Of a stretch of DNA of 37,638 nucleotides, positions 1-37,638 are shown in pieces. This DNA is from Sedimentisphaerales bacterium. Lineage in GTDB: Bacteria > Planctomycetota > Phycisphaerae > Sedimentisphaerales > Anaerobacaceae. Both the position numbers and the translations under genes were made by a program. The stretch's first letter is position 1. Each line of letters opens with the position of its first letter. The stretch covers positions 1 through 37,638 of the forward strand of contig JANQFY010000010.1 in the NCBI GenBank assembly GCA_028277585.1, in the 5' to 3' direction. The notes under the pieces are model-generated. The model saw only the letters and a program-made list of their open reading frames with translations, was not told the DNA's origin and made no database searches.

Positions 1-709
1 CGCCCTGTGGCGCTTCGAAGCGGGGAAACTGGCCGCTGACAGCATCGGCACCAACACCCTGGAGAACAAGGGCGTTGTGGCTGATGCGGGCGCCTTCCAG
101 GAGGGCGCCGCCAGCGCTCGCTTCGTCCGAAGCGAAGGCGACTACTTCGCCATCACCGACGCCAATCTGAGCGATGGGTTCCCGCTCAAGAGCAACGATG
201 TCACCAAGAAGGTCAGTGTGGCCACCTGGTGCAAACTGGACACGCTTCCCAGCACCTACCAGGCCCAATCGCTCATCGGCAAGTTTGACGAGACCACCGG
301 GAAGCGGTCGTTCCTCCTGATAGCGGCGACGGACGCCTTCAACAACACGTACTTCGAGTTGGCCTTGGGGTACAACCTGGGCAATTCCGCCCACTGGGGC
401 CGTCTGACCGATCTGCCGATCCAGCCGGATCGTTGGTACCACGTCGCAGTCACATACAATGATCCGGATAAGAGCTATCGGATTCGTGTCTGGGACGATG
501 CGAGCGAAACGGTCACCGAGAAGGTGGGCATCGCGGACTTCGGATTCAGCACGACCCTCAATGTAGAAGATGTTCCGCTGATGATTGGCAGCTGGTCAAG
601 CAGCCATCACAACTTCGACGGCCTGATCGATGAAATGGTCGTCTTCAATGACGTCTTGACAGCGGTCGAGATCGACAAGGTTCGCGAGGGCACCTACGGG
701 AAACCGTAA
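1..709 (+). CDS. LamG/concanavalin A-like domain protein, 3' part only
   Basis: The reading frame is open from the first bases of the window (ALWRFEAGKL...), so this is the C-terminal part of a larger protein. It stops with TAA at 707-709. The visible part is about 235 residues and fits one LamG (laminin-G-like, concanavalin A-fold) domain: an opening ALWRFE strand, VSVATWCKLD, RWYHVAVTYN and a closing FDGLIDEMVVFNDVLTAVEI strand, which is the usual signature of bacterial LamG domains. Such domains bind carbohydrate or protein ligands on secreted or surface proteins. The start and any signal peptide or catalytic domain lie outside the window. An internal GTG at 77 lies inside the conserved fold and is not a credible start. 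The specific role is unknown. Confidence 0.85.
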   Translation, partial: ALWRFEAGKLAADSIGTNTLENKGVVADAGAFQEGAASARFVRSEGDYFAITDANLSDGFPLKSNDVTKKVSVATWCKLDTLPSTYQAQSLIGKFDETTGKRSFLLIAATDAFNNTYFELALGYNLGNSAHWGRLTDLPIQPDRWYHVAVTYNDPDKSYRIRVWDDASETVTEKVGIADFGFSTTLNVEDVPLMIGSWSSSHHNFDGLIDEMVVFNDVLTAVEIDKVREGTYGKP

Positions 710-807
710 GGGTCGCGATTCCGGACCTTGTGTCTCAGGATGTGGTTTCAACTCCCGACCGGCCCGGCAACCGTCGGACCGGTCGGGCTTGGTTTAACGA
801 GGGCAAC

Positions 808-2136
808 ATGAACACTCGAAAGCACCCAAAGGACAAGACCTCATCAGCCACGGCGGCGCCCAAACCTTCCCGGAGCTTTCTGAGAGCCGAATGGCCTCTG
901 CTGCTGGTGCCAGCCTTGATCCTGGCGGCCCTGGCGCTGCTTCCTGTCGCCAAGCGAGCCCTCGAACACGAACTGGCGCCTTCCCACGATTCACAGGGCA
1001 ATGCGTCGCAGCTCGATCCTAATGGCGCCGCGGCTAACACGGCCGCACCGGGGCAAGATCTACTCCCCGGCCAGAGACCGCAAGCTCAGACGCCAACCAA
1101 GCCACGTCCGGGGCAACCAGGCGTTCTCCCGCCACATCTCGCCAACAGGCTCAAAGGCTCAGGAGGCTCTGGACTCGCGGCCAACGCGACGCTGCGGGAT
1201 GCTCTGCGACAGGCTCTGCAGGCTCAAGACCACGCCAAGATCAAAGAGATCATGAGAGACCTTGTCGCCCTGGGCGATGATGCAGTCGCGCAGCTCAACG
1301 ACATCATCACCAACAGCAAGGACGAGACGGCGGTGTGGGCCGCTGAGGCCCTGGCTCGTATCGGAACACCGGCCGCAACCACGGTCCTGCTCGATACGCT
1401 GGACTTCGTCGAAGACGGTCCCTACAAAGAGGAACTGGCCAAACGCGTCGCCAACATCAGTAATCATGACAGCTGGACCCTCCTGCTGGATGCGGTCCAG
1501 GGCAACGATGATCCGTATGTACAGCGGGCTGCGGCCAAATCGCTGGCCGGGATGGCTGACACGGCTGTCATCGACGAGATCGTCGCACGCTACGACGCTG
1601 CACAAACCGAAGAAGAGCGGGAGCAACTGGCTCAGATCATTAGCAATATCAATGCACCGGAGGCCAGCGCCTCACTGCGAACTCTGGCCGGCGATGTATC
1701 CTCCCCGCCCCAGAACAGTATCCAAAAAGCCGCGGTCGACGCGATGGCCAATACAGGCGACCCACAGAGCGTCAGTTATCTGATGCGGAAGCTCGAGGCC
1801 TCGCCTCCAGGCCAGGGCGGCTACGTCTTCGAAGCCATCACCACGATTGACCAGCCCGAAGCCAAAGCGGCGCTGCTCTACGCCGCCGCGGGGAACAAGG
1901 AGGTCTCGGCCGAGGGGGGGCAGGCCGCCGCCATCTACGCCCTGGAGAACTATCCCACCGAGGAGACATGCCGGCTGCTCCAGGAGATCGTCGCCGGCGA
2001 GGGCAACGCCGCCGTCGTCACCGCGGCCGCCAGAACACTCGACAACATCCGAAAGACCACGCCGACCATCACGGAAACGACGACCTCCAAGGCCGACACA
2101 GGCAGCATGCTGTCTGTTAATCCGCTGAAGAAGTAG
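808..2136 (+). CDS. Membrane-anchored HEAT-repeat protein
   Basis: 442 residues from the ATG at 808, which follows a GAGGG ribosome-binding site. The frame is open upstream to a GTG at 730, but that extension looks non-coding. The protein has a short basic cytoplasmic N terminus, one hydrophobic segment at about residues 28-46 (LLLVPALILAALALLPVA), a Pro/Gln-rich linker to about residue 110, and then alpha-helical repeats of HEAT/PBS-lyase type to about residue 420. Examples are DETAVWAAEALARIGTPAAT and DPYVQRAAAKSLAGMADTAV. HEAT repeats are protein-interaction scaffolds, so the repeats are probably held outside the membrane by the anchor. Partner and function are not known. It lies 98 bp after the LamG gene on the same strand. 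Confidence 0.75.
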   Translation: MNTRKHPKDKTSSATAAPKPSRSFLRAEWPLLLVPALILAALALLPVAKRALEHELAPSHDSQGNASQLDPNGAAANTAAPGQDLLPGQRPQAQTPTKPRPGQPGVLPPHLANRLKGSGGSGLAANATLRDALRQALQAQDHAKIKEIMRDLVALGDDAVAQLNDIITNSKDETAVWAAEALARIGTPAATTVLLDTLDFVEDGPYKEELAKRVANISNHDSWTLLLDAVQGNDDPYVQRAAAKSLAGMADTAVIDEIVARYDAAQTEEEREQLAQIISNINAPEASASLRTLAGDVSSPPQNSIQKAAVDAMANTGDPQSVSYLMRKLEASPPGQGGYVFEAITTIDQPEAKAALLYAAAGNKEVSAEGGQAAAIYALENYPTEETCRLLQEIVAGEGNAAVVTAAARTLDNIRKTTPTITETTTSKADTGSMLSVNPLKK

Positions 2137-2597
2137 CTCAGTCGTCGGAATGCAGCAATAGACTGAGTCCGACCGGCCGTCACGGCCCGGTTGAACGCGA
2201 CCAGGGATTTCATGCCAACGACCCGGTCGATCCCGATCTTGCGAAGACCGAAACCGACCGGAACCGTGGAGTACGAGCCGGGCAACTCGAAGATGGAACG
2301 GGGATCCCGCTCACCCGATTCCTCGGCTAGAACCGCCTTGCCCCCCTAATTCCGCATCAGTAAGTGAGAGCAGATACACACGGGCCCTCCCGAAAAGGTC
2401 TCGCCCGCCAAGGCGAATGGGAGGGAGATGACCAGAAAGCAAGGGCATAGCGTCACGTCCATCCCATCGACCGCTTCACCGGCCCTCCTTGCCGCCGATC
2501 ACGCCCTTTCGCCGTATCGAGCGATCCTCCTTTCGGATGAACGATTCGCTTTATGAGAGATCTCTCGTGAAGAAAAAATCCACTTTTTGCTTGGCGC
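2137..2597. other. Intergenic region, no recognisable gene
   Basis: About 460 bp between the HEAT-repeat gene and the blaI operator. I see only an imperfect GC-rich inverted repeat around 2171-2197 (CCGACCGGCCGTCACGGCCCGG), which might terminate the upstream transcript. No ORF here has a ribosome-binding site or a family resemblance. Confidence 0.5.
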
Positions 2598-2618
2598 CTC
2601 TACTGTAGTAGAGTACTA
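2598..2618. promoter_or_regulatory. Candidate BlaI/MecI-type operator upstream of blaI
   Basis: Two overlapping dyads are visible. CTCTACT-GT-AGTAGAG (2598-2613) is a perfect 7-bp inverted repeat with a 2-bp spacer, and TAGTA-GAG-TACTA (2606-2618) overlaps it. The cores resemble the TACTA/TAGTA half-sites of BlaI/MecI operators. The dyads lie 30-50 bp before the blaI start, in a probable promoter (TTGCTT at 2587-2592 as -35), so bound repressor would block it. Autoregulation is inferred from family precedent. Confidence 0.6.
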
Positions 2619-2647
2619 TTGACCACGATAGACATAAGGAGGTCGTT

Positions 2648-3043
2648 ATGAGCAAGACGAAGACCGAGCTATTCGACAGCGAGTGGGCCATCCTGCAGGT
2701 CGTCTGGGAGCGTGAGCCCTGTGCGGCCCCGACCGTCCAGGAGGTCCTGGAGAAGGACAAGGGTTGGGCCTATACGACGGTCAAGACCCTGATGGACCGT
2801 ATGGTCAAGAAGGGTCTGCTCAAAACCGAGCGAATCCGCAACCTCTACCTGTACCGCGCCGCCATCAGTCGGACCCAGGCCCAGCGGAGCGAGATCTTCA
2901 GAACCATCAAGCGGGCCTTCGACGGCGCCCTGACACCCATGATGCAATTCCTGATCGAGAACGAGAAGCTGTCGGACGAGGACTATCGTCAACTGGAGCA
3001 ACTGTTGCAGAACCGAAGACGGGGAAAACGGAAAAGCGAATAG
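2648..3043 (+). CDS. blaI: BlaI/MecI/CopY-family transcriptional repressor
   Basis: 131 residues with an ideal ribosome-binding site (AAGGAGG at 2636-2642, 5 nt before the ATG). The N-terminal winged helix has the family pattern: LFDSEWAILQVVWE, then PTVQEVLEK, then WAYTTVKTLMDRMVKKGLL, then the wing RNLYLYRA. The C-terminal helices (about residues 80-125) would form the dimer interface. Family members repress their own operon until the partner M56 protease senses a signal and triggers repressor cleavage. The M56 partner gene follows after 58 bp, which supports that circuit. The inducing signal is unknown, and a beta-lactam role should not be assumed in this phylum. Confidence 0.9.
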   Translation: MSKTKTELFDSEWAILQVVWEREPCAAPTVQEVLEKDKGWAYTTVKTLMDRMVKKGLLKTERIRNLYLYRAAISRTQAQRSEIFRTIKRAFDGALTPMMQFLIENEKLSDEDYRQLEQLLQNRRRGKRKSE

Positions 3044-3101
3044 GCGTCCCGACAGGTCCCGCGGAGGGATCTGTCGAACCCAAGATCTGAGAGGAAGTAC
3101 C

Positions 3102-6100
3102 ATGAATGAATTCGTGTCATTCGTGAATGCGGCGGGCAGGGTCTTTGTCGGTTTCGTACTGCCCATGTTGATCCAGTCGAGTGTCCTGATCCTCGGCGTG
3201 TTGCTGCTGGACCGACTGTTGCGCCGGCGCGTCAAAGCCGTGGTCCGCTACGGGCTCTGGATGTTGGTCCTGGTAAAGCTGATCCTGCCACCCTCCCTGG
3301 CCTCGCCCACCAGCCTGGTCGCCTGGATCGGCGCCCGATTGCCGGACCTCTCTGACCCCATCGAAGCCGTGGTGGAGGCGCCGCCGGTGGCAGTTCCCGT
3401 GGCGTCGGTTGTCGAGATGCCGATCCCAATGGCCGAACCGGTAATCGCACCGCTCGTTCCGTACCAGGCCGCACCGCCGGCTGCGCCAGAGCCCATCTCC
3501 CCGGCGGTCGTTTCAGCGGCGCCGTTAGGTGAGCCGATACCGCCGCTAACGTGGCAGGCGGTCGCCTTTCTCTGCTGGCTGGCCGTCGTCGCCGTGATGC
3601 TGGTCGTGCTGATCCAGCGTGCCGCGTTCGTGCGCACGCTCGTGGCCCAGTCGGAGGAACCACCCCAATCGATGACCGACCTGCTCCAGCAATGCCGCGT
3701 GCAGATGAAAGTCCGCGCGCCCGTCAGCCTGCGGCTGACGTCGCTATCGGCCAGTCCATCAGTCTGTGGCCTCTGGAAGCCCCGCATTCTCATGCCCCAG
3801 AACATGACGAAGGAACTGAACGCCTCTCAACTCAAATCCATCCTGCTCCACGAACTGGCCCACGTCAAACGCGCGGACCTGTGGATCAGCCTCGTTCAGG
3901 CACTCCTGCAAATCGTCTACTTCTTCCATCCCCTGCTCTGGCTCGCCAATCTGATGATCCGCCGGGTCAGGGAGCAGGCGGTCGACGAAACCGTCCTGGC
4001 CGCGATGGGTGACGAGGCCGAGGACTACCCACGCACCCTGCTGAACGTCTCAAAGCTCGCCTTTGGCAAACCTGTCCTGAGTCTGCGTCTGATCGGCGTC
4101 GTCGAATCCAAACGCGCCTTGACAACACGCATCAAACACATCGCCAGCCGCCCCTTCCCCAAGACCGCCAAACTGGGCCTGGCCGGCTTCCTCCTCGTCG
4201 CCACCGTCGCCGCCGTCCTCATCCCCATGGCCCAGGCCACGCCGAATAACGAAGTGCCTCCGGCGGAGGTTGAACAAGAAGAGATCCGCGAACCTAGAGC
4301 AATCAAGGGGGTGGTGACTGATACACTGGGTCGGCCGCGACAATGCGTCTATGTGGCGCCGCAGGGAAAACGCGTCTGGGATGGGGTGATGAGCGACGTA
4401 CGGGGGCGTTTCGTTCTGGAGGATGTCACGCCCGATCAGAAGGTGTGGATCGCATATTCGCAGGCGTCTCGGCTCTACGGCGTCGCTCGCATGCCCGAGA
4501 GCAGTTCATCACCGCTGAGAGTCACGCTCGATCTGGACAGAGCGGATATCGAGGGGCGCGTGGTCGGCGCCGACGGTAAAGCCCTGGCGAATCGAAAGGT
4601 GGAATTCATCGTCACCACCGCCGACGGGATTCGTTTCCCGATAGGCTACCGCCCCAAGACCGACGCCTTCGGCTACTATCTGCACGGCAGAGTCCCCTGC
4701 GGCAAAGGCGTCACGATCGAGACCAGGATGCTGGACGCCGAAGACAATCCTACCCCCTTCAGCACAGGACCGGTGAAGGTGCGCGCCAAACAGGGCTTCA
4801 TTGAAATGCCCCCGTTGGCCGCGGCCCAGAAGAAGATCCAGCCCGACTTCGAACAAAACCTGCGCAACGACGGCATGTTCCATTGCAGCGGGCGCGTCGT
4901 CGACGAGAAAGGCAAACCCATCCGCGATGCCCGTATCCGACTGTCCTTCGATATGCCCAATCACATGAGCACGTGGGTCAAGGATGCCATGACGGACGGT
5001 CGGGGGCAGTGGCGCCGCGCCATCCCGCCGCAAGCCATGGATCTCCGCATGGGAGTGGATCACCCCGAATTCTACGTCGAAGAGTCGCGCAGCAAGCCGC
5101 CCAGAACCGAACTGAAGAACGGGACCCACGTCTTCACGATGAAGCGCGGGCTGGCCCTAAAGGGCAAGGTTGTTGACCAGCAGGGCCGCCCCATCGAGAA
5201 CGCCTTGGTCTGCGCCGATCGCTCTTATTCACGTACCCCCAGCCCCTACAACCAGATCATTGAGAACTCCACCACGGCGCGAACCGTCAAGGACGGAACC
5301 TTCAACATCGGAGGACTCCCTCCCGGATCGAGGACCATCGCGGCATATTCCGACAGCCACGCCCCGACACTTCAAAATGTTGACATCCAGAGCTCCATGG
5401 AGGCCACGACGATCGTTCTCGTGAAGGGTAGAACGTATCGGGGCCGGATTGTGGACGCCCAAGGCCAGCCGATCGAAGGCGTGAAACTGGGAGTCAGCAG
5501 GTGGCGCCTGGGCAAAGAGCAACGCGACATGAGTCGGCTAGCTCAGACCGATGCACAGGGGCAGTTCTCTCTGACAAACCTGCCCGAGGGCGAGATCGGA
5601 TTGTACTTCGGCAAGAGACCTTTTATGGGCTTTCACCAGGATCTGCCGGACGATCTCTCGCAGGCAGACGAGATCGTGATGTACGACGCCCCCGTCTTCA
5701 CCGGGAGAGTGCTTGATGCAGAGACCGACAAACCTGTGACCGAGTTCCGGGTCGTCAACGGCATCAAGTGGAAACGTCAGGACGCATCCTACCACTGGAG
5801 TCGATACCGACGCGGTGACATCAAGGATCCCAACGGCGCTTTCAGCCAGCGTTGGGGCGGATACAGCATCTCGTATCCCCTCTCCAGCGCTGCCTGTATC
5901 AAGATCGAGGCACCGGGTTACCTGCCCGCTATCGCGCCGCCTCAGGAACTTGACCAGCCATGCAAATCACTCACCATCCGCCTGCGTAGGGGCGTCTCCA
6001 TTACCGGGACCGTACTGCAACCGAACGGGGCCGGCGCCGCCAAAGCCCAGGTGGGCTTCATCCGACCAGGTGAGAAGGCGTTCATTGACCGCGATCAGTT

Positions 6101-7418
6101 CTCAGCGGCCGGCTTCACCTACCAGGCGGAGATCATTAGGAAGGCCGATGAGAGCGGCAAGTTTGAATTGCCCCCCACCGAGGGGCAGGGGCTCATCGTC
6201 GCCGTCCACAAGTCCGGCTACAGTCAAGCGCCATCGGCTCAGTTCGAGATTGGCTCCAGCATGCGACTGACCCCCTGGTCGCGCATCGAAGGTACTATCG
6301 ACCGCTCCCAGACGAACGGCGCTCCCGTGGAGGTTGCCCTGTATCGACTCGGAGCCGAGACCGATCGTGACAAACCGGCCATCCGCTGGCTGTTCGACCG
6401 CATCTCGCCGACGGGTGACACGTTCGCCTTCGAGTTCGTGCCCGCCGTCCCCCTGAGCGTGGGCCGGATCGATCGATACGAGATGAACGATGCAACCTAT
6501 CTCAGGCCTGAACCGGACAAGACATACTCCGTCGTCGTGGGCCGAGAGGGTCGAACCGTTGCCGGCAAGATTGTCTGCCCTGACGGATTGCTTGAGAACA
6601 AATCGATCGAGCTGACCGATCCCCGCCAAACCCATGCGGTGGCTTTCCGCACCGATGGCGCGGGCGCTCCGACTGCGGGAATCGGCGCGTTCGAGGAGAC
6701 CTCTTTCACCTGGCTTTGGCAAGACAAGGAGCGTGCCTACACACCCTCGCAGAGTGTGCGGAAGCGGTTCATTCCAGAGATCGATGGCAAAGGACGGTTC
6801 ACCTTCGCGGGGCTCGAACCGGGCCAGTATGAATTCGTCGTCAACCTCCATGCCCCACTGGGCGAGAACGTTTCATGTGGCCGCGGCGTGCTGGAGGGTG
6901 TCGCCGTCAATCAATTCACCGTTCCGAAAGGCGGGAGCAGCACGATCCTGCGTATTGGGGATGTTCAGATACAGCATCTGACCTATCCCGGCGTGGGCGA
7001 ACCGGCTCCCCTCTTCGAAGCCACGACCTTTGAGGGCGAAACGATCCGGCTCGAAGACCTGCGCGGCAAGGTCGTGCTGCTGGATTTCTGGGCGAGTTGG
7101 TGCAGCCCCTGCGTCGCTCAGTTGCCCAAGGTCCAGGCGATCTACGAACAGTTCGGTGAACGAGAAGACTTCGCCATGATCGGGCTGTCGCTGGATTGGG
7201 AAACCGAGAGAGCTGAACGACTGCTCGCGGAGAAGCAGTTGCGATGGCAACAGGCCTGCCTGGGTTCGATGGACGAATCGACGGTGGTTAGACAATACGG
7301 CATAGGCGGAATCCCGATGCTAGTCCTGATCGACGCGGAGGGTACGATCATCGCCCGAGGGGCCGACACAGAGCAACTGAAGCAACGAATCGAAGATGCC
7401 ATCAGCAAGACGCGCTGA
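3102..7418 (+). CDS. BlaR1-like M56 metallopeptidase fused to regulatory-like repeats and a TlpA thioredoxin domain
   Basis: 1438 residues. The N-terminal part (about 1-380) is an M56 sensor-protease: hydrophobic segments at about 13-37, 45-62, 150-172 and 360-378, and the zinc motif HELAH at residues 250-254. A run of carboxypeptidase-regulatory-like (transthyretin-fold) repeats then covers roughly residues 395-1270, recognisable from phrases such as [32 protein letters not shown] and [16 protein letters not shown]. The C terminus (about 1298-1438) is a TlpA/AhpC-type thioredoxin domain with WCSPC (Cys1334, Cys1337) inside [14 protein letters not shown]. It follows blaI and precedes an ECF sigma gene by 18 bp. 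By family precedent the protease end relieves BlaI repression. The large periplasmic part may sense ligand or redox state, which is inference. The fusion is far longer than BlaR1 (about 600 residues). Confidence 0.88.
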
Positions 7419-7436
7419 GCTAGAACGAAGGCATTG

Positions 7437-8009
7437 ATGAGGAATGAGAGGATTGGCGCGATGAAGCCTTGCAGGACCGTTGATCAGTCTATACGAATCG
7501 ATCCAGACGATCGAAACGAACTGGACCGGCTGGCTGCCGACGCCCAGCAGCGACTCCACCCTTTCATCGGGGCGGCGGTACGGGACCACCATGCCGCTGA
7601 GGACGTGCTCCAGGAGACGCTCTTGACGATGCTCGAGGGGTTGCCCGGCCTACGTCGACCCGAGCGGTTCTGGCCCTGGATGTACAGAATCGCCTCAAAC
7701 AAGGTTCGGGATCACTTCCGTCGACAACGGCGGTACAACACCCTAATGCACGATGTCCCCGGGGACACGATAGAGGAGAGGGCCGGCGCCCTGGAGAAAA
7801 TGATCGCCGCCGAGTGGACTGACCAACTGTCCCATGCCATCGACGAAATGGACGCGCGCCAGCAACAGATTATCCGCCTGCGCTGCTTCGAGCAGATGTC
7901 ATACGCGAGCATCGCCAGTCAGACCCGAACGAGTCCGGCACGGGCCCGGATCAATCTGCACCGCGCCAAGACGGTTCTGAAAAAGCGTCTGCACGCCTTG
8001 TCAGCCTAA
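7437..8009 (+). CDS. ECF-type RNA polymerase sigma factor (sigma-70 family)
   Basis: 190 residues from the ATG at 7437 (GAAGG at 7427-7431). A TTG at 7434 and an ATG at 7461 are alternatives. Region 2 is visible at about residues 40-95 (AAEDVLQETLLTML, then FWPWMYRIASNKVRDHFRR). Region 4 is at about 130-185 (MDARQQQIIRLRCFEQMSYASIA followed by a helix-turn-helix and RINLHRAKTVLKKRL). It starts 18 bp after the M56/TlpA gene and is probably cotranscribed with blaI and that gene, so the operon would couple a protease-controlled repressor to an alternative sigma factor. No anti-sigma gene is adjacent. The gene ends 6 bp before the end of the convergent typA gene. Confidence 0.85.
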   Translation: MRNERIGAMKPCRTVDQSIRIDPDDRNELDRLAADAQQRLHPFIGAAVRDHHAAEDVLQETLLTMLEGLPGLRRPERFWPWMYRIASNKVRDHFRRQRRYNTLMHDVPGDTIEERAGALEKMIAAEWTDQLSHAIDEMDARQQQIIRLRCFEQMSYASIASQTRTSPARARINLHRAKTVLKKRLHALSA

Positions 8010-8015
8010 CCGACC

Positions 8016-9872
8016 TCACAGCTTGCGGCGGGCTGCCCGACGCCGGTCCACTTCCTTGAGCAGTCGCTTGCGAATCCGAATCGACTGGGGACAGACCTCC
8101 ACCAATTCATCCTGTTGGATATACTCCAGGCACACTTCCAGGCTCATGACCCGGGGCGGCCGCACGCGGGCTGCGTCGTCTTTGCTGGACGTGCGAATGT
8201 TCGTCAGTTGCTTGGCTTTGCTCGCGTTGACGGGAATGTCCTTGTCCTTGCAGTGCTCACCGACGACCTGGCCCTCGTACACTTCCTCGCCCGGCTTGAC
8301 GAAGAACGCACCGCGATCGTACAGGGCGTCGAGCGCGTAGGCCGTCACGGTCCCCGTGTCCGTGGCGACCATCACGCCCGCCTGACGCTCCGGAATCGAA
8401 CCGCGCATCGGCTCGTACCGCTCGAACGTATGGTGCATCACCGCCCTGCCCTGGGTGGCCGTCAGCAGCCGCGCATTGAGCCCGAACAAACCCCGCGCCG
8501 GGATCATGAACTCCATATGCACATAGTCATTGACGCCGGCCTTGGAGTCCATCTTGACCATCTCGCTGCGCCGGTTGCCGATCAGGCTCATCACCGCGTT
8601 CTGACAGTCGGCCGGGCACTCGATCACCAATCGCTCTATCGGCTCCTGGCGCAACCCATCCTTTTCGCGGATGATCACCTGCGGTTTGCCCACGCAGACT
8701 TCATACCCTTCACGCCGCATGTTCTCCAGCAAGATGCCCAGGTGCATGAGCCCCCGCCCTGAGACGACATACTCATCGGCGGTCTGGCCCGATTCGACTC
8801 GTAGCGCGACATTGGTCTGAAGCTCCTTGGCCAGACGCTCCTTGACCTGCAGCGCGGTGACGAACTTGCCCTCGCGACCCGCGAACGGACCGTTGTTGAC
8901 ATAGAACGTCATGCTCATCGTCGGCTCATCGATCGCCACGATGGGCAGGGCGCTCGGCTCGTCCGGGCAGGCGATCGTGTCGCCGATGTCCACCGGATCG
9001 AGACCGGCCACCGCGCAGATGTCCCCGGCTCGCACGGTCGTCGCCCGTTGCTTACCAAGCCGATCGAACTCGTACAACTGCACCACCTTCTGCTGCGTGT
9101 GCCTGCCCTGCTTGTCGATCACCGTGACCGGTTGGGCTTGTTGCGCCTGGCCCGCAAAGACCTTGCCGATCGCTACCCGCCCGACATAATCGGAATACTC
9201 CAGCGTGGTCACCAGCATCTGGAGCGGTTGATCAGGATTGGCCTGCGGCGCCGGAACGTGCTCGATGATGGCGTCGTAGACGGGCTTGAGATTGTCGTTG
9301 GGCTGGCCCAAATCGGTGGTTGCCCAGCCTTCCTTGGCCGAGGCGAAGAGCACGGGAAAATCCAACGCGTCGTCATTCGCCCTCAGGTCGACGAAGAGGT
9401 CGAACACCTCGTCGACCACATCGTCCGGGCGTGCGTCGGTCCGGTCGGCCTTGTTGACGACGAGGATCGGCTTGAGCCCGTGCTGAAGGGCCTTGCTCAA
9501 TACGAACCGCGTCTGCGGCATGGGCCCCTCGAAGGCATCGACCACCAGCAGGACCCCGTCGGTCATCTTCAGAACCCGCTCGACCTCCCCGCCGAAATCG
9601 GCGTGGCCCGGCGTATCGACGATGTTGATCTTGTACTCGTTGCCTTCATCGTCGGCGCACTGGATCGCACAATTCTTGCTCAGAATCGTGATCCCCCGCT
9701 CCCGTTCGAGCGGGTCCGAGTCCATAATCAGGTTGTGCTGGCCGCCCGCGAGCTTGTCCAGCTCCTCGTTGCGGAACATCCCCGACTGGTACAGGAGTTG
9801 GTCGACCAGCGTCGTCTTGCCATGGTCGACATGGGCGATAATCGCCACGTTGCGTATCGTATCTGCGTACAT
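8016..9872 (-). CDS. typA: Ribosome-associated translational GTPase TypA/BipA
   Basis: 618 residues, close to the usual 600-615. The G domain shows G1 AHVDHGKTT near residue 15, G3 DTPGHADF and G4 NKADR. EF-Tu domain 2 follows, then the elongation-factor III/V-like domains and the TypA C-terminal region, including the typical [41 protein letters not shown] and SIRIRKRLL. TypA is a GTPase that binds the 70S ribosome at the A-site face and supports growth at low temperature or under stress and late 50S assembly. The start ATG (9870-9872) has a GAAGGAA site about 9 nt upstream. It is a core gene without visible operon partners. Confidence 0.96.
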
Positions 9873-10153
9873 CCGCCGTATTCCTTCGAAAGCAAAGCCG
9901 TCTGAAATCTCATCCCAAGCCCACGGTTCACAACCAAACCGAAGCCACCCCCAAGAAACGAACCAAGTAGTTTACTTAATCCCTCTCGCTTTGGCAACAA
10001 CGAAGATCGGGGCCATTCGGATAGAATAGCAGCAAGGCGTTACGGAGCGATTAGGATTCGCGATTGACGCCAGATGCTGAACGCCTGAGAATGGGCCTGA
10101 GCGTCCAAGCATGTGAGTCACCCAGGGTACGAGTAGTTGGAGAGGGCACACTG

Positions 10154-11704
10154 ATGGGTAGAGTTTCTGCAATCTGCGTGCTGGTATTCATTCTAGCCGA
10201 AATGGCCTCGGCTTCCTATATCGAACCGGCCGCAACCGGACATGACAGCCGGATCGATCTTTCCTGGTGTGGTGGAGAGGCCCGGTATCATGTCTATCGC
10301 GGCAGTACACCAACCGGGCCGTTTGGGAGGCTAACCGATGAGCCCTGGAAGTTCACCGTGTACAGCGATTTTCTGGGCGAGAACGAGAAGACGTACTTCT
10401 ATCGCATCACGTCCGTCGATCGTCAGGGAAAGGAATCAAGTTCGTCCCAAGTCGTTTCGGCCCGTTCCTCTGCCATGACGGACGAAGAGCTTCTGACGTC
10501 GGTTCAGCAGGCAACGCTGCGCTTCTTCTGGGAGTATGCCCATCCGGTCAGCGGGTTGGCGCGGGAACGGCTGGGCAGTCGCAACACGTGCACGAGCGGC
10601 GGGACAGGATTCGGGATGATGGCGATTGTCGTGGGCGTCGAACGGGGCTTCATCGAGCGTCAGGACGCGGCCGCCCATTTGCTCAAGATGGTGCGGTTTC
10701 TGGAGACCCGCGCCGAACGCCACCACGGCGTCTGGTCGCACTGGATCAACGGACGCACGGGAAAGACCATCCCCTTCTCGAAGTACGATGATGGAGGCGA
10801 TCTCGTCGAGACGTCGTTCCTCATTCAAGGCATGCTGACGGTCCGACAGTATTTCGACGGCGCCGACGCGGTCGAGCGAGAGCTGCGTGAGACAACCACA
10901 CGGCTCTGGGAAGAGGTCGAGTGGGACTGGTATCTGCGCGAGCCGGGCGGCAAGCGGCTGTACTGGCACTGGTCGCCCCGCTACGGCTGGAAGATGAACC
11001 ATGCTATCGGTGGGCACTTCAATGAGTGCATGATCACCTACCTGCTCGCGATCGCTTCACCGACCCACGGCATCGACCCGGCCTGCTATCATGAAGGCTG
11101 GGTCGGGGGCGACGGCAGTGAATACGCCAACGGCAACTCGTACTACGGATACAAGCAATGGGTCGGCTGGCCCAAAGGCGGCCCCCTCTTCTTCACGCAC
11201 TATTCGTTTCTCGGCTTCGACCCGCGCGGCAAGCGGGATCGGTTCTGTAACTACTTCGAGAACAACCGAAACATCAGCCTGATCAATCGCGCCTACTGCG
11301 CCGCCAATCCGGGGCAACACAAGGGCTACAGCGAGCTATGCTGGGGCCTGACGGCCAGCGACACACCGGGCGGATACACGGCGCATGAACCCCGTCGCGA
11401 CAACGGAACCATCACCCCGACGGCCGCACTCAGCGCCATGCCCTACACGCCCGCCGAGTCGATGGCAACGCTGCGGCACTTCTACCATGTCTATGGCAAG
11501 CGACTCTGGGGGCCCTTCGGATTCAGGGACGCGTTCAACCTGGACAAGGACTGGTTCGCGCAAAGCTACCTGGCGATCGACCAGGGACCGATCGTGGTGA
11601 TGACCGAGAATTATCGGACGGGGTTGTGCTGGAAACTGTTCATGTCCAACCCGGAGATCAATCCAATGCTGGAGAAGACCGGGTGGCGACAAGAGCCGCG
11701 GTAG
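10154..11704 (+). CDS. Secreted glycoamylase-like protein, probable GH144 endo-beta-1,2-glucanase
   Basis: 516 residues from the ATG at 10154, which follows GGAGAGGG. The open frame reaches back to 10064, but only this start gives a signal peptide (MGRVSAICVLVFILAEMASA). Residues about 22-105 look like a fibronectin-III-type module (HVYRGSTPTGPF, YFYRITSVDRQGKES). The rest matches the glycoamylase-like (alpha/alpha)6-barrel family, with GTGFGMMAIVVGVERGFI, DGGDLVETSFLIQGML, HFNECMITYLLAIASPTH, GPLFFTHYSFLGFDPRG and GPFGFRDAFNLDKDWFA. That family includes GH144 beta-1,2-glucanases, so cleavage of beta-1,2-glucan or a related glycan outside the cytoplasm is likely. Substrate is inferred from the family only. 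Confidence 0.85.
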   Translation: MGRVSAICVLVFILAEMASASYIEPAATGHDSRIDLSWCGGEARYHVYRGSTPTGPFGRLTDEPWKFTVYSDFLGENEKTYFYRITSVDRQGKESSSSQVVSARSSAMTDEELLTSVQQATLRFFWEYAHPVSGLARERLGSRNTCTSGGTGFGMMAIVVGVERGFIERQDAAAHLLKMVRFLETRAERHHGVWSHWINGRTGKTIPFSKYDDGGDLVETSFLIQGMLTVRQYFDGADAVERELRETTTRLWEEVEWDWYLREPGGKRLYWHWSPRYGWKMNHAIGGHFNECMITYLLAIASPTHGIDPACYHEGWVGGDGSEYANGNSYYGYKQWVGWPKGGPLFFTHYSFLGFDPRGKRDRFCNYFENNRNISLINRAYCAANPGQHKGYSELCWGLTASDTPGGYTAHEPRRDNGTITPTAALSAMPYTPAESMATLRHFYHVYGKRLWGPFGFRDAFNLDKDWFAQSYLAIDQGPIVVMTENYRTGLCWKLFMSNPEINPMLEKTGWRQEPR

Positions 11705-11723
11705 ACGCACCGCGACGACTCGC

Positions 11724-11987
11724 TCAGCGCATTTTCAAGTGGGTGGTGAAGACTTCGGCCGGGGGGCACGGCTCGCAGCCGAGGCAACCGTGAAGCCGCT
11801 CAGGTCGGACCTCATACGCTTCGACCAACGATCTGGCCTCCTCGGCCGCATCCTGTTTGAGTTGCGTGATGTACCCCTGCAAGCACTCGCATGACCAGCA
11901 GGCTTCCCGCGTGGCCGCCCGCTCCAATTGCTCCAGAAGTCCCCGGACCTGCCCCCCCGTCAACGCTCTTCCCGCATCGGCGCCCAT
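11724..11987 (-). CDS. Small six-cysteine protein of unknown function
   Basis: 87 residues with a good ribosome-binding site (AGGAGG) upstream of the ATG at 11985-11987. Two cysteine clusters stand out: C30-x2-C33-x-C35 (CWSCEC) and C68-x2-C71-x2-C74 (CLGCEPCPP), joined by an amphipathic helical segment. This pattern suggests a metal or Fe-S binding fold. There is no signal peptide, so it should be cytoplasmic. It is convergent with the GH144-like gene. I do not recognise a named family. Confidence 0.7.
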   Translation of the reverse strand: MGADAGRALTGGQVRGLLEQLERAATREACWSCECLQGYITQLKQDAAEEARSLVEAYEVRPERLHGCLGCEPCPPAEVFTTHLKMR

Positions 11988-12097
11988 ATCGAACCTCCTG
12001 AAACCAAAAAGGTCTCAAATCGATGAATCGAGTATGCGCACACCACGATCCCCCTTATTGAGCTATACGAGTCGTCCGCGTCGGAAGTTCGAGTGTT

Positions 12098-12508
12098 CTA
12101 CTCGCTCAGGGCATTGAGAATCGTACGTTTGTTGTTTTCGAACGCCAGGCGATCCAACCGGTCCAGCAGGGCCGCCTTGGCGGCCGGTGTGAAACTCGGA
12201 TTACCAACCAGCGCCAGAAGCACATTGACCTTTGCGTTCTCGAAAGCCAGTCGCTTGAACGCCGCATCGATCAGATGCAATTGGGCTCGCTCGCTGAGCC
12301 CTTCGCGTTTCGCGATCTTCTTGAACGCCGCTTCCCGGTCGTTGTCGAACGCCAGCTTGCCCGCCACGTCAATCTCGCGGATGGTGATGTCCTCCGGCTC
12401 GACCGACCTGGGTCGGCACGGCACTTCCTCTTCGCTATGGATGACAATGCAACCGGTGGCGCCCAGCGCGGTGAGCATCAGTCCGATAGTAAACAGCTTT
12501 GCAGCCAT
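12098..12508 (-). CDS. Small putative lipoprotein with three LAFxN repeats
   Basis: 136 residues from the ATG at 12506-12508, preceded by GAAGGGAG. A longer frame to 12562 is not needed. The N terminus is a lipoprotein-like signal (MAAKLFTIGLMLTALGATGC) with a relaxed lipobox (ATGC). The mature part has three copies of a short motif: KLAFDNDREAAFKKIA, RLAFENAKVNVLLALVG and RLAFENNKRTILNAL. They probably form helices of a small scaffold. Function is unknown. It is divergent from the downstream Nudix gene. Confidence 0.65.
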   Translation of the reverse strand: MAAKLFTIGLMLTALGATGCIVIHSEEEVPCRPRSVEPEDITIREIDVAGKLAFDNDREAAFKKIAKREGLSERAQLHLIDAAFKRLAFENAKVNVLLALVGNPSFTPAAKAALLDRLDRLAFENNKRTILNALSE

Positions 12509-12719
12509 GGTTCTCCCTTCTCGAAACACTACCTCGATTCTGTTCTGATTGCCGGTTCGCACACGTTAGCGGATCGCACCGCTGCCGTCAATACACCGAC
12601 GCCACGTCTTAGTCGTTGCATTATGGCCCAACATCCGTCACTCTACTAAGGCCGCTGCGTTCGGCATGGTAACGACTGAACAACGAACAGAGAGAAGTGT
12701 CTGTACCTCCAGAAGACCA

Positions 12720-13355
12720 ATGAAAGCTCAAAGCATGGAACCAAACTGGCTCAAATGGGCGAAGCAACTGGCCGCACTGGCGCAGGTTGGCTTGACCTAT
12801 TCCAAGATCACCTACGACATCGAACGCTACGGACAGATCCGCGACATCGCCGCCGAGATGATGGCGCAGGGCTTCGACATGGAGAAGAAGAGCATCATGG
12901 GTCTGCTGGAGCGGGAGCAGGGATACGCTACGCCGAAAGTAGACGTGCGCGGCGCCGCCTTTCGCGACGGCAAGATCCTGCTCGTCAAGGAAGCCACCGA
13001 CGGGGGCTGGACCCTGCCCGGCGGCTGGGCCGACCCCAACCAATCGGCCAGCGAAGCCGTAGCGCGTGAGGTGTTCGAAGAGTCAGGATTCGAGGTCCGT
13101 GTCCGCAAGCTGGCCGCCGTGTACGACCGCAACAAGCACCCGCATTTGCCGCTCGCCCCCTTCCACGTCTACAAGCTGTTCTTCCTCTGCGAGATCACCG
13201 GGGGAACCGCCACCGAGAGCCATGAAACCACGGGAGTCGACTTCTTCGCTCCCGACAACATCCCATCCCTCTCGGTCGACCGCACGCTGCCCTTCCAAAT
13301 CCAACGCATGTTCGACCACCGCCGCGAGCCGTCTCTGCCCACCGACTTCGATTGA
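12720..13355 (+). CDS. Nudix hydrolase with N-terminal Nudix_N-type helical domain
   Basis: 211 residues from the ATG at 12720; the ATG at 12735 (MEPNWLKWAKQLAALAQ) is equally possible and neither has a strong ribosome-binding site. Residues about 6-65 resemble the Nudix_N domain (WLKWAKQLAALAQVGLTYS, DIERYGQIRDIAAEMM) found in enzymes acting on X-linked nucleoside diphosphates. The Nudix domain follows (VDVRGAAFRDGKILLVKE). The Nudix box reads GGWADPNQSASEAVAREVFEESG. Its catalytic REVFEE helix is intact, but the first conserved Glu of GX5EX7 is Gln. Substrate is probably a nucleoside-diphosphate derivative; the exact one is not deducible. Confidence 0.85.
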   Translation: MKAQSMEPNWLKWAKQLAALAQVGLTYSKITYDIERYGQIRDIAAEMMAQGFDMEKKSIMGLLEREQGYATPKVDVRGAAFRDGKILLVKEATDGGWTLPGGWADPNQSASEAVAREVFEESGFEVRVRKLAAVYDRNKHPHLPLAPFHVYKLFFLCEITGGTATESHETTGVDFFAPDNIPSLSVDRTLPFQIQRMFDHRREPSLPTDFD

Positions 13356-13466
13356 TCATGGAACCCCGTCACGAACTTAGGCACAGCCCGGGGATGACGA
13401 TATCCCGGGTGGCGACGACCGCATCATCTCGGCCATGCAACCGAATCGATCACCAACTCTGTATGA

Positions 13467-14171
13467 CTACCTGCGGCGCCGGTGTAGTGACAGGACTCCC
13501 AGCCCCACGCCCAACAGTCCGATCGCGCCCGGCGCGGGGACGCTGGCGGGATCGGGGAGACCGCCGGTCACCTCTAGACGGTACACAGCCTGCCCATAAT
13601 GATCGGTCGCAAATCCCAAAGACCATGCCGCTTCGGCGGTCACTCCCAGGACCTCGACCGAGTCGAAATCGCCCGCGAAGATCGAGCCCGCATCCAGCGT
13701 AATCAGATCCCAGTAACCCGGCGTAGTCAGCACGGAATTGAACTCGACGCTCAGGTTGCCGTCGAGTTGGGCGGTGCCAGCGTCAATGGCCCCGTACTCC
13801 AGGCCTCGAGCGAACCCGTCGATGTCCAACCGCATTTCGCTGCCATCGTCGAGCCACAGTTCACCACCAACGTCCAGCAGACTTCGCGTCAGCGAAAGCT
13901 CGCCCGCCGCTGAACCGACGCCGCCCGCCAGACGAGCCACCTCGACGTCGCCGCCCACGGCCATTGTCGAGTCGATCAGGGCCAGAGACCCTCTGGCGAA
14001 ACTGGAGACGTCCTCGGTTCCCACGCCGGAGTAGTGTCCAATCCGCAACGACGGCGCCGAGCCGACCGTGTCCTGAAGGGTCGCCAAGCCGGTCGCCTGG
14101 ACCACCGTCTCATCGTAGCCGGCTTCCGCCGCACCATCGAAACACTGCGGACCGCCATCAGACGTCCCACA
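13467..14171 (-). pseudogene. PEP-CTERM-like secreted protein remnant lacking its signal peptide
   Basis: The frame runs from an upstream stop (14172-14174) to TGA near 13467. The only starts are internal, such as the GTG at 14105, which would give 212 residues. Codons between 14171 and 14105 still read as protein (CFDGAAEAGYDETVVQATG), but there is no ATG, ribosome-binding site or signal peptide. The middle part is a Gly/Asp-rich beta-repeat region (ALIDSTMAVGGDVEVARL, RSLLDVGGELWLDDGSE). The C terminus is a PEP-CTERM-like sorting signal: VPAPGAIGLLGVGLGVLSL followed by HRRRR. Such tails are recognised by exosortase after Sec export, so a copy without a signal peptide should not be exported. 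A 5'-truncated gene is the simplest reading; a frameshift just upstream is the alternative. Confidence 0.6.
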
Positions 14172-14428
14172 TTACGATGCTATTATTCTATACTATCCAT
14201 CGCGTGGCAACAAGCCTATTGAGCCGATCGCTGGTCAGATTCAAGCCGATTACCCTCGTCAACTCGCCAGCTTCTGGGCCCTGCCGCAGTGACACGGCAT
14301 CTCCAGAAGTAGTCCCAAACGGCGCCGATATCTTCCCCCCCGATTCTGATTGACCGTCGCAGACCAGAAGCGCAGGATCGAAGCAGCAAGGTAGGTCTTG
14401 GCCTATGCGGTTTCCTGAATCGCCCGGT
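14172..14428. other. Intergenic region, no recognisable gene
   Basis: About 257 bp between the truncated PEP-CTERM-like gene and mltA. It is presumably the place where the 5' end of the former was lost. I see no signal-peptide-coding frame, tRNA or clear hairpin in it. Confidence 0.4.
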
Positions 14429-15613
14429 TCACAACGTTGGACCCGTGCCTCTGAGGAAGAGGTAGTAGAGGCGTCCCTCCTGGTAGGTCTGGCCGGCGCG
14501 GTGACCGGCTTCTTCGCCCTGCCCCATGTAGACATCGCAACGACCCGGGGCGCGGATGGCGCCGCCGGTATCCTGGTCGAGCGTGAAGCCCTGATAGGGC
14601 GCGAGTCCGCCGGCCTGGGGCAGCTTGGTCGCGATGAATGTCAGCGCCGCCCGAGGGAAGATGGACTTGTCGGTAGCGATCGTCCGCATGGGTGTCACCG
14701 GCTCGTTCAAGCTACCGTGCGGTGTCTCCTGGCTGATCCGAAAGAACACGAAGCGGGGATTCTTCTGGGTGTAGCGGCCCACGTCTTCAGGGTGCCGCTT
14801 GAAGTAATCGATCATTGTCGCCAGACTCATCCGATCGCTGGGGACCTTCCCGTCGGCGATCATCGCCCTGCCCACACTGCCGTACTCGTGTCCATTGTTG
14901 GCGGCGTAGCCCACCGTGATCAGTTCGCCATCGGGCATCCGCAATCGGGCCGAGCCCTGGACATGAGCGATATACGTCTCGAACGGATCGCTGAGCCAGA
15001 CGAGTTCGGTCCCCTCGAGCATGCCCGACTTCTCGATCACTCCACGGCTCGGGTACGCCGTGATCTGTCCGCCCGCACCGCGCTGGCCCAGGGTCTGACC
15101 GTCCGGCCCCTTGACCAGATCGTCGGGCATCTTGTAGAGCGGGTACTGGAACCGCTCGGTGCGTTGGAAGGAGCCCTCAAAGATCGGTGTGTAGTAGCCG
15201 GTGAACAGCACAGTGCCCTGATCATCACAGCCGACGGACATGTAGACCTCGAAATGGGCGCGGATGACGCCGTTGAGTTCCTCCGGGCGAATGCCCGCGT
15301 CGAGCAGAGTCAAAAACGTCTCCAGGGTCTTAACGACCTGGCCGTGCTTGACATCGCCGTGGGGATAGTGATGCCGGCTGGACGCCTTGTTCAGGTAGTT
15401 CAGGCTGTTCTCAATCGCCGGCCTGATACCGTCGAGGTCACGCCAGGCGGCGGAGAAATCCGGAATCTCGTTCGGGTCGGTGATCTTCCGCAGTGCGAGT
15501 TGGCCGATTGGCAGCGGCCGATCGTATTGAATCGGAGTCTGCACCACCTTGGTCCGGCAGCCGGCGACCAGAACGACCGCCAGCAGCAGGCTCACGTGTA
15601 CTCCCTGCCTCAT
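14429..15613 (-). CDS. mltA: Membrane-bound lytic murein transglycosylase A (MltA)
   Basis: 394 residues from the ATG at 15611-15613, preceded by GAAGGGG. A longer frame to 15733 adds only unlikely sequence. The N terminus is a lipoprotein signal (MRQGVHVSLLLAVVLVAGC) with a good lipobox, so it should be lipid-anchored facing the periplasm. The MltA domain is recognised from VLFTGYYTPIFEGS, YPLYKMPDDLV, YPSRGVIEK, VWLSDPFETYIAHVQGSA, VGYAANNGHEYGSVGRAMI and KNPRFVFFR. The C-terminal 3D domain carries FTLDQDTGGAIRAPGRCDVY with the conserved aspartates. It cleaves the MurNAc-GlcNAc bond of peptidoglycan with 1,6-anhydro product formation. It is consistent with a planctomycete that has peptidoglycan. 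Confidence 0.93.
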   Translation of the reverse strand: MRQGVHVSLLLAVVLVAGCRTKVVQTPIQYDRPLPIGQLALRKITDPNEIPDFSAAWRDLDGIRPAIENSLNYLNKASSRHHYPHGDVKHGQVVKTLETFLTLLDAGIRPEELNGVIRAHFEVYMSVGCDDQGTVLFTGYYTPIFEGSFQRTERFQYPLYKMPDDLVKGPDGQTLGQRGAGGQITAYPSRGVIEKSGMLEGTELVWLSDPFETYIAHVQGSARLRMPDGELITVGYAANNGHEYGSVGRAMIADGKVPSDRMSLATMIDYFKRHPEDVGRYTQKNPRFVFFRISQETPHGSLNEPVTPMRTIATDKSIFPRAALTFIATKLPQAGGLAPYQGFTLDQDTGGAIRAPGRCDVYMGQGEEAGHRAGQTYQEGRLYYLFLRGTGPTL

Positions 15614-15858
15614 AGTCACCCCTTCGATCCGTCCATCAACAGTCCTGTAACGACTCTGTATCCACCGCATCCTATTAGGCAAATGTCCGACTGAAATGTA
15701 AAGAAGAGTTTGTCCGGCCGGGGGTGAAATCACGGTGGAGCCGTCGTCTGGACCCGGGGAGATCTCGACGCGCTAAAACAGTTCATCCCCATTGCCGGAA
15801 TGACCGATATAATCAGCAACAGCGTCAATGCGCGCTTACCCGGTTAACGGAACCAAAC

Positions 15859-16335
15859 ATGCACAAAGAGAAGCTCTATGCCAAGATCGGAGAACTGACC
15901 ATTCAGTTCGCCACCCTGGAGCACCGTCTCCAGGCCGTGCTGAAGATGCTCATTGGGCAGGACAGCACGCTGATCGGGCCGTTCTTCATCCACGAGTTGA
16001 ACCTCTTCGTTCTGCTCCGCAAGGTTGGACAAATCGCCCGCTATCAACTCAAAGACGATGAGCGTCTCTTGGCCGATCTCGAGCGCGCTCTGAAGCGTAT
16101 CAACGCGATGCGGGACATGCGGAATCTCCTCGTACACGGGGAATGGCACATACAGGCCGACTGCCCGAGCTGCCCCGTTCTCGTGCGTGACTTCAAGATG
16201 AAGTACGAAGACGATCAGTGGCAGGAACTGACCGAGACGACGTTCACCGAAAAGCAACTGACCCAGTTCATCCGCCGCCTGGAAGGGACCGGCCAGGAGA
16301 TTGAGCATCTCGTCCGACGCCTCGCTGAGCGGTGA
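15859..16335 (+). CDS. Small HEPN-like protein
   Basis: 158 residues from the ATG at 15859; the upstream frame from 15724 is unlikely to be coding. It is all-helical by inspection. Helix 1 is KIGELTIQFATLEHRLQAVLKML, and the second half carries KRINAMRDMRNLLVHGEW. The motif RNLLVH fits the R-N-x3-H signature of HEPN domains, many of which are metal-independent ribonucleases or nucleotide-binding partners in toxin-antitoxin and defence systems. There is no MNT nucleotidyltransferase partner next to it, so a toxin role is not supported. It could equally be a housekeeping HEPN-fold protein. It is divergent from mltA. Confidence 0.65.
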   Translation: MHKEKLYAKIGELTIQFATLEHRLQAVLKMLIGQDSTLIGPFFIHELNLFVLLRKVGQIARYQLKDDERLLADLERALKRINAMRDMRNLLVHGEWHIQADCPSCPVLVRDFKMKYEDDQWQELTETTFTEKQLTQFIRRLEGTGQEIEHLVRRLAER

Positions 16336-16375
16336 CCCGCCACGAGTGACATGCCGATCAGCGTCAGAATGGCTC

Positions 16376-16954
16376 CTACCCTCTGCTCTGACGGCGGAGC
16401 GTAATGAGATTGTAGACCATACGCGAAACAACGGCGTAGACGACCGACACAGCAACCAGCCAGACCGCTGCATGGGTGTATCCCGAAAGTCCTCCGACGA
16501 CCAGGAGGAGGATCCTGACAAACCGGAGGGAGAACTTCTCCTGCAGCTTGACCGCCCCGTCGGTCAGTCCCTCGGCCGCCGCGTTGATATACGTGGCTAG
16601 CGGGATGCCCACCATCGCGATCAGCGCCGCGGCCGGATGCGCCAGACCTCCCAGTAACATGCCGAGCAGAAAGATCAAATCGGCGTATTTGTCAATGATC
16701 TTGTCGACGAACGATCCGAACGCCCCGGCTGTCCCGCGCGCTCGCGCGACGCACCCATCCAGCATATCGAGTATACCGTTGGTGAGAATCAGCACGGCGC
16801 CGAGAACGGACTGGCCCATCCAGAAAGCCGCCCCCGCGGCCAGCGCCGCAATCAGAGACAGCGCCGAGATGACGTTCGCCGAGACGAACGGCGCCAGTCG
16901 CACCGCGACAGGGTCAATGAATCGCTTCTCCAACAGGCGCAGTTTCTCAGTCAT
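16376..16954 (-). CDS. CDP-alcohol phosphatidyltransferase family protein
   Basis: 192 residues from the ATG at 16952-16954, with a GGAGGA box about 11 nt upstream. The long frame to 17161 runs through non-coding sequence. The family motif D-x2-DG-x2-AR-x8-G-x3-D-x3-D is complete: DMLDGCVARARG, then GSFVDKIIDKYAD. Five to six hydrophobic segments surround it (ISALSLIAALAAGAAFWM, VLGAVLILTNGIL, LIFLLGMLLGG, ALIAMVGIPLATYINAA, VRILLLVVGG, VWLVAVSVVYAVV). Enzymes of this family make phospholipids such as phosphatidylglycerol phosphate, phosphatidylinositol phosphate or archaetidyl analogues in the membrane. The acceptor alcohol cannot be read from the motif. Confidence 0.88.
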   Translation of the reverse strand: MTEKLRLLEKRFIDPVAVRLAPFVSANVISALSLIAALAAGAAFWMGQSVLGAVLILTNGILDMLDGCVARARGTAGAFGSFVDKIIDKYADLIFLLGMLLGGLAHPAAALIAMVGIPLATYINAAAEGLTDGAVKLQEKFSLRFVRILLLVVGGLSGYTHAAVWLVAVSVVYAVVSRMVYNLITLRRQSRG

Positions 16955-17084
16955 GCTCAGCCGTTTCCTCCAAGGGCACCTGCACAGTCTAACCCGAAAC
17001 AAGGGAAGGGGCGAGTCCAATCTGTTCCGGGAAAGGCGCAGATCAATAGCCGACGCCAGCACATGAACAGGCGACATAGGCGCA

Positions 17085-17116
17085 AAAGGAAGGCCTGCGA
17101 CCGATGGTCGCAGGCC
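17085..17116 (-). terminator. Intrinsic terminator
   Basis: A perfect 11-bp GC-rich stem (GGCCTGCGACC/GGTCGCAGGCC) with a 3-nt loop. On the minus strand it is followed by TTCCTTTT, while the plus-strand side is not U-rich, so it works best leftwards. Confidence 0.7.
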
Positions 17117-17168
17117 CGGATCGTTCTGTTCCGCCGAGAACGGCCCTTTCACTGTGCCCACGAGTGTA
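17085..17168 (-). ncRNA. Candidate small RNA of about 70-75 nt ending in an intrinsic terminator
   Basis: On the minus strand a promoter-like pair (TTGACG at 17186-17191, TACACT at 17163-17168, 18-bp spacer) is followed after about 40 nt by two hairpins. The first has stem CGTTCT/AGAACG. The second is a perfect 11-bp stem GGCCTGCGACC/GGTCGCAGGCC (17092-17116, 3-nt loop) trailed by TTCCTTTT. The transcript would be about 75 nt. It could be an sRNA, or the same hairpin may simply end the transcript of the small ORF at 17254-17415. It matches no family I recognise. Confidence 0.4.
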
Positions 17169-17187
17169 CCGAGACCGTCACAGGAGC

Positions 17188-17220
17188 GTCAATTGTGGTG
17201 ACTACGTATTTTGACCCACT
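17188..17220. repeat. Duplicated 33-bp dyad element, copy 1
   Basis: This copy begins GTCAATTGTGG and continues through ACTACGTA to CCCACT. It matches copy 2 at 17623-17654 at about 27 of 33 positions, in the same orientation, 435 bp apart. Both have a TACGTA centre between GTGG/CCAC arms. In both copies the minus strand runs into TTGAC, which could be a -35 box. Either a shared activator/operator site or remnants of insertion-sequence ends (IS21-like termini are a possible match from memory) would explain it. Confidence 0.6.
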
Positions 17221-17253
17221 GTCACCGTTTGTGAAGACGTCGCTCGAGAACCT

Positions 17254-17415
17254 TCAGAGACCCGACCATACCGAGGCGCCCAACGCCGCGACCGCCGCCA
17301 GGCCGGCGGCCCAGACCGGAACATGGTGATGGAGCAACAGGAAGACCCCAACCGGGATCAACAACGTCATGACCGTTGTGACCGTCTCGCACACTCTCTT
17401 ACGTACAAAAAACAT
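17254..17415 (-). CDS. Small two-helix membrane protein (putative)
   Basis: 53 residues from the ATG at 17413-17415 to TGA at 17254-17256; a weak GGGGG box lies 9 nt upstream. The N terminus is basic (MFFVRKRVCETVTTV) and two hydrophobic segments follow: VMTLLIPVGVFLLLHH and VPVWAAGLAAVAALGA, joined by a short His/Pro turn. The gene lies between the two dyad repeats and upstream of an intrinsic terminator in the same direction, which supports transcription. No family is recognised. Confidence 0.45.
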   Translation of the reverse strand: MFFVRKRVCETVTTVMTLLIPVGVFLLLHHHVPVWAAGLAAVAALGASVWSGL

Positions 17416-17717
17416 CACACACCCCCGTGCACCAGCTCCGATAGCGGCATATCAGCCTCTTGGACAGACGCGCTGCATCAGAAGCAGGGCAAGCGTTCCG
17501 ACACCTTCTCAGACCCGATAATCTTCTGCTCCCGTCTCGAAAGAAGCTTGAAACGGCGTTGAACGCCCTGTGAAATGCCCTCCATGATCAGAGGAAGGTT
17601 GTACCCGATACAGGCGGGGATTGTCAATTGTGGAAACTACGTAATTTGTCCACTACCTCTGGATAGCCGCCCCGAAACCCGTTCGAACGGCCCTACATTG
17701 CGGCAAGACGCGCGATG
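17416..17717. other. Intergenic region with second dyad copy
   Basis: About 300 bp. It holds repeat copy 2 (17623-17654) and a promoter-like pair on the minus strand (TTGACA at 17621-17626, TACAAC at 17598-17603). A possible 35-codon minus-strand reading frame starts at 17585 with a weak hairpin GGCGTT-C-AACGCC inside it. The frame resembles nothing convincingly. Confidence 0.4.
17623..17654. repeat. Duplicated 33-bp dyad element, copy 2
   Basis: This copy begins GTCAATTGTGG, then AAACTACGTAATTTG, then TCCACT; see copy 1 at 17188. The arms GTGGA...TCCAC flank a TACGTA centre. On the minus strand it abuts TTGACA, a perfect -35 hexamer. Confidence 0.6.
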
Positions 17718-19412
17718 TCACTTCACCACGTTCGGGTCGATCTGGGCCCCCGAGGCCGGGGCGCGTTTATCCGTGTACCACGCGATGCCCTGGTAGGTGC
17801 ACAGATCAGGATAGTCCTTGATGAAGGTGTTCTTCTCGTTTTCGTCCATGGTGTAGAAGTGCGTGCTGAGCAATTCCGACCAGAACCGATAGACGGGAAC
17901 CGCCCCTTCCGGCTGGTCCCACTCATCATAGGCGCGGAAGGCGACCCCCTCGTAGGTCCAGGTGTCGGGCTCATCATCAATGAGTCTGTCCCTCTCCAAT
18001 TTGCTGATCGTGTAGAAGTCCGGCGTTGATGTCTCCGAGGTGAAGTGATAGATCGGTTTGGCGCGCGGATCGTCCTGATTGATGCAACCATAGGACTCGA
18101 CGCTGCCGTACAACGCGGCTGTCGGAGCGGCGGGCTCGGCCTTCGGTTCGATCGGCTTCGGATCCTCAGGCTTGGGCTCAGGCTGGACGGGCGAAGCCAC
18201 CGTCGGTTTCGGTTCGATCGCGTCGACCTCTTTGGCCTCCTCAGCCGTCACCACCTCTGGCTCATTGGCGTCAGCTGGTTCAGGCGTCGGGGCAACCACG
18301 TCACTACCAACCTTGGGCGCTGACGGCTCAACCGCATTCGCATCCGCGGGCTCATTCGGCTCGACGGCGGTCGCCAAGGTGACATCCTCTACGGGCGTAT
18401 CGACGGCGCTGGCATCCGCCACCTCCGCCTCAATCGCCGCGAAGTCCACCGGACCGGGCAAGACCAGATCCGACTGATCGGTTCCCAGAGCAAGGCTGTG
18501 ATGCCCCCCGGCCGCAATAGCCAGAGCCGTCGCGTCGGCCGGAATATCACACTGGGCGTACTCATTGAGTCCCCAGGCAACTACCGTCCCGTCGGACTGC
18601 AGAGCGAGATTGTGAAAGGCGCCGGCGGAAATCGCGACGAAATCCTCGCCGCCCGGGACCTCGCACTGCCGAAAATCGTTGCGCCCCCAGGCCGCCAGAG
18701 AACCGTCCGGCCGCAAGGCAAGGGTATGAAGGGAGCCGGCGGCCGCCGCCGCGTATCGAACCCCCTCCGGCACATCGCACTGGCCGTCGCCGTTGCCACC
18801 CCAGGCAACCAGCGACTGATCCAAAGTCAGGGCGAGACTATGATAGCAGCCGGCGGCTACTGTTGCGAAGTTGTTGCCCTCGGGCACATCGCACTGGCCG
18901 TACTCATTCCAGCCCCACGCGACCAGCGATCCATCGGACCGGACCGCCACACTGTGCCAGTCTCCGGCCGCGATAGCGGTGAAGCCCTTCCCTGCCGGAA
19001 CATCACACTGCTGGCGTTTGTTGTCACCCCAGGCCAGGATCGATCCGTCGGCCCGCAAGGCCAGGTTGTGATACAGACCGGCGGCAATGGCGACCAGGCC
19101 CCGCTCCGGCGGAACGTTGCATTGCCCGTTGAAGTTCTCTCCCCAGGCCAGGACGATTCCATCCCGAGTGAGCGCCAGATTGTGATATCCCCCGGCCGCG
19201 AGGGCGACGCACTCCTCCTGCACCATCCAGCTCTGCCGCGATCTGAGCGGTTGGCCCCAGGACAGGACCGGATCGGAATCGGCGGTGCCCGCCGCCTCCA
19301 GAGCCGAAGCCAACCAACCTGTCAGCAGCGCCAGACACAGCACGGGCAGAACATGAGCGACCCGGATCACATTATTCTTGCGACGCGGTAGACCTGTCGT
19401 CATACCAATCAT
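17718..19412 (-). CDS. Secreted RCC1-repeat protein with C-terminal DUF5648-like module
   Basis: 564 residues; the ATG at 19410-19412 has GGAGGAG 8 nt upstream. The N terminus is basic, then hydrophobic (VLPVLCLALLTGWLASALEA), consistent with export. Residues about 48-305 contain seven to eight RCC1-type repeats of about 37 residues with the recurring VAWG.N..GQCDVP and AIAAG..H.LAL phrases, predicted to form a beta-propeller. A linker rich in Pro, Glu, Val and Asp (about 320-435) follows. The last 120 residues carry two copies of a DUF5648-like motif (IYHFTSETSTPDFYTIS and VYRFWSELLSTHFYTM). This is a surface or secreted binding protein of unknown ligand. Because the repeats are near-identical at DNA level, assembly or recombination changes in copy number are possible. 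Confidence 0.85.
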   Translation of the reverse strand: MIGMTTGLPRRKNNVIRVAHVLPVLCLALLTGWLASALEAAGTADSDPVLSWGQPLRSRQSWMVQEECVALAAGGYHNLALTRDGIVLAWGENFNGQCNVPPERGLVAIAAGLYHNLALRADGSILAWGDNKRQQCDVPAGKGFTAIAAGDWHSVAVRSDGSLVAWGWNEYGQCDVPEGNNFATVAAGCYHSLALTLDQSLVAWGGNGDGQCDVPEGVRYAAAAAGSLHTLALRPDGSLAAWGRNDFRQCEVPGGEDFVAISAGAFHNLALQSDGTVVAWGLNEYAQCDIPADATALAIAAGGHHSLALGTDQSDLVLPGPVDFAAIEAEVADASAVDTPVEDVTLATAVEPNEPADANAVEPSAPKVGSDVVAPTPEPADANEPEVVTAEEAKEVDAIEPKPTVASPVQPEPKPEDPKPIEPKAEPAAPTAALYGSVESYGCINQDDPRAKPIYHFTSETSTPDFYTISKLERDRLIDDEPDTWTYEGVAFRAYDEWDQPEGAVPVYRFWSELLSTHFYTMDENEKNTFIKDYPDLCTYQGIAWYTDKRAPASGAQIDPNVVK

Positions 19413-19783
19413 TTTTCACTCCTCCGGCCGCCGAAATCTCGGCAGTTTGCACGCCTTCTCGGATATCGCCACACGATTCCGCCAGATGCCCTAACCGGGG
19501 AAACGGTCTGGGATAGCACGAAAAGACGCCCTGCGCGGCGACCGTCCGCAATCACCCGCAATTGCTTCTCCTGACCCCTTCTCCGTCCCAAGGGCAGAAC
19601 CTACCCCGGGCAATATTCCGAAAACACCCCCTATTTTACCAAATCCAGCAAAAAACTCAAGCCAGAAGCCCATATCCTACCTCTGTTTAAGGCTCCTGTG
19701 CGACGATGGAGGGCAGAACAGCCCTTTCGAGACAAGCCATCTGTGGAGATTTCCGCCGCCGGGCACCCGTACCAGACCATCAT
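19413..19783. other. 5' region of the RCC1 gene and end of the Nudix gene
   Basis: About 370 bp. It contains a good minus-strand promoter candidate (19633-19660), implying a 5' leader of roughly 215 nt for the RCC1 gene. The leader is GC-rich with several possible stems, but I could not match it to a known riboswitch. No ORF is supported. Confidence 0.45.
19633..19660 (-). promoter_or_regulatory. Sigma-70-like promoter of the RCC1-repeat gene
   Basis: On the minus strand, TTGAGT (19655-19660), a 16-bp spacer and TAAAAT (19633-19638) in a locally AT-rich stretch. It is the only strong candidate between the RCC1 and Nudix genes. Confidence 0.5.
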
Positions 19784-20317
19784 TCACTTGCCGGCCCGAT
19801 ACCGCTCAACCATCCTCCCCAGCGAGTCGAAGGCAAAGCGGGACGTATCGATCTCGTCCGGCGGTACAAAGAGCAATTCCATTACCTCGCTCTGCGCTGC
19901 CTGAATCGCCCCCAGGTCCTTGGCTTTGCAGACGAAGCCGAGATCCATCGTCGCGTAGCGGAGCCCCTTGTAGTCGTAAACATTGGGGTACGAGCAAAGA
20001 TAGCGTATGGAAGCCAGTTCCAGCCCCAGTTCCTCATGGACCTCCCGCCGCAGCGCCTCTTCGGCCGTCTCGCCGGGATCGGCGAATCCGCCGGGCAGAT
20101 CCCACATCCCCTTCTTCGGATCTTCAGCCCGCACGACGATCAGAAGTCGCCCCGTCTCGTCCGTAATCAGCGCCGCGACCGCTGCGGCCGCATTCAAGTA
20201 TAGTTCGAAGCTACAACTTGCGCAAGTAATGAGCTTCGAGCCCACGAAGCGCAGGGCCGCAGCCCCACACTTCGGGCAATACCGAAAGGCACTGCCGCAT
20301 CGATCGATACAATCCAC
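19784..20317 (-). CDS. Nudix hydrolase with N-terminal zinc ribbon
   Basis: 177 residues from the GTG at 20315-20317, chosen because CTGGAG lies 7-8 nt upstream. Longer frames to an ATG at 20374 or to 20485 have no ribosome-binding site. The zinc ribbon is CPKC...CASC at about residues 14-37. The Nudix fold follows (AAVAALITDETGRLLIVVRA). The Nudix box is canonical: GGFADPGETAEEALRREVHEELG, with all catalytic acidic residues. The layout (zinc ribbon plus Nudix) resembles NudC-type and related dinucleotide or NTP pyrophosphatases, but the NudC SQPWPFPxS signature is not visible. It probably acts on an NTP or nucleotide sugar. Confidence 0.85.
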   Translation of the reverse strand: MDCIDRCGSAFRYCPKCGAAALRFVGSKLITCASCSFELYLNAAAAVAALITDETGRLLIVVRAEDPKKGMWDLPGGFADPGETAEEALRREVHEELGLELASIRYLCSYPNVYDYKGLRYATMDLGFVCKAKDLGAIQAAQSEVMELLFVPPDEIDTSRFAFDSLGRMVERYRAGK

Positions 20318-20520
20318 GTAAGGTCTCCAGTCAGAAGAATCCCCGAGTATGCTGCTAGTGACTGCGCAAGCCATTCTAGCGACAGCAGCGTCGCGGCCCC
20401 AGCGAATAATCTCGTGCCCCAGTACCTGATGCCGGGCGCGGCCGATGCTTGACAAGCGCGTGACCATCCGGTACGACCGAGCCAATCAGCTGGTGCAGAG
20501 TCATTAGGGGAAGGACAACG

Positions 20521-22662
20521 ATGAGACCAGTGACGATACTACTTGCGATCCTGTGGGCTACGGAATTGGCCCCGCCGTCAGCGAGCGCCGATGTCACTCT
20601 CCATGTGTCCACCCACGGCAACGACTCCTGGTCGGGTCGACTGGCCAATCCCACTCCCGATGGAACGGATGGCCCCTTCCGAACGCTCGAGCGCGCCCGC
20701 GACAGGATCCGCAAACTCGAGGGCCCTGCAGCGACCACCGCGCCAGTGGCAGTGATTGTCGGCGAAGGAGTCTACACGCTCGATCGGAGCTTCACACTCA
20801 GCGAGCATGACGGCGGCGCCCCGGGCGCCCCCATGATCTACCAAGCCGATCGGGACAAACGCGTCATTCTCTCCGGCGGCCCGTCCGTGCCGCCCGACGC
20901 CTTCGGCCCTATCGCGGACCCTGCCATTCGCGAGCGGCTCGATCGCAAGGCCCGCAGCCATATCGTGCAGGCCGACCTGCGGGCGCTGCAGATCACCAGC
21001 CTGGGCGAGTTTCCAATCAAGTATCAAGGCGCCCCGGAGGTGCCGGAGTTGTTCTTCAACAACCAACGGATGACGCTCGCCCGCTGGCCCAACGAAGACT
21101 GGACGACGATCGCCAGGATCGTCGAGCCCGGCGCCTGTCCCCGCATCGGCGACAAACGCACGCACGGGGGCATCCTCGAATACGCAGGCAACCGATCCGC
21201 TCGATGGGATGTGGACGCGGGCGTCTGGCTGCATGGCTACTGGTGCTACGATTGGCACTCGGAGGTCATCCGCGTCAAGGCGATCGACATAGAGAAGCGC
21301 CAGATCGAACTGGCTGCGCCAGCGGTCTACAGCGTCAAGCAGGGCAATCCGTCGCCCCGACGTTACTATGCTCTGAATCTGCTCGAAGAGCTCGATCGCC
21401 CCGGCGAGTACTTCATCGATCGTGCCGCCGGGAAGCTGTACTTCTGGCCCCCGGCGCCGCTGACCAATGCTCGGATCGTGCTCTCGACTCTCAAGACACC
21501 GATCATCTCGATCAAGAACGCATCCAACATAAGGCTGCGCGGGTTCATCGTCGAAGCGTCACTGGGCAATGGGATCGAGGTCAGCGGCGGCGCCAACGTA
21601 CGTATCAATGCGTGCGAGGTGCGCAACATACGCGAGATCGGCATCACTGTCACAGGCGGCGCCAAGCACACCGTCGAAACGTGCGACATCCACGACACCG
21701 GCGCCGGTGGGCTCGTGATGAAAGGCGGCGACCGCAAGAGCCTCACACCGGCCGGTCATGAAGCCATCAACAATCATATCTGGCGCTTCTCCGAACTGAA
21801 GCTGACGTCGTCTTACGCCCTGCGACTCGAAGGCGTGGGCAACCGCGGCGTGCACAACCTCATCCATGACGCGCCGCACCAGGCTATCGGCATTGGGGGC
21901 AACGATCATCTCTTCGAATACAACGTCGTGCACCATGTTTGCATGGCGACCGACGACTGCGGCGCGTATTACAAGGGCCGCAACCCGTCCTGCCGGGGAA
22001 ACGTCGTTCGCTACAACTTCTGGCATGATATCGGCAGTCCGATGGGGCACGGCAACGCGGCGATCTATTTCGATGACGGTGACGGGGGCGATACCGTCTT
22101 TGGCAACGTTTTCTACCGGTGCGGCGAGCCCGGCAAAGGCTCGTTCGGCACCGTCTTCTCTCACGGGGGACACGACAACCTGGCCGAGAACAACATCTTC
22201 ATCGAGTGCAAGCGGGCGCTCGGATCGGCGCCGTGGAACGATGCTCGCTGGAAGCGCGCCATCGATGGGGGTGAGGATTGCTTCTGGCAAGACAAACTGC
22301 TCAGGCAGGTGGACATCACAAAGCCGCCCTACACAACACGCTACCCCGAACTCGTGGGATATATGGATCCACAGCCGGGGCAGAAGCGCGTCAATAGGGC
22401 CGAGCGCAACGTATTCTTCCGGTGCAACGAGATACGTAGTGGCAACTGGCAGGTCCCCAACGAGACTAACTGGATCACCGATCGCGATCCCGGCTTCGTC
22501 GATGCAGACAAGGGCAACTTCCAACTCAAGCCGAACGCCGAGGTGTTCTCAAGGCTGCGTGGCTTCCAGCCGATCCCGTTCGAGAAGATCGGACTGATCC
22601 GAAGCCTCCCGCGCCCCACGCTACCGCCCTCAGTCCGGCCCGACGCGCTGGCGAAACGCTAG
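20521..22662 (+). CDS. Secreted right-handed parallel beta-helix protein, possible polysaccharide-active enzyme
   Basis: 713 residues from the ATG at 20521, preceded by GGGGAAGGA. A signal peptide is present (MRPVTILLAILWATELAPPSASA). The N-terminal part (VSTHGNDSWSGRL, GPFRTLERARDRIRKL, GVYTLDRSFTLS, VILSGG, ELFFNNQRMTLARWPNE) matches planctomycete and Bacteroidetes beta-helix enzymes and resembles GH141-type proteins. The repeats at about 330-600 (IRLRGFIVEASLGNGIEV, VRINACEVRNIREIGITV, HTVETCDIHDTGAGGLV) are classic beta-helix coils. Such proteins cleave or bind plant or algal polysaccharides outside the cell. GH141 membership and substrate are inferred. Confidence 0.8.
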   Translation: MRPVTILLAILWATELAPPSASADVTLHVSTHGNDSWSGRLANPTPDGTDGPFRTLERARDRIRKLEGPAATTAPVAVIVGEGVYTLDRSFTLSEHDGGAPGAPMIYQADRDKRVILSGGPSVPPDAFGPIADPAIRERLDRKARSHIVQADLRALQITSLGEFPIKYQGAPEVPELFFNNQRMTLARWPNEDWTTIARIVEPGACPRIGDKRTHGGILEYAGNRSARWDVDAGVWLHGYWCYDWHSEVIRVKAIDIEKRQIELAAPAVYSVKQGNPSPRRYYALNLLEELDRPGEYFIDRAAGKLYFWPPAPLTNARIVLSTLKTPIISIKNASNIRLRGFIVEASLGNGIEVSGGANVRINACEVRNIREIGITVTGGAKHTVETCDIHDTGAGGLVMKGGDRKSLTPAGHEAINNHIWRFSELKLTSSYALRLEGVGNRGVHNLIHDAPHQAIGIGGNDHLFEYNVVHHVCMATDDCGAYYKGRNPSCRGNVVRYNFWHDIGSPMGHGNAAIYFDDGDGGDTVFGNVFYRCGEPGKGSFGTVFSHGGHDNLAENNIFIECKRALGSAPWNDARWKRAIDGGEDCFWQDKLLRQVDITKPPYTTRYPELVGYMDPQPGQKRVNRAERNVFFRCNEIRSGNWQVPNETNWITDRDPGFVDADKGNFQLKPNAEVFSRLRGFQPIPFEKIGLIRSLPRPTLPPSVRPDALAKR

Positions 22663-23006
22663 AGACAGCCTTTTTACATACATTCTACTTCGTTAGGTCC
22701 GCACCGGGCGATACGATCGAGGGAGTGGTCGCCGCGCCAGGCCATGTGCCGCTCGACGATCAAAGCGTCAGTCGATATGCTCGCGCAAAAGGAGATTCAC
22801 CATGGAATGTGCTCCGAGACTCGCCCTCGTCCTCATCACTACTACCCGGACCCCCTCCGTCCTGGGGTCCACCGACATCCCCGGACCCAACTGACCTGGA
22901 CGATCGCGCTGCCCTGGGGAGCAACCGAGGACCTCAGCTACACCCACGAAGTTCACGTCCGCTAGCGTTCTGCAAAACGGGACTGGCCTCACCCCTTGTG
23001 ATGGGC
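22663..23006 (+). other. Intergenic region with a possible decayed small ORF
   Basis: An AAAAGGAG box (22787-22794) precedes an ATG at 22802 whose frame reads MECAPRLALVLITTT and stops after 30 codons. In another frame the sequence 22894-22965 reads WTIALPWGATEDLSYTHEVH and stops at 22965. This may be a frameshifted small gene; the evidence is weak. Nothing else is recognisable. Confidence 0.25.
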
Positions 23007-23012
23007 TATAAT
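23007..23012 (+). promoter_or_regulatory. -10 box of the ssrA promoter
   Basis: A perfect TATAAT lies 40-45 bp before the mature tmRNA 5' end. The expected start is near 23019, giving a leader of about 33 nt for RNase P to remove. The -35 region is weak (TGGCCT near 22984). Confidence 0.6.
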
Positions 23013-23051
23013 GGGGTCGCTCCAGAACATAGCTCTGCCACAAGTGAATAT

Positions 23052-23406
23052 GGGGGCGAATGGCTTCGACCGGATGATGGATGGTCAAGTTGCATGCCCA
23101 GGACGCCGGTTGGCCTGGTTAATCATCCGGCACCTTAATTTGTAAATGGCAACTCACAGTTGCGCATGGCGGCCTAAAGAGGCCTCCCGTCCTGTCAGAC
23201 CGCGCCTGCGGGTTTGATAAGGGCGCCAATCAGCGGGCTTAGCCGCATCGAACGTCCGGGGCGATGAGGTGAAACTCAACCGGAATAGCCGATCCCAGAG
23301 CCTGTCGCTCGGCGCCGGGTGACGCGAAATCCCAATAGAACGACTAAGCATGTAGACGCTTGTCTTGAAGCATCTCGGGACGGGGGTTCGAATCCCCCCG
23401 CCTCCA
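23052..23406 (+). ncRNA. ssrA: Transfer-messenger RNA (tmRNA)
   Basis: One-piece tmRNA of about 355 nt. The 5' end GGGGGCGAATGGCTTCGAC is the family hallmark. The 3' end holds the T-arm GGGGGTTCGAATCCCCC and the acceptor strand CGCCTCC, which pairs with the 5' GGGGGCG (one G-U) and is followed by discriminator A; the CCA is not encoded. The tag reading frame lies at 23148-23177 and reads GNSQLRMAA then TAA, if GGC is the resume codon (AAT just before is an alternative). Such tags mark stalled nascent chains for proteolysis after trans-translation with SmpB. The 3' end doubles as the integration site for the element that follows. The integrase gene is read antisense through the 3' part of this RNA. 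Confidence 0.95.
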
Positions 23407-24722
23407 GTAGGTCTTCCCGTCGGGACTTGTCCTGAGCCGTTTGGGCCCGTCTCGGCAGGAAGACCAGCCATTGCATGTTCCCCCTTACCCCTCTGCTGTG
23501 CCCCGAGACGGCTCGGTACCACTCCAGAATGTACCGTCCGTTGTACCGTCGTGGCGCTATCGGCCGGCGTCTGCAACGCCCTCTCGAAGTCACTGTCTCT
23601 GATCTGCAAATAGTGGCGAGCGGCGATTGACTGGGAATTGCCGATCCAATCGCACACGACGTGCAGCGGGTGCTCCTCGCAGAGTTCCGTCTCTCTGCTG
23701 CTGCGGAGATTCTGGAACAGCCTAGGCCATGGCTCTAGGCCCGCCCTCTTCAGGATCTTCAAGAGCCGCGTCCTCAAATTGACGTTGCTCTGCCTGTACC
23801 TCGTGATGACATGCGTGCTGCCCGGTTCAGCCCGTTCGAAGACCTCGCGAAGGTACGGCTCGATCTCAGGGAAAAGCGGAATGACTCGGGTTGCCTTGCC
23901 TTCGTGATGCGCGGTCTTGCTCGAGTGGATCGTCAGCCGACCCCGATCCCAATCCACATCGTCCCAAGTCAATGCCAGATGCTCAGAGGGACAGCGAAGG
24001 CCCCCATAACGGCTCAGAGCGAAGATCAGACGCCACTGCGCGTCAGGGCAATGCTCGATTACTCGCGACGACTTCTCACGATCAACGAAGAACTGCCGTG
24101 ACACATTGCTTATCGATGTCGACTTCAAGCCCAGAAACGGATTCACTGCGATCAGCCGCCGTCTGACCGCGGCATCAAAGTACATCTTCGCATGCCCTGT
24201 CCGCTTGTGGACCGTCGCCGGGCTCAATCCCTCCCGCTTGAGGTATCGTTGCCACTGCTGGGCGTCGTACTCGTTGACGTCCTGTACGGCCTTCTCCCGA
24301 CCGAAGAACTCAATCAAGTTTCGGCGACTGTGACCATACACAAGCAAGCTGCCCGCCTTCAGGTCGTCTCGGTCCTCGAAGTATCCGTCCAGGAAGTCTC
24401 CCAGACGAACCACCGGCTCAGACTCTTGCTCGGGCTCTGGCGCCGCCTCTGGGGCCGTCCTGGGCTCTGCAAGACCCACTCGGACGAATCGGTCGTAGAT
24501 CTTCGGGGGGCGTTCCTGTAGCCATGATTCGGCAAGCGGATCAAGGGTCCCGATTTCTTTGGCCCGAAACAACCGTTCGGCCATGGTCTTCGCGGTAGCT
24601 AGTTCCTCTTTGTTGACGGCACCAAGACGAATGGTCCGACGTCGCCCGTCGTGGGGATCCGTGAACAGAAGTCGCTTGTAGACCGTGCCGTCTTTGCCAA
24701 CGTATGTGCCAATGCCAGCCAC
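23154..24722 (-). CDS. int: Tyrosine recombinase/integrase whose gene crosses attL
   Basis: 522 residues from the GTG at 24720-24722, two bases after the stop of the RHH gene, with GGAGGG 7 nt upstream; a TTG at 24773 is a poorer start. The N-terminal core-binding domain is at about 110-210 (LGDFLDGYFEDR, AQQWQRYLKREGLSPATVHKR). The catalytic domain has Arg I in YGGLRCPSEHLALTW, box II as QNLRSSRETEL in place of HxLR, and DWIGNSQSIAARHYLQ with the nucleophile Tyr371. Residues 440-443 (GGGG) lie in the att core. Residues 444-522 are antisense to tmRNA. The chromosome-encoded tail is thus not the element's own. In the excised circle the frame continues into 32958-33149 instead, giving 506 residues. 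The catalytic residues are unaffected. Confidence 0.92.
   Translation of the reverse strand: MAGIGTYVGKDGTVYKRLLFTDPHDGRRRTIRLGAVNKEELATAKTMAERLFRAKEIGTLDPLAESWLQERPPKIYDRFVRVGLAEPRTAPEAAPEPEQESEPVVRLGDFLDGYFEDRDDLKAGSLLVYGHSRRNLIEFFGREKAVQDVNEYDAQQWQRYLKREGLSPATVHKRTGHAKMYFDAAVRRRLIAVNPFLGLKSTSISNVSRQFFVDREKSSRVIEHCPDAQWRLIFALSRYGGLRCPSEHLALTWDDVDWDRGRLTIHSSKTAHHEGKATRVIPLFPEIEPYLREVFERAEPGSTHVITRYRQSNVNLRTRLLKILKRAGLEPWPRLFQNLRSSRETELCEEHPLHVVCDWIGNSQSIAARHYLQIRDSDFERALQTPADSATTVQRTVHSGVVPSRLGAQQRGKGEHAMAGLPAETGPNGSGQVPTGRPTGGGGIRTPVPRCFKTSVYMLSRSIGISRHPAPSDRLWDRLFRLSFTSSPRTFDAAKPADWRPYQTRRRGLTGREASLGRHAQL
23387..23406. other. attL: attachment-site repeat at the 3' end of ssrA
   Basis: TCCCCCCGCCTCCA (23393-23406) is repeated exactly at 33149-33162. 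Extending left to TTCG gives 18 of 20 matches. It covers the T-loop/acceptor strand of tmRNA, a classic tyrosine-integrase target, so ssrA stays intact after insertion. Confidence 0.88.
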
Positions 24723-24723
24723 G

Positions 24724-24918
24724 TCACTTGCCCTCCAGTAGTGCTTCCAGTTTGTCCCGGACCCATGCCGCAAGCGTCTTGCCGTCTCGCTTCGCAGCCC
24801 TCTCGATCTTCTCGCACAACGCCGGCTTCACCCGAAACGTGAGTTGAATACTTCGTGCTTCGCCTTCAGGCTTTGGCCGTCGACCCATCTTCGTTGCCTT
24901 CTTCTTTCGCTTGCTCAT
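24724..24918 (-). CDS. Ribbon-helix-helix DNA-binding protein
   Basis: 64 residues from the ATG at 24916-24918. The N terminus is very basic (MSKRKKKATKMGRRPKP). The RHH core follows: RSIQLTFRVKPALCEKIERA then KTLAAWVRDKLEALLEGK, with a strand and two helices typical of CopG/Arc-type dimers. No Shine-Dalgarno sequence is present, but the predicted transcription start falls on the ATG, so the mRNA may be leaderless. Its TGA is followed after one base by the integrase GTG, so the two are translationally linked. It probably regulates its own promoter, where a perfect palindrome covers the -35 box. No toxin partner is adjacent. Confidence 0.8.
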   Translation of the reverse strand: MSKRKKKATKMGRRPKPEGEARSIQLTFRVKPALCEKIERAAKRDGKTLAAWVRDKLEALLEGK

Positions 24919-24924
24919 AAGTGA

Positions 24925-24956
24925 ACCATACACGCACAGATATTGACTGTCAATAT
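24925..24956 (-). promoter_or_regulatory. Promoter and palindromic operator of the RHH-integrase unit
   Basis: On the minus strand, TTGACA (24948-24953), a 17-bp spacer and TATGGT (24925-24930). A perfect palindrome ATATTGAC-T-GTCAATAT (24940-24956) covers the -35 box. The start would be at about 24918, i.e. at the RHH ATG. The core TGACTGTCA recurs at 30944-30952. Confidence 0.7.
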
Positions 24957-24960
24957 ATTT

Positions 24961-25155
24961 TCAGGAGGTCTTTGCGGCCTGAATCCACTTTCGGACATCG
25001 ACTGGGTCGTACATCTTGCGGCGCCCAATTCGAACAGCCGGCAGTCGGCCTTCTTTTGTCTCACGATACAGTTTTGATTCGCTGAGCCGTGTCGCAGACA
25101 AGGTTTCTCTGACAGTCCACAACAGTGGTTCAATCGTTTCGTTTCTGGCAATCAT
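24961..25155 (-). CDS. MerR/AlpA-like helix-turn-helix protein (excisionase or regulator)
   Basis: 64 residues; the ATG at 25153-25155 follows AAGGA. The fold is that of the HTH_17/AlpA family: a helix-turn-helix near the N terminus (LSATRLSESKLYRETKEGRLPAVRIGRR) followed by MYDPVDVRKWIQAA. Small proteins of this type serve as excisionases or as activators of integrase in P4-like satellites. It sits just before the RHH gene in the same direction. The gap (24919-24960) contains the RHH promoter, so the two are separately controllable. Confidence 0.8.
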   Translation of the reverse strand: MIARNETIEPLLWTVRETLSATRLSESKLYRETKEGRLPAVRIGRRKMYDPVDVRKWIQAAKTS

Positions 25156-25169
25156 CCGTCCTTGTCTCC

Positions 25170-25673
25170 TTATCCAAACAATGCAGTCGGCGACGTTGCC
25201 ATCTTGAAGTAGCCGCCAATCTTGGAGCGCTTCGCCGCCTTCTTCATTCGTTTGGCCTCACGCAGCAACGCCTGCTGTTTGATCCGTGCCTGGGTCAATG
25301 TCCTCTGGATATCCTCGTCGACCTTGTCCGCCGTCTCGGCCAGGACGCTCAAAGGTGAACCACTCAACTCCGAACCGCTCTTGCCAAACGCGACGCGCTG
25401 CTCGCCCATGAGATCGTCGCCCGCCCGGCCGATGTCGATCGCCTGGAGGAAGCCTTGCTCCAGCGTTTGAGCGGCTCGACGTTCAAGGGTTTTCGCATTA
25501 TCCCGCTGCATCGACGCTTTCGAGAAATCAGCCAAGCCGTCGAAGACGCCCGACGCGATGTTCAGGCCGCTGGAAATCGGGCCGAGCATCGAGCCGAACC
25601 CGCCAGCGCCGCCCCCCGTCGGCATCATCTCGATCTTGCCTGTACTCTGATTGAAAACGTTCATTGCTGACAT
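25170..25673 (-). CDS. Podovirus-type ejection (internal virion) protein homologue
   Basis: 167 residues; the ATG at 25671-25673 is preceded by GAGGTGAC. The N terminus is Gly/Ser-rich and hydrophobic (MLGPISSGLNIASGVFDGL). It is followed by a long helical Ala/Gln/Arg-rich region with the phrase GEQRVAFGKSGSELSGSPLSVLAETA and a basic helical end (LLREAKRMKKAAKRSKIGG). That phrase and arrangement are characteristic of T7 gp14-like and related internal virion proteins, which form part of the channel that ejects DNA. It is the only virion-like gene in the element, which is odd for a replicating element without a capsid. The assignment comes from recognition only. Confidence 0.65.
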   Translation of the reverse strand: MSAMNVFNQSTGKIEMMPTGGGAGGFGSMLGPISSGLNIASGVFDGLADFSKASMQRDNAKTLERRAAQTLEQGFLQAIDIGRAGDDLMGEQRVAFGKSGSELSGSPLSVLAETADKVDEDIQRTLTQARIKQQALLREAKRMKKAAKRSKIGGYFKMATSPTALFG

Positions 25674-25801
25674 ATGTCACCTCGTTTCAGATTTCAAAGT
25701 TGGGGCCGGCCGACGAGGCGCGACCCCTTAGCGAAACGTCTTTCAAATGGGCCGCCCCGCGACCTGAGAGCAGAGCAGCCCCGACGGGCTCGGCACCCGT
25801 C

Positions 25802-25975
25802 TTAACACCTATGCAGCCCCCCAACGTATTTCCCATTTTCGTAAACAGCTCCGCGATTCATAAAGAACAGCTTTTCGGGGTCATCGTCCGGCGACCTGGC
25901 GTAGACCTCGGGCGAATGGGGATACGCCGGGTAGCGCTCTTCGACGGCGTCTTCTTGGTGGTCGTTTTCAAGCAT
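25802..25975 (-). CDS. Small acidic protein of unknown function
   Basis: 57 residues with an excellent ribosome-binding site (AAGGAGAT, 6 nt before the ATG at 25973-25975). The N-terminal half is rich in Glu, Asp, His and Pro (MLENDHQEDAVEERYPAYPH). The end reads FFMNRGAVYENGKYVGGLHR. The length and spacing fit the small genes flanking it in the same leftward unit. No family is recognised; the ribosome-binding site and the lack of overlap support it being real. Confidence 0.65.
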   Translation of the reverse strand: MLENDHQEDAVEERYPAYPHSPEVYARSPDDDPEKLFFMNRGAVYENGKYVGGLHRC

Positions 25976-26029
25976 CGTAATCTCCTTCAGAATGTCACTT
26001 GATGTTCGTTCGCATCATTATGCGTGATG

Positions 26030-26473
26030 CTATTGCGGCACGTTTTCCCTGATATCCTTCTTCTTGGGGGAGCCCGCGGGATCCACCACGACCTGAGTCT
26101 CACCCTCTTTCCGCCGCTCGAGCTGCGCCGCGTGTTCGGCGATGATCGTGTCCACCAGCTGATTCAAGGCGGGCTTGAGTCCCCGTTCCAGCTCAGTGAC
26201 GACGTCCCAGCTCTCCTCTGCCTCAATTTCCACCTCGGCGTCAATCGCCCCAACCGGAGGGATGAGCGCTTCCATTCGCGCCACCGTGACAATGCCCACC
26301 AGTTCCTCCTTTGCGTTTCGCTTCTGCCGGGCTTCAGTGAGTCGCATCGCCACGGCCCGTACTTTCTGAAGCGATTGTATCTTCACGCCACCTGCCCGCG
26401 CCTCAGCTTGAGCTTTGAGCAATCGCCCCCTCGCTGTCGTTGGCTCATTTTCCGTGAATTCGTAGGTCGTCAT
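26030..26473 (-). CDS. Element protein, larger of a tandem paralogous pair
   Basis: 147 residues from the ATG at 26471-26473 (AAGGAG about 9 nt upstream; a GTG three codons earlier is possible). The N-terminal part is helical (ARGRLLKAQAEARAGG). The middle is a beta-rich segment with acidic residues (AEVEIEAEESWDVVTELERG). Then comes LKPALNQLVDTIIAEHAAQL and a charged tail. The ELERGLKPALNQLVDTI part matches ELTEAVKPAVNQLIDRI in the next upstream gene, so they are paralogues. No recognised family. Confidence 0.6.
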   Translation of the reverse strand: MTTYEFTENEPTTARGRLLKAQAEARAGGVKIQSLQKVRAVAMRLTEARQKRNAKEELVGIVTVARMEALIPPVGAIDAEVEIEAEESWDVVTELERGLKPALNQLVDTIIAEHAAQLERRKEGETQVVVDPAGSPKKKDIRENVPQ

Positions 26474-26515
26474 GTCACGCACTCCTTAAACTGATTACTG
26501 CTGCGATGTCACTGT

Positions 26516-26836
26516 CTACTTGTTCGCGAGTCGCGATTCGCACTCGCTCACAATCCTGTCAATCAGCTGATTTACGGCCGGCTTGACTGCCTCGGTCAGC
26601 TCCTGAGTTACGTCCCAGCCCGGCTCGCATCGAAGGTCGACCTCGGCCAGGATCGGGCCGCATTCGCCGTGGACCTGCATCTCAAGCGTAGACGTCACGC
26701 CGTCACTGGTTTGGCGATCGTTCAATATACGCAGAGACAACGTGGTCACCTTTCTGCGTTGTCTCGCCTCGGCTTCTCGAATTAGCCTTTTTGCGCGCCC
26801 GGTGACTGGTTGATACGGTCGCTGTTCGTACTTCAT
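26516..26836 (-). CDS. Element protein, smaller of a tandem paralogous pair
   Basis: 106 residues; the ATG at 26834-26836 follows AAGGAG. A basic helical N terminus (GRAKRLIREAEARQRRK) leads into a beta-rich centre (LSLRILNDRQTSDGVTSTLE, ILAEVDLRCEPGWDVTQEL) and VKPAVNQLIDRIVSECESRL. It shares this layout with the gene at 26030-26473. Both could be two copies of one DNA- or protein-binding module; function is unknown. Confidence 0.6.
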   Translation of the reverse strand: MKYEQRPYQPVTGRAKRLIREAEARQRRKVTTLSLRILNDRQTSDGVTSTLEMQVHGECGPILAEVDLRCEPGWDVTQELTEAVKPAVNQLIDRIVSECESRLANK

Positions 26837-26866
26837 CGCGTCACTCCTTGAATCATAATATCCGTG

Positions 26867-27139
26867 TCACGCCATCCCACACGAGCAGTTCAAGCGTCGG
26901 ACCTCTTCTCGCGCCCGATCGGTCCGCTCTTTGCACATGCTTCTTTCCAGTTCTTCTTTGAACCATTCGCCCAGTGATCTGAGGCACGCCGGGCAGATGA
27001 GCCTTTTCGTCAGCTGGTGACCCACCGGGATGATTGCCCAATCGCTGGGTGGGCGGTCTGTGTCTCCTCGCGATACCCATTGCTCGTCCTCATGTTTGAA
27101 TTTACATCGGTCACATTCCCAAATCTTGTGTAGCGACAT
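26867..27139 (-). CDS. Small zinc-ribbon-like protein
   Basis: 90 residues from the ATG at 27137-27139; a GTG at 27166 would overlap the primase gene. It has two CxxC knuckles, CDRC at about residues 9-12 and CPAC at about residues 49-52, followed by a helical, charged segment and CSC near the end. This could bind zinc. It lies directly after the primase gene and may take part in replication or its control, which is inference from position. Confidence 0.6.
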   Translation of the reverse strand: MSLHKIWECDRCKFKHEDEQWVSRGDTDRPPSDWAIIPVGHQLTKRLICPACLRSLGEWFKEELERSMCKERTDRAREEVRRLNCSCGMA

Positions 27140-27155
27140 TTGCTTCGTGCTCCTA

Positions 27156-29015
27156 TCAGGTTTCACTTGTCTCGTTCTTGCGAAGGATCAGACCCTCGCA
27201 GTCGAATTTCAGTTGCGGCGGTGTGTCGGCTGTGCGCTGGTAGAAGTTCAACGCCAGTCGCTTACCGTCTCCGTTGCCGTTTCTTGCGGCCAGGATGTGC
27301 AAGGTTCGGTTGCTTGAGACCATGGCACGCCCGCACTCCTTCAGCACGGTGACATCCTTGGGGTCGTGCTTCTCCAGCCACAGCACGGTTTGCGTGAACC
27401 GCACCCAGGCTGTCGAGCCGGCCAGGGAATCCAGGGAGATTACTGTGCTGCTGCCTTTCGTGGGGTGGGTTGCCAGGACAACGCTAATCCCGCGGCGTCG
27501 GGCGAGTCGCTTCAGCTCATTAACGAAAGATGTGTCGGCCTTCCACTGGGAGTCTCCCTGTTTTGCGGCGGTGATCGGGTCCACGACCACAATGCGACAC
27601 CCCTCCTGCGCCCTGGTGTCTACCCAGGTGAGGATGTCAGGCAGTGACATCTCCGCATCCGGGGAATCCCATATCGCCCGCCCAAGCCTGTCGATGTCCT
27701 GTGCGTGAGCGGCATGAATCCTCCGGGCCTCCTCGGCGTTGGCGCGAATCCACTTCGACTTCGTGATCTGAGGTGTGTCACCCAGCTGGGCGAGACATCG
27801 CAGGAGGGCATGGTTCACGTCCTCCTCGAGCAAGAGCATCGCGCATCTCAAACCCAGAGTCAGCACCCAGAAGATCAAGTTACCCAGACAGAAGAACGTT
27901 TTGCAGACTCCCTTGGGGCCGCACAGTGTCACGACACTACCGGGCAATAAGGCCTCAGTCAGACGGCTGAGTTCGCGGTGCACCCATTCGACAGCGGTCC
28001 GTCGACCGTCAATGGTCGCGGCCAACAGGTTGCCTAGTGACGCCGATGGGCTGTCTGTGCTCTTGGAATTCTGATGAGCCCGGGCCGACCTACGGTCCTC
28101 ATGGAGCTTGCATCCGCGGGGCTTGACAGACGGACTGCGCTGGGCGCTCTCGAACGCCTGTCGCAATTCCGCTTCGGGCAATGGCGGATTGTTGCTGCCG
28201 TTCCAGTCGGCCAGGATGTTCCACGCTTCGCCGGCGTCGAGGTCGAAATCGTTCTGGAGCTTCTTGGCGTGCTTAAACGCGGCGTCGTTGCGCTCCCCTT
28301 GACTCACTCCAGGGCACTTCGCCAGGTACAGCGCGGCGCGGCCTCGGGCCTCGAGGTAGTTCGTCTTCCTGGCCTCGCGGGGCACCGGTTGCGTCTCCGG
28401 CTTCGGAAGGGTCTTGAGCTTGGCGGCAAAGTCGGTCAGGTCGACACGATGATCAGGGTCGGCGGCAATGATTCGGCACGGTACAGGATCGGACTTCACG
28501 TTGTCGAAACCGGGCAGCCTCATCACCCGTTCGGCGTTGATGACTTTCCCATCTGAATCCAGCGTGTGCGCCAAGCGGGCCTGTAGGGCGCGGAAGGTCT
28601 TAGGGTCGGTCGGCGCCGTGAGTCGCCAGTACGCATGAATTCCATGGCCGCTGTGAACCAGCAACGTCGGCCAGGGGAGCCCCGCGGCGTTGATCCGCTC
28701 GAGCACGATATCCTCCATGCGATCGGGGTCCAGGCCGTCAAAATCCGCGAACAGGCAGCGGCACACCTGAACGTTCTCGTCGCCGCTCTTGCCCTCCGCG
28801 ATACGCGGGTTGGCGCCGACGTAGACGTTCCAGCCCTGCTGATTCGGGGCGCCCAGGGTCGCTTGTGCGTCCGCCAGGGTGTTCGCCTGATACCAGAGCT
28901 TGCGACTTTCAGTCTTGCCGTCTCCTCGCTTTCGCAACGTGCGGATCTCAACCCAATCGTTGGGCTCAAAGACGCACTGGACATATTGCTCGATTGGATT
29001 CACGGTCAGTTCCAT
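27156..29015 (-). CDS. Replication protein: primase-like N-terminal domain plus RecA-like ATPase
   Basis: 619 residues. Residues about 65-220 resemble RepB/AEP-type primase domains: VCRCLFADFDGLDPDRM (acidic metal site), TLLVHSGHGIHAYWRL, then MRLPGFDNVKSDP. The C-terminal half is a RecA/AAA_25-type ATPase with Walker A GPKGVCKT (Cys in place of the usual Gly), ALLLEEDVNHA and Walker B CRIVVVDPI. The later segment ISVVLATHPTKGS fits the sensor strand. Similar two-domain proteins replicate phages, satellites and plasmids. The start (29013-29015) overlaps the end of the upstream replication gene by 10 bp, so the two are coupled. The unusual Walker A residue should be tested for ATPase activity. 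Confidence 0.82.
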   Translation of the reverse strand: MELTVNPIEQYVQCVFEPNDWVEIRTLRKRGDGKTESRKLWYQANTLADAQATLGAPNQQGWNVYVGANPRIAEGKSGDENVQVCRCLFADFDGLDPDRMEDIVLERINAAGLPWPTLLVHSGHGIHAYWRLTAPTDPKTFRALQARLAHTLDSDGKVINAERVMRLPGFDNVKSDPVPCRIIAADPDHRVDLTDFAAKLKTLPKPETQPVPREARKTNYLEARGRAALYLAKCPGVSQGERNDAAFKHAKKLQNDFDLDAGEAWNILADWNGSNNPPLPEAELRQAFESAQRSPSVKPRGCKLHEDRRSARAHQNSKSTDSPSASLGNLLAATIDGRRTAVEWVHRELSRLTEALLPGSVVTLCGPKGVCKTFFCLGNLIFWVLTLGLRCAMLLLEEDVNHALLRCLAQLGDTPQITKSKWIRANAEEARRIHAAHAQDIDRLGRAIWDSPDAEMSLPDILTWVDTRAQEGCRIVVVDPITAAKQGDSQWKADTSFVNELKRLARRRGISVVLATHPTKGSSTVISLDSLAGSTAWVRFTQTVLWLEKHDPKDVTVLKECGRAMVSSNRTLHILAARNGNGDGKRLALNFYQRTADTPPQLKFDCEGLILRKNETSET

Positions 29016-29698
29016 CCCATCGCCCTCCGATGTTGCTCGGCCTCTTCGTCGGTAGCTTCGCGCGTGCCGGGTTCGGGCTCAGCGGTCTTGGTCAACTTGG
29101 GCTCCCAGGTAGACAGATACTTCTGCTTCCAGGATCTGACGGGATTGCCCTTGGAGTCCTTCCAGTTGTTGGCGGCGTAAAAATCCACGAATCGCTGAGC
29201 GTCGAAACCGGGATACCCTCGGGAGGTGGCATAGGCTCTGACTTCGGCCAGTGTCGGTGGGGTGAATCTCTTGCGCGCTCTCTTACTCTGAATGCTTCTT
29301 GAACTATTCTCTCCTGAGGAGCGGGAGTTTTCTTCCGCAGAATCGGGAGTCTTATCGCCTTCCAAAAGTCCTGAGGAGCGGGAGTTTTCAGGCTCGTTAA
29401 AGTCCTGAGGAGCGGGAGCTTTAGGAAGGAGCACGGAGTAGCGACTTGCATGCCCGCGACCCGGCCGCCCTGATGTCTTTGTCAGGAGTCCGGCCTCGGC
29501 GAGGTTTGCTGTCGCCCGGTCGACGGTGTCCTGGGAAATGCCCAGGTCAGCGCCGATCGTCTTGACCGATGGCCACGTGTAGGAATTCCGCCCTTGACGA
29601 TAGGCTAGGTATGCCAAGACCAGCTTGTCAGCCGGCGTCAGCTTGGGCCTCACTGTCCGTGCGGCGTCCATCGCGACCAGGAAGAGGGGTTTACTCAT
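29006..29698 (-). CDS. O-like/DnaD-like replication initiator with winged HTH
   Basis: 230 residues from the ATG at 29696-29698, overlapping the preceding stop as ATGA. The N-terminal winged HTH is at about residues 20-90 (LTPADKLVLAYLAYRQG, WPSVKTIGADLGISQDTVDRATANLAEAGLL). A Ser/Glu/Pro-rich linker (about 92-135) contains the repeated peptide ENSRSSG. The C-terminal part (TLAEVRAYATSRGYPGFDAQRFVDFYAANNW) resembles DnaD/phage replisome-organiser domains that recruit helicase. The linker DNA carries iteron-like repeats, as in lambda gene O. The role is probably origin recognition and delivery of the primase-ATPase. Confidence 0.75.
   Translation of the reverse strand: MSKPLFLVAMDAARTVRPKLTPADKLVLAYLAYRQGRNSYTWPSVKTIGADLGISQDTVDRATANLAEAGLLTKTSGRPGRGHASRYSVLLPKAPAPQDFNEPENSRSSGLLEGDKTPDSAEENSRSSGENSSRSIQSKRARKRFTPPTLAEVRAYATSRGYPGFDAQRFVDFYAANNWKDSKGNPVRSWKQKYLSTWEPKLTKTAEPEPGTREATDEEAEQHRRAMGWN
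29312..29423. repeat. Iteron-like repeats, candidate replication origin
   Basis: Three copies of TCCTGAGGAGCGGGAG(Y)TTT begin at 29312, 29369 and 29403. A degenerate fourth shares CGGGAG at 29344. The CGGGAG cores are 22, 35 and 34 bp apart. They lie in the linker region of the replication-initiator gene, the arrangement seen in the lambda O origin. Confidence 0.65.
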
Positions 29699-29904
29699 CG
29701 CGACCCTCCCCGGGCAAGCCCCTCATTGGCGGCACGCTTCAGGAGGGCCCGCTGGACGGCGACGGTGTTGAAGAGAACGCGACCGTGTGCGTTGATGTGA
29801 GGAAGGCGACCGGCTTCCGCCTCCGCGATGAGCCATTCCGCGGGGATGCGCAAGACATGCGCCAGGCGGATGGGACTTACAAGTTGTTCTCTGTTAGCAG
29901 TCAT
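29695..29904 (-). CDS. Small helix-turn-helix protein, excisionase-like
   Basis: 69 residues from the ATG at 29902-29904; a GTG one codon earlier is possible and no ribosome-binding site is obvious. The HTH is VSPIRLAHVLRIPAEWLIAEAEAGRLPHINAHGRVLFN, the DNA-binding domain plan of MerR/Xis-like proteins. The gene's TGA overlaps the start of the replication initiator (ATGA), so it heads the replication operon. It may act as excisionase or as operon regulator; a palindrome at 29907-29922 lies directly before it. Confidence 0.7.
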   Translation of the reverse strand: MTANREQLVSPIRLAHVLRIPAEWLIAEAEAGRLPHINAHGRVLFNTVAVQRALLKRAANEGLARGGSR

Positions 29905-29906
29905 CA

Positions 29907-29922
29907 CGTAGCGAATGCTACG
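29907..29922. promoter_or_regulatory. Palindrome upstream of the Xis-like gene
   Basis: CGTAGC-GAAT-GCTACG is a perfect 6-bp inverted repeat with a 4-bp centre, just before the start codon. It could be an operator for the replication operon. Confidence 0.5.
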
Positions 29923-29938
29923 CGATTCTCTGCGTCTT

Positions 29939-29971
29939 TAGGGGCCAACTAAGGGCCAATTAGGGGCGGTC
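29939..29971. repeat. Three 11-bp tandem repeats
   Basis: TAGGGGCCAAC, TAAGGGCCAAT and TAGGGGCGGTC follow one another at 29939-29971. The 11-bp period is close to one helical turn, so one face of the DNA would present identical sites. They lie between the Xis-like gene and the end of the upstream gene. Confidence 0.6.
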
Positions 29972-29972
29972 C

Positions 29973-30785
29973 TTAACGTCTCGCTACGGTCCTTCCTGAT
30001 TCCGTGAGTGCAACACCCTTTCGAGGTGTCGCGGGGTCTCGCGCCACCAGCCCCTTGTCGATTAGACTATTCACAACCCCCTTGACGGTAGTCTCAGACC
30101 GACGGAACCTCTTCACTTTCAGTGCCGCAACTACCTGCGGATTGGTGGTCAACGTGTCCCGCTCATCCAAAACGAAGAGCACTTCCATCTCATCGTCGGT
30201 CACAGGAACGTTCGGGGGCACAACGTCACGCTCAACCCGCCTCCACGCATCGGTCACCATCGCCGGCCCCGCGGGACTGTCCAGCACGGCGCCCAGATCC
30301 ATCATAAACCGCCGCAAATCGAAGTCGGGATAGATCGCCTTGAGGTCGTCGAAGAGTGAGCGTTGCCCAGGGGTGGTCGGTAAGCGCCTCGTATTCTTCG
30401 CGTACACCCGCCACAAGAGCATACAATCGCGGGCCCGATCCTGTTTGTCTGTCACGTGCTCGAGGATATGGCGTTTGGCCGTCGCCTTTACCGGGCTGTA
30501 TGGTGTTACCAGATCGGCGCCGATGCCAAAGGCCCCGCAAGGGTGGCAAAGGTCGATCGGTCGCCACTCGCCTTGACATGTCGAGGGTAGGTAGGCGTGA
30601 TCGGTATCCGATACAGTCATGTGATCATTGGCGCCGGCGGGCGGAAGGTGCCGCTCTTCGGCCAGCTTCCCAATCGCTTCTCCGTACTCCTTCACCCATC
30701 GCATGAAGTACTTGCAGCCGTCCTCGAAGAACTCAGGGACCCGGCTCCAGGCCGCTACGATCTCGCGTTTGAGTGCGTCGTCCAT
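29973..30785 (-). CDS. Unknown protein with C-terminal winged-helix domain
   Basis: 270 residues from the ATG at 30783-30785, preceded by CAGGA. The frame runs on to 30836 but has no better start. The N-terminal half is unfamiliar, with Cys and His scattered (CKYFMRWVKEYGEAIGKLAEE, PIDLCHPCGAFGIGADLVTP). The C terminus (about 190-270) is a MarR/Lrp-like winged helix: VTDDEMEVLFVLDERDTL, VVAALKVKRFRRSETTVKGV, VNSLIDKGLVARDP. It may be a regulator of the element. It is the first gene of the leftward set and has a TTGACA promoter element that shares the RHH palindrome core. Confidence 0.6.
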   Translation of the reverse strand: MDDALKREIVAAWSRVPEFFEDGCKYFMRWVKEYGEAIGKLAEERHLPPAGANDHMTVSDTDHAYLPSTCQGEWRPIDLCHPCGAFGIGADLVTPYSPVKATAKRHILEHVTDKQDRARDCMLLWRVYAKNTRRLPTTPGQRSLFDDLKAIYPDFDLRRFMMDLGAVLDSPAGPAMVTDAWRRVERDVVPPNVPVTDDEMEVLFVLDERDTLTTNPQVVAALKVKRFRRSETTVKGVVNSLIDKGLVARDPATPRKGVALTESGRTVARR

Positions 30786-31617
30786 CGCGATATCCTGAAA
30801 GAACCACCCCCGGGGTTTGCGATGAAAACAGGCCAACGAAATGATGGCGCATTTTCCCCCGGGGGCGGTCTCTGCTCGAATTGGTTGTGCTGCAAAATCG
30901 TACCTGTTTCCATCGCACCTTCAAGCCTACATCCGCATTGTCGTGACTGTCAAGGTGTGACGCGAAATTCCTCAGGGCTGGTATCGCCAGGAAGGCAAAA
31001 AGACAGCCAGGAATGGGGTCGACTGTATGAACTTGGCAGTAAGAATCTCGGTACATGACATGCCGGGGGAGATATCCCCTGTGTATAGCCTCCGCAGCGG
31101 GTGCGGTCCCTTCCAGCTACCTATGCTGCGGGGGCTCATTTCATGAGAGAGTGTAGCTTACCTAACTTCACACGGAGGGAAGTGAGAATATACATATGGC
31201 CGCCGAAGCGCAAATTCCCCCGACGGGAGTCCCGGAGCGGGTCCCCTTTTGAGGCCTTCGAATCCCTGAAATAGTCCGTCATGGACCCGAACACCCTGGG
31301 TTTTCAGACTGTGAGGGCCGATTCTCTGGAGAACGCGCCACAATGCGGCGCGCGGGCTGCTTCGAGGCCCCGGATCTGCACCGCCTGAGAGCGTCCGGTG
31401 CCACAGTTGGAGCACGCGGAGAAGAAAGACCACGTTACCATCCTCACCCCTTCCAAACGCTAAATCGCATTCATAGACCGCATACGCGAGACTGGAGGGG
31501 TGATTCTGTCTGCATTCACAGAGTCTGTCTTGCCGTCTTGTGGAGCCCTGGGACTCGGTTTGCCGATGGAAGGAACAGAGACTTACGCGATGCGTTCAAT
31601 TCAGAAAGGTGCGAGAC
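30786..31617. other. Divergent intergenic region of about 830 bp
   Basis: It separates the winged-helix gene (-) from a zinc-ribbon gene (+). Visible: TTGACA (30948-30953 on the minus strand, within TGACTGTCAA) and an inverted repeat CTCAT-TTC-ATGAG near 31135-31147. No credible ORF is seen. The region is unusually long for this compact element and may hold control sites or an RNA. Confidence 0.45.
30944..30953 (-). promoter_or_regulatory. TTGACA element sharing the RHH operator core
   Basis: The plus-strand sequence TGACTGTCAA is identical to the centre of the palindrome at 24940-24956. On the minus strand it supplies a -35 hexamer, TTGACA, about 160 bp upstream of the start at 30785. This suggests joint control by the RHH protein. 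Confidence 0.4.
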
Positions 31618-32001
31618 ATGGCAGACGATCAGGTTCAGTTCTTATCCGACGGCGCCCGAAGACTGTTCGAATGGATTGCCTCCCCAGAAAGGCGTGGGCA
31701 GCGACTCAAGTTTGAGACCGCATGCAAAGCACTCAAAGTCACCGACCGTGAACTGAAAGCAATGCTCGAGGAGCTGGAGCATTACCAAGGGTTGAACTGC
31801 CGCCCTCCGATTGAGAAGATCGAGTATGGAGGCATGTACGCTGAGTACGGCTTCCACGTCAGCATTGAAGCGAATCGAGCCTGGGCTGCCTACCAGGATC
31901 TGGAGAGGGAACACGCATGCCCTGAGTGTGGCAAACAGGCACTTGAGAAGGTCACCGTGATTCGCTGTCGGAAGTGTTCGTACAAGCGTGAGATCAGGTA
32001 G
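31618..32001 (+). CDS. Small protein with C-terminal zinc ribbon
   Basis: 127 residues from the ATG at 31618; AAAGGTG lies 7 nt upstream. It is the only plus-strand gene in the element. The N-terminal half is helical (FLSDGARRLFEWIASPE, FETACKALKVTDRELKAMLEEL) and looks like a winged-helix or HTH. The C terminus is a zinc ribbon, CPECGKQALEKVTVIRCRKCSY. Such an HTH plus zinc-ribbon composition suggests a nucleic-acid-binding regulator. No family is recognised. Confidence 0.65.
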   Translation: MADDQVQFLSDGARRLFEWIASPERRGQRLKFETACKALKVTDRELKAMLEELEHYQGLNCRPPIEKIEYGGMYAEYGFHVSIEANRAWAAYQDLEREHACPECGKQALEKVTVIRCRKCSYKREIR

Positions 32002-32016
32002 CCCTACTCAGGGCCC

Positions 32017-32081
32017 GGGCAATAGTTAACTTGCAGGTTTTCAGGGGGGTGCTACCCGTGGTACCCATTAACTATCGCCCC
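32017..32081. terminator. Bidirectional terminator-like inverted repeat
   Basis: GGGCAATAGTTAA (32017-32029) and TTAACTATCGCCCC (32068-32081) pair over nearly all positions and enclose a smaller hairpin GGGT-GCT-ACCC. It lies between two convergent genes. A U-run is not evident, so the role is inferred from position. Confidence 0.45.
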
Positions 32082-32086
32082 ACGTC

Positions 32087-32620
32087 CTAGAGCAGAATGG
32101 CGGCCTTCTCGCTGCTTCTGTGGCGCGTCTGAGACTGGTCTGAGCCCCTGTGATGGGAGCGGTCTGGTTTCTTTTGCTCATACCGATGCTTTGCCAGTTC
32201 TTTTCGCTGGTCTCGGCAAGTGTCGCAATACCGTCGTCGTCTCGGCATGGCCCGACCACATAGACATCGGCGTTTCGGATCAATCTCTGAGGACGTTGGC
32301 GCTGGCGTTGAGACCCGCGTGGTTGAACGGTCCTGCACCGCTTCTGCCTGGGCCGTCCTGGGTTCTGTTCGGCCTTCCATGCGGGATGGTGGGAAGACTT
32401 GGCCATGCGTTGCGGGCTCGACGGGTGGTAGCCTCAGGCAGTCCAGGCACAACAGGTGCTTTCTACCGGCCGCGTACATGGGCTTCTTGGAGGGCCATCC
32501 GTTGCAGCCTCGCTCACCATGTCCAGGGCCGTAGAACTCGGCGCAATCGTAGCACACTTCATGCACGGCGAATGCGTGTTTCAGTTCCTTGCCGAAGTCT
32601 CGGAATCGTTGGAGTTTCAT
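32087..32620 (-). CDS. Cysteine-rich protein of unknown function, right-end operon
   Basis: 177 residues from the ATG at 32618-32620 (GAGGA upstream), overlapping the stop of the preceding small gene as ATGA. A Cys cluster lies at about residues 20-65 (VCYDCAEFYGPGHGERGC, LLCLDC). A Pro/Arg/Glu-rich middle leads to a second cluster CLCGRAMPRRRRYCDTC near residue 125 and a basic tail. The pattern suggests one or two zinc-binding modules. In the integrated state the gene has no visible promoter; in the circle it is downstream of the integrase. Confidence 0.6.
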   Translation of the reverse strand: MKLQRFRDFGKELKHAFAVHEVCYDCAEFYGPGHGERGCNGWPSKKPMYAAGRKHLLCLDCLRLPPVEPATHGQVFPPSRMEGRTEPRTAQAEAVQDRSTTRVSTPAPTSSEIDPKRRCLCGRAMPRRRRYCDTCRDQRKELAKHRYEQKKPDRSHHRGSDQSQTRHRSSEKAAILL

Positions 32621-32787
32621 CGATTGTCCTCGTCGTAGCTCTGCGCCAGACGGGCGGCGTAGGTTTCCAGTAGTCTGCTGAACTGCCGGCGGTGGAGATC
32701 CAGGCACGCTTGGCCCTGCTCGAGCGTCAGGTTGTGGTCAGTGACCAGGTCGATCCATTCGGTTTCAAACTCGTCCTTGAGATTCAT
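32617..32787 (-). CDS. Small helical protein of unknown function, right-end operon
   Basis: 56 residues; the ATG at 32785-32787 follows GGGAG. It reads as one or two charged helices (MNLKDEFETEWIDLVTDHN, ARLAQSYDEDNR). Its start lies within the end of the preceding gene (23-bp overlap), and its TGA overlaps the next ATG. This tight packing supports a real operon. Confidence 0.6.
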   Translation of the reverse strand: MNLKDEFETEWIDLVTDHNLTLEQGQACLDLHRRQFSRLLETYAARLAQSYDEDNR

Positions 32788-32977
32788 CGACTCCCTCGGG
32801 AATGAATGGATGCTCGGCGCAGATCTCCGCTGCTTGGTGAATCACTTCGCGCTCCTGCTGCCAGGCCCACGCGGCAATGGCGGCCCACTGCCCGCTTGTC
32901 AGGCCGATCTTGTTGGCCAACGCGTAGAGATCTCCCATCCAGACGGTAGGGGCTGGCTCAGTAGTCTCGATCGGCAT
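32765..32977 (-). CDS. Small protein of unknown function, first of the right-end operon
   Basis: 70 residues; the ATG at 32975-32977 follows GAGGG. Composition suggests a helical protein (WMGDLYALANKIGLTSGQ, WAAIAAWAWQQEREVI). Its start overlaps the end of the stranded integrase tail frame by 20 bp, so in the circular element it follows the integrase directly. Confidence 0.6.
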   Translation of the reverse strand: MPIETTEPAPTVWMGDLYALANKIGLTSGQWAAIAAWAWQQEREVIHQAAEICAEHPFIPEGVDESQGRV

Positions 32978-33161
32978 CGAAGCCCTCCCTCAGGATCGAC
33001 ATGATTCTCGCCTTGGTGGATTCGTGAAGGTCCAGCCAGCGGTCGATGAGTTCGGCCAGATCCGGGTCTGAAGTACCGTCCGCTGTGCCGTTTTCTGTCA
33101 CTTCGTGCCGATTGGGCCTCTCGGTGAAGAATTCTGCAGAGTTTCGCGTCCCCCCGCCTCC
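32958..33161 (-). pseudogene. Stranded integrase C-terminal coding segment (in frame across attR)
   Basis: From attR the minus strand stays open in the integrase frame: GGGG from the core, then TRNSAEFFTERPNRHEV, a charged linker, AELIDRWLDLHESTKARI and MSILREGFDADRDY before TGA (32958-32960). There is no start codon upstream within the chromosome; a stop is met at 33195-33197. The segment has no independent start except an internal ATG at 33000-33002. It is in phase with the integrase codon by codon over the 14-bp core. It is best read as the native 3' end of int, separated by integration. Confidence 0.75.
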
Positions 33162-33162
33162 A
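33143..33162. other. attR: attachment-site repeat at the right end of the element
   Basis: Contains TCCCCCCGCCTCCA (33149-33162), an exact copy of the acceptor-strand end of tmRNA at 23393-23406; 18 of 20 bases match when extended to TTCG. Confidence 0.88.
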
Positions 33163-33210
33163 TTGCCCCATATTCTCTTCTTACTTGTTCGCCGTCACCG
33201 ACTCAACGGG

Positions 33211-33230
33211 GATGGCGGTGCGCCGCCATC
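33211..33230. terminator. Hairpin between ssrA's original downstream DNA and the E1 gene
   Basis: GATGGCGG-TGCG-CCGCCATC is a perfect 8-bp stem with a 4-nt loop. It lies just outside attR, where the tmRNA transcript would have ended before insertion, and close to the end of the convergent dehydrogenase gene. A bidirectional terminator is plausible, though no U-run is obvious. Confidence 0.45.
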
Positions 33231-33286
33231 AGACAGAGAGCGGTCTGTGCCGCTCCATCTTCAGATGCGGTCAGGTCACGGCATCA

Positions 33287-35758
33287 TCAGATGCCCCCGG
33301 ACGCTCGGCGTTTCAGGCCTTCGCCCGAGTAGTCGCGCTTCGGCTGATACCCGTCGAGGGGAATGATGTGCTGATGCACGACGTCGAGAATGTCGGACGG
33401 ATAGGGGAAGAACGCATCCTCGATCTCATCGGGCGGCGTGATCCAGTTGCGTGCTCCCAGGACCACCGGCGGCGCATCCAGTTCCCAGAATCCGAGCTGT
33501 GTAATTTTGGCCGCCATCGTCTGCAAACAGCTTCCCCGTTCGCAAGCGTCGGAGGTCAGTAGAATCCGGCCGGTCTTCTTCAGCGATTCGAGCACGGTCT
33601 CATAGTTGAACGGCACGATGCTGCGGGCGTCGATCACCTCGCAGCTCACCTTGTACTTGGCCTCCAGTTCCTGCGCCGCCTCGAGCGCCCGGTAGAGCGT
33701 CGCGCCGACGGTCAGAATGGTCAGGTCGTCCCCGGCTTTGCGAACGACCGGTTCGCCGAACGGAACTTCATAGCATTCGCTCGGGACGCCTCCCGGTACG
33801 AATTCTTCCGGATGGCCGTAGAGCCGTTGACTCTCGAAGAAGATGACAGGGTCGGTGCCTCTCAGGGCGCTATACATCAAGCCCTTGGCGTCGTAGGGCG
33901 TGGCCGGGAACACAACCTTGAGCCCAGGGATGTGGGCCGCGATCGACGTCCAGTCCTGGCTGTGCTGGGCCCCGTATTTGTTGCCCACCGAGACACGCAC
34001 GACCACCGGCATCTTCAGCAGGCCGCCGCTCATCGATTGCCATTTGGAAAGCTGATTGAACAGTTCGTCGCCGGCACGGCCCATGAAGTCGCAGTACATC
34101 AGTTCAACAAGCGCGCGACCTCCCTCTAGGGCGTATCCCACCGCCGATCCGACGATGGCCCCCTCGGAGATCGGGGCATTGAACAGTCGATGATAAGGCA
34201 AGGCCTCGGTCAGACCGCGATAGACGGCAAACGCACCACCCCAGTCGCGGTTCTCCTCACCGTAGGCGATTAAGGTCGGATCTACATAGAAACGATCCAG
34301 GATCGCCTCGAAAAGCGCGTCACGGACCGCGATGCACTGTGAATCCTTCAGCCGTTGTCCGTTCTCATCGAATGCCGAACGGCTGCGCTTGGCCAGCGCC
34401 TTGACACGCGGATTCTCCTCCTTGGGCATCAGCGTTTCCGGCTCTCTGCCCGGCTCCATAGAGTCGACCTTCAGATCGGAGTGCATGGTGCACTCCAACA
34501 GGCAGGATTTCTTCTTGAGATCGGCCCGGGGCGACAGCGTGAGATCGGAAGCTTTCTTGCAGGCCGCCAGCATAGACGCGTTGATGCTCTTCTCGATCTG
34601 GTCCAGTGCGTTCTGGTCACAGACCCCGGCTTCCAGAAGGCCGGCGGCAAAACGAACGATCGGGTCCTGCTCCTTCCAGGCGGCGATTTCGTCGCGCTCG
34701 CGGTAGCTGCTCTGATCCGAAGGCGAATGGCCGCTGTAACGGTATGTGAGCGTGTCGAGCAAGACGGGCCCATCGCCGTTCGCAAGAACCTCCCTCTTTC
34801 TCAGAATGGCGTCGGCCACGGCCAGGGGATTGTATCCGTCCACGCGCTCGGCGTGCATCGCTTCCGGGTTCAGGGCGGCGCCGAGGCGAGCGAGGACCTC
34901 GAATCCCATGGTCTCCCCGTGCGTCTGTCCGCCCATGCCGTAGAAATTGTTGTAGAAATTCATGATCAACGGTAGGCCGCCTCGGTGTCTTCCTTCCCAC
35001 AACTGCCGGTACTGCCCCATCGTGGCAAAGCACAGCCCTTCCCACACCGGGCCGCAAGCCGAGGCGGCGTCACCGATGTTGCCAATGACCAGGCCGGGCT
35101 TGCCGTTGACCTTCTTGTAGAGCGCGGCGCCGACGGAGATGTCGCCCGAACCACCGACGATGGCATTGTTCGGATAGATCCCGAACGGCGGGAAGAAAGC
35201 GTGCATCGATCCGCCCATTCCCTTGTTGAATCCCGCCTCCCGGCCAAGAATCTCGGCCAGAGTCCCGTAGAGCAGAAAGGAAACTGCAAGATCCTTCACC
35301 GTACCCTCCGCGTCCTTCTCCACGACGCGCAGGGTCTGGCCGTCGAAGTAAGTCTGCATGATTTCCATCAGAGACGCATCGTCGAGCTTCTCGATGGCCG
35401 ACAATCCTTTGGCCAGAATCTCCCCGTGACTGCGATGACTGCCATAGATATGGTCATCGATCCCCAAATGAAAGGCCTGCCCCACCGCAGCCGCCTCCTG
35501 ACCAATCGACAGATGGGCCGGACCGTTGTGAACACACTCGACGCCCTCGTAGGAGCGAGTCAGCTTGATGTCGTTCAGCATCGACTCAAACGCGCGAATA
35601 ATGACCATGTCCCGATGCATCCGCAGCAGATCCGTGTCGGTGTATCGCTGTCGTTCCTCCTGGATGGTCTGGGCGTATTGGTTTACCGGTATCGGCGGGC
35701 ACTCAATAAAACCTGGCTTGCGCAACTGCACCGGATCGAGCATCTGGGATTTCGGCAT
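33287..35758 (-). CDS. Fused E1 alpha/beta ThDP-dependent 2-oxo acid dehydrogenase
   Basis: 823 residues from the ATG at 35756-35758 with GGGAGA upstream. The alpha half (about 30-420) has [19 protein letters not shown], the ThDP motif GDAASACG...NN (NFYNN) and [10 protein letters not shown]. The beta half (about 465-790) has [60 protein letters not shown] and [11 protein letters not shown]. Fusing E1 alpha and beta in one chain is typical of some bacterial branched-chain or pyruvate/acetoin-type dehydrogenases. It decarboxylates a 2-oxo acid and passes the acyl group to an E2 lipoyl protein. No E2 or E3 gene is nearby, so the substrate is uncertain. Confidence 0.88.
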
Positions 35759-35981
35759 TGTCGTTCTCCCGCAGTCCTTCAAAAACGTGATCGCAAATGG
35801 GACAAGGAACTCTCTGTGTTAGAGGGCGATTTCGGCGCCACCTGCAATTGTAATGTCGCGCCGCCCTCATTCAAGGGCGACCTTCGGGTTTGGCCTGTGA
35901 ATATGCACCCCTTCCGATCGAGAGGCGCGTATCCGCCTTCATCGCTTCGCGTCCGTTCGATCCTCTCTCGGGCCTATCCGC

Positions 35982-37547
35982 CTACTCACAGGGCCCCAGT
36001 CGAATCCAGTACCAGAGCACGTATTCAGGGGAGTTGAGGGGACGAAAGTCGGAAGGAATGTGGATGTGATTGGCCCGGGCGAAGCGCGTTGGGCCCGCCT
36101 CGTAGACGAACCCACAGAAGCCCGACGCCTGATCATCGTTGATCCGCTCAACCCAGTGGCTGCGTACCACGCCGGCCGAGCCGATCGAATCGTACCACTG
36201 CAAATCATAGGTGATCAGGCCCTGGTCGCCCAACGAGAGAATGACGTCGATACCGGTGACGACCCCTTCGCGGAATGTGTCCGTGCGCAGGTTATGCGGT
36301 TCGACCAGGACGTTTTCGAAACGCAACGTCTCGTTCTGACCGGTGATGGTGACCCGCGGGATGATGACCTTGTCGCCGTTCTGGGCGCGGCGCGTCACTT
36401 CCTCCCGATAGACCTCGTACACCTCCGCGATTCGCGCCGGCTCAACCTGCATCATGCGAATGGTCATCTTGTCCTTATAGGGGTAGTGATCCATGCGATA
36501 GATGTTGTCCTCGACCCACCCCCCGTCGTAGAACGCGACATACCACCAGTCTTCCAGGCCGTTGATCGCCTCGATCACGTGCGTGTTCATGTCCGCGTTC
36601 CAGTGATAGTCCAGATCAAGATCACCGAGGGCATCCAAATGAATAAGGATATCGAAGAGAGAGAAACTACCCGGCTGAAAGATATCCGGCCGTACGGTGG
36701 AGATGGCCCGCGGATCGAAAGTGAACTCGCCGCCCCCCTCGATCGCTATGGTCCCGGCGTCACGCGGACGACGCTCATCGCGCAGCCACTGTGACGCGAG
36801 GATCGCCAAGTCGGACAAGTCCACGCGACAGTCGCCGTCCAGATCACCGGGCAGCGCCTCGTTGCATCCCTGGGCAGGGGTGAAGTTGATGGTCAGCATG
36901 GGACGCCTCACCGCGTCATCATTCTCACGCGAATCAAAGCGCTTGCTGGTGCGCCGCTCGTCCTCGGGACCAACAAGAATCCACCCGAACCGGGCGGCCG
37001 GATTGTCCAGCCAGTTCTGAACCGTCGCGACCATCTGAGGCGTCGAGCCCCACGTGTAGAAACCGACCCCGTCGACGAGCTGTTCCGCGTCGGCGCTCGC
37101 CGCGAAATCGCCGCCGGCATTGGCCCAGGTCTGATCGTCGTAGGAGCGGTGCAACCAGGTAGCATCTCCCGGAGCGGGCGGGACGCCTCCGCCACCGTCG
37201 GCAGACGATGCGCCTTCGGACCAACCAGCCAGGACTCGATGCAACTTCACAAGATGGGGCCCGGCCGTGGTGCGCGAGACATGCAGGGTCAGAGTCACAC
37301 TGTGGATCTCCGAACCGGACGGGATCTCTCGATCGAGGTCAAATGCAAGAAGACTCCGTCGGACGAATTGGCCTTCCGCGTTCTGACCAACGAAGAGGTG
37401 CTCCCCGGCCCCGTCAGCCAGCCCCCCCGCCGCGTGCTCGTGGATGGTCACATCGCGACTGGGAACAATCGTGATCACGCGGGCAAAGGCCGGAGAAGCG
37501 ACCATAGCAAAAAAAAGTGCGTACGAAAGGAGATGGTGGAGATTCAT
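35982..37547 (-). CDS. Secreted DNRLRE/dockerin-like protein
   Basis: 521 residues from the ATG at 37545-37547 (GGAGA 8 nt upstream). A signal peptide is present (MNLHHLLSYALFFAMVASPAFA). Residues about 30-235 match the DNRLRE/CBM96-like fold: RDVTIHEHAAGGLADGAGEH, RRSLLAFDLDREIPSGSEIH, LHRVLAGWSEGASS, WILVGPEDERRTSKRFDSRE. A dockerin-like calcium repeat follows: PGDLDGDCRVDLSDLAILASQW. The remaining 250 residues (from about 270) are unfamiliar: beta-rich, acidic and aromatic (DLDLDYHWNADMNTHVIEAI, WWYVAFYDGGWVEDNIYRM). This is an extracellular protein, possibly part of a glycan-related system; the C-terminal function is unknown. Confidence 0.78.
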   Translation of the reverse strand: MNLHHLLSYALFFAMVASPAFARVITIVPSRDVTIHEHAAGGLADGAGEHLFVGQNAEGQFVRRSLLAFDLDREIPSGSEIHSVTLTLHVSRTTAGPHLVKLHRVLAGWSEGASSADGGGGVPPAPGDATWLHRSYDDQTWANAGGDFAASADAEQLVDGVGFYTWGSTPQMVATVQNWLDNPAARFGWILVGPEDERRTSKRFDSRENDDAVRRPMLTINFTPAQGCNEALPGDLDGDCRVDLSDLAILASQWLRDERRPRDAGTIAIEGGGEFTFDPRAISTVRPDIFQPGSFSLFDILIHLDALGDLDLDYHWNADMNTHVIEAINGLEDWWYVAFYDGGWVEDNIYRMDHYPYKDKMTIRMMQVEPARIAEVYEVYREEVTRRAQNGDKVIIPRVTITGQNETLRFENVLVEPHNLRTDTFREGVVTGIDVILSLGDQGLITYDLQWYDSIGSAGVVRSHWVERINDDQASGFCGFVYEAGPTRFARANHIHIPSDFRPLNSPEYVLWYWIRLGPCE

Positions 37548-37638
37548 TGGGATCTCTCCTGGAATGGGCTGCGGGAGAAGGGGAACAGATCGAGGCCAGC
37601 ACATTGGCGACATAGTCACACGAGAAGTGACCTTTTCG

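Follow-up and report, generated by a model that had tools for sequence, protein, structure and literature searches.

Known integrases with an internal attachment site

The principle of an attachment site lying within an integrase gene is already known from Myxococcus phage Mx8 (IntP/IntX), where attP is located inside int and integration provides the gene with a new 3' end (PMC6070905), 112 C-terminal residues being exchanged for 13, which reportedly gives a less active enzyme (PMC4701971). In Streptococcus ICEs inserted in rumA, attR falls inside the integrase gene and the excised form differs in length and C-terminus (PMC4701971). In the SSV-type "suicidal" archaeal integrases, the gene is split and its catalytic part is parted from its start (PMC8371274). 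Islander, which deals with tRNA and tmRNA islands, allows for integrases crossing attP and cites Mx8 and SSV (PMC4383910).

We analyzed a window of 37,638 nucleotides (the whole stretch of DNA considered here) from a Sedimentisphaerales bacterium, in which an integrase gene crosses the attachment core. As in Mx8, the core falls within int, past the codon of the catalytic tyrosine, and integration is inferred to replace a native C-terminal segment. Unlike Mx8, this arrangement is found in many genomes of a single phylum, which we infer to be Planctomycetota, and one conserved tail is found behind several integrase subfamilies. The Streptococcus elements use a serine integrase and a protein-gene target, whereas a tyrosine recombinase and an RNA gene are involved here. 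The SSV-type integrases, the only comparison made in an earlier note on this locus, which did not name Mx8, also have a recombination site inside the gene; the comparison differs because the catalytic part is cut off there, the N-terminal part being severed from it, whereas here the catalytic part is whole in both forms. The target restored at one end and the displaced fragment at the other correspond to the islands of Islander, but integrases crossing attP are exceptions in that work and the usual state in the family examined here.

At the sequence level, our tail profile gave at best -0.8 bits against Mx8 Int (residues 104-119) with no match at its C-terminus, a BLASTP alignment of Mx8 Int with the studied integrase was not significant (E 0.75), and the profile of the studied integrase family scored 10.6 bits on the N-terminal part of Mx8 Int. 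Mx8 Int also contains the peptide STGLEPVL, which resembles an antisense T-arm and lies about 115 residues from the C-terminus.

An integrative element in ssrA

The element is sited in ssrA (Table 1), which is also matched by Rfam RF00023 at 23052-23409 with 164 bits, and measures 9.76 kb. The criteria for tRNA/tmRNA genomic islands are met, with the whole RNA gene at one end, a displaced 3' fragment at the other, and an integrase within. A clean empty site was not found, since the downstream region did not align in the four congeners with ssrA, except for a single 34-bp match at 82% in L218.

Table 1. Coordinates of the features of the element and its target within the window.
Feature	Position	Strand	Basis
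ssrA (tmRNA), target gene, intact, adjoining the element	23052..23406	+	ARAGORN; Rfam RF00023
attL core TCCCCCCGCCTCCA, final 14 bases of ssrA, within the int ORF	23393..23406	+	exact repeat
attR core, second copy of TCCCCCCGCCTCCA	33149..33162	+	exact repeat
Tyrosine integrase gene, integrated form, 522 residues, Tyr371	23154..24722	-	PF00589, phrog_1
Native C-terminal tail of the integrase, domain DPDLAELIDRWLDLHESTKARIMSIL, TGA stop 32958-32960	32958..33148	-	
Putative arm-type site GTACCGTCCGTTGTACCGT in int coding sequence, 124 bp from attL core	23531..23549	+	
Putative arm-type site GTACCGTCCGCTGTGCCGT in tail coding sequence, 57 bp from attR core	33073..33091	+	
Small gene immediately upstream of int; weak NikA-like and HicB matches, below curated cut-offs	24724..24933	-	
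HTH_17 small gene, weak AlpA match	24961..25155	-	PF12728 E 1.8e-8
Internal-virion-protein-like gene	25170..25673	-	phrog_418 E 1.7e-13; PF24072 below its cut-off
Primase/helicase: RepB primase, PriCT-1, AAA_25 domains	27156..29015	-	
Replication-initiation-like protein: HTH_36; O-like PHROGs	29006..29698	-	

The integrase and its two forms

The integrase matches PF00589 (E 3.1e-10, 40.5 bits for a cut-off of 27.1) and phrog_1 (E 3.7e-33). Tyr371, which we take to be the nucleophile from its position, occurs within ARHYLQ, and the core falls at about residue 440. In the HxxR box, the His is replaced by Gln in the studied integrase (FQNLR) and is present in a relative (FHNLR). The gene starts at GTG 24722, the earliest possible start being TTG 24773, and stops at 23154-23156 on the minus strand, so that the residues past the core, about 79 codons, are a translation of antisense ssrA. 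In the circle, which is predicted from sequence, the frame would instead run 63 codons past the core to the TGA listed in Table 1, giving 506 residues from GTG or 523 from TTG. The native tail is thus inferred to be joined to int in the circle only, although we did not see this element in circular form. Tyr371 and the catalytic part are the same in both forms.

These observations uphold the claims of the earlier note that the integrase frame crosses attL into antisense tmRNA, that the same frame crosses attR for 63 codons before stopping, and that forms of 522 and 506 residues share an intact Tyr371. As for its remark that the core aligns codon for codon, the spacing of the two copies by a multiple of three (9756 = 3 x 3252) carries no weight because a shared core preserves the circle frame at any spacing. 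Openness of the frame across the att sites was also dropped as evidence: considering six frames, open runs of at least 63 codons begin at 25% of the element's codon positions and at 32% of those in the whole window. An open frame alone being weak evidence, we therefore compared relatives, and it is on this comparison, out of reach of the earlier note, that the argument depends.

Frame match between integrase and tail in relatives

We found 55 relative places, of which 30 loci were examined; the int frame extends into an antisense tRNA gene in 27 of these (tallied by eye). The same holds for 6 of 10 further integrases. Integrase-tail pairs were tried in 34 cases and scored in the 31 having both a class-I tail match and a core of 14 bp or more, and the frame is kept across attR in all 31. 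Nine of these pairs had built the tail profile and four had been chosen by eye. The remaining 18 were found by position or tail match, except G000b, which had been picked for look-alike peptides and was left out, leaving 17 pairs not selected by frame; all 17 are in frame, for which the chance with random frames is about 8e-9. Pair G238, in which another repeat exceeded the tRNA core in length, proved to be in frame when scored on the tRNA core. Pairs G212a, where the longest repeat adjoins the tRNA core, and G222c, with no tRNA called at the core, belong to the 13 that built the profile or were chosen by eye, and are thus not among the 17. Pair G222f was dropped, as it showed a match of 12 bp only and then no shared stretch. 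G120a and G286b lack a class-I tail, and their frames continue into a second tail type.

A core repeat of at least 14 bp was present in 19 of the 37 sequences examined. Six of these 19 elements carry a tail of another type, and in four (G295C1, G142, G222b, and G000C256) the circle frame stops early and no tail is recognizable. G329 carries tandem elements, and the integrase of the distal one is out of frame with the proximal tail. Named phages gave six weak integrase matches and named plasmids four (24-31% identity), and neither set yielded a convincing tail (best E 0.03 and 2). A search for relatives by peptide patterns, with two distant matches in genome contigs and four in viral contigs, was discarded.

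One uninterrupted gene was found, in IMG/VR contig 3300036717_000070, where integrase and tail form a single unbroken ORF of 533 codons flanked by primase/helicase and terminase genes. Its integrase is a distant relative of the studied one. In the genomes, none of 20 fetched regions with long open frames at tail matches showed integrase and tail in one frame when searched with the integrase profile.

Taken with the conserved tail motif and this phage gene, the 31 in-frame pairs support the claim of the earlier note that the native tail is swapped for a tmRNA-antisense one. The search of related genomes for a tail at the right end, which it had proposed, did find the tail, the four elements above being without a recognizable one.

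Conservation and spread of the tail domain

Past attR, the tails of the relatives bear a conserved helix-like motif, and the class-I tail occurs behind integrases of several subfamilies. The profile matches 109 of 392 genomes of the phylum at E <=0.01, its own genomes counted. An antisense T-arm motif precedes the tail on its own strand at 43 of 58 distinct tail loci, compared to 11 loci for the opposite strand and 7 for the downstream side, and in 39 of the 43 the intervening frame is open. Mismatches by codon position in 52 tails (0.51, 0.41, 0.66) follow a protein-like pattern. Since the tails were aligned on a Trp and a Leu or Ile three residues on, these positions are conserved partly by construction.

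Integrase and tail distances are uncorrelated (Mantel r 0.06, p 0.34, n 20; class-I pairs only, r -0.15, p 0.76, 16 pairs), so that we see no sign of co-evolution, with the caveat of a short, diverged tail. Within a genome, tails resemble one another slightly more than they do between genomes (0.42 vs 0.35, p 0.013), which suggests that they may pass between integrases. Against solved structures, the tail profile gave a best E of 0.16. A model of the tail alone was of moderate quality (pLDDT 68), and that of the fused protein was unusable (mean pLDDT 36).

Proposed mechanism

We consider it likely, with a probability of roughly 0.8, that the element carries attP within its own int, such that integration strips the native tail and excision would restore it. 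This anatomy is inferred from sequence, namely the matching frames of the relatives, the conserved motif in their tails, and the one unbroken phage gene; the role of the tail, which we join to it, is inferred by analogy with Mx8. In this view, attP would comprise the core and two putative arm sites inside the 3' part of int, and the protein encoded by the circle would consist of the catalytic enzyme, a long linker, and, at its C-terminus, a short helical domain. When the core recombines, this domain would be stranded at attR, at the far end of the element, and int would acquire a replacement tail encoded by antisense sequence of the target RNA gene. The catalytic part would be unaffected, and the native tail would be regained upon excision. 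The tail would be active in the circle form, most likely promoting or stabilizing the integrative complex, and its loss may bias the system towards the integrated state until an excisionase acts, as reported for Mx8. The suggestion of the earlier note that the two forms differ in activity, stability, or directionality and thereby hold a memory of the element's state is a reasonable inference given the Mx8 precedent, and no more than that.

A bolder reading, against which we lean slightly, is that the att site acts as a domain switch, in which the helical domain would license integration, be removed by it, and be regained only by excision, the tails forming an exchangeable common pool. Because they sit at attR, tails could reshuffle among integrase subfamilies in one genome.

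What is new, in our opinion, is a class of such integrases that is widespread in one phylum and has its own conserved, swappable C-terminal domain, whose function is inferred and not shown. Familiar until now from only a few cases, Mx8 foremost, the design appears to be the norm in an integrase family within a single phylum, where it comes with a defined, testable domain, and it bears on how integrative elements might control direction without altering the catalytic part. It also represents an annotation hazard, as integrated integrases are given the tail of the target gene while the native C-terminal domain at the far end is overlooked. The tail profile offers a practical right-end marker for elements in the genomes of this phylum.

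Alternative explanations

The tail might have no role as a protein, attP being placed in coding DNA for compactness while the arm site and base composition hold the frame open. The frequency of 63-codon open frames, the arm repeat that accounts for the recurring GAESGA peptide, the negative Mantel test, and the four core-bearing elements without a recognizable tail all speak for this explanation, but the helix motif comes after the arm site, recurs in 52 distinct tails (whose codon pattern is protein-like) and behind several integrase subfamilies, and is in the matching frame in all of the independently chosen pairs, which makes it unlikely. Even less likely is that the tail is a separate small protein, such as a regulator, expressed from attR in the integrated state, its fusion in the circle being incidental. 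Some in-frame ATG, GTG, or TTG does occur between core and domain in 11 of 24 tails, but ATG is found in only two and no start whatsoever in 13; moreover, the tail frame matches int in the tested pairs, and the phage contig has the tail as the end of the integrase gene.

The replacement tail, rather than the native one, could be the active signal, either because the antisense tRNA or tmRNA residues destabilize the integrated-form enzyme or because the RNA pairs with the target transcript. The integrated forms of the in-frame pairs do end in residues read from the antisense target (6 to 47 from the core start in the relatives, 83 in the studied integrase), but these tails (GFEPAT, IRTP, REDSNL, and others) vary among elements in frame and length, so that no common peptide signal is visible, and we regard this explanation as improbable. 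It remains conceivable that the native tail blocks excision, so that newly made circle-form enzyme would be unable to run the reaction backwards and excision would fall to the shortened form, consistent with the absence of the native tail, in the pairs studied, from the integrated-state enzyme needed for excision. Against this, the shortened Mx8 enzyme is reported to be less active (PMC4701971), and we therefore favor a loss of activity over a gain.

Putative arm-type sites and candidate excisionase

The direct repeat formed by the two putative arm-type sites reached a score attained by none of 200 shuffles, and arm-like direct repeats flank the core on both sides in 11 of 13 elements. In the Mx8 record, a small gene annotated as the excisionase Uoi lies directly upstream of int; Uoi gave no alignment with the HTH_17 gene of the studied element, which is our candidate excisionase, a role that is inferred. 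The GAESGA stretch of the tail overlaps the arm repeat, and this part may possibly be kept as DNA and not as protein.

Integrase frame at the two ends of the element

The 9.76-kb element lies between two copies of TCCCCCCGCCTCCA, the first being the last 14 bases of the tmRNA gene, and carries a tyrosine integrase gene pointing leftward into that gene, a small HTH_17 gene, a primase/helicase, a replication-initiation-like gene and an internal-virion-protein-like gene. In the integrated form the integrase frame passes the left core (attL) and ends in antisense tmRNA sequence, giving 522 residues with Tyr371 within ARHYLQ. In the predicted circle, the excised form, the same frame would continue into the element's right end, giving 506 residues from the same start. 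The earlier note had claimed both readings, and also that integration swaps the C-terminal tail while the catalytic part stays intact; all three claims held, the last two as inferences from sequence, and we consider this exchange likely.

Coordinates of the features discussed
Feature	Location	Remark
tmRNA gene, intact	window 23052-23406	target gene at left end of element
Second copy of the core (attR)	window 33149-33162	
Integrase start, both forms	window 24722	GTG
Stop codon, predicted circle form	window 32958-32960	
gp14-like gene	window 25170-25673	
70-codon ORF	window 32765-32977	ATG at 32977
Two 445-codon ORFs, phage contig	L189:903-2237 and 8228-9562	7.3 kb apart
Two related tandem elements	G329:C39:70000-82500 (L191)	beside tRNA-Arg
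Ten same-strand integrases	G461:C1 ~2.55-3.17 Mb	

Taken alone, the open frame past the right core is weak evidence: runs of at least 63 open codons begin at 25% of the codon positions in the element and at 32% in the whole window, so a comparison with relatives is needed. The two cores lie 9756 bases apart; that this number is divisible by three carries no weight, because the shared core keeps the frame at any spacing.

Two other genes in the window may be mentioned. The internal-virion-protein-like gene resembles T7 gp14 and, in an otherwise small replicative element, possibly recalls a phage satellite or phage remnant. The 70-codon ORF begins within the last part of the tail's coding region and would therefore overlap the end of int in the circle. 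Elsewhere, the window's genome has 19 PF07596 matches, mostly partial and weak; these, together with the occurrence of such tails in planctomycete integrases, tentatively suggest that the phylum is Planctomycetota.

Crossing of the attachment site in relatives

A search with the part of the integrase that precedes the core gave 56 places (the window being one) at E 1e-20 or better, spread over 30 of the 294 phylum genomes, counting that of the window. Among 30 relative loci (L002, L006-L034), surveyed with ARAGORN and counted by eye, the integrase ORF enters an opposite-strand tRNA gene in 27; the exceptions are an ORF ending in a T-arm peptide with no tRNA called (L013), a broken ORF (L022) and one stopping ~56 bases short (L034). 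Ten additional family integrases gave six ending in a tRNA gene and four without a called tRNA, one of which runs off the fetched piece. Given these 27 of 30 loci and 6 of 10 further integrases, the frame as a rule crosses the attachment site in the examined part of the family, and does so at many different tRNA genes. The ORFs of the relatives end in peptides read antisense from the T-arm, among them GFEPAT, GLEPVT and IRTP.

On the right side, we searched up to 40 kb on the element side for a repeat of the int 3' end or of the tRNA end; 19 of 37 sequences, the window among the 37, gave one of 14 bp or more. As the earlier note had suggested, we looked for the tail at the right end in related genomes, and found it in some relatives, not in all: in nine of the 19, window counted, the frame continues beyond the right core as a similar tail (class I), and in six as a different one. 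Four elements (G295C1, G142, G222b and G000C256, the last belonging to another integrase family) show an early stop and no recognisable tail, and are misfits to the proposed design. Five of the six other tails (G120a, G120b, G212a, G286C19, G286b) form a second, shorter native type, such as GGAQSDAITPAMAAVVGWLVSMPEG, that lacks the W-P-L motif; that of G344C18 resembles neither type. A profile (A1) made from the nine class-I tails, selected by eye, in which L, W and L are invariant, matched 109 of 392 phylum genomes at E 0.01 or better.

Frame agreement between integrase and tail

We built 34 integrase-tail pairs and left out three, two without a class-I tail (G120a, G286b) and one without a shared core (G222f). 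The remaining 31, comprising 24 from the first round, G238 on a corrected core and six reworked pairs, are all in frame, each sharing 14 bp or more of core (14 in the window). Thirteen are not independent, since nine defined A1 and four with weak tail scores (G286C19, G120b, G212a, G344C18) were chosen with the frame in view. The other 18 were matched by position or tail hit; without G000b, picked on peptide likeness, 17 of 17 pairs not chosen by frame are in frame, against a random expectation of 1/3 each (~8e-9 overall).

In a partial set of 29 tails from 14 genomes, inspected by eye, an integrase lies on the predicted side, on the same strand and within 80 kb, for 23, and on the wrong side for five; among the 23, G222f and a tail beside a multi-copy integrase in G418 are uncertain. 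An antisense T-arm motif stands upstream on the tail strand at 43 of 58 distinct tail loci (opposite strand 11, downstream 7), and the frame is open from motif to tail in 39 of the 43.

The window's genome holds a second family integrase, 53% identical, which enters tRNA-Met (G000:C532, L091). It and a tail on another contig (G000:C242, L140) may be two ends of one element, because the frame is kept across a 16-bp core that both share. The same genome also has an 8.5-kb contig (G000:C154, L141) with two different integrase tails ~250 bases apart, conceivably stacked right ends.

The tail as a protein domain

We aligned 52 distinct tails on a W and the L/I three residues later, a choice that in part accounts for the conservation of those two positions. 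It does not account for the other conserved positions: L occurs seven residues ahead of W in 50 tails and R/K eight residues past it in 51. The consensus, L..[LIV][VIL]..WP.L[PS]..[VI][RK]..I, has helix-like hydrophobic spacing. Mismatches at codon positions 1, 2 and 3 (0.51, 0.41 and 0.66) fit coding sequence under constraint, so that the tail is probably a protein domain, although this is inferred from sequence alone. A single-sequence model of the window tail predicts a helix spanning residues 35-65, the best part of which has a pLDDT of nearly 90. The window tail has no Pfam match and only weak PHROGs matches (phrog_21251, E 0.0075; phrog_11531, an integrase family, E 0.046), and a relative's tail has none in NCBIfam.

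Of 13 elements tested, all but G238 and G333 showed a direct repeat of 19-25 bp beside the core at either end of the element. One copy lies 77-137 bp into int, and the other reaches 59-77 bp into the tail, measured to its far end. The score was never reached by shuffles in ten elements and was reached in 1/60 for G355. In relatives the repeat often resembles two TGCG(C/T)(C/T)G units, the window version being GTACCGTCCGTTGTACCGT. We infer that these repeats are putative arm-type integrase sites. Because they are translated, AAQNAAQ-like and GAESGA-like peptides recur in linker and tail; in G222a a single 25-bp repeat is translated in two different frames. The helix motif of the tail lies beyond them.

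An uninterrupted gene in a phage contig

A tail pattern scan of IMG/VR returned 31 contigs, among them 3300036717_000070 (49,364 bp), in which a single ORF of 533 codons leads without interruption from a Phage_integrase domain (E 2.4e-17) through GLEPT, a peptide resembling an antisense T-arm, to the tail. The gene lies mid-contig, between a primase/helicase and the small and large terminase subunits, and no whole tRNA gene is present in the 6 kb around it. This is likely the expected look of an unintegrated phage with this design, again judging by sequence alone. The earlier note would have been refuted by unintegrated integrases ending before the attachment site; the sole uninterrupted gene found instead extends through the tail. 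Its integrase is distant from that of the window, the predicted model of the fused protein is poor and scores highest in the tail, and further pattern scans and a protein search found no second such contig. The fused gene is flanked by two 445-codon ORFs without a PHROGs match.

Mechanism and alternatives

In the mechanism that we propose, the tail would act in the circle form of the enzyme, and its loss on integration would bias the system to the integrated state until excisionase acts. It is also possible that the tail blocks excision instead, which is not excluded. Expression of a separate tail protein at attR seems unlikely: an in-frame ATG, GTG or TTG occurs from core to domain in 11 of 24 pairs, but an ATG in only two.

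Exchange of the C terminus has a precedent in Myxococcus phage Mx8, where attP lies within int and integration gives a new 3' end (PMC6070905), 112 residues being replaced by 13 with lower activity (PMC4701971); serine-integrase ICEs in rumA have also been reported (PMC4701971). The Mx8 record is laid out like the window, Int containing a peptide that resembles an antisense T-arm and Uoi lying upstream of it, but neither its integrase nor its tail is close to the window's. Islander admits integrases extending across attP, with Mx8 and SSV named (PMC4383910); unlike those of the archaeal SSV viruses, split by their own attP, the present integrases are not disrupted in that sense. We found no description of this integrase class in the literature searched (titles and abstract openings, with subscription papers mostly outside).

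Possible exchange of tails between elements

Some results fit the design less well. Distances between integrases show no correlation with those between tails (Mantel r 0.06, p 0.34, n=20), and tail similarity is 0.42 within genomes vs 0.35 between them (p 0.013; 19 and 1307 pairs). In G222 three tails are close, yet one of their integrases reaches only E 3.7e-5 with the family profile. The greater likeness within genomes and the close G222 tails behind an unlike integrase suggest that tails may have been exchanged between elements, which the design would permit.

In the G329 tandem, another imperfect fit, the integrases read the attachment region in different frames, and the proximal one alone fits the proximal tail. 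The integrase series of G461, with open frames of 268-492 codons spaced 32-118 kb apart, might represent a large array of elements.
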